From Morganella morganii (GTDB taxonomy: Bacteria; Pseudomonadota; Gammaproteobacteria; Enterobacterales; Enterobacteriaceae), in contig NZ_CP069157.1 of assembly GCF_019243775.1 (NCBI RefSeq), positions 1,798,001 through 1,862,000 of the forward strand: a DNA stretch of 64,000 bases, written 5' to 3'. A program made the position numbers and the translations under genes. Below the pieces are notes generated by a model. That model had not been told where the DNA came from and searched no databases. It saw only the letters and a program-made list of their open reading frames with translations. Positions 1 to 64,000 of the stretch are shown here, piece by piece. Each line of letters opens with the position of its first letter. Position 1 is the first letter of the stretch.

Positions 1-1053
1 CAGAGGTGCGATAGCGAAGGACGGGCTGTACTTGAACAGACCCAGTGCATTGGATTTCATTTTCTCATCCAGTGCTTCCATTTTCGCATCGTCGAAATCT
101 TCGGTGTACATAGACTCAGACAGTTTGGTGTACTCTTCAACAGATGCCATCAGCGTATTCGCGGAAGTGGCATCCAGATCTTTCAGAGAACCTTTCAGGC
201 TGATAGCGCCGAGATCGATATCACGGTAGCTCAGTGAACCCAGGCTGTAATCAACATCTGCAGTCAGTTTGTTATCTTTACTGCCGGAGGTGCCGTTCAG
301 TTTCAGATCTTTCAGAGAAACGGTATCGCTGTAATTAACAACCGCTAACTCTTTCAGGCTCAGATTCTGGTCACCCAGGTAGAAGTAGCTGTCACCGGAT
401 TTGGCAACATCGCTGTCAAATGACAGGCCTTTCATCACGATACTTTCGCGATCGCCTTTACGGTAAGTCAGTTCATTGCTGCTGCCTTTACCTTTGACGT
501 TTTTGAATTCTTTGTCGAATTTAACGTTCAGATCAGCACCGGAGAATGCCAGCTCTTCACCGTCTTTCTTATAGTTGATTTTGCTGACAGCAAGATCAAT
601 ATCGAAACTCTGGTCGTAGCTGATACGGGTATCCGTTGCAACCGGGGATTTACCGCCGGTGATTTCGAAGGCTTGTTTGGTGATGTCATTGTTTTCCAGC
701 TCAGAGTGGATAGCAGCCATATTTGGCGAGAACACCATGCTCTTAAGCTGAGATAACGGGAACGGACCGTGATCGATAGTATTGAGGATCACAAGTTCTT
801 CGCCGGAGGTATCACCGCTTTTTTTCGTTTCTTTGATGATCAGTTTGACATCAGAGCTGAAAATACCGCGTGAAAAATCTTTGGCGGTCAGCGTGACGGG
901 TGCATCAGGGTAGTTATCCTTGATTGCTTTATTCGCTTTGGCGATATACTCATCAAGGTTTGCTTCAATTTTCTTACCTGTCTGCCATGAAGCTACACCC
1001 CATGCGGCGCCTAATGCGACAATAACGCCAACAGCAACTAACGACTTTTTCAT
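1..1053 (-). CDS. ydgA: YdgA-like DUF945 protein, 3' end cut by window edge
   Basis: The frame reads 351 codons from the ATG at 1053 down to the window edge without a stop, so the C-terminus is missing. The start MKKSLVAVGVIVALGAAWG is a signal peptide or N-terminal anchor, followed by a long repetitive beta-rich region of the DUF945 (YdgA) type. An AAGGA motif lies just upstream of the ATG. In E. coli ydgA sits next to manA and fumC, and the same order is seen here (manA follows on the same strand about 100 bases away). YdgA is described as an inner-membrane or periplasmic protein with no settled function. The family call rests on recognition of sequence style plus synteny. Confidence 0.85.
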   Translation of the reverse strand, partial: MKKSLVAVGVIVALGAAWGVASWQTGKKIEANLDEYIAKANKAIKDNYPDAPVTLTAKDFSRGIFSSDVKLIIKETKKSGDTSGEELVILNTIDHGPFPLSQLKSMVFSPNMAAIHSELENNDITKQAFEITGGKSPVATDTRISYDQSFDIDLAVSKINYKKDGEELAFSGADLNVKFDKEFKNVKGKGSSNELTYRKGDRESIVMKGLSFDSDVAKSGDSYFYLGDQNLSLKELAVVNYSDTVSLKDLKLNGTSGSKDNKLTADVDYSLGSLSYRDIDLGAISLKGSLKDLDATSANTLMASVEEYTKLSESMYTEDFDDAKMEALDEKMKSNALGLFKYSPSFAIAPL

Positions 1054-1160
1054 AGATCAATCCATCCTTTATATGCGATTTATTTTGCAGGTTTTCGCAC
1101 GGTATCAAAATTAACGGGCAGTTCAATGGCGGACTGCCCGGAGAAAATTAGAGAAGTTAC

Positions 1161-2336
1161 TTACACAGCATTATAAACGCGGGCAATGATTCCTTCACCA
1201 TCTATTTTAAACTTTCTTTCTATAGCAGAAAGAAAAACAGATTCACCTGAGATAACTCTTAATTGTTCTGTTTCTGTAGTGATAACTGCATGACCTTCCA
1301 CACAAAAAAGAATATTAGCACTGTTATTCTCAAGAATCATTTCCTGATTATGCAATTTCATCACCGAAAAAGAAAAATCAGCAACCGGAATCGGGAAAAT
1401 TTCAGTGTTGTTAATATGTTCCGGCTGCATAAATAAACTTTTTGCGTGTTTCGGTACAAAATCAAGGTTATTCAGCAATTCACCGACATCAATATGTTTT
1501 TGTGTCAGACCTGCGCGTAACACATTATCCGAGTTAGCCATGACTTCCAGCGCAGTTCCTTCAAGATACGCATGGGGTGTGCGGGCATACAGGAACATTG
1601 CCTCTCCGGGTTTTAATTCAACAACATTGAGCAGCAGCGGGGTGAAAAGGCCGTTATCGTCAGGATAAAACTCTGTCATCTTACGGATGGTATCCCACGG
1701 TTCACCCTGACGGCTGTTCAGTGCGGATTTCAGTACAGCGACAGCCCGTTCTTTGGTGTCCCCGCTCATGGAGAGCAGACGGGTAAACAGAACGGACAGG
1801 TGCTCCTCTGACGGCGAGGCAATAAAACGTTCAATGGCAGGATGTGCCGGAGCGACCTCACTGAGCAGTCCGGCAATGTCGGCCAGCGGACGGAATGCAT
1901 TCATTGCGCGGAACGGGGTGAGGGCATAAACCAGCTCCGGCTTATGGTTATCATCCTTATAATTACGAACCGGTGAATCCAGCGGGATCCCGGCGTTGTT
2001 TTCGCGGGCAAATCCTTCCTCTGCAGCGGCTTTATCCGGATGAACCTGTACCGACAGCGGCTGAGCGGCACTCAGCACTTTAAACAGAAACGGCAGCCGG
2101 CGAAAACGGCGGTTAATTTCATCCCCGAGCGCGGACTGCGGGTCACCGGCAATAAAATCATATAAAGAGCAGGTGTTGCCGCGGGTGTCTGTCACCACCG
2201 AACTGGCTTTCGGATGGGCGCCCATCCATAATTCGGCCATCGGCTGCTTGTCAGGGTTCGGGTAACCGTACATTTCTGTCATCGCGGTATGGCTTCCCCA
2301 ATCATAGAATTGCACCTGATTCTGCATTTTTAACAT
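1161..2336 (-). CDS. manA: Mannose-6-phosphate isomerase, class I
   Basis: The 391-residue product interconverts mannose 6-phosphate and fructose 6-phosphate, linking mannose use to glycolysis and GDP-mannose supply. Visible family motifs are AELWMGAHPKASS near residue 35, the metal-site segment LSVQVHPDK near 95-102 (His99), NYKDDNHKPELVYAL near 125-139 (His131 and Glu134 expected to bind zinc), and the C-terminal HAYLEGTALEVMANSDN block. Length matches E. coli ManA (391). The start at 2336 gives MLKMQNQVQF; a downstream ATG (fourth codon) is an alternative. It lies head-to-head with fumC, the two starts being about 170 bases apart, as in enterobacteria. Confidence 0.97.
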   Translation of the reverse strand: MLKMQNQVQFYDWGSHTAMTEMYGYPNPDKQPMAELWMGAHPKASSVVTDTRGNTCSLYDFIAGDPQSALGDEINRRFRRLPFLFKVLSAAQPLSVQVHPDKAAAEEGFARENNAGIPLDSPVRNYKDDNHKPELVYALTPFRAMNAFRPLADIAGLLSEVAPAHPAIERFIASPSEEHLSVLFTRLLSMSGDTKERAVAVLKSALNSRQGEPWDTIRKMTEFYPDDNGLFTPLLLNVVELKPGEAMFLYARTPHAYLEGTALEVMANSDNVLRAGLTQKHIDVGELLNNLDFVPKHAKSLFMQPEHINNTEIFPIPVADFSFSVMKLHNQEMILENNSANILFCVEGHAVITTETEQLRVISGESVFLSAIERKFKIDGEGIIARVYNAV

Positions 2337-2509
2337 AGCAACGCTCTCTTTTTAAACAGTTAACAATAAGATAGTAACAATAAAGCAATAACTCCGCCCG
2401 GATCGCATAATCGGAAATGAAAGTATGGCAAGATAGGCCCGTTTTCAGAGTCTATCTGTAACTTTCGGGATTTTAAATCCATTTTATTTTGTGTGCTAAG
2501 GAGAGACTA

Positions 2510-3904
2510 ATGGCAGCCACGCGTATTGAAAAAGACTCAATGGGCCCTATCGATGTTCCTGCGGACAAATTATGGGGCGCTCAGACCCAGCGCTCTCTGG
2601 AGCATTTCCGTATTTCAGTTGAAAAAATGCCTGCGGATCTGATTGCTGCGCTGGCCATTACAAAAAAAGCAGCGGCAGCTGTCAACTGTGATCTGGGACT
2701 GCTGGCGAAAGAGCGGGCAGATGCGGTGATCGCCGCAGCGGATGAAGTGCTTGCCGGTAAACATCCGGAAGAGTTTCCGCTGGCAATCTGGCAGACCGGC
2801 TCCGGCACACAGAGTAATATGAATATGAATGAGGTGCTGGCAAACCGTGCCAGTGAAATCCTCGGCGGGAAGCGCGGCGGCGAACGTATTGTTCATCCGA
2901 ATGATGATGTGAACAAAAGCCAGAGCTCTAACGACGTGTTCCCGACAGCGATGCATGTCGCTGCAGTGATTGCGGTCAGCACACAGCTGATCCCTGAGCT
3001 GAAATCCCTGCACAGTGTTCTGGCCGCGAAAGCGGAAGCTTACCGTGATATCGTGAAAATCGGCCGTACCCACTTACAGGATGCGACACCGCTGACACTG
3101 GGCCAGGAGATTTCCGGCTGGGCGGCAATGCTGCAATATAACCTGAAACATCTGGAAAACAGCCTGCCGCATCTGAGTGAGCTTGCACTGGGGGGCACTG
3201 CGGTCGGTACCGGTCTCAATACTCATCCGGAATATGCTGTTCGCGTGGCGAAGAAAATTGCTGAACTCTCCGGTCAGCCGTTTGTGACGGCACCGAATAA
3301 ATTTGAGGCGCTGGCTACCTGTGATGCACTGGTTCATGCCCATGGCGCACTGAAAGGGCTGGCAGCCTCACTGATGAAAATTGCCAATGATGTCCGCTGG
3401 CTGGCATCCGGTCCGCGTTGCGGCATCGGTGAAATTGCCATTCCGGAAAACGAACCGGGCAGTTCTATCATGCCGGGTAAAGTGAACCCGACACAATGTG
3501 AAGCCATGACGATGCTGTGTGCTCAGGTAATGGGTAATGATGTGGCGGTTAATATCGGCGGGGCATCGGGTAATTTTGAACTGAACGTGTTCCGTCCGAT
3601 GGTGATCCACAACTTCCTGCAATCTGTCCGCCTGCTGGCTGATGGTATGCGCAGTTTTAATGAGCACTGTGCGGTCGGAATCGAACCGAACCGCGAGCGG
3701 ATCAGCCAACTGCTGAATGAATCACTGATGCTGGTTACGGCGCTGAATACGCACATCGGTTACGACAAAGCCGCTGAAATTGCGAAAAAGGCCCATAAAG
3801 AAGGTCTGACCCTGAAAGCCTCTGCCATGAAGTTAGGTTATCTGACAGAAGCTGAGTTTGATGCATGGGTACGTCCGGAAGATATGGTCGGCAGCATGAA
3901 GTAA
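2510..3904 (+). CDS. fumC: Class II fumarate hydratase FumC
   Basis: The 464-residue enzyme catalyses reversible hydration of fumarate to malate in the TCA cycle, using the iron-independent, oxidant-resistant fumarase fold. The superfamily signature [13 protein letters not shown] is near residue 315 and the catalytic-histidine segment [18 protein letters not shown] near 180-197. The open frame begins seven codons earlier, but the ATG at 2510 is preceded by AAGGAG at 2498-2503 and gives the normal N-terminus [12 protein letters not shown], so I chose it. Length agrees with E. coli FumC (467). A hairpin with a T run follows immediately, and tus converges on it, exactly the E. coli fumC-tus arrangement. 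Confidence 0.98.
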
Positions 3905-3925
3905 TCCGCAGTCAGGAATCGTGAT

Positions 3926-3952
3926 AACGGAGTCGCTGATGGCTCCGTTTTT
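3926..3952 (+). terminator. Rho-independent terminator of fumC
   Basis: Arms AACGGAG (3926-3932) and CTCCGTT (3943-3949) form a stem extendable by two further pairs, followed by five T residues at 3948-3952. It sits between the convergent fumC and tus genes and overlaps the last codons of tus. Confidence 0.85.
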
Positions 3953-4874
3953 ACATTACTTCCATATATACATACAGTCGTGATATCACCGGAATTAATT
4001 TCTTTGCTTTCGGTCTGTGACGGATTTTGATGTTTTCCGCATCATAATCCGGTAGTACGCCTGTTACCGGTTTTTCCTCATTCTCATCACAAAATACAAT
4101 CAGCGGCGATGCACAGGCATACTGCACCTGCTTTTGCGCTTCGCTGTACCAGACTCTGGCGATTGGCTGTACTTTTACCGGTCGTTTGATTTTGAGTATG
4201 GCGTCTTCCGGCACCTGTTTTAAGGCGGAAATCTCTTTCGCCAGATAAACCTGCCGTTCTTCACGCGTCAGAGACTGAATGGCGCGCGGGTTCTGATATT
4301 GTTCTTCCAACTGAGATAACAATGTATCGCGATCCACCTTCTGAATAATATGTTTATTGGCCCAGCCAAACCGGACTGAGGAAGGGGAGGTGACTGACTG
4401 GATCTGCCGGTAGGCATTGAGTGTAATCAATCCTTTTATCTGATTGTGTACGAATTCAAAACGCTGTGTTTTGTCCACACCGGAGGTTTCTGTCACGATT
4501 GAGGCCAGTTGCTGTTTCAGCCTGTTAACCTCATTAAGCTGTTGCTGCATTATTTTTCGTTGTGCAGGGGAGAGTGTAATGAGCAGTACACCAGGCAACC
4601 GGATGGCAGATTTGCTGCTGATTTCCTGATCATTATCGAAGATAAACAAACGTTGATAGTGGGACAGCGCCAGGGAAACAGCATCTTCGCCACTGACCGG
4701 AATGACAGAAATGGTGTTGACGGTGTTATTTTCCTCTCCTTTCAGTATCTCAGGAAGTTGGTAAACCTCAGCAGTCCGGGAAGGGTGCAGCCGGATAGCT
4801 TTGCATAATGTATTCAGTGCCGATTCCAGCTGATTAAAGCAGTCGGTGAGAGAAATCATTGCATCGTATCGCAT
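3951..4874 (-). CDS. tus: Replication terminus site-binding protein Tus
   Basis: The 307-residue protein binds Ter DNA and arrests replication forks approaching from one side. Blocks shared with E. coli Tus (309 aa) are SLALSHYQRLFIF near 68-80, AIRLPGVLL near 91, GLITLNAYRQIQ, the strongly conserved RFGWANKHIIQK, and the core DNA-binding strand segment LKIKRPVKVQPIARVWY, then QKQVQYAC and LPDYDAENI. The N-terminus MRYD corresponds to MARYD of E. coli. A Ter sequence lies 8 bases upstream of the start codon, as with TerB and tus in E. coli, where bound Tus represses its own promoter; the same autoregulation is inferred here. The gene is divergent in sequence but all recognisable core strands are retained. 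Confidence 0.96.
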   Translation of the reverse strand: MRYDAMISLTDCFNQLESALNTLCKAIRLHPSRTAEVYQLPEILKGEENNTVNTISVIPVSGEDAVSLALSHYQRLFIFDNDQEISSKSAIRLPGVLLITLSPAQRKIMQQQLNEVNRLKQQLASIVTETSGVDKTQRFEFVHNQIKGLITLNAYRQIQSVTSPSSVRFGWANKHIIQKVDRDTLLSQLEEQYQNPRAIQSLTREERQVYLAKEISALKQVPEDAILKIKRPVKVQPIARVWYSEAQKQVQYACASPLIVFCDENEEKPVTGVLPDYDAENIKIRHRPKAKKLIPVISRLYVYMEVM

Positions 4875-4882
4875 ATATCGCC

Positions 4883-4905
4883 ATTTTAGTTACAACATAC
4901 AAAAG
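4883..4905 (-). promoter_or_regulatory. Ter replication fork arrest site upstream of tus
   Basis: On the minus strand positions 4900 to 4885 read GTATGTTGTAACTAAA, identical over 16 bases to the E. coli TerB core. The full 23-mer matches TerB at 18 positions. The G (position 6 of the 23-mer, base 4900), whose complementary cytosine is the one flipped into Tus in the E. coli complex, is present. By the known polarity, forks coming from the high-coordinate side should be blocked and forks from the low side should pass. The site overlaps the expected tus promoter. Confidence 0.95.
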
Positions 4906-4929
4906 TGTTTTTATCATATTAACTCAGCA

Positions 4930-4964
4930 TCGTGCCTTGTACAAATACATTTTGTCTGGCACGA
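4930..4964. repeat. Imperfect inverted repeat downstream of small ORF 1
   Basis: Outer arms TCGTGCC (4930-4936) and GGCACGA (4958-4964) enclose a second pair, ACAAA (4941-4945) and TTTGT (4951-4955). No clear T run follows on either strand, so a terminator role is only possible, not shown. Confidence 0.5.
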
Positions 4965-5004
4965 GGGGAGGGACTGAAGTGTCAGGAACATATGGTAGTT
5001 TTCA

Positions 5005-5034
5005 CCGTTAACCCACAGCATCGTGGGTTAACGG
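5005..5034. repeat. Perfect 12-bp stem hairpin
   Basis: CCGTTAACCCAC (5005-5016) and GTGGGTTAACGG (5023-5034) are perfect complements around a six-base loop. It lies about 105 bases beyond the stop of the first small ORF on the minus strand. There is no T tract, so it could be a weak terminator, an mRNA 3'-end stabiliser or a repetitive extragenic element. Confidence 0.6.
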
Positions 5035-5139
5035 CAAAGTTTGTGGGTGTATATCAACGTCGCATTATCCCTTTACGGTTAATGTGCGTAAAAATGATTG
5101 CTCATCATTAGTATGGGATAATAATATACGGCTGTATTT

Positions 5140-5295
5140 TTATATTTTGCTGCAATAAGCCTTAGTCTTTGGGCAGTTATCATAAACAGAGTGGATTTCT
5201 GCTGGTTCCCAAAGGTCTGGTGGTGTTTCATCTGCATTATGTTTTGGAAAACAGCTGTGAATCATAAGTGAGCTACTTAAAATAAGTGTCAGCAT
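5140..5295 (-). CDS. Small Cys-pair peptide 1 (51 aa), tandem family
   Basis: The ATG at 5295 is preceded by AAGGAG with a 5-base gap. The 51-residue product starts MLTLILSSSLMIHSCF and ends with a cysteine pair CPKTKAYC (residues 41-48) just before the C-terminus. The first 12 residues are hydrophobic and hydroxyl-rich but carry no Lys or Arg, so they are an atypical signal or membrane anchor. It is the longest of four same-strand ORFs that share the start M-[LI]-T-L-[IL]-L and a C-x6/7-C pair. I do not recognise the family. Reality is supported by the ribosome site and by paralogy to its three neighbours, not by any known homologue. Confidence 0.7.
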   Translation of the reverse strand: MLTLILSSSLMIHSCFPKHNADETPPDLWEPAEIHSVYDNCPKTKAYCSKI

Positions 5296-5366
5296 AAAGA
5301 CTCCTTAACATGATTCATAAAAGTAAGTTACTTGTGTATATCTGCCATCATTTAAGATCGATTTTT

Positions 5367-5474
5367 TTAATGGCCCCATATAACCGGGCAGTATTCCGGT
5401 GCAACAATATCACAAGACTCAAATGAATCCACTGATGAGAATAATAAGGTTCCGGTTAATAAAAGTGTCAGCAT
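5367..5474 (-). CDS. Small Cys-pair peptide 2 (35 aa), tandem family
   Basis: The ATG at 5474 follows GAGG with a 5-base spacer. The 35-residue product opens MLTLLLTGTLLFSSVDSF and contains CDIVAPEYC (residues 21-29), matching CDINYPESC in peptide 4 at Cys, Asp, Ile, Pro, Glu and Cys. The stop at 5367-5369 lies 71 bases before the start of peptide 1 on the same strand. The N-terminal 15 residues are hydrophobic and uncharged, suggesting membrane insertion or export, and the cysteine pair would fit a disulfide if exported. Function is unknown. Confidence 0.68.
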   Translation of the reverse strand: MLTLLLTGTLLFSSVDSFESCDIVAPEYCPVIWGH

Positions 5475-5525
5475 AGTTACCTCAGTTTATCAGGAATGAA
5501 TATATTATCTGCTGGGTATCAGATT

Positions 5526-5672
5526 TCAGCAAAATGGATTGGACAGCGAGCAGGTATTTTCCCGGTATATTATCAATTCTTTTTCAGGTTGTGGTGACTG
5601 CGTTAGTTTCGGGTCTCCGGGAGGAAAGATATCATATGTAAACAGGGAAGTGCTCAGTATCAGTGTCAGCAT
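5526..5672 (-). CDS. Small Cys-pair peptide 3 (48 aa), tandem family
   Basis: The ATG at 5672 follows GAGG with a 5-base spacer. The 48-residue product begins MLTLILSTSLFTYDIFPPG, has a charged Pro/Gln/Glu-rich middle, and ends in a cysteine pair CSLSNPFC (residues 41-48), with the last Cys being the C-terminal residue. The first ten residues are almost identical to those of peptide 1. It precedes peptide 2 by 51 bases, so peptides 3, 2 and 1 may share a transcript. A different frame on the plus strand is also open here, but it lacks a convincing ribosome site. Confidence 0.66.
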   Translation of the reverse strand: MLTLILSTSLFTYDIFPPGDPKLTQSPQPEKELIIYRENTCSLSNPFC

Positions 5673-5845
5673 ATTAACCTCGCATGCGTCTTTTGTGGTG
5701 AATGAGAGTGTGTCTGGCCTGATAACATTAACGTAAATCCTGCCTGGTGGTAATTAACTGGATTAGGTATTTTTCTTGTAAGATATATAAATACGTGATT
5801 ATTATTTTCGTTATTTTTATCAGATTTCTCAGCAGGTAATTAAAA

Positions 5846-5878
5846 AGCACCACCAATGAACTTTTCATTGGTGGTGCT
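5846..5878 (-). terminator. Strong intrinsic terminator after small peptide 4
   Basis: AGCACCACCAATGAA (5846-5860) and TTCATTGGTGGTGCT (5864-5878) form a perfect 15-bp stem with a three-base loop. On the minus strand it is followed by TTTTT, so it should end transcription of peptide 4 before peptide 3, implying separate promoters for the two units. Confidence 0.85.
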
Positions 5879-5956
5879 AAAAATATAAATAAATCAATAC
5901 AGGAAATTATAGATATGAAGATGCTAATACCATGGTGCTTGTTACGCAGTAAATAT

Positions 5957-6076
5957 TTACTCCGTTATTTCTGTTAATCCGACAGGCGGCCAGATATCAC
6001 AGGACTCAGGGTAATTAATATCACACTGATACAGATTGCTGAACACGAGTGTACTGCTCAATATAAGTGTTATCAT
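5957..6076 (-). CDS. Small Cys-pair peptide 4 (39 aa), tandem family
   Basis: The ATG at 6076 follows GAGG with a 4-base spacer. The 39-residue product begins MITLILSSTLVFSNLYQ and carries CDINYPESC at residues 18-26, which lines up with CDIVAPEYC of peptide 2. It is first in the array and is followed by a strong 15-bp-stem terminator about 80 bases downstream, so it is probably expressed as a single gene. Upstream sequence to 6212 is AT-rich, in keeping with a promoter, and then the ynfM stop is reached. No known homologue is recognised. Confidence 0.7.
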   Translation of the reverse strand: MITLILSSTLVFSNLYQCDINYPESCDIWPPVGLTEITE

Positions 6077-6212
6077 AAAACCTCACCGGATCAAGAACAT
6101 TTACTGTTGCGAAACATATGCAGATTACATATCTGTATGCTGACCGGCAATTAACCCGATGAGGTATTTTATATGACATAACTATTAATTACCTGACTGT
6201 ATTAGTTATGTA

Positions 6213-7466
6213 CTATGAGTGAGCGTGCTTATTCAGATACAGAGCAATCAGCACACCGGTTGCCAGCATAGCGGCAATAAACCAGCCGATGCCATTCCAG
6301 TGCCAGTAAGACCAGAAAACACCGCCCAGAGTACCGGCAATGCTGGAACCGCCGTAATAGCAAAACAGGTACAGTGAGGATGCCTGGGCTCTGGCGCGCC
6401 GGGCGCGGCGTCCGACCCAGCTGCTGGTGACGGAATGGGCGGCAAAAAATCCCGTCGTCAGTACCAGCATACCGATCAGAACTGCTGCCAGTGAACTACC
6501 GAGCGTAATGAGAATCCCGGTCAGCATTAATGTGACTGCACCAATCAGTACTCTGCCGTAGCCGTATTTCCGTGTCAGTGCGCCTGCTTTTGAGGCACTG
6601 TAAGTTCCTGACAGATAAACTATCGATAACATACCGACAACGGCCTGGCTGAAGTGATACGGCGGCTCCATCAGCCGGTAGCCGATATAGTTAAACAGGG
6701 TGACAAAGCTGCCCATAATGATAAAACCGATGGCAAACAGCCACGGCAGACCATCATCACGGCAGTGCAGGATCAGGTATTTCCACAAGCTTTTCGGTTT
6801 CAGTGAACTGGCTCTGAAATGGCGTGACGGCGGCAGTAACCGCCAGAACAGAAAAGCACCGAACAGAGAAAATGTTCCCAGTACCAGAACGGCAATCCGC
6901 CAACTGGCATAATCCGCAATAACGCCAGTGATCAGGCGTCCGCTCATCCCGCCGATAGAATTACCGCTGATATACAGCCCCATAGACAGGGCAACATAGC
7001 TGGGATGAATTTCCTCACTCAGATAGGTCATGGCCACGGCGGCGACGCCACTGAGAGATAATCCGACCAGGGAGCGGACAACCAGGATCCCCGCCCAGCT
7101 GGTGGTAAACGCACTGAGCAGGGTAAAGATTGCCGCGCATGTCAGGGATATCACCATAACATTTTTACGTCCGACCGCATCTGACAGCGGGCCGGTGATC
7201 AGCAGCCCGACGGCCATGAATCCGGTCGCCAGAGAAAGGGACAAACTGGCCTGCGCCGGTGATACCGAAAAATCGTCTGACAACAACGGCAGGATCGGCT
7301 GTACAAAATAGAGCAGAGCAAACGTCGCCAGACCGACCATAAAGAAAGAGAGAGTGACACGCAGATACAGTTTGTCGTCGCGCTGGATATAGTGCTGCTT
7401 TGCCTGATCATTCTGCACCGGTGAGGTCACACGGTTGTCAGTTATCAGTTTATTCTCGTCTGTCAT
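6213..7466 (-). CDS. ynfM: MFS transporter YnfM
   Basis: This 417-residue 12-helix major facilitator closely follows E. coli YnfM (417 aa). Matching blocks are TFALLYFVQPILPLLS near residue 42, GPLSDAVGRKNVMV near 96, SLVGLSLSGVAAVAMTYL, EEIHPSYVALSMGLYISGN and GSSIAGTLGGVFW. The cytoplasmic loop 2-3 motif GPLSDAVGRK is the usual MFS signature. The family is proposed to export sugars or drugs; the substrate is not known. It is divergent from the LysR gene ynfL with a 109-base shared promoter region, the same pair as in E. coli, so YnfL control is likely. Confidence 0.93.
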   Translation of the reverse strand: MTDENKLITDNRVTSPVQNDQAKQHYIQRDDKLYLRVTLSFFMVGLATFALLYFVQPILPLLSDDFSVSPAQASLSLSLATGFMAVGLLITGPLSDAVGRKNVMVISLTCAAIFTLLSAFTTSWAGILVVRSLVGLSLSGVAAVAMTYLSEEIHPSYVALSMGLYISGNSIGGMSGRLITGVIADYASWRIAVLVLGTFSLFGAFLFWRLLPPSRHFRASSLKPKSLWKYLILHCRDDGLPWLFAIGFIIMGSFVTLFNYIGYRLMEPPYHFSQAVVGMLSIVYLSGTYSASKAGALTRKYGYGRVLIGAVTLMLTGILITLGSSLAAVLIGMLVLTTGFFAAHSVTSSWVGRRARRARAQASSLYLFCYYGGSSIAGTLGGVFWSYWHWNGIGWFIAAMLATGVLIALYLNKHAHS

Positions 7467-7575
7467 ACACTTATCTCAGCATTTGGTAATAATACCGAGC
7501 ATAAAAAGATGCTGGTATTTTGTCTAATATATTAATACTCTTGTTTGATATGTTTTACGACCTAATGAGGGAATA

Positions 7576-8475
7576 ATGATCGAATTCCGCCATCTGCGTT
7601 ATTTCATTGCGGTCGCTGAAGAGCTGCATTTCGGACGGGCAGCGGAGCGTCTCAATATCTCCCAGCCTCCGCTCAGTCAGCAGATTCAGGCACTTGAAAA
7701 CGCGATTCCGGCTAAATTACTGGCACGGAACAACCGGAATGTCAGTCTGACCCCAGCGGGCGAAATGTTTCTGCGTGAAGCTTACCAAATCCGTACTCAG
7801 GTCGAGGCAGCGGTTGAAAAAGCAGCCAGAATGGATCGCGGGGAACTGGGGGAAGTTTCTGTCGGCTTCACTTCCACAACCCCGTTTATGCGTCATATTA
7901 CGGCGACATTCCGCCAGTACCGTGAAATATACCCGGATGTGGCTATCCACATGCATCAGATGAATACCAAACAGCAGATTAACCCGCTGCTGAGCGGCCG
8001 GATTGACTTCGGTGTAATGCGCAATACGCAACTGCCGGATAATCTGGTTCATGAACTGCTGTTTAAAGAACGATTTATGCTGGCGGTCTATGATGATCAT
8101 CCGCTGATGAAATACCTCAAAACGGGCATTCCCCTGGAGATGCTCACTGGCGTACCATTGGTTTTCTTTGAGCGGGATGTGGGAACGGCGCTGTATGATG
8201 AGATTATCAATCTGCTGAAAAAAGCGGGTGTCACACCGGTTATCGCCCAGGAAGCAGGGGAAGCTATGACTATTCTGGGGCTGGTCTCTGCCGGGTTAGG
8301 TGTTTCACTGGTAACGGAATCTTTTACCCGTATGAAAGTGGATGGTGTCCGTTACATTCATTTAGCTGAAAATCAGGCATTTTCTGAGGTCTGGCTGGTG
8401 TATCATAAGCACAATACACTTTCTCCGGCCGGTCAGCGGCTGATTGAGATGCTGAAAAATAATGTGTTCCGCTGA
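7576..8475 (+). CDS. ynfL: LysR family regulator YnfL
   Basis: The 299-residue protein has a winged HTH at residues 1-60 (MIEFRHLRYFIAVAEELHFG, then SQPPLSQQIQALE) and a periplasmic-binding-like effector domain from about 90. The ATG follows GAGGGAAT within normal spacing. It is divergent from ynfM, the typical placement of a LysR regulator beside its target, and agrees with E. coli ynfL/ynfM order. The inducer is unknown. Confidence 0.9.
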   Translation: MIEFRHLRYFIAVAEELHFGRAAERLNISQPPLSQQIQALENAIPAKLLARNNRNVSLTPAGEMFLREAYQIRTQVEAAVEKAARMDRGELGEVSVGFTSTTPFMRHITATFRQYREIYPDVAIHMHQMNTKQQINPLLSGRIDFGVMRNTQLPDNLVHELLFKERFMLAVYDDHPLMKYLKTGIPLEMLTGVPLVFFERDVGTALYDEIINLLKKAGVTPVIAQEAGEAMTILGLVSAGLGVSLVTESFTRMKVDGVRYIHLAENQAFSEVWLVYHKHNTLSPAGQRLIEMLKNNVFR

Positions 8476-8501
8476 GCGGGATCTGACTGTCAGGAGTTCG
8501 G

Positions 8502-9273
8502 ATGTTCCGGCGATACCGGTTTTCTGTTATTACCGCATTTCTTTTTCTTTTATATACAAGCGCCGCGGGAGCAGGGGTATCGCTCAGCTATTTCTATCAG
8601 CCGGATGGCTCACGCAAAATTGCGCCTGACAATATTACTGCACTGACCGGGCAGTTTCTCGGCGTACCTTACCGCGCCGGTCAGCTGATTGGCTCTCCCG
8701 GATCACCGGAAATTCTGGTGGCTGACCTGAACGCGCTCGATTGTTTCACTTTTCTGGATTACACCGAAGCACTGAAACGCAGCCCGCAGCAGCAGAATTT
8801 CCGCAACAGACTGATGCACATCCGTTATAAAAACGGAGAGGTGAATTATTATCAGCGTCGTCATTTTTTGTCGGATTGGGTCAGCGGCCCGCAGCCTGTG
8901 GCTCAGGATATCACCCGGCAACTGTCGCCGGATTACCGGGTGACACACAAGATGCTGAATCAGAAAAAAAAACGGCTCCCGTTATATCCCCGATATTCCG
9001 GTTACGGCACGGGATATCACCTGGCTGCCGGTTTCCGCACTGACACCCGCTGTGCTTTCACAATTGCAGACCGGTGATTATATCGGTATCTATTCTGACC
9101 GTCCCGGCCTGGATGTCTCGCATGCCGGAGTTATTATCCGTACCCCGGACGGGCTGTTTTTACGTAATGCCTCATCAAAACGGAATGAACAACGGGTCAT
9201 TGATTCACCATTACGGACATATCTGCAAAATAAAACAGGAATTGTGGTTTATCGTTCGGCTTTTGCCCCCTGA
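8502..9273 (+). pseudogene. DUF1460 amidase-like protein gene, frameshifted at an A9 run
   Basis: A signal peptide (FSVITAFLFLLYTSAAGAG) precedes a DUF1460 domain, a family related to NlpC/P60-type amidases thought to act on N-acetylmuramoyl peptides in the envelope. The expected catalytic Cys lies in ALDCFTFLDY near residue 83 and the His in VSHAGVII. The frame breaks after a run of nine A residues at 8964-8972: with eight A the reading continues as KKNGSRYIPDIPVTARDITW through to the TGA at 9271-9273, giving 256 residues, a normal family size. As written, the first frame stops at 9077 and lacks the histidine part. Transcriptional slippage at A9 could restore some product. An AGGAG motif lies just before the ATG. 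Confidence 0.8.
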
Positions 9274-9368
9274 CTGTGAATCATTTCACAGTTTTGTGTG
9301 AAGCCACTTACTAAGCGCGTATTTATTCGGATAATTAACATCTTAGCATCATCTGCATAGGATTATTA

Positions 9369-10572
9369 TTGGTGAAACCTTCAGCACAGCCCGGACATAT
9401 TGACCATATAAAACAAACCAATATGGGGGTTGTGTACCGTTATATTGATCGTGAAGGCCCCATTTCCCGCATTTCACTCTCGAAAAAATCACAGCTGGCA
9501 CCGGCGAGTATCACCAAAATCACCCGTGAGCTGATGGATGCGCATCTGGTCCGGGAAACTGAGTTTCCGGGATTAGGCTTTCGCGGCCGCCCGGCAGTGG
9601 GGCTGAAAACGGACTGTGACGGCTGGCATTTTTTATGTATCCGAATTAACCGGGGGGGAACTGGTTTTTGCGCTGCGGGAACTGAGCGGAAAATTACTGG
9701 CCGAAGATATTATTGCATTTCCGGCGGATAGCCGGGATTTTGTCACCCTGTTTCTGGCACAGGTTGATGCCTTCTTTTCCCGTAATCACCGGATAACCGA
9801 GCGCCTGACTGCTATTGCCATCACCACCGATGCCATTGTTGACCCTGCAAACGGTATCATCCGCCATTCCCCGTACTATCAGCTGACCGATTTACCGGTA
9901 GCAGAGATTCTTTATCAGCATACCGGGATGCCGGTATTCCTCCAGCATGGTATTTCTGCCTGGTCTCTGGCGGAATATTTTTTTGGTGCGGCGAAAGAGT
10001 GCAGGAATATTATCCAACTGGTGATTGATGAAAATGTCGGTGCTGCCATTATTACCGACGGTGCATTGCTGCATGCCGGCAGTCACAGCACGGCAGAAAT
10101 CGGTCACACACAGATAAACCCGCAGGGTAAACCCTGTTACTGCGGTAATCACGGCTGTCTGGAAACTGAAATTGGTCTGCATCATGTATTGGAAATGGCC
10201 GCTCAGTTCCTGGCCGTTCCGGAGGGGCAACCGCTGACCGCTGAAATGCTGTGCCGCGCGGCACTGGACGGTAATCCCGCCGCCCGTGAGCTGATAGAGC
10301 AGGTGGGGCAGCATATCGGGGATATTGCCGCCGTGATGGTCAATATCTTTAATCCGGAGATTATCCTGATTGGCTCACCATTAAACCCGGCATCCTCTGT
10401 TTTGTTTCCCGCCATCGGCGCCCGGATTACGCAGCGCGCCTTGCCGGCATTCAGCCGGGAGCTGACAATGACTTCATGCGAATTTACTAATTGCGGTACA
10501 TTACCCGGCGCGGCGTTAATCAAAGAGGCACTGTATAACGGCTCACTTCTTATCAGACTGATGGATGGTTAA
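9369..10572 (+). pseudogene. mlc: ROK-family repressor Mlc, frameshifted at a G7 run
   Basis: Both halves match E. coli Mlc (406 aa), the glucose-responsive repressor of ptsG, manXYZ, malT and its own gene. The first frame gives MVKPSAQPGHIDHIKQTN, the winged HTH, and RGRPAVGLKTD. The second gives FALRELSGKLLAEDII, the ROK zinc motif CYCGNHGCLE, and the C-terminus MYNGSLLIRL. The switch lies at seven G residues at 9652-9658; six would read INRGELVFALREL and yield 400 residues. As written the product stops at 9731, soon after the DNA-binding part. A TTG (9369) or GTG (9372) start follows AGGA. The neighbours ynfL and bioD2 are the same as in E. coli. Confidence 0.9.
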
Positions 10573-10747
10573 ATAATTCTGTAGTGTCTATCTTTGACAT
10601 AAAACAAATAAATGACAGGGATTTGTTCATGAAAACAGGATTTTCGCAAAAAATTGCGCTGGCGCAAGCCTGATATAAACCGGATGTCTTACACTGCTTC
10701 CGTTATCAATTTTGATACGCACCTCTTGATATAACGGAAAAACATCT

Positions 10748-11437
10748 ATGTTAAGGCGCTTGTTTATAACCGGCACAGATACGAATATCGGCAAAACTGT
10801 TGCGACGCGGGCTTTAATGCAAGCCATCAACCGCCTGGGTAAATCTGTCGTTGGCTATAAACCAATCGCGACAGAATACCACGACACACTTAACGGCAAA
10901 CGTAACCGTGATGCGATGATCCTGCATGATTCATCATCAGTTGATGTTTCTTATCAGGATATCAACCCGGTCATGCTGGAAAGTAATTACGGTCAGACGA
11001 CCACCGACGTTCAGTTTCCTGCATTATCGCAGGGTCTGGAAAAATTAAGTCATCTGGCGGATCAGGTCGTGGTGGAAGGGAACGGCGGATGGCGTTATTT
11101 ACTGAATAACGAGACTTTTTTATCCGACTGGGTGAAAAAGGAAAAACTGCCGGTGATCCTGGTGGTCGGGATCCAGTCCGGTTGTGTGAACCATGCATTA
11201 TTAACCGCCGAAGCCATTAAAAATGATGATCTGGAAATTATCGGCTGGATTGCGAACCGGATAAACCCGGGGTTATCACACTACGCACAGGTTATGGATC
11301 GCTTACTGACGCATTTACCGGCACCACTGCTGGGCGAGATCCCGTATCTGCTGCGTCCGGAAGAGCGGGAGTTGTCGCACTATCTCAATGAAGAGCAGAT
11401 TGAAATGCTCTGGGGTGAGGCGTTAGCGGCGTCCTGA
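10748..11437 (+). CDS. bioD2: Dethiobiotin synthetase homologue BioD2
   Basis: The 229-residue ATPase carries the P-loop GTDTNIGKTV at residues 9-18 and the VVEGNGGWRYLL segment near 105, both characteristic of BioD. It should convert 7,8-diaminopelargonic acid, CO2 and ATP to dethiobiotin. In E. coli the paralogue ynfK/bioD2 sits beside mlc, as here, while the main bioD lies in the bioABFCD operon. The gene follows mlc by 175 bases and ends in a strong terminator. Whether it is an active second synthetase is not shown by the sequence; all catalytic motifs I know appear intact. Confidence 0.92.
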   Translation: MLRRLFITGTDTNIGKTVATRALMQAINRLGKSVVGYKPIATEYHDTLNGKRNRDAMILHDSSSVDVSYQDINPVMLESNYGQTTTDVQFPALSQGLEKLSHLADQVVVEGNGGWRYLLNNETFLSDWVKKEKLPVILVVGIQSGCVNHALLTAEAIKNDDLEIIGWIANRINPGLSHYAQVMDRLLTHLPAPLLGEIPYLLRPEERELSHYLNEEQIEMLWGEALAAS

Positions 11438-11455
11438 GTCTCTGGTAAGAAATAC

Positions 11456-11482
11456 AAAAGGGCTGATAAATCAGCCCTTTTT
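11456..11482 (+). terminator. Terminator of bioD2
   Basis: GGGCTGAT (11460-11467) and ATCAGCCC (11470-11477) flanked by AAAA and TTTTT give a long stem with a two-base loop. The element can act in both directions and separates bioD2 from the convergent ynfD-like gene. Confidence 0.9.
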
Positions 11483-11508
11483 CATGGTCAAAACCTGACA
11501 GCGAGATA

Positions 11509-11742
11509 CTATTTACGCAGATAAATAATATTCTGAGTTTCGTTGTTGCAGTTACCCACAACCTGACCTTCTGCCTGTGCCGCTTCTTCAGCCGGAACCA
11601 CAGTCAGTGTAAAACCGTCAGCAGGAACACCATTGCTGATGATTTTCTGCGAAATTTCCTCAGTCACACTTTCACAGGATGCCTGCGCCATAACAGGCGA
11701 AACGGCAAACAGAACAGCACTGAGCGCAATCAGTTTTTTCAT
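11509..11742 (-). CDS. ynfD: DUF1161 periplasmic protein, YnfD-like
   Basis: The 77-residue protein has a clear signal peptide (MKKLIALSAVLFAVSPVMAQA) and a mature part beginning SCESVTEEISQKIISNGVP, then VVGNCNNETQNIIYLRK. The two cysteines and the ISQ-I-NGVP block match DUF1161 proteins such as YnfD of E. coli, whose function is unknown. It is shorter at the C-terminus than YnfD (about 101 aa). AAGGAT precedes the ATG. It lies 19 bases after ynfB on the same strand, so the two are probably co-transcribed. Confidence 0.88.
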   Translation of the reverse strand: MKKLIALSAVLFAVSPVMAQASCESVTEEISQKIISNGVPADGFTLTVVPAEEAAQAEGQVVGNCNNETQNIIYLRK

Positions 11743-11761
11743 TATTTATCCTTAAATGTAT

Positions 11762-12127
11762 TTATTTCCAGCCAGTGGAAACTTCACGCCCTGTATTTGC
11801 ATCAAGGCAGCGCAGCGTATTAGGTTCCCAATACGCGGTAACAACCGAGCTTTTTAAACATGCATCTTCAGCATCAATAGCACGGTCAACTTTGTCGAAC
11901 TCTTTTTCCGCACGGCGGTTGATCTTCTGACGCAGGGAACGGGTATCATCCCATTGCTCTTTTTCCTGGCGTGCTCTCTCTTTTTCAAGCGCAGTATCGC
12001 CGCCGCTGATCACACAAGTGCTGCCGGGGCTGCAATTGGTGGTGGCTGCGCCTGCATGAGTTGCAAACATGAAGGGTGCAGCAAAGGCGGTCGCGATAAA
12101 CCACTTTTTGAGCATGGAGTTAGTCAT
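11762..12127 (-). CDS. ynfB: UPF0482/DUF1283 exported protein YnfB
   Basis: The frame is open 30 codons further upstream, but the ATG at 12127 is preceded by GAGGAAA with an 8-base spacer and yields a normal signal peptide ([21 protein letters not shown]). The mature 121-residue-precursor product has [18 protein letters not shown] and the C-terminal block [17 protein letters not shown], both diagnostic for YnfB. Localisation is inferred to be periplasmic and the function is unknown. It heads a two-gene unit with the ynfD-like gene. Confidence 0.92.
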
Positions 12128-12235
12128 TGTCGTGTTTTCCTCAAAGTTCAAACCTGCAAACGTCATTCTGATCGTGAGCATTATAGCAAAGTGTATTAAT
12201 GCACCAATAAAAGACAACGTTTTTCAGCGATAATT

Positions 12236-12261
12236 TCAGGTAATTTAAGAAAATTACCTGA
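12236..12261 (-). terminator. Hairpin downstream of ydfG
   Basis: TCAGGTAATTT (12236-12246) and AAATTACCTGA (12251-12261) are perfect complements with a four-base loop. It lies 35 bases after the ydfG stop on the minus strand; the T tract is weak, so efficiency is uncertain. Confidence 0.6.
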
Positions 12262-12295
12262 TTATACGGATACCGGCTTATCTTTTGTGGTGGTT

Positions 12296-13045
12296 TCAGC
12301 CTTCGCGGTGCACACTCAGCCCGGCGAATGACTGACAGACCGGCATCATTTCCATAGTATTAATATTTACGTGCGACGGCAATGTTGCAACCCAGAAAAC
12401 AGCTTCCGCGATATCATCCGGCATCAGCGGATCAGTATTTTTATAGGTATTTGCGGCTTTTTCCTCATCCCCGCGATAGCGGATACCGGAAAACTCGGTA
12501 CCACCGACCATGCCCGGTTCAATATCAGTCACACGGATTTTTTTACCGGCCAGATCTGCGCGCAAAGCCAAGCTGAACTGGCGGACAAACGCCTTGGTGC
12601 CGCAGTAAACGTTACCACCGGCATACGGCCATGACCCGGCGGTTGAGCCCAGGTTAATGATATGGCCGCGGTTTCTTTCCACCATTCCCGGCAGGATTGC
12701 ACGGGTCATATGCAGCAGCCCTTTGATGTTGGTGTCCACCACCACATCCCATTCTGCCGGATTGCCTTTATCAACGGTTTCCATACCCAGCGCCAGTCCG
12801 GCGTTATTGACCAGAACATCAATTTCGCGCAGGGATTCAGGCAGTGAATTAATCACATTATCGACCGCCGGGCTGTCTGTCATATCCAGAGCCAGCGGGA
12901 AAAATTTGCTTCCGAACTCTTTTTGCAGTTTCGCCAGGCGTTCAATACGGCGGCCGGTGCCGATAACGGTATGGCCGTTCTCAATAAATTTGCGGGCAAA
13001 TGCCTCACCAAAACCTGCTGTTGCACCTGTAATTAAAACAATCAT
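12296..13045 (-). CDS. ydfG: Short-chain dehydrogenase YdfG (3-hydroxy acid dehydrogenase)
   Basis: The ATG at 13045, with GGAG six bases before it, gives MIVLITGATAGFGE, the known YdfG start; the open frame runs 17 codons further up without support. The SDR cofactor motif TGATAGFG is at residues 6-13, NNAG at 80-83, and the catalytic Ser134, Tyr147 and Lys151 are present. E. coli YdfG is an NADP-dependent enzyme acting on L-allo-threonine, serine and 3-hydroxy acids, and reduces malonic semialdehyde from pyrimidine breakdown. The length of 249 agrees with E. coli (248). The SWPYAGGNVY block is nearly identical to the E. coli enzyme. Confidence 0.95.
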   Translation of the reverse strand: MIVLITGATAGFGEAFARKFIENGHTVIGTGRRIERLAKLQKEFGSKFFPLALDMTDSPAVDNVINSLPESLREIDVLVNNAGLALGMETVDKGNPAEWDVVVDTNIKGLLHMTRAILPGMVERNRGHIINLGSTAGSWPYAGGNVYCGTKAFVRQFSLALRADLAGKKIRVTDIEPGMVGGTEFSGIRYRGDEEKAANTYKNTDPLMPDDIAEAVFWVATLPSHVNINTMEMMPVCQSFAGLSVHREG

Positions 13046-13242
13046 CACATACTCCGATTCTGTCAGCGGGGATCCCGGAAAAATAACAATAACCATGGCG
13101 ATATAATACCGGTGGTAATATCCTGATAGTGTATCGTGTCTGCATGACAGAAAGCGGGTTACAGATTCCGTTTTTCAGTTTTCTTCACGGAAAAACACTG
13201 AAGTTAATCAATAACAACCTGATTATATACAGGAGACAGAAA

Positions 13243-13617
13243 ATGGTTCAGGGTCAATGTTTGTGCGGTAAAGTAACAGTATCTGTGCCAAAACAGGTGC
13301 ACGATGTTTCTGTCTGCCATTGCGGCATGTGCAGAAAATGGAATGGCGCACCGTTTATGTCCGTGGATTGCGGCAGTGATGTGACGCTCAGTGGTGAGGA
13401 ATATATCACCCGTTATCACTCCTCAGAGTGGGGCGACCGTTGTTTCTGCCGCGAGTGCGGGACACACCTGTTTTATTACCTGAAACCGGCAGATCAGTAT
13501 TATGTCTCTGCGGCACTGCTGGGAGAGACAACAGAATCCCGCCTCTCAATGCAGATTTACACTGACAGTAAACCGGCGTATTACAATTTTGCGGAAAAAA
13601 ACGCCGATGCTGACTGA
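13243..13617 (+). CDS. GFA/CENP-V-like zinc protein, C-terminus altered by frameshift
   Basis: The ATG at 13243 follows AGGAG (13231-13235) and gives MVQGQCLCGKVTVSVP; the longer open frame upstream is unsupported. The cysteine pattern GQCLCGKV, VCHCGMCRKW, CFCRECGTHLF is the zinc-binding layout of the glutathione-dependent formaldehyde-activating (GFA) family, although many members have unknown substrates. After AEK a run of seven A (13595-13601) leads to an early stop at 13617. With six A the frame continues as KTPMLTEQDILAMFHAE to 13651, the type of C-terminal tail usual in this family. The loss removes about 11 residues outside the zinc core, so the protein may still fold. Confidence 0.88.
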   Translation: MVQGQCLCGKVTVSVPKQVHDVSVCHCGMCRKWNGAPFMSVDCGSDVTLSGEEYITRYHSSEWGDRCFCRECGTHLFYYLKPADQYYVSAALLGETTESRLSMQIYTDSKPAYYNFAEKNADAD

Positions 13618-13674
13618 GCAGGATATTCTGGCAATGTTTCATGCTGAATAATATTTAAAGCCAGATAAAACAGA

Positions 13675-13705
13675 AAGCGGATACCTGAGTATCCGCTTCG
13701 TTTTT
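13675..13705. terminator. Bidirectional terminator between GFA gene and prpD
   Basis: AAGCGGATAC (13675-13684) and GTATCCGCTT (13689-13698) form a perfect 10-bp stem with a four-base loop, followed on the plus strand by CGTTTTT. It lies between convergent genes. Confidence 0.85.
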
Positions 13706-13726
13706 CTGCGTTGCCGGGCAGAGAAA

Positions 13727-15178
13727 TTAAATAACAAACAGATCCATAAACTCGCTGACAGACATGGATTCGAGTGTTTTACGGTCACGGGCAGCATTCA
13801 GAATGCGCTGCTGCTGCGTTTCCGGGAACATACGCGCCAGATTGGTACGGAATTTCGCCAGCAGCAGCGGAATACCTTCCTCACGGCGGCGGGCGTGCCC
13901 GACCGGATATTCGACCACAACCTCATCCAGCACGGTACCGTCTTTCAGGGTCACGGTCAGGGCGTTGGCGATAGAGCGTTTTTCCGGATCATGATAATCA
14001 CGGGTGAACGCGGTATCTTCCTCACAGTGAATTCGGGCACGCAGGGCATCGATACGGCTGTCTGACGCGATCCCGTCTTCATAATCTGCGGCGGTCAGGC
14101 GACCGAAGATCAGCGGAACTGCCACCATATACTGAATACAGTGATCACGGTCAGCCGGGTTATTCAGCGGGCCGTGTTTATCGATAATACGGATACAGGC
14201 CTCATGGGTGCGGATAGTGACTTTCTCAATATCATCTGCGGTTTTACCCAGTGCCGCCAGTTTGTGATGCAGTGTCATTGCTGCTTCAACGGCGGTCTGT
14301 GAGTGGAACTCTGCCGGGAATGAAATCTTGAACAGCACGTTTTCCATCACATAAGAGCCGTAATCGCGCTGGAATTTAAACGGTTTGCCGTCAAACAGCA
14401 CGTCATAGAAGCCCCAGGTTTTGGCAGTCAGCACGGTCGGATAGCCCATTTCGCCTTTCTGCGCGAACAGCGCCAGACGCACCGCCCGGGAAGTGGCATC
14501 ACCCGCAGCCCAGGATTTACGTGAACCGGTATTCGGCGCATGGCGGTAGGTCCGCAGAGACTGGCCGTCCACCCATGCATGAGAAACCGCGCTTAATAAC
14601 TGCTCACGATCCAGCCCCAGCATTTCGCCGACAACTGCCGTAGACGCAACTTTCACCAGTACAACGTGGTCAAGGCCGACTTTGTTAAATGAGTTTTCCA
14701 GTGCCAGGCAGCCCTGAATTTCATGGGCTTTGATCATGGCGGTCAGCACACGTTTCAGCGGCAGTGGTGCTTTGCCTTTGGCAATCGCTTCACGGGATAA
14801 CCAGTCTGCAACGGCCAGGATACCGCCGAGGTTATCGGACGGATGACCCCATTCCGCCGCCAGCCAGGTATCGTTGAAATCGAGCCAGCGGATCATGGCA
14901 CCGATATTGAAGGCCGCCTGAACCGGATCCAGCTGGAATTGGGTACCCGGTACTTTTGCACCGTTCGGGACAATGGTTCCCGGCACAACAGGGCCGAGCA
15001 TTTTTTTGCACGCCGGATATTCCAGGGCTTCCAGACCGCAACCCAGAGTATCCAGGAAGCAGTAATATGCGGTGTCATAAGCGCGATCACTGCTGATGTC
15101 CATATTCAGAACATAATCAGTGATGTCCTGAATGACCTTGTCGTACTCTTGATGCTGCGGGGTAAAAGATGCTGACAT
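13727..15178 (-). CDS. prpD: 2-methylcitrate dehydratase PrpD
   Basis: The 483-residue protein is the same length as E. coli PrpD and belongs to the MmgE/PrpD family. It dehydrates 2-methylcitrate to 2-methyl-cis-aconitate in propionate breakdown. Recognisable segments are [21 protein letters not shown] near 38-58, [24 protein letters not shown] near 115-138, and [14 protein letters not shown] near 300. It is the last gene of the prpBCD unit, 26 bases after prpC. No prpE (propionyl-CoA synthetase) follows, unlike in E. coli; activation of propionate must be encoded elsewhere or by acetyl-CoA synthetase. Confidence 0.96.
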
Positions 15179-15204
15179 ACTTTATCTTCCTTTTTAATCA
15201 ATAA

Positions 15205-16368
15205 TTAGCGCGCTTTAAGGGGTACGAAGGTCTGGTTTTCCGGTCCGGTGTAATTGGCGGACGGACGAATAATTTTATTATCCAGACGCTGTTCAATGAT
15301 GTGTGCAGCCCAGCCTGCGGAACGGGCAATAACAAAAATCGGGGTAAACATGGCGGTCGGCACACCCATCAGGTGATACGCCACCGCTGAGAACCAGTCG
15401 AGGTTCGGGAACATCTTCTTGTGCTGAGACATCACGGATTCAATACGATCCGCAATATCAAACAGGCGGAAATCTTTCGCTTCTTCGGATAACTCACGGG
15501 AAATCGCTTTGATAACCTGGTGACGCGGGTCAGCAATGGTATACACAGGGTGACCGAAGCCCATCACGACTTCACTGCGGGTGAGGCGGGCGAGAATATC
15601 GGCCTGAGCTTCATCCGGTGAGCTGTAACGTTTCTGAATTTCCAGAGACACTTCGTTGGCACCGCCGTGTTTTGGTCCGCGCAGTGCGGCAATCGCCCCG
15701 GTGACGGAGGAGTAGAAATCCGTTCCGGTGCCGGCGATAACACGGGCAGCAAAGGTGGAGGCGTTAAACTCATGTTCTGCATAGAGAATGAACGAGGAGT
15801 TCATAAAACGCACCCAGTTTTCAGACGGTTTTTTGCCGTGCAGCAGATGCAGGAAATGGCCGCCGCAGGTATCGTCATCAGTTTCGGTATCAATGCGGCG
15901 ATCATTAAAGGCATAGTGATACCAGTAAAGCAGCATGGAGGTCAGGGAAGAGAGCAGGCGATCGGCGATATCACGGGCACCGGATAACGGATGACCCTCT
16001 TTTTCCGGCAGAACGCAGCCCATAATAGACACGCCGGTACGCAGCACATCCATCGGGTGGGCAGAAGCAGGCAGCGCTTCCAGGGCTTTCTTCACACTGT
16101 GCGGCAGGCCGCGCAGTGATTTCAGTTTCGCCTTGTAAGCGGCCAGTTCTGCGGCGTTCGGCAGTTTTTCATGGATCAGAAGATGAGCGACTTCTTCAAA
16201 ATCACATTGTGTGGCTAAATCCAGAATGTCATAACCGCGGTAATGCAGGTCGTTCCCGTTAATCCCCACAGTACAGAGTGCAGTATTGCCGGCAGCAACG
16301 CCGGACAGTGCGACGGATTTTTTGCCTTTCTTCAGTGCAGGTTCAGGTTTGCTAAGTTGTTCATTCAT
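15205..16368 (-). CDS. prpC: 2-methylcitrate synthase PrpC
   Basis: The 387-residue citrate-synthase-family enzyme condenses propionyl-CoA with oxaloacetate. Catalytic histidines expected for the fold lie in EHEFNAST (His199) and GPKHGG (His234), with a third conserved histidine in GFGHPVY (His273). Length and blocks match E. coli PrpC (389). It sits 60 bases after prpB and 26 before prpD in the same orientation, so it belongs to one methylcitrate operon under the sigma-54 promoter upstream of prpB. Confidence 0.96.
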
Positions 16369-16428
16369 GACGGGTGATCCTTATTATTATAGTGAGTGTA
16401 CAACCTGCTTCGCGTTATCTTTCAGAGG

Positions 16429-17313
16429 TTATTTTTTCTGCGAAAACAGTGCGTCGAGCTTATCTTCATAATCGTAGTAGTTAATGCTTTGGTATAATTC
16501 ATCACGGGTCTGCATCTGTGAAATCAGGCTCTGTTGCGTGCCTTCACGGCGCAGGGTGTTATAAACATTTTCAGCGGCCTTGTTCATGGCGCGGAAGGCG
16601 GTGAGCGGGTACAGGGCGATAGCGATATTCACACTGCGCAGCTCATCCAGGGTAAACAGCGGTGTTTTACCGAACTCGGTAATGTTTGCCAGTACCGGAA
16701 CGCTGATTTTGTCGGTGAACAGACGATACATTGCCAGCTCTGTAATCGCTTCCGGGAACAGCATATCCGCACCGGCATCGATATAAGCCTGTGCGCGGTC
16801 GAGAGCGGACTCCAGACCTTCCACCGCCAGCGCATCGGTACGCGCCATCACCACGAAATTCTCATCAGTCCGTGCATCGACCGCGGCTTTAATGCGATCA
16901 ACCATTTCCTGTTTTGAGACGATTTCTTTGTTCGGGCGGTGACCACAGCGTTTTGCGCCGACCTGGTCTTCAATATGCATCCCGGCAGCCCCGGCTTTGA
17001 TCAGGGATTTCACGGTGCGTACCACGTTAAAGGCTGACGGGCCGAAACCGATATCCGCATCCACCAGCAGCGGCAGATCACACACATCCGTAATACGGCG
17101 GACATCCGTCAGTACATCATCCAGTGTGGAAATGCCCAGGTCAGGAATACCCAGAGAGCCTGCGGCAACACCGCCGCCGGAGAGATAAATTGCTTTGTAA
17201 CCCGCACGTTTTGCCAGCAGTGCATGGTTGGCATTAATAGCACCGACCAGCTGCAGCGGGGATTCAGACTGTACAGCGTCGCGGAATGCGCGTCCTGCGG
17301 AATAAAGTGCCAT
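16429..17313 (-). CDS. prpB: 2-methylisocitrate lyase PrpB
   Basis: The 294-residue enzyme cleaves 2-methylisocitrate to pyruvate and succinate. The isocitrate-lyase-superfamily active-site motif KRCGH is at residues 121-125 with the catalytic Cys123 in the same number as in E. coli. The metal and substrate segment LVDADIGFG is at 83-91 and MARTDA is further on. It is first in the prpBCD unit. A sigma-54 promoter lies about 40 bases upstream and the divergent prpR is 274 bases away. Confidence 0.97.
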
Positions 17314-17353
17314 ATATTCACCTTGTTATTAGTTTGATACTCAGATGTTATAA

Positions 17354-17369
17354 AGCAATCGCTATGCCA
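17354..17369 (-). promoter_or_regulatory. Sigma-54 promoter for prpBCD
   Basis: On the minus strand the 16 bases read TGGCATAGCGATTGCT, which fits the -24/-12 consensus TGGCAC-N5-TTGC with correct GG to GC spacing. It faces prpB, whose start is 40 bases downstream, and the divergent gene encodes a sigma-54 activator, so the functional fit is strong. Confidence 0.88.
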
Positions 17370-17511
17370 ATCAGCCGGGTAAGGTAACTAAAACGCGAGA
17401 TACATCACACATTTGGCGTATTTATCCTGTCATTACGTTACCCACTATAGAATTTGCCGATTCCGTCTGACAAGCGGGATGTTAGCTTTCTGTGATGGTG
17501 ATGCTATTTAT

Positions 17512-17574
17512 GTTTCAATATAGCTGTTAATGTGTTTCATAAGATTAATATGAAACATCTGAAACGCATGAAAC
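17512..17574. promoter_or_regulatory. PrpR-type upstream activator sites (TGAAAC repeats)
   Basis: GTTTCA occurs at 17512 and 17534, and TGAAAC at 17551, 17560 and 17569. The central pair forms the palindrome GTTTCAT-N9-ATGAAAC (17534-17556). Such TGAAAC/GTTTCA inverted elements are the known PrpR binding pattern upstream of prpB. The cluster is about 145-205 bases from the sigma-54 promoter, suitable for looping, and abuts prpR, suggesting autoregulation. Confidence 0.75.
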
Positions 17575-17587
17575 AGGGGAGAAACGT

Positions 17588-19201
17588 ATGGCTCAGAGTG
17601 ACAAACCGGTGATCTGGACGGTCTCCATTTCACGCCTTTTTACCCTGTTCCGTGATATCAGCCCGGAATTCAGTGCCCGTGCCAGTATCAGTGCGATCAA
17701 TCTGGGGTTCGATGCCGCAGTAGAGGCGATTCGTGAACGGCTGAAAACAGAACGCTGTGATGCGATTGTCAGTGCGGGCTCTAACGGCGCGTATCTGAAA
17801 CAGCATCTGCCGGTGCCGGTAATTGTCGCAGCGCCGGGCGGGTTCGATATCATGCAGGCTTTGGCGCGGGCACGGCAGCTCAGTCAGCGCATCGGCCTCA
17901 TTTATTACCGTAATACTTTTCCGGCTCTGGATTCGCTGGCGCAGAGTTTCGGCATGCAGATTGAACAACGCAGTTATGTAACCGCCGAAGACGCACGGGC
18001 AGCCTGTCTTGCCCTGAAAGCGGACGGTATTTCTGTGGTGGTGGGGGCCGGATTAATCACCGATATCGCCGCAGAGTGCGGCATGACCTGTATTTTCATT
18101 TATTCCAATGATGCCGTCCGCCGGGCATTCACCGATGCAATAGAACTGACACGCATCCGCGACCAGCCGCAGAACATGCCGCTGCCGGTGGCGGGCTCTC
18201 TGAATGTCCGCCATACGCTGAATGATATTCTCGGCACCTCGCCGGTGATGGAACAGGTGCGTGAAACCATCACGCTGTTCGGGCGCTCGAAAGCGACAGT
18301 GATGATCCAGGGGGAAAGCGGTACCGGTAAAGAGATGGCGGCACAAGCTATTCATCATGAATATACGTTGTTTCATAAACATAAGCGGACGAAACGCGCT
18401 GCACCGTTTGTGGCGGTGAACTGCGGGGCTATCCCGGAGAGCCTGCTGGAAGCGGAACTCTTTGGTTATGAGGAAGGCGCATTTACCGGTTCGCGGCGCG
18501 GCGGCCGTGCCGGGTTATTTGAGGCAGCGGACGGCGGCACACTGTTTCTGGATGAAATCGGTGAAATGCCGGTATCGCTGCAAACCCGCCTGCTGCGGGT
18601 GCTGGAAGACCGTGCCATTGTGCGTATCGGCGGCTATAAACCGATTACCGTGGATGTGCGGGTGATTTGTGCGACTCACAATGATCTGGATAACCGGGTG
18701 GCGGCAGGGACATTCCGTGCCGATCTGTTTTACCGGCTGGGGGTACTGCGTCTGCAGCTTCCGGCACTGCGAGACCGTGGGGCGGATATCCTGTTACTGA
18801 CAGAAAAACTGCTCAAACTGGCGTTTGCTGAGCTGGATCTGCCGCTGCATCGTGGCCATCTGCAGCAGATTCTGGCATGCAGTGATTTTTTCTATCACTA
18901 CCACTGGCCGGGAAATGCCCGCGAGCTGCGTAATCTGATGGAACGGGTGGCGCTGTATTGCAGTGCTTATCCGGATAAAATTATTACAGAATCATTATTA
19001 CTGAAGCTCTCTCCTGAACGGCGCACGGTGATTGCTCCCGCCCCTGTGACCGATCTCCCGCCTGAGCCGGTGAATACCGCCACGGCAACAGAAGCGGTAG
19101 CCCGTTTCCGGGGGGATCGCCGTGCTGCCGCCGACTGGCTGGGGATCAGCCGTACCACTCTATGGCGCCGTCTGAAACAGGAACAGAACACTTCATCCTG
19201 A
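17588..19201 (+). CDS. prpR: Sigma-54-dependent activator PrpR
   Basis: The 537-residue regulator has the PrpR_N sensor domain (about 30-190) that senses 2-methylcitrate, then an AAA+ domain with Walker [10 protein letters not shown] (241-249), the sigma-54 contact loop GAFTGS (297-302) and Walker [11 protein letters not shown] (317-326), then a C-terminal Fis-type HTH ([21 protein letters not shown] region, about 512-532). GAFTGS rather than GAFTGA is usual for PrpR. It is divergent from prpBCD and flanked by TGAAAC repeats. All functional motifs are intact. Confidence 0.96.
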
Positions 19202-19229
19202 CTGTCCGCCGCTTTATACTGTGCCTCAG

Positions 19230-19242
19230 AATTGAAAAGCAA
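19230..19242 (+). promoter_or_regulatory. Ada-box-like element upstream of alkB-ada
   Basis: AAT at 19230-19232, six bases, then GCAA at 19239-19242 matches the E. coli Ada operator rule AAT-N6-GCAA (A box and B box). It lies 78 bases before the alkB start. Seven fixed bases can arise by chance, so the position upstream of the operon encoding Ada is the main support. Confidence 0.55.
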
Positions 19243-19319
19243 GAGCCGGAGTGTTTGTCTGTATCCGGCCTGCAATACTGTCATCACCGGAAAGACACAG
19301 GAAACAGAACGGAGGCGTT

Positions 19320-19955
19320 ATGTCAGATCTCTTTGCTCACGATGAACCGCTTGCAGTGGCACCCGATGCGTATCTGCTCAAAGGTTTTCTCAGTGATGAG
19401 GATGAGATGCTGCTGGCGGAAATCCGCCGCCTGACGGCCATTTCACCGTTCCGCCACATGCAGACGCCCGGCGGATACCGGATGTCTGCGGCCATGAGCA
19501 GCTGCGGCACATACGGCTGGATCTCCGATGCCAAAGGTTACCGCTACTTACAAACAGATCCGCTGACCGGCAATCCGTGGCCACCGCTGCCGGATGCGTT
19601 TTTGTCACTGTCGCAGCTGGCTGCAGAGCGGGCCGGGTTTCACGGATTTTCGCCGGACAGCTGTCTGATTAACTGTTATGCACCGGGCGCCGGTATGTCT
19701 CTGCATCAGGACAGGGATGAGCCGGATCGCCGCCAGCCGATTGTGTCATTTTCACTCGGTCTGCCGGTGCAGTTTCAGTTCGGCGGCAGTGAGCGGCATC
19801 ATCCCCTGAAAACCTTTGCGCTTGAGCACGGTGATGTACTGGTGTGGGGCGGCCGTTCCCGTCTGAATTACCATGCTGTCCGTCCGGTAAGAGCCGGGGT
19901 GCATCCGCTTGCGGGTGCCCGGCGGTTTAATCTGACCTTCCGCTGCGCGCGGTAA
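19320..19955 (+). CDS. alkB: Alpha-ketoglutarate-dependent DNA dealkylase AlkB
   Basis: The ATG at 19320 has GGAGG at 19311-19315. The 211-residue dioxygenase oxidatively removes methyl groups from 1-methyladenine and 3-methylcytosine in DNA and RNA. The iron ligands are His129, Asp131 (LHQDRD) and His185 (NYHAVRP), and the 2-oxoglutarate-binding arginines are Arg202 and Arg208 (RRFNLTFR), each offset by two from E. coli numbering (131, 133, 187, 204, 210). It precedes ada by 12 bases on the same strand, whereas in E. coli ada comes first and alkB second. Confidence 0.97.
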   Translation: MSDLFAHDEPLAVAPDAYLLKGFLSDEDEMLLAEIRRLTAISPFRHMQTPGGYRMSAAMSSCGTYGWISDAKGYRYLQTDPLTGNPWPPLPDAFLSLSQLAAERAGFHGFSPDSCLINCYAPGAGMSLHQDRDEPDRRQPIVSFSLGLPVQFQFGGSERHHPLKTFALEHGDVLVWGGRSRLNYHAVRPVRAGVHPLAGARRFNLTFRCAR

Positions 19956-19967
19956 CGGAGAAACAGG

Positions 19968-21050
19968 ATGACAAAACAGACAATACTCTCAGACGATGCG
20001 TGCTGGGCAGCGCTGGTCGCCAGAGATAAAACAGCCGATACGCTGTTTGTGTATGCGGTGAAAACCACACAGACATGGGGATTTCCGTCCACTGTTGTGC
20101 GGCTGCCGAAACGGGAAAATACTGAATTTTTTGCCACGCCTGAAGAGGCGGAGGCTCACGGCTACCGCGCCGGAAAGCGCCGTCAGCGCAGCGGTGAGGC
20201 CATGACGCAGCGCCATGCGGAACAGGTGGTGCTGGCCTGCCGTGAGCTGGAAACGCGGATCGATAATGGTGAACCGCTGCCGTCACTGGCAGAGCTGGCC
20301 ACACTGTGCGGCGTGAGTCAGTTTCATTTTCACCGTATTTTCCGCTCACATACCGGACTGACACCGGCGGCATGGGCAAAAGCCTATCGCGGGGATAAAC
20401 TGAGGGAACAACTGACAAAACAGACGACAATCACCGGCGCAATCGCTGAATCCGGCTTCAGTTCCGGCAGCCGGTTTTATGAATCGTCGGATACACTGCT
20501 CGGTATGACGCCGAAAAGCTGGCGGGCAGGCGGCAAAGGGGCGCGGATTTTCTTTGCTCTGGCGATATGTGCGCTGGGGGACATCCTGGTGGCGCAGAGT
20601 GAAAAAGGCATTTGTGCCATTCTGCTGGGGGATGACGCGGAAGCACTGTTACGGGATTTGCAGGATCAGTTCCCCAATGCGGAACTGGTCGGTGGCGACG
20701 CACAGTTTGAACAGGTGGTCTCCCGGGTGATCGGGTTTGTGGAAGCACCGTCTTCCGGGCTTGATCTGCCGCTGGATATCCGGGGAACTGCATTTCAGCG
20801 CCGGGTCTGGCAGGCATTGCAGTCAATCCCGGCGGGTACGACTGTCAGTTACCGGGAGATTGCGGAGCGGATCGGCTCCCCGAAAGCGGTCAGAGCGGTG
20901 GCCGGTGCCTGTGCGGCAAACTGTCTGGCAGTGGCTATCCCGTGTCACCGGGTGGTGAGAACCGGCGGGGAACTCGCGGGTTACCGCTGGGGGATCGAAC
21001 GGAAAAAACGTCTGTTGCAGCGCGAGGCATTGCAGCAGGAAACCGGTTAA
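19968..21050 (+). CDS. ada: Ada-type methyltransferase/regulator without its zinc cysteines
   Basis: The 360-residue protein aligns end to end with E. coli Ada (354). Domains are an N-terminal Ada_Zn_binding-like part (1-80), an AraC-type HTH pair (about 90-180; SQFHFHRIFRSHTGLTPAAW), and a C-terminal O6-methylguanine methyltransferase with active Cys326 in IPCHRVV. The four cysteines that bind zinc in E. coli Ada (38, 42, 69, 72), of which Cys38 accepts methyl from phosphotriesters and switches on transcription, are here Gly38, Thr42, Gly69 and Arg72. O6-guanine repair should therefore work, but phosphotriester repair and the classic activation switch should not. The start at 19968 follows GGAGAAACAGG. 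It is in an operon with alkB and the SH3-like gene. Confidence 0.93.
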   Translation: MTKQTILSDDACWAALVARDKTADTLFVYAVKTTQTWGFPSTVVRLPKRENTEFFATPEEAEAHGYRAGKRRQRSGEAMTQRHAEQVVLACRELETRIDNGEPLPSLAELATLCGVSQFHFHRIFRSHTGLTPAAWAKAYRGDKLREQLTKQTTITGAIAESGFSSGSRFYESSDTLLGMTPKSWRAGGKGARIFFALAICALGDILVAQSEKGICAILLGDDAEALLRDLQDQFPNAELVGGDAQFEQVVSRVIGFVEAPSSGLDLPLDIRGTAFQRRVWQALQSIPAGTTVSYREIAERIGSPKAVRAVAGACAANCLAVAIPCHRVVRTGGELAGYRWGIERKKRLLQREALQQETG

Positions 21051-21067
21051 GAATATAAGGGATACGG

Positions 21068-22096
21068 ATGCGTTTTCGCACAGATGTTTTTCGAACAACA
21101 ATGTTACTGAGCAGTTTATTCTTTGCTGTTTTGCCGGTGACGGCAGCCGCCGCACCGGCAACGGCGGAGGTCATTATGGATAATGACGCAACAATTCCTG
21201 CGACAGCGACCGGCCCGTTGTTTAACTGTGACAGTGAGCTGATAAAGCTGATTGCAGGCAGTAATCACGGGCTCGTCCGCGCAGAAAAAGTCACTGCGGA
21301 CAGGCTGGGGATTTATATTGAAAACCGGGATATCAACGAGCTGGCGATTCAGCTTTCTGATACGCGGCAAAAACCCTCGCCTGAATCGCCGGGAGCAGGG
21401 CAACTGGGCTGGGTGACTTACAATATCAAAGAAAATACCCTGACAGCGACAGGGGCGGATGCGGAGCATCCCGTCCCGCTGACCTTCAGTGCGGCACAGG
21501 GGGAACGGCTGCAATCCTGTCTGAAAAAAGAGAAAACGTGTCAGCAGATCCTCAGTACGCTCCGCTACGAACCCTTTATTGCCATGTCGCCGGAGTGGCG
21601 CGTCACCGGCAAAGGCCGGGCTTATTTTTACGCCGCGCCGGCGGAACAGTGCCGTAATGATAATGTCTTTGTGGTTCCGGGAGATGTCCTTCAGGTGGTC
21701 GGATTGCGGGCCACGAAACCGGTGAAAGGGGAAAAAGAGGGCTGGCTGCTGGTGGCTTACGGCAATGCGCAGGGCTGGATTAATGTTAACCGGCTGGCGT
21801 CACAGGACGCGCTGTGCGATGCGGCAACCGTGAACGCGGACAAACAGTATCAGGCGGGCCTGAAAAACAGTAAGCCTTCCTCATACAAATACAGTGTGAC
21901 ACAAAATCGCCTGCGTTTTTATGATGCTCCGGATAAGGGTTGTATTACGGATGCTGCGGATTTTGTGGTGAAAGATGATGCGATCTGGGTGGATCGTCCT
22001 CAGCCATATCAGGGATTTGTTCATGGCCGTTATATATATCCGGCCACCGGTAAAGTCACAGAAGGATGGCTGGAAGCAGACGGACTTAAAAAATGA
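21068..22096 (+). CDS. Exported protein with two SH3-like domains
   Basis: A signal peptide (MLLSSLFFAVLPVTAAAAPA) leads a 342-residue protein of unknown role. The C-terminal half holds two similar modules: one around 205-265 (AYFYAAPAEQC ... VFVVPGDVLQVVG ... WLLVAYGNAQGWINVNRL) and one around 285-342 (LRFYDAPDKGC ... FVVKDDAIWV ... GKVTEGWLEADGLKK). Both have the pattern of bacterial SH3 domains in which a Cys follows the first strand. The N-terminal half has several further cysteines (FNCDSELI, SCLKKEKTC). It begins 17 bases after ada, so it may be co-transcribed with alkB-ada, although a repair role for an exported protein is not obvious. A terminator follows. Confidence 0.8.
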   Translation: MRFRTDVFRTTMLLSSLFFAVLPVTAAAAPATAEVIMDNDATIPATATGPLFNCDSELIKLIAGSNHGLVRAEKVTADRLGIYIENRDINELAIQLSDTRQKPSPESPGAGQLGWVTYNIKENTLTATGADAEHPVPLTFSAAQGERLQSCLKKEKTCQQILSTLRYEPFIAMSPEWRVTGKGRAYFYAAPAEQCRNDNVFVVPGDVLQVVGLRATKPVKGEKEGWLLVAYGNAQGWINVNRLASQDALCDAATVNADKQYQAGLKNSKPSSYKYSVTQNRLRFYDAPDKGCITDAADFVVKDDAIWVDRPQPYQGFVHGRYIYPATGKVTEGWLEADGLKK

Positions 22097-22103
22097 ATTA
22101 AAA

Positions 22104-22130
22104 AGGCCGTTACAAAAAACGTAACGGCCT
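22104..22130. terminator. Terminator between the SH3-like gene and ABC-F gene
   Basis: AGGCCGTTAC (22104-22113) and GTAACGGCCT (22121-22130) form a perfect 10-bp stem. On the minus strand the stem is followed by TTTTT, so it is strongest for the ABC-F transcript; it separates convergent genes. Confidence 0.85.
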
Positions 22131-22147
22131 GCATTTATAATGGCGTA

Positions 22148-23887
22148 TTACAGTCCCAGTTCATCCCGCAGTTGCGCAATCTGTTCGCGCCACTGTTGTT
22201 GCAGAACCGGTTTCTGATGTGCGGGTTTGCGCTGCAAATCCGCCGCCAGTTTTTCCTCCAGCGTAATCAGTGCCGCCAGCGAATCCTCTTCGTCACTGAC
22301 CGGAACGGATGGCTCCGGAACCGCCGGTAACACGCTGTTGCCGGTGCCGGAATCTGCATTCAGGGCACGGATAGCATCATAGACCTGATCCAGATCGTGA
22401 TATTCCGTCAGTCGGTTACCGTCGATATACCAGAAGCGGTTACAGCTTTTTTCGATCAGCTCCCGGTCGTGACTGACCAGAATCAGCCCGCCCTCAAACC
22501 GGCTGATTTCCTCCGCCAGCGCCAGTTTTCCGTCCATATCCAGGTGGTTGGTCGGCTCATCCAGTATCAGCAGGGAATAGTTGGCCAGGCTCAGTCCGAC
22601 AAACAACAGCCGCGCCCGTTCACCGCCGCTCAGGGCAGATACCGTCTGCTGATGGCGCAGATACGGGAAACCGGCGCTGATCAGTGCCATTTTCCGCTGC
22701 TCATCAATCAGTCGCGCGAATGGTTTCAGCGCATCCATCAGTGAATCACTGTCATTCAGTTGCACCAGTTTCTGGTCGTAATACCCCAAATGCACACGGG
22801 GATGCAGCACCAGCGGGCTGTCCGGCAGTGTTACCTCCGGTTTCTGAGACTGTGACCAGATCATCCGCAGCAGTGAGGATTTTCCGGTGCCGTTTGCGCC
22901 CATCACCGCAATGCGGTCGCCGGATTTCACAGACACATTGTCTGTCACATACAGCGGCGGACAATTGTCTGCCGGGATCACGGACAGCTGATTAAAGGCA
23001 CACAGCCGGTCTGCCCGCAGGGTATCCCCGGTCAGCTTAAGCTGCCACTGACTGCCGATCGCCAGTTCAACCTGATCATCCTGCAACCGGTCTATCTGTT
23101 TTTCCATCTGTTTGGCTTTACGGGAAAGGGCTTCGTTATCATACACTTTCCCCCATATCGCCAGCCGTTTGGCACTTACCGCAATGCGGTCGATCTCTTT
23201 CTGCTGCGCATTGTGGCGGTGCTCATCACTTTCGTCCTGTTGCGCCAGCGCTTCCCGCGCCTGTGTGCAGGGCAGACGGAACACCGACACATTACCGTCC
23301 CGCAGCACCCAGGTGCAGTTGGTGACGTGATCCAGCAGGGCGTTGTCGTGAGAAACCAGGATAAAACTGCCGCGCCAGTTTTTCAGGAACTGTTCGAGCC
23401 ACAAAATGGTCGGCAGATCCAGATGGTTACTCGGCTCATCCAGCAATAACAAATCCGGCCGGCTGATCAGCGCCCGTGCCAGTAACAGCCGGGTATGCTG
23501 GCCGCCGCTCAGCGCGGTGACCGGTAACTGCCATTGTACCGGGTCAAACCCCATCTCTGTCAGCAGCATTTCTGCCCGCCACATTTCGGACAGATGCTGT
23601 TCCGCCGGTAATTTTTCCAGCACGGCATCCGCCAGTGACAGGGTATTGAGGGATTCAGGCAGATGCTGTTCGATATACGCCATAATGACGCGGTTCGCCG
23701 GGGTAATGGTGCCTTCATCCGGTGCCAGCTGGCCGGACAACAGCTTCATCAGGGTACTTTTCCCGCAGCCGTTATGACCAATCAGGCCGATCTTTTCCCC
23801 CTGATTCAGGGCGACAGAAATATCGGTTAACAGTGGTGTGTGACCGGGATGGAATGACAGATTACGGGTTGATAATAATGTGCTCAT
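22148..23887 (-). CDS. ABC-F family ribosome-associated ATPase
   Basis: The 579-residue soluble protein has two ABC cassettes and no membrane segments, the layout of ABC-F proteins that act on the ribosome (translation factors or antibiotic-resistance proteins). Cassette 1 has Walker A GHNGCGKST near 37-45, signature LSGGQHTRLLLARAL near 125 and DEPSNHLDL. The interdomain linker of about 80 residues includes the charged helix EALSRKAKQMEKQIDRLQDD. Cassette 2 has GANGTGKSS, LSGGERARLLF and DEPTNHLD. The tail is helical and charged. It does not look like EttA or YheS, closer to the Uup-like branch, but I cannot name it. A leader ORF and strong hairpin lie upstream, hinting at attenuation control. 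Confidence 0.92.
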   Translation of the reverse strand: MSTLLSTRNLSFHPGHTPLLTDISVALNQGEKIGLIGHNGCGKSTLMKLLSGQLAPDEGTITPANRVIMAYIEQHLPESLNTLSLADAVLEKLPAEQHLSEMWRAEMLLTEMGFDPVQWQLPVTALSGGQHTRLLLARALISRPDLLLLDEPSNHLDLPTILWLEQFLKNWRGSFILVSHDNALLDHVTNCTWVLRDGNVSVFRLPCTQAREALAQQDESDEHRHNAQQKEIDRIAVSAKRLAIWGKVYDNEALSRKAKQMEKQIDRLQDDQVELAIGSQWQLKLTGDTLRADRLCAFNQLSVIPADNCPPLYVTDNVSVKSGDRIAVMGANGTGKSSLLRMIWSQSQKPEVTLPDSPLVLHPRVHLGYYDQKLVQLNDSDSLMDALKPFARLIDEQRKMALISAGFPYLRHQQTVSALSGGERARLLFVGLSLANYSLLILDEPTNHLDMDGKLALAEEISRFEGGLILVSHDRELIEKSCNRFWYIDGNRLTEYHDLDQVYDAIRALNADSGTGNSVLPAVPEPSVPVSDEEDSLAALITLEEKLAADLQRKPAHQKPVLQQQWREQIAQLRDELGL

Positions 23888-23980
23888 AGCTTACTCAAAT
23901 TTCAGGCATAACAATGCCATGGGTCATAAAACGCGATAACCCTGTAAGCTGAGGAAGGATGTTAAATTCAGTAAAGCTTC

Positions 23981-24024
23981 ACTCAGGCAGGATTAACGCA
24001 CAGCGTTAACAGAAAAGCCTGAGT
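23981..24024 (-). promoter_or_regulatory. Nested hairpin overlapping the leader ORF, probable attenuator
   Basis: An outer 8-bp stem (ACTCAGGC at 23981-23988 with GCCTGAGT at 24017-24024) encloses an inner perfect 7-bp stem (TTAACGC 23993-23999 with GCGTTAA 24003-24009, 3-base loop). The inner stem contains the leader stop codon. The structure lies 94 bases before the ABC-F start on the same strand. A ribosome stalled in the leader ORF would open the outer stem. No long T run follows, so control may be of translation rather than termination. Confidence 0.6.
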
Positions 24025-24076
24025 TCTGACGATTACCAAAGAAATGTGAGAATTCAATCACATAACTTAACACCAT
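23993..24076 (-). CDS. 27-aa leader peptide of the ABC-F gene
   Basis: The ATG at 24076 is preceded by AAGGAGG with a 6-base spacer, one of the best ribosome sites in the window. The peptide starts MVLSYVIEFSHFFGNRQNSG and ends NAVR, with its stop inside a nested hairpin. Placement between a promoter-like region and the ABC-F gene resembles leader peptides of antibiotic-inducible ABC-F and methyltransferase genes, where drug-stalled ribosomes refold the mRNA. I do not recognise the peptide sequence and no inducer can be read from it. Confidence 0.65.
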   Translation of the reverse strand: MVLSYVIEFSHFFGNRQNSGFSVNAVR

Positions 24077-24124
24077 AATTAGCCTCCTTATTTATTTTCT
24101 GAGTTGATGGATACGAGCATCATA

Positions 24125-24151
24125 CCATTGCCTGTGAATAACAGACAATGG
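24125..24151. repeat. Stem-loop upstream of the leader ORF
   Basis: CCATTG (24125-24130) pairs with CAATGG (24146-24151), and CTGT with ACAG inside, giving a mismatch-containing hairpin about 50 bases before the leader start on the minus strand. It may belong to the 5' untranslated region of the ABC-F mRNA or end the opposite transcript. Confidence 0.4.
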
Positions 24152-24255
24152 TGGTGCTTAATTTGCCTTAAACTTCCGGAACAGAAGGTTATTTTCTGGC
24201 GTTTTTCTCTGTGGTGTCATGATAAAAACGTCTTTTGTATAACGGGGACGACACC

Positions 24256-24989
24256 ATGCCATTAAAGCGAACCGGATTAAAACTGGATTTTTCACTGCTT
24301 AACCTGCCGGAGAAAGATGATAAAAAAAACACACTTGCCGACAGATGATTATTTGAAACAGCATATTGATGCCTTATTGATACAGATGAAACAAATGCCG
24401 GTTTCATTCATAAAAGAGGCAGAGAATGCGCCGGATTATCCGATGCTGCAACAATGTGGTTATTCCTCACGATATAACGGATTTCATTTATCTAATGATT
24501 GCGGTGATGTATTTATCCGCGCCCGCAGAGAGAAACCTCACTGCGCTGGTGGGTTTGAAGGTGATAAATTTCATTTGAGTGTGCATGAATCACAGATTGC
24601 ACAAGCGGTCACTATGCTGTCAGGAGCGCTGTTTTCAGATAACAATCCCTGTGACAGATGGAAAATAACGGATATTTCACAGGCAGAGCCTGACAGCAGA
24701 GTTAAACGCGGAGCCCAGATAACTTTGTATGTTCGTCCTGTTCCGGGTGAACATCCTTATAGCGCAGAGCTGCTCAGTGAAACCCGCAGATTTATCACCG
24801 GGCTTGAATACCGTCTGACAGAAGGGGGGGATTGTACCGGGAGAATACCCTTTATCAGATATCCGTCCGCCACACTGGCAATTTACCAGCTACCGTAATG
24901 AAATTATCAGCGGGCGTGAGGGCTGTGAGGCGGACCATCAGCGGTTAGCGGAATCCGCATTTTACCGGCTGATGACAGCTCGGGATTAA
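24256..24989 (+). pseudogene. OspF/SpvC-type phosphothreonine lyase effector gene with two frameshifts
   Basis: Three consecutive frames reconstruct a 243-residue OspF/SpvC homologue (family about 240 aa), type III effectors that irreversibly remove phosphate from phosphothreonine of host MAP kinases by beta-elimination. Frame 1 (ATG 24256, after GGGGA) encodes MPLKRTGLKLDFSLLNL, like the family's MAPK-docking N-terminus. After A8 (24322-24329) frame 2 carries the catalytic blocks DVFIRARREKP, GDKFHLSV (Lys and His) and DRWKITD (Lys). After G7 (24824-24830) frame 3 carries PPHWQFTSYRNEIISGREG and FYRLMT, including the phosphate-binding arginines. Removing one base at each run restores it. The start of frame 2 at 24317 could give a truncated product lacking docking and C-terminal parts. 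AT-rich, probably acquired. Confidence 0.88.
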
Positions 24990-25444
24990 TCGGCAGCGGG
25001 GCGGAACATATCACAATGCGGAATACCGTCCTCGTCATAAACGTCAGAACAGACGGTAAAGCCGCATTTTTCATAGAAAGCGGTCAGATGCGCCTGTGCA
25101 CTGATAACAATGCGCCGTGTCCCGAAATGCCGGTATACCGCCTGAACGGCGGTAGCCATCAGCGGATAGCCCAGTTTTTGCCCGCGGAATTGCGGATTGA
25201 TCACCACCCGGCCGATAGCTGCCGGTGCCGTGCTGTTTTCCGGCGGAAGAATACGGCAGCAGGCCATGATTTCACCGTCCTGTTCCGCCCAAACGTGCAG
25301 CGCCGTGAGGTCGGCGCCGTCCGGATCGAGATAACAGCAGGTCTGTTCAACCACAAATACCGCGCTGCGCAGCGCCAGCAGGCGGTAGAGTGTCTGCGGG
25401 GAGAGGTCATGCAGGGCAACTGTCTGCCAGTTAATCGGTGTCAT
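24986..25444 (-). CDS. elaA: ElaA-like GNAT acetyltransferase
   Basis: The ATG at 25444 gives MTPINWQTVALHDLSPQTLY, the expected ElaA N-terminus, and a 152-residue protein (E. coli ElaA 153). Family blocks are LLALRSAVFVVEQTCCYLDPDG near 22-43, and the acetyl-CoA-binding segment GRVVINPQFRGQKLGYPLM near 88-106. The upstream open extension is not supported. The substrate of ElaA is not known. Its stop overlaps the end of the effector pseudogene in the palindrome GATTAATC. Confidence 0.9.
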   Translation of the reverse strand: MTPINWQTVALHDLSPQTLYRLLALRSAVFVVEQTCCYLDPDGADLTALHVWAEQDGEIMACCRILPPENSTAPAAIGRVVINPQFRGQKLGYPLMATAVQAVYRHFGTRRIVISAQAHLTAFYEKCGFTVCSDVYDEDGIPHCDMFRPAAD

Positions 25445-25676
25445 GTGTCTGTCCGTCAGTAGTAAGAGAATTATGCACCGGGCATAAAAATCAATATGTG
25501 CATCAGTAATATCATGATTACGGATCCCATTCAGCCGGATAATGGTTTTCAGCCTGAGATAGTGCGACAACAATTGCTCTGTCCGCTGACGGCCCATGCA
25601 CGGGTTTACGCCGAACGCCATCCGGGTGGAGGTGTGCGGTAAATGTCCGGAAGGCAGAATAAACATAATCAGCTCA

Positions 25677-26339
25677 TTATAGTGTGGGTAAAGCCATGTA
25701 ATACCAGCCGTAAATATCCATATAGCGTTCGGTGGTGCGTGAGGTTTCGTATTTCACATCCTGAAAACCCCGGCGCAGATACAGCTCTCTGGCTTTTATA
25801 TTTAAGTCAGAGACATACAGTGATAACCGGTTAATGGCCGGGTCCGCCCGTAATTGTGTGGTGATCTCATCGAGAATCTGATTGCCTATCCCGCTACCGC
25901 GCAGTGATTCATCCACACACAGGTAGGACAGATAAGCCGTATCCGCCGCCGGAATATGGACAAACATCTGAAAAATCCGGCGGATTTTCAGAAAGGGAAT
26001 AAAACCGGCTCTGCGCAGGATAGCCAGAGAAGAAACCGGTGCCGGGGCGTGCTGCGGCGGGTGTTTAACCCCGAAAGTCAGGCCATATACGGCGACCAGT
26101 CTGCCATTACGTTTTACCTGAAAGTGGCGGTCATACGGGTCACTGAGCCCGCGCTGCCAGAACATCGCCAGCACGGCCTGACGCTGTGCATCCGGCATGG
26201 TGCTGACCGTTTTGAATTTGGATGAAAATGCCTGATAAAACAGGGCAGTGGCAGGCTCTAACCCGGTTTCATCCAGACATTCGGTGATTAATCTGCTGTT
26301 ATCAGTAGCAGATGTACTGTTTTTTATTATGTTTGTCAT
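25677..26339 (-). CDS. GNAT acetyltransferase
   Basis: The product has about 220 residues. The C-terminal half carries the acetyl-CoA signature LSYLCVDESLRGSGIGNQIL and the typical LYVSDLNIKARELYLRRGFQDV motif of GNAT fold enzymes. I chose the ATG at 26339 over the TTG at 26348. The gene is divergent from a TetR regulator with 86 bases between starts and an inverted repeat in that interval, so regulation by that TetR protein is likely. The substrate is unknown. Confidence 0.85.
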   Translation of the reverse strand: MTNIIKNSTSATDNSRLITECLDETGLEPATALFYQAFSSKFKTVSTMPDAQRQAVLAMFWQRGLSDPYDRHFQVKRNGRLVAVYGLTFGVKHPPQHAPAPVSSLAILRRAGFIPFLKIRRIFQMFVHIPAADTAYLSYLCVDESLRGSGIGNQILDEITTQLRADPAINRLSLYVSDLNIKARELYLRRGFQDVKYETSRTTERYMDIYGWYYMALPTL

Positions 26340-26367
26340 AATCTTCAATACAGAAAATGTGGTATTA

Positions 26368-26400
26368 TAATAGATAGAGTAATCGGTCTAATTTCTATTA
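26368..26400. promoter_or_regulatory. Inverted repeats in the GNAT/TetR divergent promoter
   Basis: Outer arms TAATAGA (26368-26374) and TCTATTA (26394-26400) enclose TAGA-N8-TCTA (26375-26390). The right half GGTCTA resembles half-sites of TetR-type operators such as the NemR box. The position, 26 bases before the tetR ATG, suits an autoregulatory operator. Confidence 0.5.
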
Positions 26401-26425
26401 TCCGGTTTTTCGGAGACACTTCCTT

Positions 26426-27016
26426 ATGGAAAAATTAACGGAAAAGCAGCAGCGCAAACGTCGTCAGATCCTTGATGCTGCAATGCATTGTTTTATCGAA
26501 AAAGGTTTTCATTCCACCTCGACGGCGGAGATTTGTAAAGCCGCCGGGATGAGCCCCGGGAATCTGTTTCATTACTATCCGACTAAATACGCCATCATTG
26601 AAGCGATTGCGGAACTGGACGAGGATGACCACAAGGCGATTCTGAGTATCGGTGATGCGCCGGGACATACGGCAGATATTATTGAAAAAATGATAACGGC
26701 GTTGATTATGTTGTATAGCGAACCGGGTTATACCCGCCTCAGTCTGGAAATTATCACCGAGGCAAGCCGTAACCCTGAGCTGAATGCAGCTTTTGTTGTT
26801 AATGAGCAGCGGCTGCACAAAAAATTCTGTGATGTGCTCAGACGCGGCATGGCCGCAGGAGAGATTGACCCGCAGCTGGATCCGGCACAGACGGCGTCCT
26901 GGCTGCTGGTGATGGCGGACGGCACGCTGGGGCGTGAACTGACGGAACCTGAGTTCAGCCGGGAGGTGTTTCTCTGCGGGTTACGTGTGTTGCTGAGAAA
27001 GGCGCTGAAGCCCTGA
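26426..27016 (+). CDS. TetR/AcrR family regulator
   Basis: The 196-residue protein has the TetR HTH at residues 10-55 (RRQILDAAMHCFIEKGFHST, then AAGMSPGNLFHYYPTKYAI). The C-terminal ligand domain includes LEIITEASRNPELNAAF, common in regulators of multidrug efflux and fatty-acid genes. It is divergent from a GNAT gene and convergent with a second GNAT gene two bases away. The ligand is unknown. Confidence 0.9.
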   Translation: MEKLTEKQQRKRRQILDAAMHCFIEKGFHSTSTAEICKAAGMSPGNLFHYYPTKYAIIEAIAELDEDDHKAILSIGDAPGHTADIIEKMITALIMLYSEPGYTRLSLEIITEASRNPELNAAFVVNEQRLHKKFCDVLRRGMAAGEIDPQLDPAQTASWLLVMADGTLGRELTEPEFSREVFLCGLRVLLRKALKP

Positions 27017-27017
27017 A

Positions 27018-27503
27018 TTACGCTTCGCTGACAGTCCGCTGCATCACCGTGACCAGCTCGTCATTGATCACATCATCATATATAGCCTGCCAGCCCATCC
27101 GTGCATACATGGCCTGTTTATCCGGCGTGTAGAGATTCAGTGCTGGCAGGTGGCGCTCTCCGGCGGCGGCAAAGACCGCCTGTGTCAGGGCGCTGCCGAG
27201 GCCTTGCCCGCGGGCTGCGGGCAGGGTGTAAATCTCGCCGGTCCACCAGTCCGCATTTGCCATACGGCAGGTTTTCAGCTCCCGCCAGATCAGGCTGGCC
27301 GTCCCCGATAGTGCGCTGTTTTTATCCGTGGCGACAAACAGCATTTCGCCGTTATCACCGTTCATCCGTTTTATCAGACGCGCCAGGATAATTTCCGGTG
27401 TCTGCCACTGCGGTAGTTCCTGCCATTCCTGGTGTAAAACCTGAGCAATGCTTTCCAGCAGCGGTAAATCGCCGGGTAAACCGGTAACAGGGCGGATATT
27501 CAT
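27018..27503 (-). CDS. GNAT acetyltransferase
   Basis: The 161-residue protein has an acetyl-CoA motif in EIYTLPAARGQGLGSALTQAV (about 105-125) and the late GNAT strand-helix LNLYTPDKQAMYARMGWQ. An internal WWTGEIYTLP is typical of a subgroup annotated only as GNAT. Its start overlaps the stop of the upstream TetR gene by four bases (ATGA), so the pair is translationally coupled: an enzyme with its own regulator. Confidence 0.85.
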   Translation of the reverse strand: MNIRPVTGLPGDLPLLESIAQVLHQEWQELPQWQTPEIILARLIKRMNGDNGEMLFVATDKNSALSGTASLIWRELKTCRMANADWWTGEIYTLPAARGQGLGSALTQAVFAAAGERHLPALNLYTPDKQAMYARMGWQAIYDDVINDELVTVMQRTVSEA

Positions 27504-28078
27504 GATAATGATGCTCCGGGGCGTTCAATAAGTTCGGTAATTAATGCCAGTACCGGCTGAAACAGCGCCCGGCTCTGTTCAAAGGTGTAATCAGTCCGGC
27601 GGATCGCCACCGTATGGCCGTGCAGGGCATCCGCCAGCAGATGCAGAATAGCGGTCTGCCGTGACTCATTCAGCCCGCAGGGTGCAATAATGCGCAGATA
27701 GCGCTGACGGAAACAGCCGGACGGGCCGTCACTGTTCAGTGATAACAGAATATCCAGCAGATCACTGTAAATATAGAGCAGATGCAGATAACTTTCTGCC
27801 AGTCGCTGAAGCTCCTGTTGTACCGGAGCCTGTGCCGATGGCTGATAAATATCATCCACCAGGGCAGTGGCGAGGGCTTCCAGCAATGCCTGTTTATTGC
27901 GGAAGTAATAATAAATCGCCATCGGATCGACCTGCAACTGTGCGGCAAGGACGCGGATCGACGGTACTTTTCCCTGTTCCTGTAACAGTTTTCCGGCCTC
28001 GGACAGAATATTTTCGGCGGTCAGTTTGCTGCCCCGGTGAGCAGGGCGTCCGCAGGGCGGTATTCGGGATGATGTCAT
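27500..28078 (-). CDS. TetR family regulator, TetR_C-like
   Basis: The 192-residue product has the HTH SIRVLAAQLQVDPMAIYYYFRNKQALLEA near 40-68, which is the pattern of the true TetR subgroup. The C-terminal part has no charged ligand signature I can name. It is the first gene of a two-gene unit with the overlapping GNAT gene downstream. A ribosome site lies at AGGCAACC before the ATG. Confidence 0.87.
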   Translation of the reverse strand: MTSSRIPPCGRPAHRGSKLTAENILSEAGKLLQEQGKVPSIRVLAAQLQVDPMAIYYYFRNKQALLEALATALVDDIYQPSAQAPVQQELQRLAESYLHLLYIYSDLLDILLSLNSDGPSGCFRQRYLRIIAPCGLNESRQTAILHLLADALHGHTVAIRRTDYTFEQSRALFQPVLALITELIERPGASLS

Positions 28079-28160
28079 AGGTTGCCTCTGTCAGCGGAAA
28101 TGGTGGCGGTATTTACGGATAAAACCGGTCACGGACATTGGTTGTTTTCCGGTGATTGCC

Positions 28161-28289
28161 GTGAAATTATCAAAAGTGGTGCCACGAAAATACTCAGCGG
28201 CTTCGGCCCGTTTTGTGTTTACCCGCCAGATGCTGGTTCAGGCCAGACAACGGAACGGAAAAGATCCGTTTGTACAGGAAATTAACTGA
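28161..28289 (+). CDS. Possible 42-aa basic peptide coupled to the next gene
   Basis: A GTG at 28161 opens 42 codons ending at a TGA that overlaps the next ATG as TGATG. The peptide is basic (MKLSKVVPRKYSAASARFVF at the start). The frame is open still further upstream to the divergent tetR start. No strong ribosome site is visible and no family is recognised, so the overlap is the only positive sign. Confidence 0.25.
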   Translation: MKLSKVVPRKYSAASARFVFTRQMLVQARQRNGKDPFVQEIN

Positions 28290-29599
28290 TGTTTGCCGAC
28301 GGACGTACCCGGATCACGTTGCTGGCGGTTGTGTTTATCACCTCAATGATGCTGACGTTTTCTGATTCATTTTTTTCAGCGCCGGAGAGAATACGCACCC
28401 GCAGTTATCTGCCGGAAAAAAAAGCGGTAGAACTAACGTCACCGGCCATCAGCAGTTTCCGCGATGGTGTGATGATAACCGGTGCCAGAGACGCTATGCG
28501 GGTTGATCTCGTTACCTGTGATCAGAAAACCCGCAGTTGCAGCCACAGTAAAAATATTGCTTTTAACCCGGCAGAAGAGCCTGATATTCCGCTGCTGAAC
28601 CTGAAAATATCCCCGGATAAAAAAGCCATCGGCGATTACCTGCACAAACAAACCCATTACCTGAGGCGCAGTGAAGTCTACGGCGACAGGCCGCTGGTGC
28701 CGGTCACCTATATTATGACTGAGCAGAAAGGGGATTTACGGGTCAGCGCGATGTTTATGGGGCAGGTACAAAGCCAGCTGTGTGATATGCAGGGACGCTG
28801 CCTGATTATTTTCAGTGATTATACCTCCTACGGCAAAGAATATGTCTTTTACTCCCGGGACGGTGGTCAGCAGTGGCAGTGGTTATCACAGTGGACAATG
28901 CCGGAACCTGCCGGAGAGACTCAGCTTCTCGCTATCACAGAACCCGGCAGTGTGCTGATGGTGCAGAGGGACACACTGTATCAGACCCGTGATTCCGGAA
29001 AACGCTGGCGGCCTTTATTCAGCATGGATAACCGGAAAAAACGGTATCAGGATGACGGACGCTGGTATACCAGCCTGAGCACCACTAAATGGCACTATAA
29101 CGGAGACGCGCGGGTGATCGCATGGATGAAGGATGAACAAAATGATCCGGAAAACACGATACTGGCTTGTTTTAATACCCGGACCTCAGAAACTGAATCT
29201 GATCAGGTTGTCCCCGGGGAGATTGACGCGCTCGACAGTACCACCGGCGGAGAAATTTATTTTGTGCTGACAGAAAAAACCCGTAAACGGCCGGAGGTTA
29301 ACCACTTTAACTGTAAGGGTGATTATTCACAGCGGCTGGAAACCGGCGGATCTTATATTAACGGACTGCGGGGCGGCAGTGATGATTTACTGATAGCGGG
29401 GTCAGGTTCAGAAACCCGGATATCGGATGATGGCGGGCTGAACTGGAATACAGCAGCACCATTGGCGAAAGAGTACGGGGAAACCGTTTTATTTGATAAA
29501 TGGCGCAATCGTCTGTTCTATTTTCAGGAGAGTCACTACAGCAATAGCCTGACAGGAAACCGTGACGGCATTGAGTATAAAACCTCGGCGGTGCAGTAA
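28289..29599 (+). CDS. Exported BNR/beta-propeller-like protein
   Basis: An N-terminal hydrophobic segment (ITLLAVVFITSMMLTF) should act as signal anchor for the 436-residue product. Three Asp-box-like BNR motifs are visible: YSRDGGQQWQW near 195, QTRDSGKRWRP near 235 and ISDDGGLNWNT near 385, suggesting a beta-propeller fold as in sialidases and Ycf48-like proteins. There is no catalytic sialidase motif such as FRIP. Isolated cysteines (VTCDQKTRSC, LCDMQGRC, NHFNC) fit an oxidising compartment. It stands between a TetR gene and a convergent MFS gene; its role is unknown. Confidence 0.75.
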   Translation: MFADGRTRITLLAVVFITSMMLTFSDSFFSAPERIRTRSYLPEKKAVELTSPAISSFRDGVMITGARDAMRVDLVTCDQKTRSCSHSKNIAFNPAEEPDIPLLNLKISPDKKAIGDYLHKQTHYLRRSEVYGDRPLVPVTYIMTEQKGDLRVSAMFMGQVQSQLCDMQGRCLIIFSDYTSYGKEYVFYSRDGGQQWQWLSQWTMPEPAGETQLLAITEPGSVLMVQRDTLYQTRDSGKRWRPLFSMDNRKKRYQDDGRWYTSLSTTKWHYNGDARVIAWMKDEQNDPENTILACFNTRTSETESDQVVPGEIDALDSTTGGEIYFVLTEKTRKRPEVNHFNCKGDYSQRLETGGSYINGLRGGSDDLLIAGSGSETRISDDGGLNWNTAAPLAKEYGETVLFDKWRNRLFYFQESHYSNSLTGNRDGIEYKTSAVQ

Positions 29600-29605
29600 T
29601 GATAT

Positions 29606-29632
29606 CCGCCGCTGTCGTTAAGGCAGCGGCGG
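29606..29632. terminator. GC-rich hairpin between convergent genes
   Basis: CCGCCGCTG (29606-29614) and CAGCGGCGG (29624-29632) form a perfect 9-bp stem between the BNR-protein gene and the MFS gene. The flanks lack a T run, so termination is likely but weak or factor-dependent. Confidence 0.55.
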
Positions 29633-29640
29633 TGATGTAT

Positions 29641-30831
29641 TCAGGCGGCGGCCTTTTCCGCCGGGGATTCATTCATACTGTGGCGCAGTAAAAACATCAC
29701 TACCAGAATCACAATACCGGTTGCCAATCCGGCGACATTTACGGAATACCAGCCCGCATAACAGAAGGCGAACCCGGCCAGCAGACTGCCAAGCGCCCCG
29801 AAACTGAAGATAAGAAAATCGGTCGCACCCTGGATTCTAGCCCGTTCATTGCCGGTATAAGTGCGCGGCAACAGATGCGTGGTGCTGATCAGAATAAAGT
29901 TCCACGCCAGCCCCAGCGAGGTCATGGCAATGAGAAAATGCGCGTAACTGCTGCCGGTCAGACTGACTGCATTGCTGATTAACAGGCAAATCACTCCCAG
30001 CCAGACAAAGCATTTTACCCCGACCCGGCTGATTAACTGCCCGGTAAAGAAAGAGGGCGCAAACATTCCCAGTATATGACACTGAAACACAAAGGCAATT
30101 GCCGGGAATTCAAATCCCTGCGCTTTCATCGCCAGCGGGAAAGCACCGACCATATACACTACCAGCGCATACCCGGCGGCACTGACCACGGCGATCAGAA
30201 TCAGCAGCGGCTGGGAATATAACTGACGGTATGGGCGGTTTTTTGCGGTATCGCTGATCTGAGCGGGAAGCTGAGCTTTCAGCGGCAAAAATGTCAGCAG
30301 AACAAAAGCCATCAGATAAATAGCCGTCAGCGCGCCGAACGTGCCGAGGAACGGATAAGCCGCCACCAGTGTCCGGGTGGACATCGCCAGTGACGGACCG
30401 ATCAGCACGGCGATAATCCCGCCGCTCATCACCACGCCGATAGCTTTTGCCCGCAGCGCGGCAGGGGCTTCCTCCAGTGCGGCAAAGCGGTATTGCTGGG
30501 CGGTACCGATGGCAATACCGGTAAAGAACGTTCCGGCGGAAAACAGCAGCATGTTGTGTGTATAAATACCGGCGATTGCCAGTAATGCACCGGCCAGCCC
30601 GCCGATATTACCGAGAATAAACCCGGCGCGGCGGCCGAAACGCATCATAAAGTGAGCCATCGGCACTGAGGTGGAAATCAGGCCGATATATTGTGCCAGC
30701 AGCGGGATCGTGGCATGTGCCGGATCTTCCGCCAGTTGTGACCCGATAAGAACGGCAACGGAAAGCACCAGGGCATTCCCGGTGGTAAATAAGGCTAAGG
30801 CGGCAGAGAGCCAGTAAACAGAACGCGGCAT
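29641..30831 (-). CDS. MFS transporter controlled by adjacent MerR protein
   Basis: The 396-residue protein has 12 predicted helices beginning YWLSAALALFTTGNALVLSVA, with the MFS loop motif MRFGRRAGFILGN near 62-74. It is an efflux-type carrier whose substrate cannot be read from sequence. It lies 91 bases after a MerR gene on the same strand, and a MerR-style promoter with a 19-bp spacer sits between them, so it is probably induced by the MerR ligand. Confidence 0.85.
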   Translation of the reverse strand: MPRSVYWLSAALALFTTGNALVLSVAVLIGSQLAEDPAHATIPLLAQYIGLISTSVPMAHFMMRFGRRAGFILGNIGGLAGALLAIAGIYTHNMLLFSAGTFFTGIAIGTAQQYRFAALEEAPAALRAKAIGVVMSGGIIAVLIGPSLAMSTRTLVAAYPFLGTFGALTAIYLMAFVLLTFLPLKAQLPAQISDTAKNRPYRQLYSQPLLILIAVVSAAGYALVVYMVGAFPLAMKAQGFEFPAIAFVFQCHILGMFAPSFFTGQLISRVGVKCFVWLGVICLLISNAVSLTGSSYAHFLIAMTSLGLAWNFILISTTHLLPRTYTGNERARIQGATDFLIFSFGALGSLLAGFAFCYAGWYSVNVAGLATGIVILVVMFLLRHSMNESPAEKAAA

Positions 30832-30895
30832 AATAATTCCTTATTATTCAACAGAAAAAGTGAATAATGACATCAAACGGAAATCAGTATGCCGG

Positions 30896-30926
30896 ATGAT
30901 ACAACTTCAAGTTAACTTTAAGTCAA
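30896..30926 (-). promoter_or_regulatory. MerR-type promoter with 19-bp spacer
   Basis: On the minus strand TTGACT (30926-30921) and TATCAT (30901-30896) are separated by 19 bases containing the dyad CTTAAAGTTAACTTGAAG centred on GTTAAC. Over-long spacers holding a palindrome are the hallmark of MerR-family promoters, and the gene just upstream is a MerR regulator. Confidence 0.8.
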
Positions 30927-31345
30927 GCGGGATTTTTCACCGCTTTGCTTCTGTTTTTTTTCAGACTGACACTCAGGATTTTGCGGAATTTCGGGCACGC
31001 CAGATGGTTTTCTGCCGGGCACTGCTCAATATGCAGCAATCCCTGTTTCAGATTTTGCAGCTCGCGGATTTTCTGGTCAATTTCTGTGATTTTTGCCTGA
31101 ATTGCCGTCCGTTCAATCCCTTTTGACGGCAGTTCGCTGAGCATGACCGTGATTTCATCCAGCGAAAAATGTCCTTGTTTGGCGAGAATGATCAGGGACA
31201 GCCGGGTCAGCACCTCTTCATCATAAATACGAGTCAGGCCCCTGCGCCCGGCAGGCGTGATCAGGCCTTTGCTTTCATAATAGCGGATGGTGGCGGTTGT
31301 CAGGCCGGTCAGCTCTGCGACACGGCCGATATCAATCATTTTCAT
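30923..31345 (-). CDS. MerR family transcriptional regulator
   Basis: The 140-residue protein has the MerR wHTH at 1-70 (IGRVAELTGLTTATIRYYESKGLI, then GLTRIYDEE) and a long dimerisation helix (AIQAKITEIDQKIRELQNLKQGLLHIEQ). The C-terminal CPAENHLACPKF pair of cysteines may form a small metal or redox site, as in several uncharacterised MerR proteins. Its start overlaps the stop of the upstream GNAT gene (ATGA), and it precedes its likely target MFS gene. Confidence 0.9.
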   Translation of the reverse strand: MKMIDIGRVAELTGLTTATIRYYESKGLITPAGRRGLTRIYDEEVLTRLSLIILAKQGHFSLDEITVMLSELPSKGIERTAIQAKITEIDQKIRELQNLKQGLLHIEQCPAENHLACPKFRKILSVSLKKNRSKAVKNPA

Positions 31346-32049
31346 GCTGCATCACGCAGGGATGCCAGGGAGCGGATCTGTTTACCGTCCGGTGTGAAAT
31401 TATCCGCTGACAGCCACTGTTCCAGGGCGTGGTTAACCAGCGGCCATTCACGGTCAGTAATGGAAAACCATTCGGTGTCACGGGTGCGGCCTTTGACAAC
31501 CCGCGCCTGACGGAAACAGCCTTCATACTGAAAACCCAGGCGCAGTGCCGCATTGCGGGACGGTGCATTGAGGCTGTCACATTTCCATTCATAACGGCGG
31601 TAACCGAGGGTATCAAATACATATTTCATCAGCAGCCAGTGGGCTTCTGTTGACATCACCGTGCCGCTGAGCAGCGGGGAAAAATGCACATGACCGACTT
31701 CCGTGACGCCGTTTTTCTCATCAGTCCGCATCAGGGAAAACAGGCCAACGGCTTTGCCGGTGTGCTTATCCGTAATCGTGAAAAACAGCGGATCCGACGA
31801 TTGTGCATTTTTTTCGGTACGGGCGCGGTATTCATTCAGATCGACCGGTGGTTCATCCGGCAGCCAGGTCCAGTAACGCCCGTCAGGGGCGAGTGAAAAT
31901 GCCCGGTACAGGTCATCCGCATGGGACGGGCTCAGCGGATCGATCCGGCAGTGACGGCCTTCCGCACTGATGCGGGCAGGGTAAGGGCGGGCGGTCCAGT
32001 CCGGAACGATATCACCGACAGTTTGTCCGAATGCATTTATCTGACTCAT
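31342..32049 (-). CDS. RimJ/RimL-type GNAT acetyltransferase
   Basis: The 235-residue protein belongs to the GNAT subgroup with an N-terminal Pro-rich region and the C-terminal motif YRRYEWKCDSLNAPSRNAALRLGFQYEG, seen in proteins related to ribosomal-protein N-acetyltransferases and small-molecule acetyltransferases. VGHVHFSPLLSGTVMSTEAHWLLM supplies the acetyl-CoA loop, though without a clean RGxGxG. It heads a probable three-gene unit (GNAT, MerR, MFS). Confidence 0.88.
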   Translation of the reverse strand: MSQINAFGQTVGDIVPDWTARPYPARISAEGRHCRIDPLSPSHADDLYRAFSLAPDGRYWTWLPDEPPVDLNEYRARTEKNAQSSDPLFFTITDKHTGKAVGLFSLMRTDEKNGVTEVGHVHFSPLLSGTVMSTEAHWLLMKYVFDTLGYRRYEWKCDSLNAPSRNAALRLGFQYEGCFRQARVVKGRTRDTEWFSITDREWPLVNHALEQWLSADNFTPDGKQIRSLASLRDAA

Positions 32050-32473
32050 TTATTTTCTCTCCGCGCTGTTTTGCTTTCCTGTACTGTAATATGCTGAACG
32101 GGATGAGAAAAGAGCCGGTTTTTTAAAATTTCAGAGAACCACTTCAGTGATTGGTATTTACAGCACGATTTTCCGGCAGAATAATTTTGATGCGGTAAAA
32201 TAGTGCTGTTCAGATAAATAAAACGCCGGGAAATCTTCCGGCGTATTATTCTGTGCTAATCAGATACAGATCATTAAATATGGATATTCACGGATTATTT
32301 CCCGGAATATACTCTGGGGGAGTACATAACCTTGATGTATTCTCCGCTATAATCAGAAAAATAGTGGAAACAGAGACTGACAGGCAAATTATGGCGGTAT
32401 TTCGTTATCATAATGTGATATTTCCGTAAATCTGTTAACAGCCTCTGATCTGATGAAATACAGGTTAACAGTG
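32050..32473. other. 424-bp intergenic region with two dyads, no gene seen
   Basis: It separates divergent units. It contains a bulged GC-rich hairpin (ACGCCGG at 32223-32229 with CCGGCGT at 32238-32244), an imperfect GGAG-TACAT / ATGTATTCTCC inverted repeat near 32320-32350, and TATCA-N5-TGATA at 32406-32420 close to the permease start. None matches the Fur consensus well. I find no convincing ORF inside. Confidence 0.5.
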
Positions 32474-33538
32474 ATGAGTGAAGCAGTAAGAGAAACACCC
32501 GTGCGGCGTAAAAAGAAACTGAATGGCCGGAATTTTTCACAATTTTTTATCTGCCTGTCTGTGTTGCTTGCTGCCATGTTTTTTTCACTGTTTTACGGCA
32601 GCGTCAATATGGAATTTCATCAGAAGCTGGATACGGTAATCAAAATTATTAGCGGGGGCATCAGCGGTGATGATCTCCTGCCGTATGAAACCATCATTTA
32701 TAATATCCGTCTGCCCCGGATTATCCTGGTGGCAATTACCGGTGCATCCCTGTCGCTGGTGGGGATCCTGATGCAGACCATAACCCGCAATGAACTGGCC
32801 GACCCGTATATTCTCGGGGTTTCCTCCGGTGCCAGCGCGGGGGCGGTATCTGCCATTGTGCTCGGGTTATTTGCTTTTATGTCACCGTATAATGTCTATA
32901 TCGGTGCATTTGCCGGCGGGCTGATTTCCACTGCTATTATTGTCCTGTTTAATTTCAAAAAGAGCAATATGACCAATCTGGTGCTGATTGGTATCGGTAT
33001 TTCCAGTCTGTTTTCTGCTATCACTACTGCCATTATTTATCTGTCCAAGAATGAAAGTCAGGTTAAAAGTGCAATGTTCTGGATGCTGGGCAGTTTCTCC
33101 GGTATTAAATGGTCTTATATCCCACTGCCGCTGGTGGCATTAATTGCAGTATTAATTTTTTGTCTGTTATTCAGCAATGTGCTTGATACGTTATTGTTAG
33201 GTGCGGATGCATCAGCACAATTAGGTGTAAATGTCGGTGCCATCAAGCTGGCGGTGATTATTTTATCATCTTTTGTGGTTTCTATTATTGTGGCCAATGT
33301 CGGTGTGATTGCGTTTATCGGACTTATTATTCCGCATATTGTCCGTAATACGATTTCTGTGAAACACTTTAAGTTATCGCTCTATTCCTGTCTGGTCGGT
33401 GGTGCATTTCTGGTGATTATTGATACGATTTCCCGCAGCTGGTTTAAACCGGAGGAGATTCCGGTCGGTATTCTGACCTCACTGATAGGCGCACCGCTGT
33501 TTGTTTATATCATTATTAAAGCGAACAGGAGCCGGTAA
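32474..33538 (+). CDS. FecCD-family iron-siderophore ABC permease
   Basis: The 354-residue membrane protein has about ten helices. FecCD signatures are RLPRIILVAITGASLSLVGILMQ near 78-100, NELADPYILGVSSGASAGA near 106-124 and GVIAFIGLIIPHIVRN near 280-295. I prefer the ATG at 32474 (AGG nine bases before) to 32453. It starts a three-gene ABC importer unit (permease, ATPase, binding protein) and overlaps no neighbour. The gene is more AT-rich than the surroundings. The ligand could be a ferric siderophore, haem or a corrinoid; sequence alone does not tell. Confidence 0.92.
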   Translation: MSEAVRETPVRRKKKLNGRNFSQFFICLSVLLAAMFFSLFYGSVNMEFHQKLDTVIKIISGGISGDDLLPYETIIYNIRLPRIILVAITGASLSLVGILMQTITRNELADPYILGVSSGASAGAVSAIVLGLFAFMSPYNVYIGAFAGGLISTAIIVLFNFKKSNMTNLVLIGIGISSLFSAITTAIIYLSKNESQVKSAMFWMLGSFSGIKWSYIPLPLVALIAVLIFCLLFSNVLDTLLLGADASAQLGVNVGAIKLAVIILSSFVVSIIVANVGVIAFIGLIIPHIVRNTISVKHFKLSLYSCLVGGAFLVIIDTISRSWFKPEEIPVGILTSLIGAPLFVYIIIKANRSR

Positions 33539-33539
33539 C

Positions 33540-34280
33540 GTGAGTACTGTTGATATTAATGACCTGAATTATAACGGGATACTGAAAGATATTAATCTGT
33601 CATTTTCCGGCAAAAGAGTGATCGGTATTGTCGGGCCTAACGGCTCCGGTAAAACGACCTTATTACGGCATATTTACCGGGATATCAAAACCCGGGGCAC
33701 CGTTTTCTTTGATAACACGGATGTGGCTCAGTTTTCTGTCAAATCACTCGCCCGTAATATCTCGGTACTGACGCAGTTTAATGACCAGGTGGAAGGCAAA
33801 CTGACCATTGAGGAAATCGTGGTGATGGGGCGGATGCCGTATAAAAAACATTACGTGGATTACAGCGACCGGGATTTTGTGATTGCAGACAACTACATGG
33901 CATTGTTTGGTCTGCAGAAAATGAAAAATAAAGAGTATCACGCACTGTCCGGTGGTGAGAAACAGCGGGTGATGCTGGCGAAATGTTTTTCCCAGGAAAC
34001 CGATATTATGATCCTGGATGAGCCGACCAACCACCTGGATATCCGCTATAAAGTGGAAGTAATGAAAGCGCTGGCCGCATCAGAATCCACCGTAATTATG
34101 ACCATTCACGATATTAATTTATCCGCAAAATACTGTCAGCATCTGATCCTGATGAATGACGGGCAAATTTATGCGCAGGGCACACCGGCGGAAGTATTAA
34201 CCCGGGAGTGCCTGTTTGATGTATTTGGTGTGGAATTTACGGTATTACCGGTAGAAGACCGTGTTGCTATATTTTTATAA
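33540..34280 (+). CDS. ABC importer ATPase, FepC/FecE-like
   Basis: The GTG at 33540 is 8 bases after AGGAG and one base after the permease stop, so I choose it over the longer overlapping frame. The 246-residue ATPase has Walker A GPNGSGKTT near 32-40, signature LSGGEKQRVMLAKCF near 135 and Walker B IMILDEPTNHLD near 155-166, then the switch His in TIHDINLSAKYC. It energises the adjacent FecCD permease. Confidence 0.94.
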   Translation: MSTVDINDLNYNGILKDINLSFSGKRVIGIVGPNGSGKTTLLRHIYRDIKTRGTVFFDNTDVAQFSVKSLARNISVLTQFNDQVEGKLTIEEIVVMGRMPYKKHYVDYSDRDFVIADNYMALFGLQKMKNKEYHALSGGEKQRVMLAKCFSQETDIMILDEPTNHLDIRYKVEVMKALAASESTVIMTIHDINLSAKYCQHLILMNDGQIYAQGTPAEVLTRECLFDVFGVEFTVLPVEDRVAIFL

Positions 34281-34296
34281 TCCGGATGAGGAAATT

Positions 34297-35265
34297 ATGA
34301 AAAAATTATTATTAGGTACCCTGGTTATCTCTGCATTGTTTTCCGTGACAGCCACTGCGGAAAATAAAAAAGCACAGGCTTATGTTCCTGTTGAATTCAG
34401 TGCAAAACTGGATGGCAACGAATATCACTTTAAACCGGAAACATCCCCGCAGCGTATTGTTTCTCTCAGCCAGATCACCACCGAAATGCTGCTGGCACTG
34501 GATTTGGGGGACCGTATGGTCGGTACCGCTTTTCTGGAAGAGCCGATTTATCCGCCGGTAAAAGCAGCATATGACAAAATTCCCGTATTGGCAGAAAAAT
34601 GGCCGTCTTACGAAGTCTTTATGTCTGTCAAACCCGATTTCGCCACCGGCTGGGCAAACTCATTCTCAAAACTGGCACTGGAAGCCAATAAAATTGTGCC
34701 GGAAGGGGTTGCCGTTTATGTGCCGGAATCCATGACATCACCGAAAGCAGATGTGAATACCTATTTTAACGACATGCTGAAATTTGGTGAGATCTTCGGT
34801 GTGCAGGAGACAGCTGAAAAATACGTGGCAGCAGAAAAAGAAAAACTGAATACCGTTATCAGCCAGATTCAGGCGTATCCGGAAAAAACCGCCTTTATTT
34901 TTGATTCTCAGGACGGTAAACCCTATACCTTCTTTGATGGTTATACCTCAGAGATGCTGAAACTGATTTCTGTTAAGAATATTTTTGCCGGCAAAAATAC
35001 CGGAAAAACCTGGGCGGTCGGTAACTGGGAAGATGTGATTATGTCTGATCCGGAAGTGATCATTATTCCTGTCTATAAAGGCTTCCGTAATGATGATGAT
35101 TATGACCAGAAAGTGGCATTTATTGAAGCCATGCCGGAAATGCAGGGTGTAAAAGCCGTGAAAAATAAAAATTATATTAAAGTGAATCTGTCTGAATTAG
35201 TGCCGGGACCGCGTTCGATTGATATTTTGCCGGTGCTGGCAAAAGAAATTCATGAAAAACCGTAA
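34297..35265 (+). CDS. Periplasmic siderophore/metal-chelate-binding protein
   Basis: The ATG at 34297 follows GATGAGGAA and opens a signal peptide (MKKLLLGTLVISALFSVTATA). The 322-residue protein has the class III binding-protein fold: QRIVSLSQITTEMLLALDLGDRMVG near 58-82, a middle helix, and a C-terminal lobe ending PRSIDILPVLAKEI. It completes the importer with the permease and ATPase genes immediately upstream (17 bases). No TonB receptor lies next to it; one exists 20 kb away. Confidence 0.92.
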   Translation: MKKLLLGTLVISALFSVTATAENKKAQAYVPVEFSAKLDGNEYHFKPETSPQRIVSLSQITTEMLLALDLGDRMVGTAFLEEPIYPPVKAAYDKIPVLAEKWPSYEVFMSVKPDFATGWANSFSKLALEANKIVPEGVAVYVPESMTSPKADVNTYFNDMLKFGEIFGVQETAEKYVAAEKEKLNTVISQIQAYPEKTAFIFDSQDGKPYTFFDGYTSEMLKLISVKNIFAGKNTGKTWAVGNWEDVIMSDPEVIIIPVYKGFRNDDDYDQKVAFIEAMPEMQGVKAVKNKNYIKVNLSELVPGPRSIDILPVLAKEIHEKP

Positions 35266-35277
35266 CGTTCTCTGAGT

Positions 35278-35301
35278 TCCGCACCGGGTTTCCGGTGCGG
35301 A
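35278..35301. terminator. Hairpin after the binding-protein gene
   Basis: TCCGCACCGG (35278-35287) and CCGGTGCGGA (35292-35301) give a perfect 10-bp stem with loop GTTT, between convergent genes. The T run is poor. Confidence 0.65.
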
Positions 35302-35312
35302 CAGTTAAATAA

Positions 35313-35624
35313 TCAGAACAGATAAATCAGGGTATAGAAAAATACCAGCGTCAGAACCACGGTCAGCAGGGTATTTTTAATCAGCCGTGCGGCGATAATA
35401 CAGAACAGTGTACCCCATAAATACGGATTATCACTGATATCACGGAACTGCTGTTCCTCCAGTAATATAATCGGTGCGCAAATAGCCACCAGCAGACAGG
35501 GCGCGGAATAGGTCAGGGCCTGCTGAATAAAAACCGGCAGCCGCAACGGTAATCCCGGAATCAGAAAAATAAAGCGCAGCGAAAACAGCATCAGTGTCAG
35601 TGCGAATATTAATCCCCAGCTCAT
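35313..35624 (-). CDS. azlD: AzlD-family small subunit of branched-chain amino acid exporter
   Basis: The ATG at 35624 overlaps the azlC stop (ATGA) and yields a 103-residue membrane protein with four helices. FIFLIPGLPLRLPVFIQQALTYSAPCLLVAI is the usual AzlD segment. AzlD works with AzlC to export branched-chain amino acids or their analogues; here the two are translationally coupled. Confidence 0.9.
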   Translation of the reverse strand: MSWGLIFALTLMLFSLRFIFLIPGLPLRLPVFIQQALTYSAPCLLVAICAPIILLEEQQFRDISDNPYLWGTLFCIIAARLIKNTLLTVVLTLVFFYTLIYLF

Positions 35625-36328
35625 TTTACATCCCCCCATTTACGCCCCAGCAGAACGGCCAGCAGCATGGCGCTTACGCCGGCAATCACCGCGCTGCCCT
35701 GTACACCGGCGCGGGTCAGAATAATCGTGACCACAAAGGAGAACAGGGCCCCGGCGAGTGCACTTTTTGATTTGATCAGCGGCACCACAATCGCCAGCAA
35801 TGTCGCCACCACTGAAAAATCGAGCCGGAGCTGGCTCAGGTCGCTGATGCTGTGTGCCAGCACAATGCCGAGAATACTGACCAGCACCCAGACCAGATAA
35901 AAACTCAGTCCTGCGCCGAACAGATACGCAAAACTCAGGCGCTGCCGCCCGGCGACACTGACCGCAAACAGTTCATCCGTCAGCAGAAAACCGATACCGG
36001 CCCGCTGCAGCGGGGAAAAAGGGCGCACATGCGGGCGCAGTGTCAGCCCGTACAGCAGGTGTTGTGAGGTGATAAAAAAGACGGACACGATAATGGTGAT
36101 CACCCCGGCACCGCTGTTCAGCAGGCCGAGTGTTACCAGTTGGGCAGCACCGGCAAAGACCATTGCGGACATCGCGACACTTTGTGCAAAGGTCAGGCCG
36201 CTGTCTACCGCCATCGATCCGGCAAGGATCGCCCACGGCACCACGGCCAGGTTGAGCGGGGTCATATGCAGTGCGCCGGTGAGGAAATCTTTCAGCGGAG
36301 AGGCGGGTAAATCTGTGGTTGTTGTCAT
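35621..36328 (-). CDS. azlC: AzlC-family branched-chain amino acid exporter
   Basis: The 235-residue integral membrane protein begins MTTTTDLPASPLKDFLTGAL; the open frame extends about 70 codons upstream into the AraC gene without support. Family blocks are NLAVVPWAILAGSMAVDSGLTF, AGAAQLVTLGLLNSGAG and TSQHLLYGLTLRPHVRP, the last diagnostic for AzlC. CGGA lies eight bases before the ATG at 36328; ATG 36337 is an alternative. It is followed by azlD and preceded by an AraC gene in the same orientation, a common AzlCD arrangement. Confidence 0.9.
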   Translation of the reverse strand: MTTTTDLPASPLKDFLTGALHMTPLNLAVVPWAILAGSMAVDSGLTFAQSVAMSAMVFAGAAQLVTLGLLNSGAGVITIIVSVFFITSQHLLYGLTLRPHVRPFSPLQRAGIGFLLTDELFAVSVAGRQRLSFAYLFGAGLSFYLVWVLVSILGIVLAHSISDLSQLRLDFSVVATLLAIVVPLIKSKSALAGALFSFVVTIILTRAGVQGSAVIAGVSAMLLAVLLGRKWGDVK

Positions 36329-36413
36329 TGTTATCATCCGTACAGCGTAAAACAGTCCGGATACTCTGCCATGACACAACAACAGAAAGATTGTACAAAA
36401 TTGTTCAGCGGGA

Positions 36414-37250
36414 TCAGCGGCGCTGCATAAATTTGCCCGGTGAGACTCCCATTGCCCGTTTAAAATGGCGGGTAAAGTGGCTTTGGTCGGTAAATCCGCA
36501 CTGTAAAGAAACATCCGCCGGGCGGTCGCCATTTTGCAACAGCTGACGCGCTTTGCGCAGGCGTGCCTGAATCAGCCACGCGTGGGGCGGCATGCCGTAA
36601 CGCAGACGGAACTGGCGCAGAAAATACCACGGGCTGAGATTCGCCATTGCGGCCAGTTCATCCAGGGAATAATCGGTTTCCGGATGGCTGTTCATCATCT
36701 CTGCAATATGCTGCAGGCGCTGACCGGCCGGGGTGATCTCCGCCGGGCGAAAGCCTTTTTTATTGTGGCGGGTGATAAGCCAGGCCAGGGTTGAGAGCAA
36801 CAGGGAGCCTTTCAGCAGCCGGTTATCCGGCTTCAGCAATACATCAAACAGCAGGCGTAACTGTGCGGCAAGGCCGGGATCATGGACCACCGCGTGAGAA
36901 AACCAGGGGACAAAGCCCCGATCGGCCGATTTGAGATCCTGCATCAGCGCATCCAGCATTTCCGGTGTCGGATAAATCGCACGGTAGGCCCAGCCGGTTT
37001 CCAGTGCCGATGAACCAGTGTGGATTTCATCGGAATTCACCAGAATGATATCGCCGGTCGGGGCATAATGATTACTGCCGGTGCGGAAAAACTGCTGAAC
37101 ACCTTCGTCAATCACACCAATACAAAAGCCTTCGTGCGTATGGCGGCTGAATTTCTGCTGATAGTAACGGGCAGAGATCATCCCCAGACCATAAAAATCG
37201 TCCAGATGAAAATAATCAGCCTGTTCACGGCAATGCCCGTCACTCTGCAT
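36414..37250 (-). CDS. AraC family regulator of azlCD
   Basis: The 278-residue protein has an N-terminal cupin-like AraC-binding domain (SRHTHEGFCIGVIDEGVQQFF) and a C-terminal double HTH (SLDELAAMANLSPWYFLRQFRLRYGMPPHAW, then ADVSLQCGFTDQSHFTRHFKRAMGVSPG). This subgroup is frequently encoded beside azlCD and presumably senses an amino acid. It is 85 bases upstream of azlC on the same strand, so it could also be co-transcribed. Confidence 0.9.
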   Translation of the reverse strand: MQSDGHCREQADYFHLDDFYGLGMISARYYQQKFSRHTHEGFCIGVIDEGVQQFFRTGSNHYAPTGDIILVNSDEIHTGSSALETGWAYRAIYPTPEMLDALMQDLKSADRGFVPWFSHAVVHDPGLAAQLRLLFDVLLKPDNRLLKGSLLLSTLAWLITRHNKKGFRPAEITPAGQRLQHIAEMMNSHPETDYSLDELAAMANLSPWYFLRQFRLRYGMPPHAWLIQARLRKARQLLQNGDRPADVSLQCGFTDQSHFTRHFKRAMGVSPGKFMQRR

Positions 37251-37338
37251 GGTGTGTCCTGCTCTGTCTTTACGGTAACCAGTTATTATCGCGCTGCGTT
37301 ACATTCTGTCTTGTACAAAATTGCGCAGCTGCGCGATA

Positions 37339-37743
37339 TCAGCCGATCAGTTTCCGTGCTGCCAGGTCTTTCACAATCAGTGCCGCGACCAGAGAACAGC
37401 GGGGCAGATCACGGCTGTCCAGCCAGTCCAGTTCAGCAATTTCCGCGGCCGGTTGCAGTACGCCGGTAAATTCCGCCTGATAACAGCGGATACGCACCTG
37501 TGTGCCATCCTGTTTACCGTCCGCCTGACCGGTGAATTCCCCGTAAAACGTGATGGTGTCCGGTTTCAGTGTCACCGTCAGTTCTTCGTCAATTTCGCGG
37601 CACAGAGCCTGTTCGTCAGTTTCACCGGCTTCGCGTTTGCCGCCCGGCGCGTAGAACAGGGTTTTGTTATGAGAGCGGACCATGGCTACCTTGCCGTCTT
37701 TCAGCGTGATCAGTGCCAGTTTATCGATCATTTTTGCCGTCAT
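37339..37743 (-). CDS. NUDIX hydrolase
   Basis: The 134-residue protein has the Nudix box GGKREAGETDEQALCREIDEEL (positions 35-56, following the Gx5Ex7REUxEExGU pattern apart from its last glycine, which is Thr or Leu here). It should hydrolyse a nucleoside diphosphate linked to another moiety. It is a stand-alone gene; the substrate is not identifiable. Confidence 0.9.
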   Translation of the reverse strand: MTAKMIDKLALITLKDGKVAMVRSHNKTLFYAPGGKREAGETDEQALCREIDEELTVTLKPDTITFYGEFTGQADGKQDGTQVRIRCYQAEFTGVLQPAAEIAELDWLDSRDLPRCSLVAALIVKDLAARKLIG

Positions 37744-37936
37744 TGCTGTTCCTTTATCACTCTGGTGAATGTGTGCTTTGCAGCCATTATGACACTGTGC
37801 TTTCCGGAGAGTGTCAACTTTTTTGCTACTGACAGTTTCCGTGACTGATCTTCCGTGCTGATCGCAGATTTGCCAGGATAAGCACCGGATATATCCGCAC
37901 TATCAATTCACATTATTTATATCAGGAGCATTTATC

Positions 37937-39140
37937 GTGCTTCCTGCGGGTATCTCTATGAAAAATAACGTTATGCTGATTTTACTCTCGCTGTCACTGG
38001 TGGTCTTCGGCGTCATTACCACAGAAGTGGCGGTGATTGGTTTGCTGCCTGCCGCAACTGACGGAACAGTTGCAGATCACGGCACCGCAGGTCGGGTTTC
38101 TGGTCAGTATCTATGCTGTGGTGGTCGCCATTACCGGGCCTGCCATCACGCTGATGCTGGGGCGCTATAACCGCAAAACAGTTTTGCTGGTGATTATGGC
38201 GATTTTTATTATTTCCAATATCGCGTATGCCATTACGCATCAGTATGATGTGATTCTGTTTTTCCGTATTTTACCGGCACTGACGCACGCGGTATTTTTT
38301 GCTATTGCCCTGGTGGTGGCCGCCAATGTGGTGCCGCCTGCACGATCTGCCCATGCGATTGCCATTGTTTTTTCCGGGGTGGCTGTCGGCATGGTGCTGG
38401 GAATGCCGCTCAGTGCCTTTATTGCGGAAATGTTTACACTCAATGCTGCGTTCTGGTTCGGTGCGCTGACCAGTGTGGTTGCTTTTACGGGGATCGCGCT
38501 GTTTGTGCCGTCATTACCGGTGACACAGGCGCTGAAAGTGCGTGAACAGCTGGCGATTCTGCAACGTCGTGATGTATGGCTGAGTATTGCGGCAGTGACA
38601 CTGATTTTTTCGGCGATGTTTGCAGGGTTCAGTTATATCGCCGGTTATCTCGTCACTATCACCGGTTTTTCCAACAATACGACCAGCGCATTATTGGTGG
38701 TGTTCGGCATCAGTGGTTATTTCGGCAACTTTATTTTCAGCCGGTATTTACAGCGCAATGTCATTAAAACCACGTCACTGTATCCGCTGCTGTTTATCCT
38801 GATTTACCTGGCGGTCTGGCTCTGCGGTCCTTCGCTGCGGCTGATGGTGCCGGTGGTGGTGCTCTGGGGAATACTGCATACGTCCGGGCTGATTGTCAGC
38901 CAGACCCGGCTGCTGCGTGAAGCCGGGAACACGCCGGAATTTGCCAACAGTCTGTATATCGGATTTTCCAATCTCGGGATCACCCTGGGCGCAATGGCCG
39001 GCGGGCGGATGATCCGCAGTTTTGGCGTTGAAACCATTATCTGGGAGGGAATTGCCTTTGCGGCGGCAGCCTTTATCACAATACGGCTGAAAGTCCGGCA
39101 ACAGGCGGCACACACCGTCTGCCGGCCGCTGATTTGGTGA
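37937..39140 (+). pseudogene. MFS exporter gene broken by a 4-bp tandem duplication
   Basis: Frame 1 from GTG 37937 (AGGAG 8 bases before; ATG 37958 also possible) encodes KNNVMLILLSLSLVVFGVIT and continues to VIGLLP, then runs out. Frame 2 resumes at PQLTEQLQITAPQVGFLVS and covers the remaining helices, ending at 39140. The switch is at TGCCTGCC (38046-38053); removing one TGCC gives VIGLLPQLTEQLQI, the usual first loop of DHA1 exporters, and a 399-residue protein. A 4-bp duplication is a real mutation type rather than a typical base-calling error. The last ten codons read into a LysR remnant on the other strand, so the 3' end may also be rearranged. Confidence 0.85.
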
Positions 39141-39231
39141 TCCCCAGTTTATCTGCTGCCGCAGTAAAACTGCCGTGCTGTGCAGCGGCGACAAAGGCGG
39201 TAATCCCGGAAAAAGAATCCGTTTTCTGCAT
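39076..39231 (-). pseudogene. N-terminal remnant of a LysR regulator
   Basis: From ATG 39231 the frame reads a LysR HTH start (ITAFVAAAQHGSFTAAADKL, then GITKSAAGR) and then loses similarity, overlapping the 3' end of the MFS gene and stopping at 39076. About 260 codons of effector domain are missing. The likely original layout was a full lysR gene convergent with the MFS gene and divergent from the phzF-like gene, with a deletion joining lysR codon about 38 to the MFS 3' end. Confidence 0.8.
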
Positions 39232-39332
39232 GAGCGATTTATCACAGTGATGGTTAATGATTTCATCATAATCGTTTTCTGTGATAAAAATCATCAGCTC
39301 TGCTCTGTTAACACATAAAAAGGATAATAACG

Positions 39333-40190
39333 TTGAATACCCGCATTTATCAGTTTTACCAGGTCGATGTTTTTTCTGATGTACCGCTGCTCGGCAATGC
39401 GCTGGCGGTGGTGGTTGATGCAGATGATATGACGGATGAGGAAATGCACCGTTTTGCCCGCTGGACAAACCTCAGCGAAACCACCTTTTTGCTGAAACCG
39501 CAGGATCCGCAGGCTGATTACCGTGTCCGCATTTTCACCCCGGATGGTGAATTGCCGTTTGCCGGACACCCGACCCTGGGCAGTTGCCATGTCTGGAAGC
39601 AGCATACCGGTTTCAGTGAAACGCGGGATATCATTCAGGAATGTGCCGCCGGGCTTATTACGCTGCGTCAGTCTGAACAGGGAACTGCCTTTGCCGCACC
39701 ACCGATGATTAACGAGCGGGATCTGACAGAAGACGAGTGCAATACGGTTGCATCGGCATACGGTATCCCCCGCAGTGCCATTTTGCAGGCAAAATATATT
39801 GATAACGGCCCGGCATGGGCAGGGGTTGAGGTGGATTCCGTTGCCCGCCTGCTGGCAATCACCCCGGATTATGCGGTGCTTAGCCAGTCAGGGAATAACG
39901 CGCTGTATAAAATCGGCGTGTGTGCACGGTATCCTGCGGGCAGTGATGCCGCACTTGCGGTAAGGGCATTTATTAACCGCAGGGGGGCGGAAGACCCGGT
40001 AACCGGCAGCCTGAATGCAGCACTGGCACAATGGCTTATCAGCAACGGCACATTGCCGCCGCACTATCTGGCGCGGCAGGGTGAAAGTGTGAAACGTGAC
40101 GGCTGGCTGAGTGTCCGGCAGGATGCCGACGGGATCTGGGTCGGCGGTGTTGTGACAGACTGTATCCGGGGTCAGGTTTCACTGCGCTGA
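39333..40190 (+). CDS. PhzF-family epimerase/isomerase-like protein
   Basis: The 285-residue protein starts at TTG 39333, preceded by AAAGGA. PhzF motifs are FYQVDVFSDVPLLGNALAVV near 8-27, NLSETTFLL near 46, RIFTPDGELPFAGHPTLGS near 66-84 (with the acid-base Glu in SETTF) and RGAEDPVTGSLNAALAQWL near 218-236. It is a diaminopimelate-epimerase fold; outside phenazine producers the substrate is unknown. It is divergent from the lysR remnant, which probably used to control it. Confidence 0.92.
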   Translation: MNTRIYQFYQVDVFSDVPLLGNALAVVVDADDMTDEEMHRFARWTNLSETTFLLKPQDPQADYRVRIFTPDGELPFAGHPTLGSCHVWKQHTGFSETRDIIQECAAGLITLRQSEQGTAFAAPPMINERDLTEDECNTVASAYGIPRSAILQAKYIDNGPAWAGVEVDSVARLLAITPDYAVLSQSGNNALYKIGVCARYPAGSDAALAVRAFINRRGAEDPVTGSLNAALAQWLISNGTLPPHYLARQGESVKRDGWLSVRQDADGIWVGGVVTDCIRGQVSLR

Positions 40191-40210
40191 AAAATACTCA
40201 CCGGCGGATA

Positions 40211-40825
40211 TTATGCCGCCGGTGATGTCAGTGCAGACTGCAATACCATCTGACCGGCACGAACCATCTCTGCCAGTTGCCCGGCACTTTCACCGGCCCG
40301 GGCGCGCAGGGAAATACTGTGCAGGAACGCAGTCAGTGTTTTCGCCAGCAGCGGGGCGCAATCCGGATCGTGCAGCGCAGTTTTCTCTTCATTCAGACAA
40401 TCCAGCACCATCATCTCCTGCGCCGCAATCACTTCCTGCAGACGCTTGCGGATGGCAGGGTCGTACACTTCGGCGGCGGCTGTCGATAACACCATGCATC
40501 CTGCAGGGCCGTGCTCTCCGGTATAAAGGGTGACGGTTGCCTGTAACCAGCGGGTCAGGCGGGCGGCCAGCGGCTCACCGGGCGTCTGCGGTGCCAGTGC
40601 GGCGGAGTAATGCGCCTGAGCGATTTCACCGAACCTGTCCATTGCCAGCTGATAAAGCCGTTCTTTATTACCGAAAGCAGCGTACAGGCTGGGTTTCCTC
40701 ATGTCCGTTTCTGCGGCCAGTTCATCGAGAGACGTTGCGGTATACCCTTTGCGCCAGAACTGCGCCATGATTTTATCCAGTGCGGCGGCACTGTCGTAAT
40801 TCCGGGGTCTGCCTTTTTGTGCCAT
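40211..40825 (-). CDS. TetR family regulator
   Basis: The 204-residue protein begins MAQKGRPRNYDSAAALDKIM, and its HTH is ATSLDELAAETDMRKPSLYAAFGNKERLY (about 34-62), a TetR subgroup that often controls a divergent oxidoreductase or DJ-1-like gene. A 16-bp palindrome lies in the interval before the divergent PfpI-family gene. Confidence 0.9.
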   Translation of the reverse strand: MAQKGRPRNYDSAAALDKIMAQFWRKGYTATSLDELAAETDMRKPSLYAAFGNKERLYQLAMDRFGEIAQAHYSAALAPQTPGEPLAARLTRWLQATVTLYTGEHGPAGCMVLSTAAAEVYDPAIRKRLQEVIAAQEMMVLDCLNEEKTALHDPDCAPLLAKTLTAFLHSISLRARAGESAGQLAEMVRAGQMVLQSALTSPAA

Positions 40826-40878
40826 TTGATTACCGATCAGTATAAAAACAATTTACATCATTGTACCTCATGCATTAT

Positions 40879-40894
40879 TTTACCGGTTAGTAAA
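40879..40894. promoter_or_regulatory. Putative TetR operator
   Basis: TTTAC-CGGTTA-GTAAA forms a 5-bp inverted repeat with six-base spacer between the divergent tetR and DJ-1/PfpI-like genes, resembling the TTTACTAACCGGTAAA-type sites of this TetR subgroup. It lies 24 bases before the plus-strand ATG. Confidence 0.6.
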
Positions 40895-40918
40895 TAAATA
40901 TTGTCACGGAGTATTTTG

Positions 40919-41704
40919 ATGTCTGATCATGATTATGCAGTTGAAACTATTTACGGGCTGAGCACGCCTTCCATTCAGGCGCTGATCGCTGCCGGACGCG
41001 CATCACAGCCCGCATTACTGAAAGTCGGCATTTTTGTCTGTCCGGGTTATATGCCGATGGATATCAACGGTGCGCAGTCTGTTTTTACGATTGCAGGGGC
41101 GGAAATCTATTTTATCTGGAAACGCCGGGAGCTGGTGGAGGGCTATATCGGCTGGCCGACGATGCCGACAATGACCTTCGATGAGTGTCCGGATGATCTG
41201 GATGTACTGGTGACCGGTATGGTGCCGCCTGAGGTGATTGAAGATCCGGAGGTGATCCGCTTTTTCGCGCGGGCAGGGCAAAAAGCAAAATATGTGATTG
41301 GCACCTGTTACGGTTCGCTGATACTGGGTACAGCCGGATTACTGAAAGGCAGAAGGGCAACCAGTAACAGTAATGTGGTGCCGATGCTGCCGGATGTCGG
41401 GGCTGTTGCCGTCGGCGGCAGTGATGTGGTGATAGACGATACTATCTACACCTCCGGCCCGGCTACCGGTTCGTTTGATGCCTCATTACTGGTGCTGAAA
41501 GCCCTGCGGGGTGAGGAACTGGCTGCGCTGGTTGAACTGGCGATTGAATATGACCCGCGCCCGCCGTTCCGCACCGGCTCCCCGCAACTTGCAGGGCCGG
41601 AAATGACCGCCATATCACAAAGTATGACCGCGCCGCTGAACCGGCAATATCACGAAGCGGCGAAACGGGGCTATGCCCGTTATCAGCAGATGATTCAGGA
41701 CTGA
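40919..41704 (+). CDS. DJ-1/PfpI family protein (isonitrile hydratase-like)
   Basis: The ATG at 40919 has GGAG seven bases before. The 261-residue protein has the class I glutamine amidotransferase-like fold: VGIFVCPGYMPMDINGAQSVF near 40-60 and the nucleophile elbow VIGTCYGSLILGTAGLL near 127-143 with Cys131, followed by SDVVIDDTIYTSGPATGSFDASL. The second motif resembles isonitrile hydratase-type proteins. It is divergent from the TetR gene, and its end overlaps the convergent hydrolase gene by ten bases. Substrate unknown. Confidence 0.85.
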   Translation: MSDHDYAVETIYGLSTPSIQALIAAGRASQPALLKVGIFVCPGYMPMDINGAQSVFTIAGAEIYFIWKRRELVEGYIGWPTMPTMTFDECPDDLDVLVTGMVPPEVIEDPEVIRFFARAGQKAKYVIGTCYGSLILGTAGLLKGRRATSNSNVVPMLPDVGAVAVGGSDVVIDDTIYTSGPATGSFDASLLVLKALRGEELAALVELAIEYDPRPPFRTGSPQLAGPEMTAISQSMTAPLNRQYHEAAKRGYARYQQMIQD

Positions 41705-42762
41705 CAAACCGGGTAATAGGCTGTCAAATCCGGGATTTTGTTTTTTATCCAGTCAGTGATAAGAGACAATGCTCCCGGATGATAGGCTTCCCGTCCGGCA
41801 TACAGAAACTGCCACTGGCGCAGTACCGGCCAGTCGCTGCTGAGCTGATAATTATAGGCGGGTGCCTGTAATAAACCGTGCCCGGCCTGCGGAAAGACAA
41901 TGACTTTTGTCTTTGGATTATCTTTCAAAAGTGACTGATAACGGCAGGAATTCTGCCGGGCATCGACATTCAGATCTTCCGCGCCCCATACCGCCAGCAC
42001 ACGCCCGTTCATCTGAGGGATTGCCGGGGTGGCATCACTGAGATAATTTTTGACCACAAATTCAAAGCGGTCGGGTGTCATATCACTACGTTGTGCCGGG
42101 TCTTTTGAGCCATTGCGGCCAAATATCCGGTCATTCTCTGCCTGTTCTGCTGCCAGCAATTGTTTAATGTCTCCCGGCGATTTTCCCTGCTGTGCGTAGC
42201 GCAGCCCCTGATAAAATTGTCCCTGATCCCGCCAGTTCACCGCACCGCCGATAATCACGGAAAAATCAGGCTGCGATTGTGCCGCCGCTGCCGGGATCAC
42301 CCATCCTGCCTGGGAGAAACCAAGAAAGCCAATCTGCACCGGGGTATTCTGATAAAGGGATTGCAGCAATGTCAGTGCGGCCACGGCTTCCTCTGCGCGA
42401 TCATCCATTGATTGATGCAGCCAGTTTCCCTGACTGTTACCGATACCGGCTTTATCCCAGGAAAATACTGCAATACCGGCTTCCAGCAGGGTATTAAACA
42501 GCGGGTTATATCCGTTGTCTGAATATCTGTCCTGCGGGCCATCACCGTGGATTATCACGGCAACCGCTGCCGGATGTCCGTTGCCGGGCAGCAGCAGGGT
42601 ACCGGAAAGCCTGTTTCCCTGTGAGGTGAAGGTCAGTTCTTTTGCCACTGCATTGTCAAAATCAAAATCATCAAGATGGCTGGTAAAAAACAGTACCAGT
42701 CCGGCAATCAGTAACAGCAGAGCAAGCCCGGCAAGTGTCCGGCGGAAATAACGCGCTATCAT
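41695..42762 (-). CDS. Membrane-anchored alpha/beta hydrolase
   Basis: The 355-residue protein has one N-terminal transmembrane helix (LAGLALLLLIAGLVLFF) and an alpha/beta hydrolase domain: oxyanion segment VIIHGDGPQDRYSDN near 90, nucleophile elbow GFLGFSQAGWVIP near 150-162 (GxSxA variant), acid in VWGAEDLNVD, and histidine in FPQAGHGLL near 295. It is exported or membrane-tethered. It follows the serine hydrolase gene by four bases on the same strand, so the two form an operon of hydrolases. Confidence 0.87.
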   Translation of the reverse strand: MIARYFRRTLAGLALLLLIAGLVLFFTSHLDDFDFDNAVAKELTFTSQGNRLSGTLLLPGNGHPAAVAVIIHGDGPQDRYSDNGYNPLFNTLLEAGIAVFSWDKAGIGNSQGNWLHQSMDDRAEEAVAALTLLQSLYQNTPVQIGFLGFSQAGWVIPAAAAQSQPDFSVIIGGAVNWRDQGQFYQGLRYAQQGKSPGDIKQLLAAEQAENDRIFGRNGSKDPAQRSDMTPDRFEFVVKNYLSDATPAIPQMNGRVLAVWGAEDLNVDARQNSCRYQSLLKDNPKTKVIVFPQAGHGLLQAPAYNYQLSSDWPVLRQWQFLYAGREAYHPGALSLITDWIKNKIPDLTAYYPVCQS

Positions 42763-42766
42763 GTTG

Positions 42767-43816
42767 TTATTCTTCGTCCCCGCGAACAGTGATCATCGCA
42801 GGGAATGCAGGGCGGAGAAAGGCGGCAGCAGCGGCTCGGGCCAGCGTTTCGGTATCGCATTCTTCGCTGTTGGATAACGCGACGATAGTGGTGTCTGATT
42901 TTGTCAGCCGGATAAAGTAAGTACTGGTACCCATCCAGCCTCCGGCATGTTCCAGACTCAGCTCACCGAAATGATGAAGGGTATGTAACCCCGCAGCATA
43001 AGGCTCATAATCCGTAACGGGTGTGCCGTTTTCTGTCAGCGGGGAAAGGGTTTCTGCCATCTGTTGTATCAGAGCAGTACCACCAATACGGGCAGTGCGG
43101 TAGTTTTCGCCCCATTTCATCAGGTCAGCGGCACTGGAATGTACCGCGCCGTCGCCGGTGTGTGTCCACGGGCTTTCAGAAATCCGCCACTGACCGGCAG
43201 CTTTGCCGTAGCCGGTGGCAATGGTCTGCGGTGCCGGATATTGCTCAACAATAAAAGTATGGTTCATTTCCAGCGGTGCAAAAATCCGTTCACGGGCAAA
43301 ATCAGCAAATGACTGCCCGCTGACCCGCTCAATAACCGGAGACAGCAAAAAATAGCCGGTATTACTGTAATCATGACGGGTACCGGGCGGAAAATCCGCT
43401 TCTGTCTGACTGACCAGATCCGCCAGGGTTTCCTGTGGTGTCAGCGGATCATAAAAGCCGGTTTTGCGGGCAAAAGCCAGATCCATATAATCCTTCAGGC
43501 CGCCGGTGTGGTGCAGCAGGTAGCGTAATGTCACCGGACGTGCATATTCGCCCAGCTCCGGTAAAACAGATAAAACAGAATCACTGAGCGAAACTTTACC
43601 TTCCTGCACCAGTAACAGCAGCGAAAATGCGGTGAATTGTTTGGAAACGGAGGCTAAGTTGAAAATAGTGTCCGGTGTTACCGGCGTGTGGGTTGCCACA
43701 TCCGCCATGCCCCGGCAGCTGTACCATGTTGCGCCGTTATCGGTATGTACCATGACGATAACACCGGGCTCATCCGGCGAAAAGCCTTCTGTCAGCGCAT
43801 TCAGTGCCGTTTGCAT
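42767..43816 (-). CDS. Class C beta-lactamase-fold serine hydrolase
   Basis: The 349-residue protein has the penicillin-binding SxxK motif SVSK at residues 56-59, the YxN motif in HDYSNTGYFLL and an HAGG triad-like segment (LEHAGGWMGTS). These are the beta-lactamase/transpeptidase-like esterase family hallmarks. There is no signal peptide, which argues against a periplasmic beta-lactamase. It is the first gene of the two-hydrolase unit; the substrate is unknown. Confidence 0.87.
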   Translation of the reverse strand: MQTALNALTEGFSPDEPGVIVMVHTDNGATWYSCRGMADVATHTPVTPDTIFNLASVSKQFTAFSLLLLVQEGKVSLSDSVLSVLPELGEYARPVTLRYLLHHTGGLKDYMDLAFARKTGFYDPLTPQETLADLVSQTEADFPPGTRHDYSNTGYFLLSPVIERVSGQSFADFARERIFAPLEMNHTFIVEQYPAPQTIATGYGKAAGQWRISESPWTHTGDGAVHSSAADLMKWGENYRTARIGGTALIQQMAETLSPLTENGTPVTDYEPYAAGLHTLHHFGELSLEHAGGWMGTSTYFIRLTKSDTTIVALSNSEECDTETLARAAAAAFLRPAFPAMITVRGDEE

Positions 43817-43930
43817 TATTGTTTCTCTCTTATTTTTACAGGGCAGGTTTATTTTAAGACTAATTGCGCTGAAAAATATTGTCGAGAAGATACTGAGATG
43901 CGCCGTCAGCGGCTTAAGGTAGTATTCAGA

Positions 43931-44833
43931 TTAACCGGTACGTTTAAAACACTGGCTGTGTTGCAGAACAAAGTCGATAAAACAGCGCAGCCGGGGAGAA
44001 AGTGCCTGACTGCGGTAATACACCGCATTAATCGGTAGTTTGTTTTCATAAGTGTATGATGTCAGAACCTGACGAAATTCCCCGTTTTCGCGCATTTCGT
44101 GTGTCACAAAATCGGAAATACAGGCAATTCCCGCGCCGGAACGTGCCAGATTGCAGATAATTTCCCCGCTGCTCGCAGCCAGTGACGGGGTAATTTTCAG
44201 TCCCTTTTTGTTGCCGTCATACAGCGGCCAGGTATTCAGGCTTTCCGGCGCGATAAATCCCAGCAGAGTATGCTGTGCCAAATCTTCCGGCGTTTTCGGT
44301 TCGCCATGCTGCTGAAGATAACGCGGACTGGCCAGAATCCGCTGGCGGGTGTAGCCCATCAGCGTGGCATGCAGGGAAGAATCTGCCAGCGGACCGAAGC
44401 GGAATGCGATATCGGTTTGTTTTTCCAGTAAATTGGTGATGCCTTCATAGTTAGTCAGTTCAAGGCGGATTTGCGGATAACGTTCATGGAATTGTGTCAC
44501 CAGCGGTGCTATCACATGGAGCTGAACTGGCGTTGAGGCATCAATACGCAGTGTGCCGGAGGGGATCTCTTTGTGGTTCATCAGCACATCTTCCGCTTCC
44601 TGTGCCAGTTGCACCACATCACGGGCTTTTTGTAAGAACAATGCGCCTTCTTCACTCAGTTTAAGCCGCCGCGTGGTGCGGTACAGCAGCGTACTGTTCA
44701 TCTTTTCTTCAAGACGCAGCAGGGCGCGGCTGATGGCGGATACGGTCAGCCCGTTTTGTGCGGCAGCGGCTGTGACGGAGCCGCTGTCAACGACGGCAAT
44801 AAATGCCCGCATTTCTTCCAGGGTGATTTTCAT
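43931..44833 (-). CDS. LysR family regulator
   Basis: The 300-residue protein has the HTH ITLEEMRAFIAVVDSGSVTAAAAQNGLTVSAISRALLRLEE and then an effector-binding domain. It is divergent from an MFS exporter gene with 115 bases between starts, so it is the likely regulator of that exporter. Confidence 0.9.
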   Translation of the reverse strand: MKITLEEMRAFIAVVDSGSVTAAAAQNGLTVSAISRALLRLEEKMNSTLLYRTTRRLKLSEEGALFLQKARDVVQLAQEAEDVLMNHKEIPSGTLRIDASTPVQLHVIAPLVTQFHERYPQIRLELTNYEGITNLLEKQTDIAFRFGPLADSSLHATLMGYTRQRILASPRYLQQHGEPKTPEDLAQHTLLGFIAPESLNTWPLYDGNKKGLKITPSLAASSGEIICNLARSGAGIACISDFVTHEMRENGEFRQVLTSYTYENKLPINAVYYRSQALSPRLRCFIDFVLQHSQCFKRTG

Positions 44834-44948
44834 TATTGCGTTTTATTCAATTGTTTTTTGCAGATTAGCGGCTGTTTCCGCAAAAATCAATGTGGCAGAA
44901 TCGCCGTCCTGACAACACTGTGACGTTGTTTTTTATTCTGAGGACATT

Positions 44949-46136
44949 ATGCGAACAAATACTGCTCTGTTATCCCTGTCTGTCGGCGCGTTTGCTATCG
45001 GGGCAACGGAATTTTCCCCGATGGGTATGCTGCCGGAAATTGCCGGGTCACTGGCTGTTTCCATTCCTGCCGCCGGGATGCTGGTTGTGGTGTATGCACT
45101 GGGCGTGATGCTGGGTGCTCCGGTGATGACGTTACTGCTGATCCGGCGTTCGCCCAAAGCGGCACTGATTTTCCTGATGAGCATCTTTACGGCAGGTAAT
45201 GTGCTGTCGGCACTGGCGCCGGATTACAATACACTGCTGTTTGCCCGCTTTATCACCAGTCTGAATCACGGCGCGTTTTTCGGCATCGGTGCGATGGTGG
45301 CGACACGGGTGGTAGCCAAAGGCAAAGAAGCCGGGGCGATTGCAGGTATGTTTATGGGGCTGACCATTGCCAATATCGGCGGCGTTCCGGCGATCACCAA
45401 ACTGTCTCAGATGCTGGGCTGGCGTGAATCCTTCTTTGTGGTCAGTCTTCTCGGCCTGCTGACAATGGCGGCGCTGTTGCGATCACTGCCGCGTAATATG
45501 CAGGGACAAGAACTTAATCTGCGCCGTGAATTACAGGTACTGACCCGTCCGGCGGTATTACTGGCAATGTTGTGTACTGTGCTGGGTGCCAGTGCCATGT
45601 TTACGTTTTATACCTATATTGCCCCCGCACTGACCTTTATCTCGTCTGTGCCGGAAACGCAGATCAGCATCATGCTTGTTCTGGTCGGACTGGGCTTCAC
45701 ACTGGGGAATTATCTGGGCGGTGTATGGGCAAACCGTTCGGTTTCCCGCACATTGTACGGATTATTTGCACTGCTGGCGCTGACGATGGTTCTGTTTCCG
45801 CTTATGGCCCGTGACACTGTCACTGCGGGGATTATGCTGGTTATCTGGGGAGCGGCCAGTTTTGGTATCGTTCCGCCGCTTCAGGTAAAAGTGATGCAGG
45901 TAGCCTCAGAAGCGCAGGCGCTGGCCTCATCAGTCAATATCGGTGCCTTTAATCTCGGCAATGCAGTCGGTGCCGCGCTGGGCGCATCGGTGCTGGCAAA
46001 CGGTGGTGATTATGCCGGTGTCAGTTATGCAGGGGCAGCGGTAGCCGCCGCCGGATTAGTGGTGCTGCGGATAACCTTACGCCGGACAAAATCGCAGAAG
46101 CCTGCTTCAGATGCAGAGCAATGCACGACTATATAA
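44949..46136 (+). CDS. MFS exporter, AraJ/YdhP-like
   Basis: The 395-residue protein has 12 helices. Blocks are SVGAFAIGATEFSPMGMLPEIA near 11-32, NHGAFFGIGAMVATRVV near 106-122 and ASSVNIGAFNLGNAVGAALGA near 330-350, characteristic of the AraJ/YdhP/SotB-like drug-proton antiporter group. TGAGGAC precedes the ATG. It is divergent from LysR and ends in a strong terminator. Confidence 0.9.
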   Translation: MRTNTALLSLSVGAFAIGATEFSPMGMLPEIAGSLAVSIPAAGMLVVVYALGVMLGAPVMTLLLIRRSPKAALIFLMSIFTAGNVLSALAPDYNTLLFARFITSLNHGAFFGIGAMVATRVVAKGKEAGAIAGMFMGLTIANIGGVPAITKLSQMLGWRESFFVVSLLGLLTMAALLRSLPRNMQGQELNLRRELQVLTRPAVLLAMLCTVLGASAMFTFYTYIAPALTFISSVPETQISIMLVLVGLGFTLGNYLGGVWANRSVSRTLYGLFALLALTMVLFPLMARDTVTAGIMLVIWGAASFGIVPPLQVKVMQVASEAQALASSVNIGAFNLGNAVGAALGASVLANGGDYAGVSYAGAAVAAAGLVVLRITLRRTKSQKPASDAEQCTTI

Positions 46137-46162
46137 ATGAATCAGCAGGTTAAACCAGTATG

Positions 46163-46191
46163 GCAGTCCGTGATGTAAATCCACGGACTGC
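46163..46191 (+). terminator. Terminator after the MFS exporter
   Basis: GCAGTCCGTG (46163-46172) and CACGGACTGC (46182-46191) form a perfect 10-bp stem followed by TTGTCTTTT. Confidence 0.88.
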
Positions 46192-46257
46192 TTGTCTTTT
46201 ATGCGGGTTATTGATTAGAGTGGTGAATTCTGTTTACTGCTAACCGGTGATTTTGCT

Positions 46258-47232
46258 ATGACAACCTCTTCTGACACAACATTCCGTACGTTGTATCCGG
46301 CCATTGAGCCTTATGAGACCGGGTTTCTCGATGTTGGTCATGGTCACCGGATCTATTACGAACGCACCGGCACACCCGGTGCGAAACCGGCTGTTTTCCT
46401 GCACGGCGGACCCGGCGGCGGAATCAGCCCGGAATACCGGCGCTATTTTGATCCAGCCCGTTATGATGTGCTGCTGTTTGACCAGCGCGGTTGCGGGCGT
46501 TCAACACCGCATGCGGAAATTTCCCATAACACCACATGGGATCTGGTGGAGGACATTGAGCGGCTGAGAAAGCATATCGGTGTCAGTAAATGGCTGGTAT
46601 TCGGCGGCTCCTGGGGTTCGAGCCTCGCACTGGTATACAGTGAAACGCATCCGCAGCAGGTCAGTGAAATCATTTTGCGCGGTGTGTATACCGTGACAGA
46701 GGCGGAACTGAACTGGTATTACCAATTTGGCGTTTCACAGATGTTCCCGGAAGAGTGGGAAGCCTTTTTGGCACCGGTTCCGGTGCAGGAACGGCACAAT
46801 ATGATTGCTGCCTATCATAAACTGCTGACCGGTGATGATGTTCAGGTTCAGCTGGCGGCGGCCAAAGCCTGGACTCTGTGGGAAGGGAAAACCACCACAC
46901 TGCTACCGGATGCAGAGCACGTTGGCGAATTTACTGATGACCATTTCGCCATCGCCTTTGCCCGGCTGGAAAATCACTATTTTTATCACCGGTGCTGGCT
47001 GGAGGAAGGTCAGTTGCTGCGTGATATTCACCGGCTGCAGGGTATTCCGGGAATTATTGTTCACGGCCGTTATGATATGCCGTGTCCGGCAACCTTTGCG
47101 TGGCATCTGCATAAAGCCTGGCCGGGATCGGTGCTGCACCTGATTGAAGGTGCAGGGCACGCGATGTCTGAACCGGGGATCCGGGATCAGCTGCTGCGGG
47201 CCACAGACTATTTTGCCGGTCAGGAGCCATGA
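46258..47232 (+). CDS. pip: Proline iminopeptidase
   Basis: The 324-residue enzyme releases N-terminal proline from peptides. Family blocks are VFLHGGPGGGISPEYRRYFDP near 44-64 (HGGPGG oxyanion loop), DQRGCGRSTPHA near 73, the nucleophile elbow GGSWGSSLALVYSE near 116-129 (Ser118), IIVHGRYDMPCP near 270 carrying the catalytic Asp, and GAGHAMSEPG with His300. Length and motifs agree with the S33 family. Its stop overlaps the following lysE-type gene by four bases. Confidence 0.95.
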   Translation: MTTSSDTTFRTLYPAIEPYETGFLDVGHGHRIYYERTGTPGAKPAVFLHGGPGGGISPEYRRYFDPARYDVLLFDQRGCGRSTPHAEISHNTTWDLVEDIERLRKHIGVSKWLVFGGSWGSSLALVYSETHPQQVSEIILRGVYTVTEAELNWYYQFGVSQMFPEEWEAFLAPVPVQERHNMIAAYHKLLTGDDVQVQLAAAKAWTLWEGKTTTLLPDAEHVGEFTDDHFAIAFARLENHYFYHRCWLEEGQLLRDIHRLQGIPGIIVHGRYDMPCPATFAWHLHKAWPGSVLHLIEGAGHAMSEPGIRDQLLRATDYFAGQEP

Positions 47233-47864
47233 CCGGTAATCTGCAGGGTATTTTGGGGCTGGTGATCACCAGCTCCGTGCTGATTGCCATTCCGGGGCCG
47301 AGTATTTTGTTTCTGGTCGGCCAGGCGTTATCTGCCGGGAAGAAAAATGCCCTGAAAGGCGTGGCGGGAAATGCCATCGGTATGTACAGCATTGCGGTAT
47401 TGCTTTCTTTCGGAATTGGTGCGGTGCTGATGTCTTCTCCGCAGATCCTGATGATTATCCGTCTGATCGGGGTACTGGTTTTGCTGCTGATTGGCTGGCA
47501 GTATGTCCGGGCATCCCGGATCAGTATGGCGATGGATATGCCGGCGAATAAAGGCCGTCAGTCGTTGTTTGCCGGTATTATTGTCGGTGCCGCGAACCCG
47601 AAATCCGTGATTATGTTTGGTACGATTGTTCCCGGATTTACCGGTGAAATTCCGCCGGAGATGTCCGCTACCACTGTGTTGCTGCTGATGTCGCTGATCC
47701 CGATAGCCCTGGGCATTGTTATCGATATTATCTGGGTTTATGCCGCACATGCTGTTAAATCCGCATCATTTTTCCGGGGAAACAGTCTGCGCTGGTTTAA
47801 TCTGTGCGGCGGTATCCTGATGATCCTTATGGCATTACTGCTGGCGGTGGCATCGGTGATTTAA
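47229..47864 (+). CDS. LysE/RhtB-family amino acid exporter
   Basis: The 211-residue protein has about six helices with the family opener LVITSSVLIAIPGPSILFLVGQALSAGKKNALKGVAGNAIG and a middle GWQYVRASR. Overlap with pip (ATGA) shows translational coupling; a peptidase releasing amino acids together with an amino acid exporter is a sensible pair, but the exported amino acid is unknown. Its end overlaps the convergent HTH-regulator gene by four bases. Confidence 0.9.
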   Translation: MTGNLQGILGLVITSSVLIAIPGPSILFLVGQALSAGKKNALKGVAGNAIGMYSIAVLLSFGIGAVLMSSPQILMIIRLIGVLVLLLIGWQYVRASRISMAMDMPANKGRQSLFAGIIVGAANPKSVIMFGTIVPGFTGEIPPEMSATTVLLLMSLIPIALGIVIDIIWVYAAHAVKSASFFRGNSLRWFNLCGGILMILMALLLAVASVI

Positions 47865-48658
47865 TCTTCACTGGTAACCGGCGTATACACCAGTAACCGG
47901 TTGGATTTATCGATATCAAATGTCAGGGACGCATACTCGTAGGTTTCCCGTCTGCCGTTAAATTCAATTTCACGGATACCGTTACAGGGCTGATATATTT
48001 CGTGTTTATTCCACAAGATGTCAAAAGCCGCAGATTCCTGACATAACGCCGTTATCATCCGCTGAATATTGGGGTCATGCTTTGTTCTGGCATAATCCCG
48101 GCGGAAACTGGCCAGCAGACGCTGAGCATCGGTTTCCCAATCAATAAAGCGGGTCTGATAGCGGGGATCGGTAAACAGCAAATAGAGAAAGTTACACATC
48201 CCGGGCTGTGCTTCAGAAAAGTGCAGGTAACGATCTGCTTTTTCATTATACGCCAGCACATCCCAGTGCAGATTCAGCACATAGCAGAGATAATTATCCG
48301 GAAAATCATCCAGCATCCGGGTGATAACCGGCGGCACATGATGCTCTGTATCACCGGAAGCTTCCGGAGCCCGCTGGTGAGCCAGCAGATACAGGTGCTG
48401 GCGTTCTGCTTCATTCAGACGCAGTGTCCGTGCCAGGTTGTCCAGAAAGCGGGTGGATACTCCGATTTCACGCCCTTGTTCCAGCCAGGTGTACCAGGTC
48501 AGGCCCACCCCGGCAAGTGCGGCGACTTCTTCGCGGCGCAGACCGGGAGTACGGCGGCGCGAAGTATGCGGCAGCCCCACACATTCCGGGGTCAGACTTT
48601 CGCGTTTTGTGCGTAAAAAATCAGCCAGTTCCGGCCGCGTGCGCGGGTTTTCACTCAT
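47861..48658 (-). CDS. MmyB-like XRE-type HTH regulator
   Basis: The ATG at 48658 gives MSENPRTRPELADFLRTKRE and a 265-residue protein; longer extensions are unsupported. The XRE HTH (SRRRTPGLRREEVAALAGVGLTWYTWLEQGR, about 29-60) followed by an MmyB-like ligand domain (LLFTDPRYQTRFIDWETDAQRLLASFR) is the standard layout. It is divergent from a DHA2-type exporter with 134 bases between starts, so it probably represses that gene. Confidence 0.9.
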   Translation of the reverse strand: MSENPRTRPELADFLRTKRESLTPECVGLPHTSRRRTPGLRREEVAALAGVGLTWYTWLEQGREIGVSTRFLDNLARTLRLNEAERQHLYLLAHQRAPEASGDTEHHVPPVITRMLDDFPDNYLCYVLNLHWDVLAYNEKADRYLHFSEAQPGMCNFLYLLFTDPRYQTRFIDWETDAQRLLASFRRDYARTKHDPNIQRMITALCQESAAFDILWNKHEIYQPCNGIREIEFNGRRETYEYASLTFDIDKSNRLLVYTPVTSED

Positions 48659-48792
48659 TATCAGATGCCTTATGCTATGTTGCCCTGAGTTCCTGTCACT
48701 ATTAGTAATAGTATAAACGGTTAAATTGTAACAGAATAACGACCTGATTATAGTCTCATTCCTGCTTTTAAAAATGGCAAAATGAGAAAAAC

Positions 48793-50214
48793 ATGAATCA
48801 GCAGCAACGTATTGCACTGTTTGTATTAGTCCTCGCCGGGTTTGTCACTATTTTTGATCTGTTTGTCGTCAATGTGGCGATAGTCAGTATCGAACGCGGC
48901 TTACAGGCTAGTTTCACTGAACTGACACTGATTATTGCCGGGTATGAACTGGCTTTCGGCCTGCTGCTGATCACCGGTGGGCGGTTGGGCGATATTTACG
49001 GACGCCGCCGGTTATATCAGGCCGGAATGGCCTTTTTTACACTCGCGTCACTGTTGTGTGCTGTCGCACCGACAGCCTTATTACTGGTGATTGCCCGTTT
49101 TATCCAGGGACTGGCTGCCGCATTACTGTTCCCGCAGGTGTATGCAGGTATTCGCCTGAATTTTGATGAAACACAGGCAAGAAAAGCATTCGGCTGGCTG
49201 GGGATGACGCTGGGGCTGGCCGCGATTGCCGGTCAGGCACTGGGAGGCTGGCTTATTACCCTGAATCTGTTTGATATGAGCTGGCGGCTGATTTTTCTGG
49301 TTAATCTCCCTGTTGGTATTCTGGCTCTGGTATTGTCCCGCCATTTACAGGAGGGGCGCGTTGCGGACGGACTCACCACTGACTGGCCGGGCGTACTGTT
49401 ATCCGCTGCCGGAATTACCGCATTTCTGTTACCGCTTCTGATGTTACCGGTTTGGGGCCTGACACTTTTCAGTGCCGGATTGCTGTTTACGGGTATGGTT
49501 CTGTTGTTCTGTTTTGTCCGTTATCAGCAGCATTTATCACGCACCGGACAAACGCCGCTGTTTGATATTGCGGTATTGAGTAACCGGCCATTTGTTACCG
49601 GCACCGGCGCTGTGCTGTGTGTCTATGCCACCTCATCCGCATTTCCGCTGATACTTTCCCTGTTACTGCAAAACGGTATGGGGGCTACACCGCTGGAAGC
49701 CGGGCTGATTTTTGTACCGTCCAGTATCGGCTTTGTTATTGCCTCCTTTATTACCCCGCGAATGATTATCGGACGGGGCGAACCGGTGATTTATTACGGT
49801 GCATTAGGGTATGCCGCCAGTTATCTGGTATTAATTGCCGGGCTGAATTTCCTGCCGCAAAGCACCGCAAATACGATACTCAGCCTGTTTCTGTTTTTGG
49901 TCGGGTTCACACAGGGCATGATTATGACCCCGATGCTGAACATTGTGCTGTCCCGGGTTACACCGGCACAGGCTGGGATGGCATCCGGACTGACGGCCAC
50001 ATTACAGCAGATTGGTGCGGCAACCGGTGCAACCGCAGTATCGGTTATTTTACAGTTTTCACTCCGGCACAGCGGAGATACGGTACTGTTATCCACCCCG
50101 GCCGCAGTTTACAGTGTCAGCCTCGGGTTCAATGTGCTGATGGCACTGTGTGCCGCATATCTGATTTACCGCATAACACGCGCCCGGCAGCCGGAAATAG
50201 TTTCCTGTCTGTAG
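48793..50214 (+). CDS. DHA2-family (QacA/EmrB-like) MFS exporter
   Basis: The 473-residue protein has about 14 helices, the DHA2 number. Motifs are FVTIFDLFVVNVAIVSIERGL near 17-37, GGRLGDIYGRRRLYQAGM near 58-75 and ARFIQGLAAALLFPQVYAG near 98-116. Such proteins export quaternary ammonium compounds, dyes or antibiotics. It is divergent from the MmyB-like regulator. Confidence 0.92.
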   Translation: MNQQQRIALFVLVLAGFVTIFDLFVVNVAIVSIERGLQASFTELTLIIAGYELAFGLLLITGGRLGDIYGRRRLYQAGMAFFTLASLLCAVAPTALLLVIARFIQGLAAALLFPQVYAGIRLNFDETQARKAFGWLGMTLGLAAIAGQALGGWLITLNLFDMSWRLIFLVNLPVGILALVLSRHLQEGRVADGLTTDWPGVLLSAAGITAFLLPLLMLPVWGLTLFSAGLLFTGMVLLFCFVRYQQHLSRTGQTPLFDIAVLSNRPFVTGTGAVLCVYATSSAFPLILSLLLQNGMGATPLEAGLIFVPSSIGFVIASFITPRMIIGRGEPVIYYGALGYAASYLVLIAGLNFLPQSTANTILSLFLFLVGFTQGMIMTPMLNIVLSRVTPAQAGMASGLTATLQQIGAATGATAVSVILQFSLRHSGDTVLLSTPAAVYSVSLGFNVLMALCAAYLIYRITRARQPEIVSCL

Positions 50215-50321
50215 TGCATCATTACGGATGTATTAAAAAAAGAAAATACCCCGAATTGTGTATTTTCAGCCAATGTGATACCACGTAATGTACGAATAAC
50301 AGCGATACAGGGAGTTGTCTG

Positions 50322-50720
50322 ATGATTACAATTTCACACCTTGACCATCTGGTTCTGACGGTGGCCGATGTTGAAAAAACCTGTGATTTTTACCGTCGCG
50401 TACTGGGGTTTTCGGTCATTACGTTTCGCGGGGATCGCAGGGCTTTAGTGTTTGGCCGCCAGAAAATTAACTTGCATCAGGCAGGAAATGAATTTCTGCC
50501 GAATGCGGATAAACCGGTACCCGGTTCAGCAGATCTCTGTTTTCTCACCGGGACCCCGGTTGAACAGACGCTGGCGCATCTGGCAAAAGAAAAAATTGTT
50601 GTGGAAGAAGGGCCGGTGGAACGCACGGGGGCAACCGGCCCGATAATATCAGTCTATTTCCGTGACCCGGATTTAAACCTGATCGAGATTGGCCTGCCGG
50701 TGACGTCCCGGCCGGTATAA
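50322..50720 (+). CDS. VOC superfamily metal-dependent protein (glyoxalase-like)
   Basis: The 132-residue protein has two beta-alpha-beta-beta-beta repeats: ISHLDHLVLTVADVEKTCDFYRRVLGF near 4-30 with His8, INLHQAGNEF near 50, and SVYFRDPDLNLIEIG near 110 with Glu as the last metal ligand. GGGAG precedes the ATG. It is a stand-alone enzyme of unknown substrate. Its 3' end overlaps the convergent MFS gene by 48 bases. Confidence 0.9.
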   Translation: MITISHLDHLVLTVADVEKTCDFYRRVLGFSVITFRGDRRALVFGRQKINLHQAGNEFLPNADKPVPGSADLCFLTGTPVEQTLAHLAKEKIVVEEGPVERTGATGPIISVYFRDPDLNLIEIGLPVTSRPV

Positions 50721-51893
50721 GCGGATAACAAAACCGCAAATCAATATCAGCACTATTGCAGCACAGATGAGTGCTGCAATGACATTTTCCTGTAAGGAGA
50801 ACGCAGACACCATCATGCCACCGGCAGCAGACCCGGCAGCAATACCGGTGTTGAAAAAGGCGATATAAAGTGACCCGGTTATTTCAATCGCTTGTGCGCT
50901 GTAGCGGATCATCCAGTTCATCAGCGTCACAGATACGCCGCCGTATGCCATTCCCCAGAGCGTGAGAATAATGATGTGTGATGCAGGAACGGCAGGCAGC
51001 AGGAGTAACCCTGCCAGGCTCAGGGCAATACCGCCGGTAATGCAGAATACGGCACGGAACAGATGACGACCGGACAATAACCCCAGCACGAAATTACCGG
51101 CAATACCTGCAATGCCGTACAGCGCCAGTAACCCGCTGAGTTCATGTGCCTGCAACTGAGGATCCCGTTGCAGAATCGGGCGGACAAAGGTAAATGCCAT
51201 AAAGTGGGCAGTCACCAGCAGTAATGTGATCAGCAAGCCTGTCCGGATAACCGGGCGGCGGAGCTGGGTCAGAAAATCGCGGACAGCTGGTGCCTGAACC
51301 GGCGGCAGAGAGGGAAGATTCAGCATCAGCAGCAACACGGCCAGGGAAAACAGGCTCATGATACCAAACACACCACGCCAGCCGACCCATTCACCGAGGA
51401 TCACCCCGGCGGGAATTCCCAGTACGGATGCAGCGGCAACACCGGCAAATATCAGAGAGGTGGCAAGCGCCACATGCTGGGAATCGACCAGCCTGACAGC
51501 TATTCCGCCGGCGATTGCCCAGATCCCGCCGATGCTCAGCCCGACAATAATCCTGGCCGCGACCAGAACAGAGAAGTGGGTGGCTGTTGCCGCACAGATA
51601 TTGGCCACCATTAATAACAGCATCAGTATCATCAGCAGATAACGACGGTTCAGGCGGCCGGTGAACAGAATAATCAGGGGGGAACAAAGCGCAGCGACCA
51701 GGGCCGGTATGGTTAGCATCAGGCTGACATACGCCTGCGGCACCCGGAACTCTGCCGCAACCGGTGTCAGTAACCCGACCGGCAGCATCTCTGTGGTGAC
51801 CACGGCAAACGTTGCGAGGGTCAGCGCAACAACAGAAAACCATCCCCGGCGGGCAGGCGGCAATGAAGGTGATAAACAATGACTGTCTGACAT
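50673..51893 (-). CDS. MFS exporter, DHA1 family
   Basis: The 406-residue protein has 12 helices with TTEMLPVGLLTPVAAEFRVPQAYV near 33-56 and AARIIVGLSIGGIWAIAGGIAVRLV near 115-139, typical of the SotB/YdeA-like sugar or drug efflux group. The C-terminal tail IRLYRPGRHRQANLDQV is encoded in the overlap with the VOC gene, longer than usual. It is divergent from a LysR gene, the likely regulator. Confidence 0.88.
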   Translation of the reverse strand: MSDSHCLSPSLPPARRGWFSVVALTLATFAVVTTEMLPVGLLTPVAAEFRVPQAYVSLMLTIPALVAALCSPLIILFTGRLNRRYLLMILMLLLMVANICAATATHFSVLVAARIIVGLSIGGIWAIAGGIAVRLVDSQHVALATSLIFAGVAAASVLGIPAGVILGEWVGWRGVFGIMSLFSLAVLLLMLNLPSLPPVQAPAVRDFLTQLRRPVIRTGLLITLLLVTAHFMAFTFVRPILQRDPQLQAHELSGLLALYGIAGIAGNFVLGLLSGRHLFRAVFCITGGIALSLAGLLLLPAVPASHIIILTLWGMAYGGVSVTLMNWMIRYSAQAIEITGSLYIAFFNTGIAAGSAAGGMMVSAFSLQENVIAALICAAIVLILICGFVIRLYRPGRHRQANLDQV

Positions 51894-51989
51894 ACATTCC
51901 TCATGGTAATAACTTTACTTGAGAAGAGAGTCTATCTGCGCCAGTATGACAGATAAATATCATCTTTGGCCAAACACCGGGGACAAATC

Positions 51990-52937
51990 GTGGCAGATAA
52001 AAATGGTTTACTGCTGGATAACTTATTCGATGTGCTGGTTTTTGTACGGGTCAGTGAAACCGGTAATTTCACATCAGCAGCTGAAAAACTACAGATTTCA
52101 CGTTCCGCTGCCGGAAAATGCCTTCAGCGCCTGGAAAACCGTGTCAGTACCCGCCTGCTTCACCGGACCACACGGCGGTTGCGTCTCACAGAAGAGGGCG
52201 AATGTTTTTATCTGCATGCCAAACGGATATTATCCGAGGTGGATGATGCGGAAAATGCATTATATGAAGGCAGACAAAAACCTTCCGGCACATTGCGGGT
52301 CGCTGTTCCTGTGGTTTTTGGCCGCAATTATGTGATGCCGGTGATACAACAGTATGCCGCACAATGGCCCGATGTTGATATTGATGTCAGTTTTTCTGAT
52401 GATTACTGTGATCTGATTCAGGAAGGTATTGATGTGGCCGTGCGTATCGGCGGTAATGATGATAGCCGCCTGGTGCGTAAAGTTCTGGCGCCGCATCGCC
52501 TGGTGACCTGTGCGTCACCGGGTTATCTGGAACGGCACGGTATACCTGAAACACCGGAACAGTTAGCAGCACATGAGTGTCTTATCTTCCGCCACCGGGG
52601 ACGAAATGTTCCCTGGCAGTTTATGCGGGATAAAAACGTTCAGTTGCATCCGGTCAGCGGCCGGTTCAGTCTGGGAGATACCGGCGCGGTTCTTGATGCT
52701 GCACTGGCTGATGGCGGAATTTGCCAGTTGGGTGCTTTTCTGGCCGGGCCTGAGATAGCGAAAGGGGCATTGCAGCCGGTACTGACTGCATTTACACCGC
52801 CCGGAGAACCCGTGAGTGCGGTATATCCGTCAAAACAATTTCTGGCGCCGAAAGTCCGCGAGTTTCTCAATACACTGGAAACACAATGGCAGGGGAAAGC
52901 CATATGGGAATCCCCGTTAATCAATCATAAGGAATAA
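51990..52937 (+). CDS. LysR family regulator
   Basis: The GTG at 51990 with GGGGA seven bases before gives MADKNGLLLDNLFDVLVFVR and 315 residues; TTG 51966 is possible. HTH: GNFTSAAEKLQISRSAAGKCLQRLENRVSTRLLHRTTRR. The C-terminal domain ends near KVREFLNTLE. It is divergent from the MFS exporter gene and four bases upstream of the deaminase gene, so it may control both and be co-transcribed with the deaminase. Confidence 0.9.
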   Translation: MADKNGLLLDNLFDVLVFVRVSETGNFTSAAEKLQISRSAAGKCLQRLENRVSTRLLHRTTRRLRLTEEGECFYLHAKRILSEVDDAENALYEGRQKPSGTLRVAVPVVFGRNYVMPVIQQYAAQWPDVDIDVSFSDDYCDLIQEGIDVAVRIGGNDDSRLVRKVLAPHRLVTCASPGYLERHGIPETPEQLAAHECLIFRHRGRNVPWQFMRDKNVQLHPVSGRFSLGDTGAVLDAALADGGICQLGAFLAGPEIAKGALQPVLTAFTPPGEPVSAVYPSKQFLAPKVREFLNTLETQWQGKAIWESPLINHKE

Positions 52938-52940
52938 CTG

Positions 52941-53399
52941 ATGACAGATAGTGAATTTCTGGCTCAGGCGATAGCACTGGCCCGCCGGAATGCCGAAAAG
53001 GGCGGTCGCCCGTTTGGTGCCGTTGTGGTCAGAAACGGGGAAATTGTCGGTGAAGGGGTTAATCAGATGCTTGAGCTGCATGACCCGACCGCTCATGCGG
53101 AATTGCTGGCTCTGCGCCATGCCGGTAACAACCTCCGGCAGACCCGGCTGGAAGATTGTGTGGTGTATGCCAGCGGACAGCCATGCCCGATGTGTCTTGC
53201 CGCAATGCGGATGGCGGGTGTGACCCGTGCTGTCTATGCTTATTCCAATGCGGATGCGGAACCTTACGGTTTATCAACAGCATCCATTGCACTGGCTTTA
53301 CGGGCCGATCCGCATGAACAAACGGGCTTCTCTTTTACACAGCAAAAACCGGAAGGTGAGCCATCACTGTATGATTTCTGGCAGCAAAAACAGAACTGA
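52941..53399 (+). CDS. Cytidine/deoxycytidylate-deaminase-fold deaminase (guanine deaminase-like)
   Basis: The 152-residue protein has the zinc signature HAELLAL (His50, catalytic Glu52) and SGQPCPMCLAAM (two Cys near 81 and 84). RPFGAVVVRNGEIVGEGVNQ is typical of the GuaD/TadA-like branch. AAGGAATAACTG precedes the ATG. A guanine deaminase or related role is inferred; the closest E. coli analogue differs in family. Confidence 0.9.
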   Translation: MTDSEFLAQAIALARRNAEKGGRPFGAVVVRNGEIVGEGVNQMLELHDPTAHAELLALRHAGNNLRQTRLEDCVVYASGQPCPMCLAAMRMAGVTRAVYAYSNADAEPYGLSTASIALALRADPHEQTGFSFTQQKPEGEPSLYDFWQQKQN

Positions 53400-53417
53400 T
53401 TATAGTTGCCACTGATG

Positions 53418-53435
53418 CTGCCGGGTTTCCGGCAG
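53418..53435 (+). terminator. Hairpin after the deaminase gene
   Basis: CTGCCGG and CCGGCAG form a 7-bp stem with loop GTTT shortly after the deaminase stop. The following bases are not T-rich, so it is a weak candidate. The rest of the gap to 53661 shows no convincing gene. Confidence 0.45.
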
Positions 53436-53661
53436 CCGGTATTCCTGATACCATACCCGCCGGTATCCTCTGCTGGTTTCGTATTTTTACCTTCTGTATT
53501 TTCCGCTCTGTTTTACATCCCTCTTATTTATCCTCTGAATATGCTGCTGTTTGTCTGCAGTGCGCCCTCAGTCTGCCAGTCATTTCGCCTGTTTTATTTT
53601 CCCCTGATGAGTGAATTCAATCCGTAACCCGTTTATTTTCATTTTGTTATACAGGATTTTT

Positions 53662-54807
53662 ATGATTTCACCTTACACATTGCCGGTACTGGCATTCACG
53701 GTATTTTTTACCGGCGTTACTGAATTTATGGTTTCACCGATGCTCACGCCGCTGGCGGCTGCATTTGATGTCACACCCGCACAAGCCTCATGGCTTATTG
53801 CAGTGTATACCTTATCGTATGCAGTGGCTGCACCGGTGCTGGGACGATTATCAGACCGTATCGGCCGTTACCGGATGTTACGTGCTGCATTATTGCTGTT
53901 TGTGGCAGATGGTATCGCACTGGCACTGGCACCGTGTTTCAGTGTGGCTGTGGGCTTGCGTATTCTGGGCGGTCTGGCCTCTGCTGCGCTGATCCCATCT
54001 GTTTTTGCACTGATTGCAGAACAATTTCCGCATGACAGACAGGCTTCCGCGATGGGACTGGTGATGACGGGTATGACCGCCGGTATTATCTCCGGCCCGG
54101 TGATTGCCGGATGGCTGACAGTCCGCTGCGGCTGGTATGCACCTTTTCTGCTGACTGCCGCCGGAAGTCTGGTCATGTGGATAGCCTGTTGTTTTGTGTT
54201 TCGCGGTGTCAGCCGGACTTCCTCTCAACCGTCAATCCGGCCCGGTAAATGTTATTCACGGGCATTATCGGGGCTGATCACGGCAAAAGGTCTGTGGAAC
54301 GGTACTGCAGTGGTTATGTTTGTTCTCAGTGGTGAATTGCTGCGTGACCGGTTCGGGCTGAATACAGAAACGATAGGGCTTATCAGTGCAATATTCGGTG
54401 GCGGATTACTGACCGGGAATCTTCTGATGCCGCTGCTCCGGCGTTTAAGCGGTACAGATACCCGGCTGCTGCTCATCAGCCTGATAGTGATGAGTGTGAT
54501 GATTGCCGGATTTATCAGCGGAACAGGCGGGCTTCCCGGGATGATGTTGTGGATGTTATTGCAGGGATGCGCTCTGGGAATTGCCGCTCCCGTCAGTACA
54601 GCCATCATTGCTGAGCATGCCGGAATACGTAAAGGAGAGGCTCTGGCATTGTCAGAAAGCATGAATAATCTGAGCATCTTTATTTTATTACCGGTGGCCG
54701 CAGCACATCAGGATAGTCAGATATTATTACCCGCAGTTACCGCGCTATTATTTTGCGCTACGGCACTGACGGGGTACATTCTCAGTCCGATATATTGCAA
54801 AAAGTAA
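53662..54807 (+). CDS. MFS exporter, DHA1 family
   Basis: The ATG at 53662 (ACAGGA upstream) starts a 381-residue 12-helix protein: TVFFTGVTEFMVSPMLTPLAAAFDVTPAQASWL near 12-44 and GRLSDRIGRYRMLRAALLLF near 66-85 with the MFS loop signature. The extended frame upstream is unsupported. Substrate unknown. A Fur box and TonB receptor follow on the same strand; export of a siderophore is conceivable but unproven. Confidence 0.88.
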   Translation: MISPYTLPVLAFTVFFTGVTEFMVSPMLTPLAAAFDVTPAQASWLIAVYTLSYAVAAPVLGRLSDRIGRYRMLRAALLLFVADGIALALAPCFSVAVGLRILGGLASAALIPSVFALIAEQFPHDRQASAMGLVMTGMTAGIISGPVIAGWLTVRCGWYAPFLLTAAGSLVMWIACCFVFRGVSRTSSQPSIRPGKCYSRALSGLITAKGLWNGTAVVMFVLSGELLRDRFGLNTETIGLISAIFGGGLLTGNLLMPLLRRLSGTDTRLLLISLIVMSVMIAGFISGTGGLPGMMLWMLLQGCALGIAAPVSTAIIAEHAGIRKGEALALSESMNNLSIFILLPVAAAHQDSQILLPAVTALLFCATALTGYILSPIYCKK

Positions 54808-54868
54808 TAATAACGAGAGAAATTATCTCTTCCGGAACTCATTGATACCGATCACGTTTACCCGAAGC

Positions 54869-54887
54869 GAAAATCAATATCATTTAC
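54869..54887 (+). promoter_or_regulatory. Fur box upstream of the TonB receptor
   Basis: The 19 bases GAAAATCAATATCATTTAC match the E. coli Fur consensus GATAATGATAATCATTATC at 13 positions, and lie about 50 bases before the receptor start, beside the AT-rich promoter region. The downstream gene is an iron-uptake receptor, which supports the call. Confidence 0.7.
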
Positions 54888-54939
54888 GCTGTATATATAA
54901 ATATATAACGATGACAGTAAAACGATAACGGATGGTTCT

Positions 54940-57099
54940 ATGAAGACTAACTATATTTCGCGGGCACTGCTGCCTGCGCTGATTTCTGTTGCCCTTTTTC
55001 CGGCGCAGCAGGCACTGGCAGATACCATAATTGTGACGGACAAGCCTTCTCATATCACCCCGCAAACACAAGCCGGTGCCGGTTTTGTGGCGACCGATAT
55101 TGATATGGGGCCGCTTGGTACCCGCCAGTGGCTGGATATTCCCTACAGCAGCAATACGGTCAGCGAAGCGATGATCCGTAATCAGCAAAGTAAAAGTGTC
55201 AGTGAAATGCTGAAATATCTGCCGTCTTCTCAGATGCAGGCCCGCGGCGGCATGGATGTGGGCCGTCCGCAGAGCCGGGGAATGCAGGGTAGTGTGGTGG
55301 AAAACAGCAGACTGAACGGCCTGAATATTGTCTCCACCACCGCGTTTCCGGTGGAAATGCTGGAGCGGCTGGATGCCGTGAACAGCCTGACCGGTGCAAT
55401 TTACGGCCCGGCCAGCCCTTCCGGTCAGTTTAATTTTATCTCTAAACGGCCGACTCAGGATCCGCTGCACCGGGTGACGGTAGGATATCAGAACCGTAAT
55501 GCTTACAGTGCACATCTGGATCTTGGCGGTCAGGTGGATGAAGAGAAGACTTTCGGCTACCGCCTGAATTTACTGGATGAAGAGGGTGAAGGTTATGTCC
55601 GGAACAGTAAAATCCGCCGTCAGCTGGCCGCTGTTGCCCTGGACTGGCAGATCCGGCCGGGAACACAGATACAGCTGGATGCCAGTCACTATCATTTTGT
55701 GACCAAAGGATTTCCCGGCAGCTTTGGTTACGGCCCGGATATTGATTTACCGAATGCGCCGGACAGCTCCAACCCTGACCTTGCACTCAATACCGCCGGT
55801 AATGACCTGACGACAGATTCCGTCAGTACCCGTTTTACCCACTATATGAATGATGACTGGTCACTGAGCGGCGGTATCGGCTATCAGCAGGCAGATCGGG
55901 CAATGCGCTCTGTTTCGTCGCAAATTCTGGACAGCAAAGGGACTATCAGCCGTTCAATCACGGATTCTCCGGCAGCCGGTCGTTTCCGTGTGCTGAGTAA
56001 CAATCTCGCCCTGAACGGTCAGTTTGATACCGGCTCCGTAAACCATGATGTTGCTCTCGCCACCACCGGTTATACCTGGTCAATTTACAGTGCCAAAGAG
56101 CGGGGTAAAACCTTTCAGCTCGGCAATACCAATATGTATGACCCGTCTTCCATGACCGAACCTTCCGATGGCCGCATCAGAACCGGCGGGGAACGTTACA
56201 AAGCCAGTGAAAACCAGCAGCAGAGTATTATCATTGGTGACACTGTCACGTTTAACCCACAATGGTCTGCCATGGTGTATGTCAGTCAGAGCTGGATCAC
56301 GACCCGTAACTTCGATAAGCAGGGACACAAAACTGACCGTGATCAGCAGACCGGTACCAGCCCGAATATGGCGCTGATGTACAAAATCACTCCGGATGTG
56401 ATGACCTATATCAGTTATGCCGATTCTCTCCAGCCCGGGGATACCGCGCCGGATGATGATAAAGTCAAAAACCGGGGTGAAACACTCAGCCCGTACCGCA
56501 GTACACAATATGAATGGGGTATTAAAGCCAATACCGGCAATATGAACCTGAGTGCCGCAGTTTTCCGCCTCAAACGGCCGTTTGCTTATACCGATAGCGA
56601 CCAGATCTTTAAAAAACAGGGCGAACAGGTAAATGACGGGCTGGAACTGACTGCCACCGGCAATGTCTGGCAGGGGCTGAATATCTACAGCGGTGTCACG
56701 TTCCTGAAAGCAGAACTGACGGATACCGGAAACAGTAAGACTGAGGATAAACGGGTTGTAGGGGTGCCGAAAGTACAGGCAAACCTGCTGATGGAATACA
56801 GCCTGCCATCTGTTCCGCAGTGGGTATACAGTGCCAATATTCATTACACCGGCAAACGGGCAGCAAATGATACCAACACCAGTTGGGCGGACAGCTACAC
56901 CACACTGGATCTCGGTGCCCGCTATACCACTCAGATAGAAAATGTACCGGTCACACTGCGGATCTCTGCGGATAACGTTACCAACGAGCATTACTGGGCG
57001 TCTATTTTCCCCGGCAACAGTAACGGTAAAAATGGCGGCGCCAATGCCTTTACCGGTGCAGGCCGTGAATTCCGGGCTACCGTATCATTTGATTTTTAG
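54940..57099 (+). CDS. TonB-dependent siderophore receptor
   Basis: The 719-residue outer-membrane protein has a signal peptide (1-27, ending QQALA), a plug domain (about 55-165; IPYSSNTVSEAMIRNQQ, then YGPASPSGQFNFISKRP, the usual plug end) and a 22-strand barrel ending in the aromatic C-terminus ATVSFDF. FhuA/FcuA/FoxA-type receptors share the Gly-rich plug sequence. The exact siderophore is not known. A Fur box is upstream, and a periplasmic binding protein gene starts 15 bases after the stop. Long antisense frames through this gene are shadows. Confidence 0.95.
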   Translation: MKTNYISRALLPALISVALFPAQQALADTIIVTDKPSHITPQTQAGAGFVATDIDMGPLGTRQWLDIPYSSNTVSEAMIRNQQSKSVSEMLKYLPSSQMQARGGMDVGRPQSRGMQGSVVENSRLNGLNIVSTTAFPVEMLERLDAVNSLTGAIYGPASPSGQFNFISKRPTQDPLHRVTVGYQNRNAYSAHLDLGGQVDEEKTFGYRLNLLDEEGEGYVRNSKIRRQLAAVALDWQIRPGTQIQLDASHYHFVTKGFPGSFGYGPDIDLPNAPDSSNPDLALNTAGNDLTTDSVSTRFTHYMNDDWSLSGGIGYQQADRAMRSVSSQILDSKGTISRSITDSPAAGRFRVLSNNLALNGQFDTGSVNHDVALATTGYTWSIYSAKERGKTFQLGNTNMYDPSSMTEPSDGRIRTGGERYKASENQQQSIIIGDTVTFNPQWSAMVYVSQSWITTRNFDKQGHKTDRDQQTGTSPNMALMYKITPDVMTYISYADSLQPGDTAPDDDKVKNRGETLSPYRSTQYEWGIKANTGNMNLSAAVFRLKRPFAYTDSDQIFKKQGEQVNDGLELTATGNVWQGLNIYSGVTFLKAELTDTGNSKTEDKRVVGVPKVQANLLMEYSLPSVPQWVYSANIHYTGKRAANDTNTSWADSYTTLDLGARYTTQIENVPVTLRISADNVTNEHYWASIFPGNSNGKNGGANAFTGAGREFRATVSFDF

Positions 57100-57114
57100 C
57101 ACGGAGGCAGCGTG

Positions 57115-58107
57115 ATGCGGCACTATTTATCAGCGTTATGCCTGTTATTTGTCAGTACCTGCGCTTTCAGTACCCCGGCGGAAACCCCGCCGGAACCGGC
57201 ACTGCGGATAGCAACACCGTGGCCGGCGCAGAATGCGATTATTATGATGCTGGGTTACGGCAGTAATATCACCGGAACCTCGCGGGTTGCCAAACAGATC
57301 CCGCTGTTCCGTCAGATGCTGCCGCAGATTGATGATGTGCCGGTCATCGGCACCACCGGCGGAAATGAGCTGAATATTGAACAAATTCTGAGTCTGAGGA
57401 CAGATATTTTATTTATTCATGACGGGATCCGCGTTCCGCAGCAGGAGGTGCTGGCACAGGCCGGTGTCCGTGTGCTGGCTTTTAAAGCCAACAGTATGGA
57501 TGCACTGCGGGAGCGGGTAAAACTGACCGGTGAGGCGCTTGGCCCGGATGCGGCAGAGAAAGCGGCGCAATATGAGCGCTATTTCCGTGACAATATCCGC
57601 CGCGTGCAGGAACGGCTGAAAAATGTTCCGGCGTCTGCCCGTCTGCGGGTGTATCACAGCATGGGAAACCCGTTATATACCTCAGGGCGGCCATCGCTTA
57701 ATCAGGACTGGATGGATCTGGCCGGCGCAGTCAATGTGGCAGAAAACTGGTTTCCGGCACACAGCAGTGCTAACGGAGAGGTATCATCAGAGCAGATTAT
57801 CGCGGCTGATCCGCAGGTGATTATTGCGATGAACCGGCGGGATGCAGAATTTATTCAGCAATCGCCGCAATGGCAGTCAATTGATGCCGTGCGTAACGGG
57901 CGGATCTATACCAATCCGCGTGGTATGTTCTGGTGGTGCCGCGAAACGTCAGAGGAGGCATTGCAGTTTCTCTGGCTGGCTACAGTGCTGTACCCGGACG
58001 CCTTTGCGGATATTGATATGAGAAATGAAACAGCCACGTTTTATCAGACGTTTTATGGGATTACGCTGACACCGCAGCAGATCACGGATATTCTGCAACC
58101 GGAGTGA
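57115..58107 (+). CDS. Periplasmic iron-chelate-binding protein
   Basis: GGAGG lies seven bases before ATG 57115, preferred over GTG 57112. The 330-residue protein has a signal peptide (YLSALCLLFVSTCAFS) and a class III binding-protein fold (RIATPWPAQNAIIMMLGYGSNITGTSRVAKQ, GNELNIEQILSLRTDILFIHD). It follows the TonB receptor as an operon; no permease or ATPase gene follows, so it must use a distant permease, possibly the ABC set at 32.5-34.3 kb. Confidence 0.9.
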   Translation: MRHYLSALCLLFVSTCAFSTPAETPPEPALRIATPWPAQNAIIMMLGYGSNITGTSRVAKQIPLFRQMLPQIDDVPVIGTTGGNELNIEQILSLRTDILFIHDGIRVPQQEVLAQAGVRVLAFKANSMDALRERVKLTGEALGPDAAEKAAQYERYFRDNIRRVQERLKNVPASARLRVYHSMGNPLYTSGRPSLNQDWMDLAGAVNVAENWFPAHSSANGEVSSEQIIAADPQVIIAMNRRDAEFIQQSPQWQSIDAVRNGRIYTNPRGMFWWCRETSEEALQFLWLATVLYPDAFADIDMRNETATFYQTFYGITLTPQQITDILQPE

Positions 58108-58114
58108 TCCGGAT

Positions 58115-58143
58115 ATGCCGTCGCCGGTTTCCGGTGACGGCAT
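58115..58143. terminator. Terminator between binding-protein and toxin-like genes
   Basis: ATGCCGTCGCCGG (58115-58127) and CCGGTGACGGCAT (58131-58143) form a 13-bp stem with one G-T pair and a three-base loop. A T run is not obvious, but convergent genes flank it. Confidence 0.75.
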
Positions 58144-58153
58144 TGTACCTCTT

Positions 58154-59371
58154 TTATACTTTCACAAATTCAATATGCTGCAGCAACCCGCCGCCGGAAA
58201 GGGAACGGTCCTCATGTAATGTCAGCACAATATCGCCTTCCTCAAGGTTCACCCGGGTCTCCCGGTAAATGACCGGGCCGTAATTTGACCCGGATTTATA
58301 CGGTGTCAGCACCGTTTTGGTTAAATCTGTCAGATGGGTATCGGTAACAATTTTTCCGGCCTGTTCAATCCGCAACTGAGTTTCATAATCGAAACTAAGG
58401 GAATTGGTCATATAGGCATAGTACAGGCGGATATGGTACTGCCCGGCGCTTCTGACCGGCAGTGTGACCGGGTCTCCGACTCTGTCATAACTGCGGGGTT
58501 TGGCGGCGGATAAATAATTGTAGCTGCCGTTAGCAGAAGAATTTCCGGCGGTCAGGAACAGATTGCCGAGATAAACCATATGGTTTTCAGCATTAACCGG
58601 ATTGGCAGCGATATCGCTGCGTTCAGAACAGACCCTGGTGGATTTTTGTTGCGCGCCGTAAGTCAGATGATCCTGAATATTGGTGTACCCGGATGTCCAG
58701 TAAATAACGGAGCGTTTGGCCTGGCTTTCCGGATCATAAAAATCATCATTTTCGGTGTAATTATTGATTTCTGCAGTCAGCACGTCTTTAAACATAATAT
58801 CCGCCTGTTCCGTCAGAGTTTTGCTGTATTTTTCCAGCATATCAGAGGCATAGCCCCAACTCTTGCCGAATACCAGGGTATCGCGCAGTGTAAAGAAATA
58901 GAGCAGGCAGGACAGGGCACACACGCCGCACAGCCGGACAATACCTATTCTTTTTGCGGTATTGATGCTGAGAATGCATAAGCGGCTCATACTTGCGATG
59001 GCAATCTTATTGCGTACCACAATCAGCTGGCGCGCCTCTTCTGTCGGTGAATTCTGCCAGGAGCTGATAGCATCCTGCAGGCTTTCGGCATCTTTGCGGA
59101 CGGCCTGATATTCTGATTCCAGCCATTCAGAGGTATTTTTCATCAGTGTTTCCTGAATAATACCAATAACATCCACTTCCTTTGGCTCTGTCATTTTTTT
59201 ATAAACCAGTTTCAGCACCATGCTGAGAATGGTGGTGGCAATTCCCTGCGGTGAAGCGGCAGGTACGGCGAAAGAGGCGGGCGGGATCATATTCAGTGCC
59301 TGTAACGTCAGCATATGCAACTGTGGCTGGGTACTTTCTGCGGCAAGGTGAAAGGCAGAAGTCTGAGTCAT
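58154..59371 (-). CDS. Cry/PirB-like delta-endotoxin-fold protein
   Basis: The 405-residue product resembles PirB-type insecticidal proteins and the N-terminal pore-forming domain of Cry toxins. The helical part (about 35-225) ends with LRDTLVFGKSWGYASDM and the IxxY-rich helix LTEQADIMFKDVLTAEINNY, which mirrors the endotoxin_N pattern in which an LRD/FGxxWG element precedes the last helices. The region 225-405 is predicted beta-rich with VTLPVRSAGQYHIRLYYAY and EEGDIVLTLHEDRSLSGG, like the beta-sandwich carbohydrate- or receptor-binding domains. No PirA gene (about 130 aa) is adjacent; instead a 57-codon ORF precedes it. The N-terminus lacks a signal peptide, as for Pir and Cry. Recognition is by pattern and should be treated as probable. 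Confidence 0.6.
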   Translation of the reverse strand: MTQTSAFHLAAESTQPQLHMLTLQALNMIPPASFAVPAASPQGIATTILSMVLKLVYKKMTEPKEVDVIGIIQETLMKNTSEWLESEYQAVRKDAESLQDAISSWQNSPTEEARQLIVVRNKIAIASMSRLCILSINTAKRIGIVRLCGVCALSCLLYFFTLRDTLVFGKSWGYASDMLEKYSKTLTEQADIMFKDVLTAEINNYTENDDFYDPESQAKRSVIYWTSGYTNIQDHLTYGAQQKSTRVCSERSDIAANPVNAENHMVYLGNLFLTAGNSSANGSYNYLSAAKPRSYDRVGDPVTLPVRSAGQYHIRLYYAYMTNSLSFDYETQLRIEQAGKIVTDTHLTDLTKTVLTPYKSGSNYGPVIYRETRVNLEEGDIVLTLHEDRSLSGGGLLQHIEFVKV

Positions 59372-59473
59372 AATGTTTCTCCGGCAGATAATAAACAGAT
59401 AAGGGGAAATCAGTTTATGGCTGCTTATCTGCCGGTAACAGACTCATTTTTATCAGATTTATGAGAAACGCTA

Positions 59474-59647
59474 TTACAGAGGTTTTTCCATAACCTGCGG
59501 GTGATATTCACTGACCGGGTAAACATTCAGTTCTGTTTCTGAATCCCGGGAAGCAGAAAAATGATAGCGGTACGCGGAATATCCGGCATTGCTGAGTGCG
59601 GCGATCTCATCCGGTGTGACTGCCCGCAGTGTGAGTGTTGTTGACAT
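59474..59647 (-). CDS. 57-aa small protein upstream of the Cry-like gene
   Basis: ATG 59647 with AGG nine bases before opens 57 codons: MSTTLTLRAVTPDEIAALSN at the start, an aromatic middle (AGYSAYRYHFSASRD) and an acidic/polar end. It is on the same strand and 102 bases before the Cry-like gene. No family recognised. The codon pattern is similar to neighbours. It could be a partner, chaperone or immunity protein, but nothing in the sequence tells which. Confidence 0.6.
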   Translation of the reverse strand: MSTTLTLRAVTPDEIAALSNAGYSAYRYHFSASRDSETELNVYPVSEYHPQVMEKPL

Positions 59648-59940
59648 AAATAGTTACCTGCTGGTTTTACGCTTTTAAAACAGCCTGCCGGATAAATTAA
59701 ACCGGAACCTGAAGGGTTTATAAAATATTATCCGTCAAATCAATAGAGTGACACTATTTTGCTGAAAAATTAGGAATTTTCCTTATTGTGATAAATGACT
59801 GTAGTAGCTTGATATTATTCTGATTTTACAATTCAACATAAAATGACACGATAGTATTTCGTGCCCTGGTATGCTAAAACACGGTGTGCTGAAAATCAGA
59901 AAAGCAGTTTAATTGATTTTTTTTAAAAGGAAATTTTCAG

Positions 59941-60531
59941 ATGATGTTTATCGACAGGGTTATTCACCTGGTGCTCAGTGGTATTATTATCGTAGGTGTC
60001 TATCAGTTTTATTTCTTTACGCAACGTCATATGGTCAGGCCGGTTAAAACATTTAACTCTGCACTGGATGAAAAAATTCCTTTCTGGCCCTGGTGGTCCT
60101 GGATCTACAGCTTTCTTTATTATCCGGCGATTCTCTATCTGAACTGGATTATTCAGGATTCACGTCAGTTTATCATCATCGTATTCAGCTATGTTATCCT
60201 GTTACTGATGCAGATGTTTTTCTTTGTGGTGTATCCGGTTGCCACGCCGCCGCACTGGCGTGAAATGAATACCGGGAAGAAAGCATCCGAAAAATTCCTG
60301 CTGTTTGTGCAGAAATTCGACGATACATCCAACTGTTTCCCGAGCATGCACGTCTCTGTTGCCACATTAACCGCACTGCTGGCCTATGCCACACTCGGAC
60401 CATGGGTATTCATGTTCCCGCTGTTAATCGCCTTATCCTGCATGTTTACCAAACAGCATTATATTATTGATTTACCGGCAGGTGCCGTACTCGGCTGGCT
60501 GGCTTATCAATGTTATGTAGTATTAATATAA
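59941..60531 (+). CDS. PAP2-superfamily membrane phosphatase/phosphotransferase
   Basis: The 196-residue protein has about six helices and the PAP2 active-site motifs FPSMHVSV near 138 (catalytic His) and FTKQHYIIDLPAGAVLG near 170 (His and Asp). The motif layout, without the classic KxxxxxxRP region, is like the inositolphosphotransferase (Aur1-like) branch. AAAGGAAATTTTCAG precedes the ATG. It probably removes or transfers phosphate from lipid phosphates at the inner membrane. Confidence 0.88.
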   Translation: MMFIDRVIHLVLSGIIIVGVYQFYFFTQRHMVRPVKTFNSALDEKIPFWPWWSWIYSFLYYPAILYLNWIIQDSRQFIIIVFSYVILLLMQMFFFVVYPVATPPHWREMNTGKKASEKFLLFVQKFDDTSNCFPSMHVSVATLTALLAYATLGPWVFMFPLLIALSCMFTKQHYIIDLPAGAVLGWLAYQCYVVLI

Positions 60532-60548
60532 TACCCTCATGACTTAAT

Positions 60549-60575
60549 TGCCGCATTCAGTGCGGCATTTTTTTT
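60549..60575 (+). terminator. Terminator after the PAP2 gene
   Basis: TGCCGCA (60549-60555) and TGCGGCA (60561-60567) with a five-base loop, followed by eight T residues. Confidence 0.92.
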
Positions 60576-60587
60576 GCCGGATTCCAC

Positions 60588-60926
60588 TCAGATAGCAGGG
60601 CATTGCAGATAAATACCGGAAAATAACCACCACCATCTGAGCAGCAGGATAATGACTCCGGCACTGTGGATCAGCATGCGGAAGCGTTTTTTCTGCAGAA
60701 ATGCACGGCAGGTGATGAAAAGCAGAGGGGCAATCATCAGCAACCCGCAGGGCGCAAGGATACCGCGTTCAGAGTCATAAGGTAATCCGCAGACATCTGC
60801 CGCAGAGCCGTCATCCAGCATCCAGTCATATTCACTGATACTGAAAAAATTCAGGCTGAGCCAGGCGAGGATCATATAGATGATAAGTCCGGCAATATCG
60901 GTAAGGTAAGTTTGTCGCAAGGGCAT
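60588..60926 (-). CDS. DUF2645-like small membrane protein
   Basis: The ATG at 60926 (preferred over the start 28 codons upstream, which lies in the metC terminator) gives a 112-residue protein with three hydrophobic segments (AGLIIYMILAWLSLNFFSI, CGLLMIAPLLFITC, HSAGVIILLLRWWWLF). The arrangement ISEYDWMLDDGSAADVCG after the first helix resembles YjeO-like DUF2645 proteins. Function unknown. It is separated from metC by a terminator, so it should have its own promoter. Confidence 0.75.
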   Translation of the reverse strand: MPLRQTYLTDIAGLIIYMILAWLSLNFFSISEYDWMLDDGSAADVCGLPYDSERGILAPCGLLMIAPLLFITCRAFLQKKRFRMLIHSAGVIILLLRWWWLFSGIYLQCPAI

Positions 60927-60945
60927 TTGTTGATTCCGTTCAACA

Positions 60946-60970
60946 AAAAACCTGCAAAATGCAGGTTTTT
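60946..60970 (-). terminator. Terminator after metC
   Basis: AAAAACCTGCA and TGCAGGTTTTT form a perfect stem with loop AAA; it is U-rich on both strands and lies 36 bases after the metC stop. Confidence 0.92.
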
Positions 60971-61006
60971 CGGTATACCTTACTATTGCTTGTTTCCGGC
61001 GGAATA

Positions 61007-62182
61007 TCAATGCGCCATACGTGCAAATCCATCCGCCAAATCACGCTTCAGGTCATCAACATCTTCCAGCCCGATTTGCAGGCGCAGTGTCCGTCCGCCC
61101 GGATTCCACTGTGTGACGGTGCGGTATTCTGCGCAATCAAACGGCGTGATCAGGCTTTCAAAACCACCCCAGGAATAACCCATGCCGAAGATGGAGAGGC
61201 CGTCCAGCAATCTGCCGACATCATCCTGTGTAAATTTCGGATCCAGTACCACCGAGAACAGGCCGGAAGAACCGGTGAAGTCGCGTTTCCAGATCTCGTG
61301 CCCCGGGCAATCCTCAAAGGCCGGATGCAGCACGCGGATCACTTCCGGACGTGATTTCAGCCAGTGTGCAATATCCAGCGCCCGTGACTGCGCTTCTTTC
61401 AGGCGGATTGACAGGGTACGCAACCCGCGCAGTGCCAGGAAACAATCTTCCGCACCCGGCAGCATTGCCATCAGATCATAGGTTTCCCGCAGTTTCGGCC
61501 ACCATTCCGCGTTGGCGGAGACAATTCCCATCAGCAGGTCGGAATGGCCGCCCAGGTATTTGGTACCGGCCTCAAGGGAGAGGTCACAGCCCATATCGTG
61601 CGCTCTGAAAAACAGCGGGGTTGCCCAGGTGTTGTCAATAATCGTCGCGATATTATATTTTTTCGCCACCGCCGTAATGGCCGGAACATCCTGAACCTCA
61701 AAGCTCTGCGATCCCGGAGATTCCAGGAAAATCGTGCTGGTGTTGCTTTTTATCAGAGACTCAATATCACCGCCGATCATCGGGTCGTAATAGGTGATGG
61801 TGATCCCCATTTTTTCCAGCAGACCTCGGCAGAAATTGCGGGTCGGACGATAAACACTGTCCGGCATCAGCAGGTTATCGCCGCTTTTCAGTGTGGTCAG
61901 CAGTGCCAGTACAATGGCGCCCAGCCCGGACGGTGACAGCACAGTTCCTTCGGCGCCCGCAAGGGCGCTCCAGGATTGCTCGAGGTTTTTAATGGTTGGC
62001 GTGCCCGCAGTACCGTAGTTAAACTCAGCCCGGTTATTGAGCAGGGCATCCATAGTCGGGAAAACCACGGTAGATCCCCGGTAAACCGGGGCATTAACAA
62101 AGCCGGATTGTGACGCCGGGTCGCGCCCCAGCTGCGTTATCTGTGTATCAATATGAAAATCTGAAACGGTTTTTTTAGTCAT
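61007..62182 (-). CDS. metC: Cystathionine beta-lyase
   Basis: The 391-residue PLP enzyme of the Cys/Met metabolism family cleaves cystathionine to homocysteine, pyruvate and ammonia in methionine synthesis. MetC-type blocks are PVYRGSTVVFPTMDAL near 32-47, YGTAGTPTIKNLEQSWSALAG near 56-76, the PLP lysine in SLEAGTKYLGGHSDLLMG near 205-222, and YSWGGFESLITP. It lies 40 bases after an SdaC-type transporter gene on the same strand, an unusual partner; together they may serve amino acid (cysteine or serine) breakdown rather than only methionine synthesis. Confidence 0.93.
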   Translation of the reverse strand: MTKKTVSDFHIDTQITQLGRDPASQSGFVNAPVYRGSTVVFPTMDALLNNRAEFNYGTAGTPTIKNLEQSWSALAGAEGTVLSPSGLGAIVLALLTTLKSGDNLLMPDSVYRPTRNFCRGLLEKMGITITYYDPMIGGDIESLIKSNTSTIFLESPGSQSFEVQDVPAITAVAKKYNIATIIDNTWATPLFFRAHDMGCDLSLEAGTKYLGGHSDLLMGIVSANAEWWPKLRETYDLMAMLPGAEDCFLALRGLRTLSIRLKEAQSRALDIAHWLKSRPEVIRVLHPAFEDCPGHEIWKRDFTGSSGLFSVVLDPKFTQDDVGRLLDGLSIFGMGYSWGGFESLITPFDCAEYRTVTQWNPGGRTLRLQIGLEDVDDLKRDLADGFARMAH

Positions 62183-62222
62183 AACATCCTCACGCGTAAT
62201 ACGTCATTATTCATTTACAGCG

Positions 62223-63515
62223 TTATTCGAAAAACTTAAAGAACGGAGAGAGACACAACAGCACGCCGAAGAAGATAATAAACCAGACTGTTGCACCTTT
62301 GAATTTATGTAAGACCGGCACACGGTAAACCAGATAGCACGGGATCAGGCAGGAAACCACGCCGAATAACGGCCCGCCGAGCTGCATAAAGAACAGAATC
62401 GAGAAGCGGGTGGAGACCCAGAACCACAGGGACAGAATCACCCCGATACACACACCGTAATGCAGCACGGTCTGATTAATACGCTCCTGCGGCATAAAGC
62501 GGGTCAGGATATTCACCACAATGCCTTTGATTGCTTCCTGGAAACCCAGATAAATGCCGAGAAACGCGGTCAGAATCGCGAAAATATTCAGCATTGCGGT
62601 CATCACTTTAACAACTGCCCCCGGAATCACCTGTGCGGCAATCGCCAGTGCTGAAATGTTCTGCTCAAATGCGGAGACGGCCTGGTCGTGGCTTATCGAG
62701 AACGTAAACGAGAAGGCAAAGAACAGAACAGCAACGGCCAGAATAATATATGCCACCCGGTTTGCCCGTACCGCGCGGTAAGTTGCGACACGCTTGTCTT
62801 TTTCCAGTCTGCGGTAGGCAATGTTCATCGGGCTTAAAATCTGCACGAACAGAATGGAGAACAGGGTAAACGGCAGTGTCAGGAACACATCCCGCAGGAA
62901 CGGCAGGAAGTCCGGGAACGCGCTGATATTGGCAAAGTTCCAGTAAGGCACCATTACAATCCCGAGTAATACGATAATCCCGAATTTTACTATTACCATC
63001 GGGCCGGAGACCTTAAATAACAGGCGCTCCCCCTGTGCGGCGATAGCCACCAGAACTGTCAGGATAATCAGCCCGTACCATACCGAATCGGATAACAATC
63101 CTTCCGTTAAACCGAAGGTTTTGATGTAAGAGGCACTGTCAAAGGTCACGGCGAGTGAATAGGAGAACATGCCGTGCAGCAGCATCAGGAAGTAGGCGAT
63201 ACCAAGGGCAACCCCCCAGTTTTTCCCCAGATACTGCGTGATAACGCTGGCATAGTCTTCACATTCTTCCGATTCCGATAATGTCCGCAGATATAAATTC
63301 TGCAGCCAGTAAATCGCCGGGTATGACAATAATGTGGCGGCAATAAATACCCAGATGCCTTTAATACCAATCTGAACCGGCATAAAAACAATCCCGGAAC
63401 CGATCGCCATCCCGATACATAATACAACCCACCCGGCATCATATTTGGTAAAGGGTATCTTTTTTAAATCACTATTTGCATTTGCACCTGTCTGAATGCT
63501 GTCTTGCATAGTCAA
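62223..63515 (-). CDS. SdaC/STP-family serine/threonine-proton symporter
   Basis: The 430-residue HAAAP-type permease has about 11 helices: [25 protein letters not shown] near 26-50, [20 protein letters not shown] near 90, and [15 protein letters not shown] near 225. The N-terminus is cytosolic and polar. Length agrees with E. coli SdaC (429). It is the first gene of a unit with metC and is divergent from a LysR gene whose start is 132 bases away. Confidence 0.9.
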
Positions 63516-63646
63516 TTCCTCAACGTTATAGATTTAATTATTTAAAAAGTCAGGAACAACGTGAATATATTTATGTTGTATGGATACAGTGTTATAAAGC
63601 CATTGTTATAGTAAGGGGTAACACGCAGGCTGAACAGGGTACGACT

Positions 63647-64000
63647 ATGCTAATAAATAAAAACACTTTTGCGTTTAAAGCAAAAATTGACAGCTACGCG
63701 ATTTTTCGCCATCTGGAGCTGTTTATCAAAATTGTGGAGTGCAACAGTTTCAGCGGTGCGGCACGAAAACTCAATGTAACACCGTCGTCTGTCAGCCGTG
63801 GCTTACAGCAGCTGGAAGAGCAGCTCGGTGTGGTTCTGCTGAAACGAACCACCCGCAATTTTATCCTGACTGAAGCCGGACGTTATTTATTGCAGAGGGC
63901 GCAACAGTTACTGACAGATCTCGATGACTCATTAGTGAATACGGCGAGTTTTTATCAGCATGCACAGGGACAGCTAAAAATAACCTGTTCAATTGCCTTC
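63647..64000 (+). CDS. LysR family regulator, 3' end cut by window edge
   Basis: From ATG 63647 the frame is open for 118 codons to the edge. After 15 residues (KNTFAFKAKID) comes the HTH: IFRHLELFIKIVECNSFSGA, LNVTPSSVSRGLQQLEEQLG, RTTRNFILTEAG. It is divergent from the SdaC-type transporter/metC unit, of which it is the likely regulator. The effector domain is outside the window. Confidence 0.9.
   Translation, partial: MLINKNTFAFKAKIDSYAIFRHLELFIKIVECNSFSGAARKLNVTPSSVSRGLQQLEEQLGVVLLKRTTRNFILTEAGRYLLQRAQQLLTDLDDSLVNTASFYQHAQGQLKITCSIAF

Follow-up and report, generated by a model that had tools for sequence, protein, structure and literature searches.

What do four short open reading frames (ORFs) encode that lie one behind another in the gap between tus and an MFS transporter gene of Morganella morganii, and what could their products do for the cell? 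Proteins of fewer than 50 residues often escape annotation, and tandem families of such genes are rarely traced across species. The window analysed here is a stretch of 64,000 nucleotides (contig NZ_CP069157.1, positions 1,798,001 to 1,862,000), from the first letter of which all coordinates below are counted. An earlier note, made from the letters alone, had described four minus-strand ORFs of 51, 35, 48 and 39 codons in the gap beside tus, and in our analysis their coordinates, lengths and sequences all match. We call them P1 to P4 and ask in turn whether they are genes, how they are related, how they might be expressed and by which mode of action their products might work.

Four open reading frames between tus and an MFS transporter gene

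The array is bounded upstream by the MFS transporter gene (6213..7466) and downstream by tus (3951..4874), both on the minus strand like the ORFs themselves. P4 (5957..6076) encodes 39 residues with the loop CDINYPESC followed by DIWPP; P3 (5526..5672) encodes 48 residues with the C-terminal loop CSLSNPFC and has orthologues in the genomes G001 and G005; P2 (5367..5474) encodes 35 residues with the loop CDIVAPEYC followed by PVIW and is the type with the highest conservation; P1 (5140..5295) encodes 51 residues with the C-terminal loop CPKTKAYC. A C-x6/7-C pair is thus present in all four, as the note had said, and the further statement that each has exactly one pair of cysteines fails for P1, where residue 15 is a third cysteine. 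The sequence GAGG before P4 (6081..6084), P3 (5678..5681) and P2 (5480..5483), and AAGGAG before P1 (5301..5306), all on the minus strand, give every ATG a ribosome site at a distance of 4-5 nt, and the start motif M-[LI]-T-L-[IL]-L, also reported before, is found in all four peptides. The starts of P1, P2 and P4 are firm because their open frames comprise just 54, 39 and 41 codons; the open frame of P3, with 82 codons, is far longer than the ORF of 48.

The gap is AT-rich, with a GC content of 0.36-0.43 per 500-base step against 0.45-0.55 in the adjoining steps. We compared it with 2,000 dinucleotide shuffles of itself, on the coding strand alone: ORFs that start with ATG, span 35-60 codons and have a ribosome site numbered 4 in the gap against a mean of 0.08 and a maximum of 2 in the shuffles, and an ORF with both the start motif and a cysteine pair, a motif picked after the data were seen, occurred in 0 of the 2,000. 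The ORFs had also been thought too short for gene calling. In the gene table of NZ_CP070536.1, a sister strain with 97.5% identity, this is borne out for P2, P3 and P4, which have no feature in that table, incomplete as it is by design, and contradicted for P1, which is annotated as the hypothetical protein WP_155251728.1. That record (L021) is labelled as a 50.6-kb Morganella plasmid and carries the fumC-tus-MFS region, which is chromosomal in the genome of the window; it may be a mislabelled piece of the chromosome or an excised segment.

Two further features of the gap were observed. Immediately upstream of tus, on the minus strand at 4885-4900, stands GTATGTTGTAACTAAA, which we take to be identical to the core of the Ter sites of Escherichia coli, and the same 16 bases are present in 18 of 20 MFS-tus gaps of Proteus. 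After P1, at 5005-5034, there is a perfect 12-bp inverted repeat, CCGTTAACCCAC/GTGGGTTAACGG, with no minus-strand T-run behind it, and G002 and G004 have similar repeats behind their own P1 copies.

A family with gain and loss in Morganella

The alignments bear out that the four peptides are paralogues, with a conserved N-terminus and a divergent C-terminus. P2 and P4 share, as had been noticed, the motif CDI-x2-PE-x-C followed by a tryptophan, while P1 and P3 have their cysteine loop at the C-terminus; in most of the C-x6/7-C loops a proline lies ahead of the second cysteine. Both loop types occur together in the P4 orthologue of G003, which reads CDLSLPEKC-DIW and also NCPNTRPHC and so joins the P2/P4 and the P1/P3 halves of the family. 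Compared with the peptides of the window, this orthologue gives E-values of 3.7e-9 for P4, 3.5e-7 for P1, 4.5e-5 for P2 and 0.012 for P3 (N-terminus only), values that hold for a set of just these four sequences and are helped by the common N-terminus. The note had recognised no described family, and in scans against Pfam and NCBIfam none of the four peptides has a match at E up to 10; a scan against PHROGs gave chance-level matches and nothing usable, and E. coli genomes contained no relative.

Conservation of the frames in related strains had been named as a test, and a profile search finds members in the tus-MFS gap of all six Morganella genomes, the best match outside that gap in these genomes reaching just E 0.036. 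Intact copies that start with ATG number 19: 4 in G000, 3 in G001, 2 in G002, 4 in G003, 4 in G004 and 2 in G005. This count leaves out a P4-type frame of G005, which begins with GTG and stays open over 39 codons, its ATG frame stopping early. The C-x6/7-C pair is present in 16 of the 19 copies, the exceptions being L023:2779-2922, L025:2461-2625 and L025:2822-2965. G002 has a decayed or broken copy of the P2 type and G005 one of the P1 type, and in G004 the remnant of a P2 type sits between two P1 copies. The genes of the array thus show turnover, with species-specific gain and loss.

As a separate observation, the peptide arrays of G001 and G005 (gaps L022 and L026) are bordered or invaded by repeat insertions of ~125 bp (by eye) that resemble ERIC elements.

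Purifying selection on the peptides

Substitution bias by codon position, another check named beforehand, gave an excess at third positions together with low dN/dS. Median dN/dS is 0.19 for P2 (7 of 10 pairs with a value) and 0.27 for P1 (15 pairs; 2 of the 12 listed among them have no value); one of the three P3 pairs yields a value, 0.21, and the P4 pair yields none. These values come from non-independent pairs, many of them with saturated dS, and the protein-level alignment used for gapped pairs favours a coding signal. A further type without the C-x6/7-C pair, PP in G002 and G004, has a dN/dS of 0.61 in its single pair and appears weakly constrained. Summed over non-independent pairs, the differences at the first, second and third codon positions number [90, 52, 154] for P2 and [265, 192, 318] for P1. 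In the ungapped P2 pair of the window and G004, 23 of 29 differences fall at third positions (P 5e-7), and in the P1 pair of the window and G004b 23 of 50 do so (P 0.04).

A comparison at closer range is given by M. morganii MM48659, to which the region of the window is 97.5% identical. All four peptides are identical between the two, and the ORFs carry 3 SNPs in 531 bases, all at third positions, against 21 in the 839 other bases, which reach into the flanking genes by a few bases (Fisher P 0.0096). By this pattern of substitution the four ORFs are real genes under purifying selection.

Two probable transcription units with a common upstream element

In the window P4 and P3 are each preceded by a 22-bp element, AAAATACCTCATMVGGTTAATT, which contains an ACC-N6-GGT dyad that is degenerate in some copies. 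The copy of the P4 unit, AAAATACCTCATCGGGTTAATT (6149..6170, minus strand), is a candidate activator site that overlaps the -35 box of a candidate promoter, whose -35 box TTGCCG (6145-6150) is separated by a 17-bp spacer from the -10 box TAATCT (6122..6127, minus strand). The second copy, AAAATACCTAATCCAGTTAATT (5752..5773, minus strand), lies upstream of P3, where the candidate boxes TTACCA (-35, 5748-5753) and TAATGT (-10, 5725..5730, minus strand) are again 17 bp apart. Between P4 and the other three genes there is an intrinsic terminator of 15 perfect pairs (5846..5878, minus strand); the note was right about its existence, and its placement at the end of P4 needs amending, as it begins 78 nt past the P4 stop. 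We infer from this arrangement that P4 is transcribed on its own and P3-P2-P1 together, with the 22-bp element at the head of both units.

When as many as 3 mismatches are allowed, the six Morganella genomes contain 12 matches to the element, 10 of them in the tus-MFS gap; the two outside have 3 mismatches each, the same number as the in-gap site of G003. Exactly 21 bp past the element, TANNNT is found at 10 of 10 sites, with a 17-bp spacer to a -35 box starting with TT, while TA at any of the 39 other offsets is found at 5 of 10 sites at most. Since the sites are related by descent, the TA at +21 is to be taken as conservation and not as independent proof, and the mean match to TATAAT is 3.6 of 6 at +21 vs 3.5 at +19. 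A stricter consensus promoter scan lists neither candidate promoter, and boxes as weak as these would be in keeping with promoters that need an activator. Folding of a single Morganella 5' region gave no structure (z +1.9).

G002 and G004 have lost the P4 gene; at the beginning of their gaps (L023 and L025) its upstream element and -10 box remain, together with a hairpin that looks by eye like a terminator.

A probable relative in Proteus

Of 20 Proteus genomes, 16 carry an intact gene of 44-56 codons in the same MFS-tus gap and on the same strand. Its product has a charged and, by eye, standard-looking signal sequence and a CPPTKPDC-like loop. The remaining loci comprise broken or decayed forms (L097, L101 and L066) and a short gap without the gene (L092). 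The genus was assigned from the 83% identity of the locus to P. mirabilis records and from the peptide of L105, which is found in P. mirabilis H110. M1, K5, S17, C26, P27, P31 and C33 are invariant in all 16 aligned peptides, the loop follows the pattern CP-x3-P-x-C, the C-terminal tails are variable, and the median dN/dS is 0.37 (120 pairs). The loss of copies in Morganella and Proteus alike suggests a conditional and not an essential role.

When the profile of the Morganella P1 type is compared with that of Proteus, DNCPKTKAYC aligns with KQCPPTKPDC, with E 3.6e-4 for this one comparison, a probability of 37% and 14 columns over the loop. In a genome search the Morganella profile does not detect the Proteus genes, in a comparison with small ORFs it gives L064 an E-value of 8.1, and the Proteus profile does not pick up the Morganella array. 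As neither profile detects the other genus and the loop match is short, the homology rests on place and motif, and on these the Proteus gene is likely a relative of the Morganella family. It is doubtful, and yet a possibility to be reckoned with, that the two are unrelated and arose separately in a permissive gap near the replication terminus: besides the mutual failure of the profiles, the N-termini of the two sets of peptides differ in charge and none of the 20 Proteus gaps contains the 22-bp element. Against such a separate origin both genera have the gene in the same gap, on the same strand and in the same size class, with a similar loop of the CP-x-x-K-P-x-C type.

The analysis covered 26 tus loci of other genera, the gaps of 8 of which were read in detail; a short ORF in this gap and on this strand was seen in those of a single genus, Proteus, and among the 26 the Proteus profile matches L064 and L067 only. 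In the wider family (295 and 290 sampled genomes) no further convincing locus was found with either profile, and in G025, where the MFS and tus genes adjoin as well, no such peptide was found. Several candidates were discarded. Matches of the Morganella profile in the Proteus genomes G111 and G302 are weak, are not near tus and seem to be due to chance: one frame is interrupted and lies opposite a long coding one, the other has 18 codons and begins MLTLILSLSL. A match of the Proteus profile in G061 (E 2.4e-6) is an 81-codon protein in which the signal sequence is alike and the loop absent. Among the weak matches of this profile, up to E 0.1 in 45 further genomes and at a second place in G061, L116, L119 and L123 were inspected and gave no convincing relative.

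Upstream of the gene in the Proteus loci L064 and L100 lies a hairpin that might occlude the ribosome site; the two natural sequences folded have an MFE of about -12 kcal/mol and z-scores of -2.4 and -2.6. It was set aside, as no clear covariation was seen by eye and some of the hairpin may belong to a promoter.

How the peptides may act

The best reading of these sequences is that they encode small exported peptides with a cystine loop, a new family that was duplicated in Morganella. In the reading that we prefer, to which we give a probability of roughly 0.55, the tandem microproteins would enter or cross the inner membrane, present a loop bridged by cysteines, be switched as two units by an activator and act in the way of MgrB. 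The hydrophobic N-terminus would take the peptide into or across the membrane, and the short C-x6/7-C loop, presumably closed by a disulfide, would be displayed in the periplasm or outside the cell; there the peptide might bind a partner in the membrane or envelope in the manner of MgrB and without homology to it. In each unit, P4 and P3-P2-P1, binding of an activator to the 22-bp element immediately ahead of the weak sigma-70 promoter would turn on transcription.

The suggestion of exported disulfide peptides had been made in the earlier note, and the Proteus genes of the same gap, with their signal sequence (by eye) and similar loop, point to export and to a disulfide loop. In Morganella itself export has to be inferred, since none of the 19 copies, with the ATG behind the ribosome site taken as the start, has a lysine or arginine before residue 18. 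A hydrophobic core is visible by eye as a short stretch, poor for a Sec signal or a membrane anchor, and A/S sites resembling those of signal peptidase can be made out by eye, chiefly in members of the P2 type. Only the P3 types of G001 and G005 have a second ATG in frame further upstream, from which the peptide would gain charged residues, and this ATG has no ribosome site of its own. Structure prediction, which had been named as a check on a disulfide hairpin, was uninformative, the AlphaFold models having mean pLDDT values of 56 and 58, below 60.

The main rival to the envelope-peptide reading is cell-to-cell signalling or competition, in which the released loops would signal between cells or hit competing bacteria, and the variability, copy number and loss would reflect contest or changing specificity. 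Such a role would suit the conserved N-terminus beside a divergent C-terminus, the broken and decayed copies in G002, G004, G005 and Proteus, and the variable Proteus tails. We nevertheless regard it as unlikely, for P2 is strongly conserved between species, which is ill-suited to an arms race, and the gap holds no other gene; moreover, viral contigs contained no relative, the one match in phages (E 9) is at chance level, and the sole match in plasmid records is the Morganella record with the whole chromosomal region. A wider version, improbable in our judgement, would unite both genera in an undescribed secreted system of cystine-bridged mini-peptides, the tandem, activator-controlled repertoire of Morganella serving as intercellular signals or antagonists behind an uncharged minimal signal sequence.

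The peptides could also stay in the cytosol or at the membrane face, where the cysteine pair would bind metal or respond to redox and the N-terminus would never cross the membrane. The lack of a positive charge in the first 17 residues of all 19 copies and the finding of signal-peptidase-like sites, by eye, mainly in the P2 type speak for this; the standard-looking signal sequences of the Proteus genes in the same gap speak against it, and we hold it to be distinctly unlikely. A type I toxin-antitoxin array, that is, small hydrophobic peptides repressed by antisense RNA, is highly improbable: it would account for the short hydrophobic N-termini, the tandem intergenic copies and the plus-strand promoter-like matches at 4889-4917 and 5776-5805, but such matches number 3 on both strands (2 of them on the plus strand) against 5.9 expected, the window has no Rfam match at gathering score, and selected C-terminal halves with cysteines do not fit a bare transmembrane toxin.

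Comparison with known systems

An Enterobacteriaceae microprotein catalogue, a preprint, deals with intergenic ORFs of 15-70 codons, as here, and has Proteus and Providencia among the genera analysed (PMC11188072). Unlike the present account of a Morganella tandem array, its main text is without the words 'Morganella' and 'tandem' (PMC11188072); single members may already be in its tables. Small unannotated envelope peptides are a known kind, and the family, its tandem expansion and the upstream element appear undescribed within the sources searched; a literature search found no description of this peptide family. With selection, paralogy, gain and loss and a common upstream element, the family is open to direct testing.

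Among arrays of small genes, a set of RiPP precursors was rejected, as the cluster contains no modification or transport enzymes and its neighbours are fumC, tus, the MFS transporter and a LysR regulator. The type I toxin loci ldr and ibs are tandemly repeated, and the Morganella array resembles them as a series of small hydrophobic ORFs in a gap; it differs in the conserved cysteine-bearing C-terminal half and in showing no excess of antisense promoter-like sites.

The closest likeness in form is to MgrB (PF13998), a small membrane protein of under 60 residues that inhibits PhoQ. MgrB has a positively charged N-terminus, then one transmembrane helix within its hydrophobic N-terminal part, and in its C-terminal part two periplasmic cysteines that form a disulfide. 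The Morganella peptides are alike in size, in the hydrophobic N-terminal part and in the C-terminal cysteines, which in 16 of 19 copies form an x6/7-spaced pair, read from sequence alone; they are unlike MgrB in that 0 of 19 copies have a positively charged N-terminus and in their tandem arrangement. Identity with MgrB was rejected, as none of the four window peptides matches PF13998 (E up to 10) and a genuine MgrB is encoded elsewhere in all six Morganella genomes.

The Proteus peptides of the CPPTKPDC type share with the Morganella family the gap, strand, size class and cysteine-proline loop, and differ from it in having at most one copy per gap (20 gaps) and a charged, signal-like N-terminus where the Morganella members are tandem and uncharged. 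A Sec signal has a positive n-region, a hydrophobic core and small residues at -3/-1. Measured against it, the Proteus peptides have K5 in 16 of 16, while those of Morganella have the core, by eye, and lack the positive n-region in 19 of 19; if the latter are exported with no positive charge in their first 17 residues, they would offer a probe of the minimum that a signal sequence requires.
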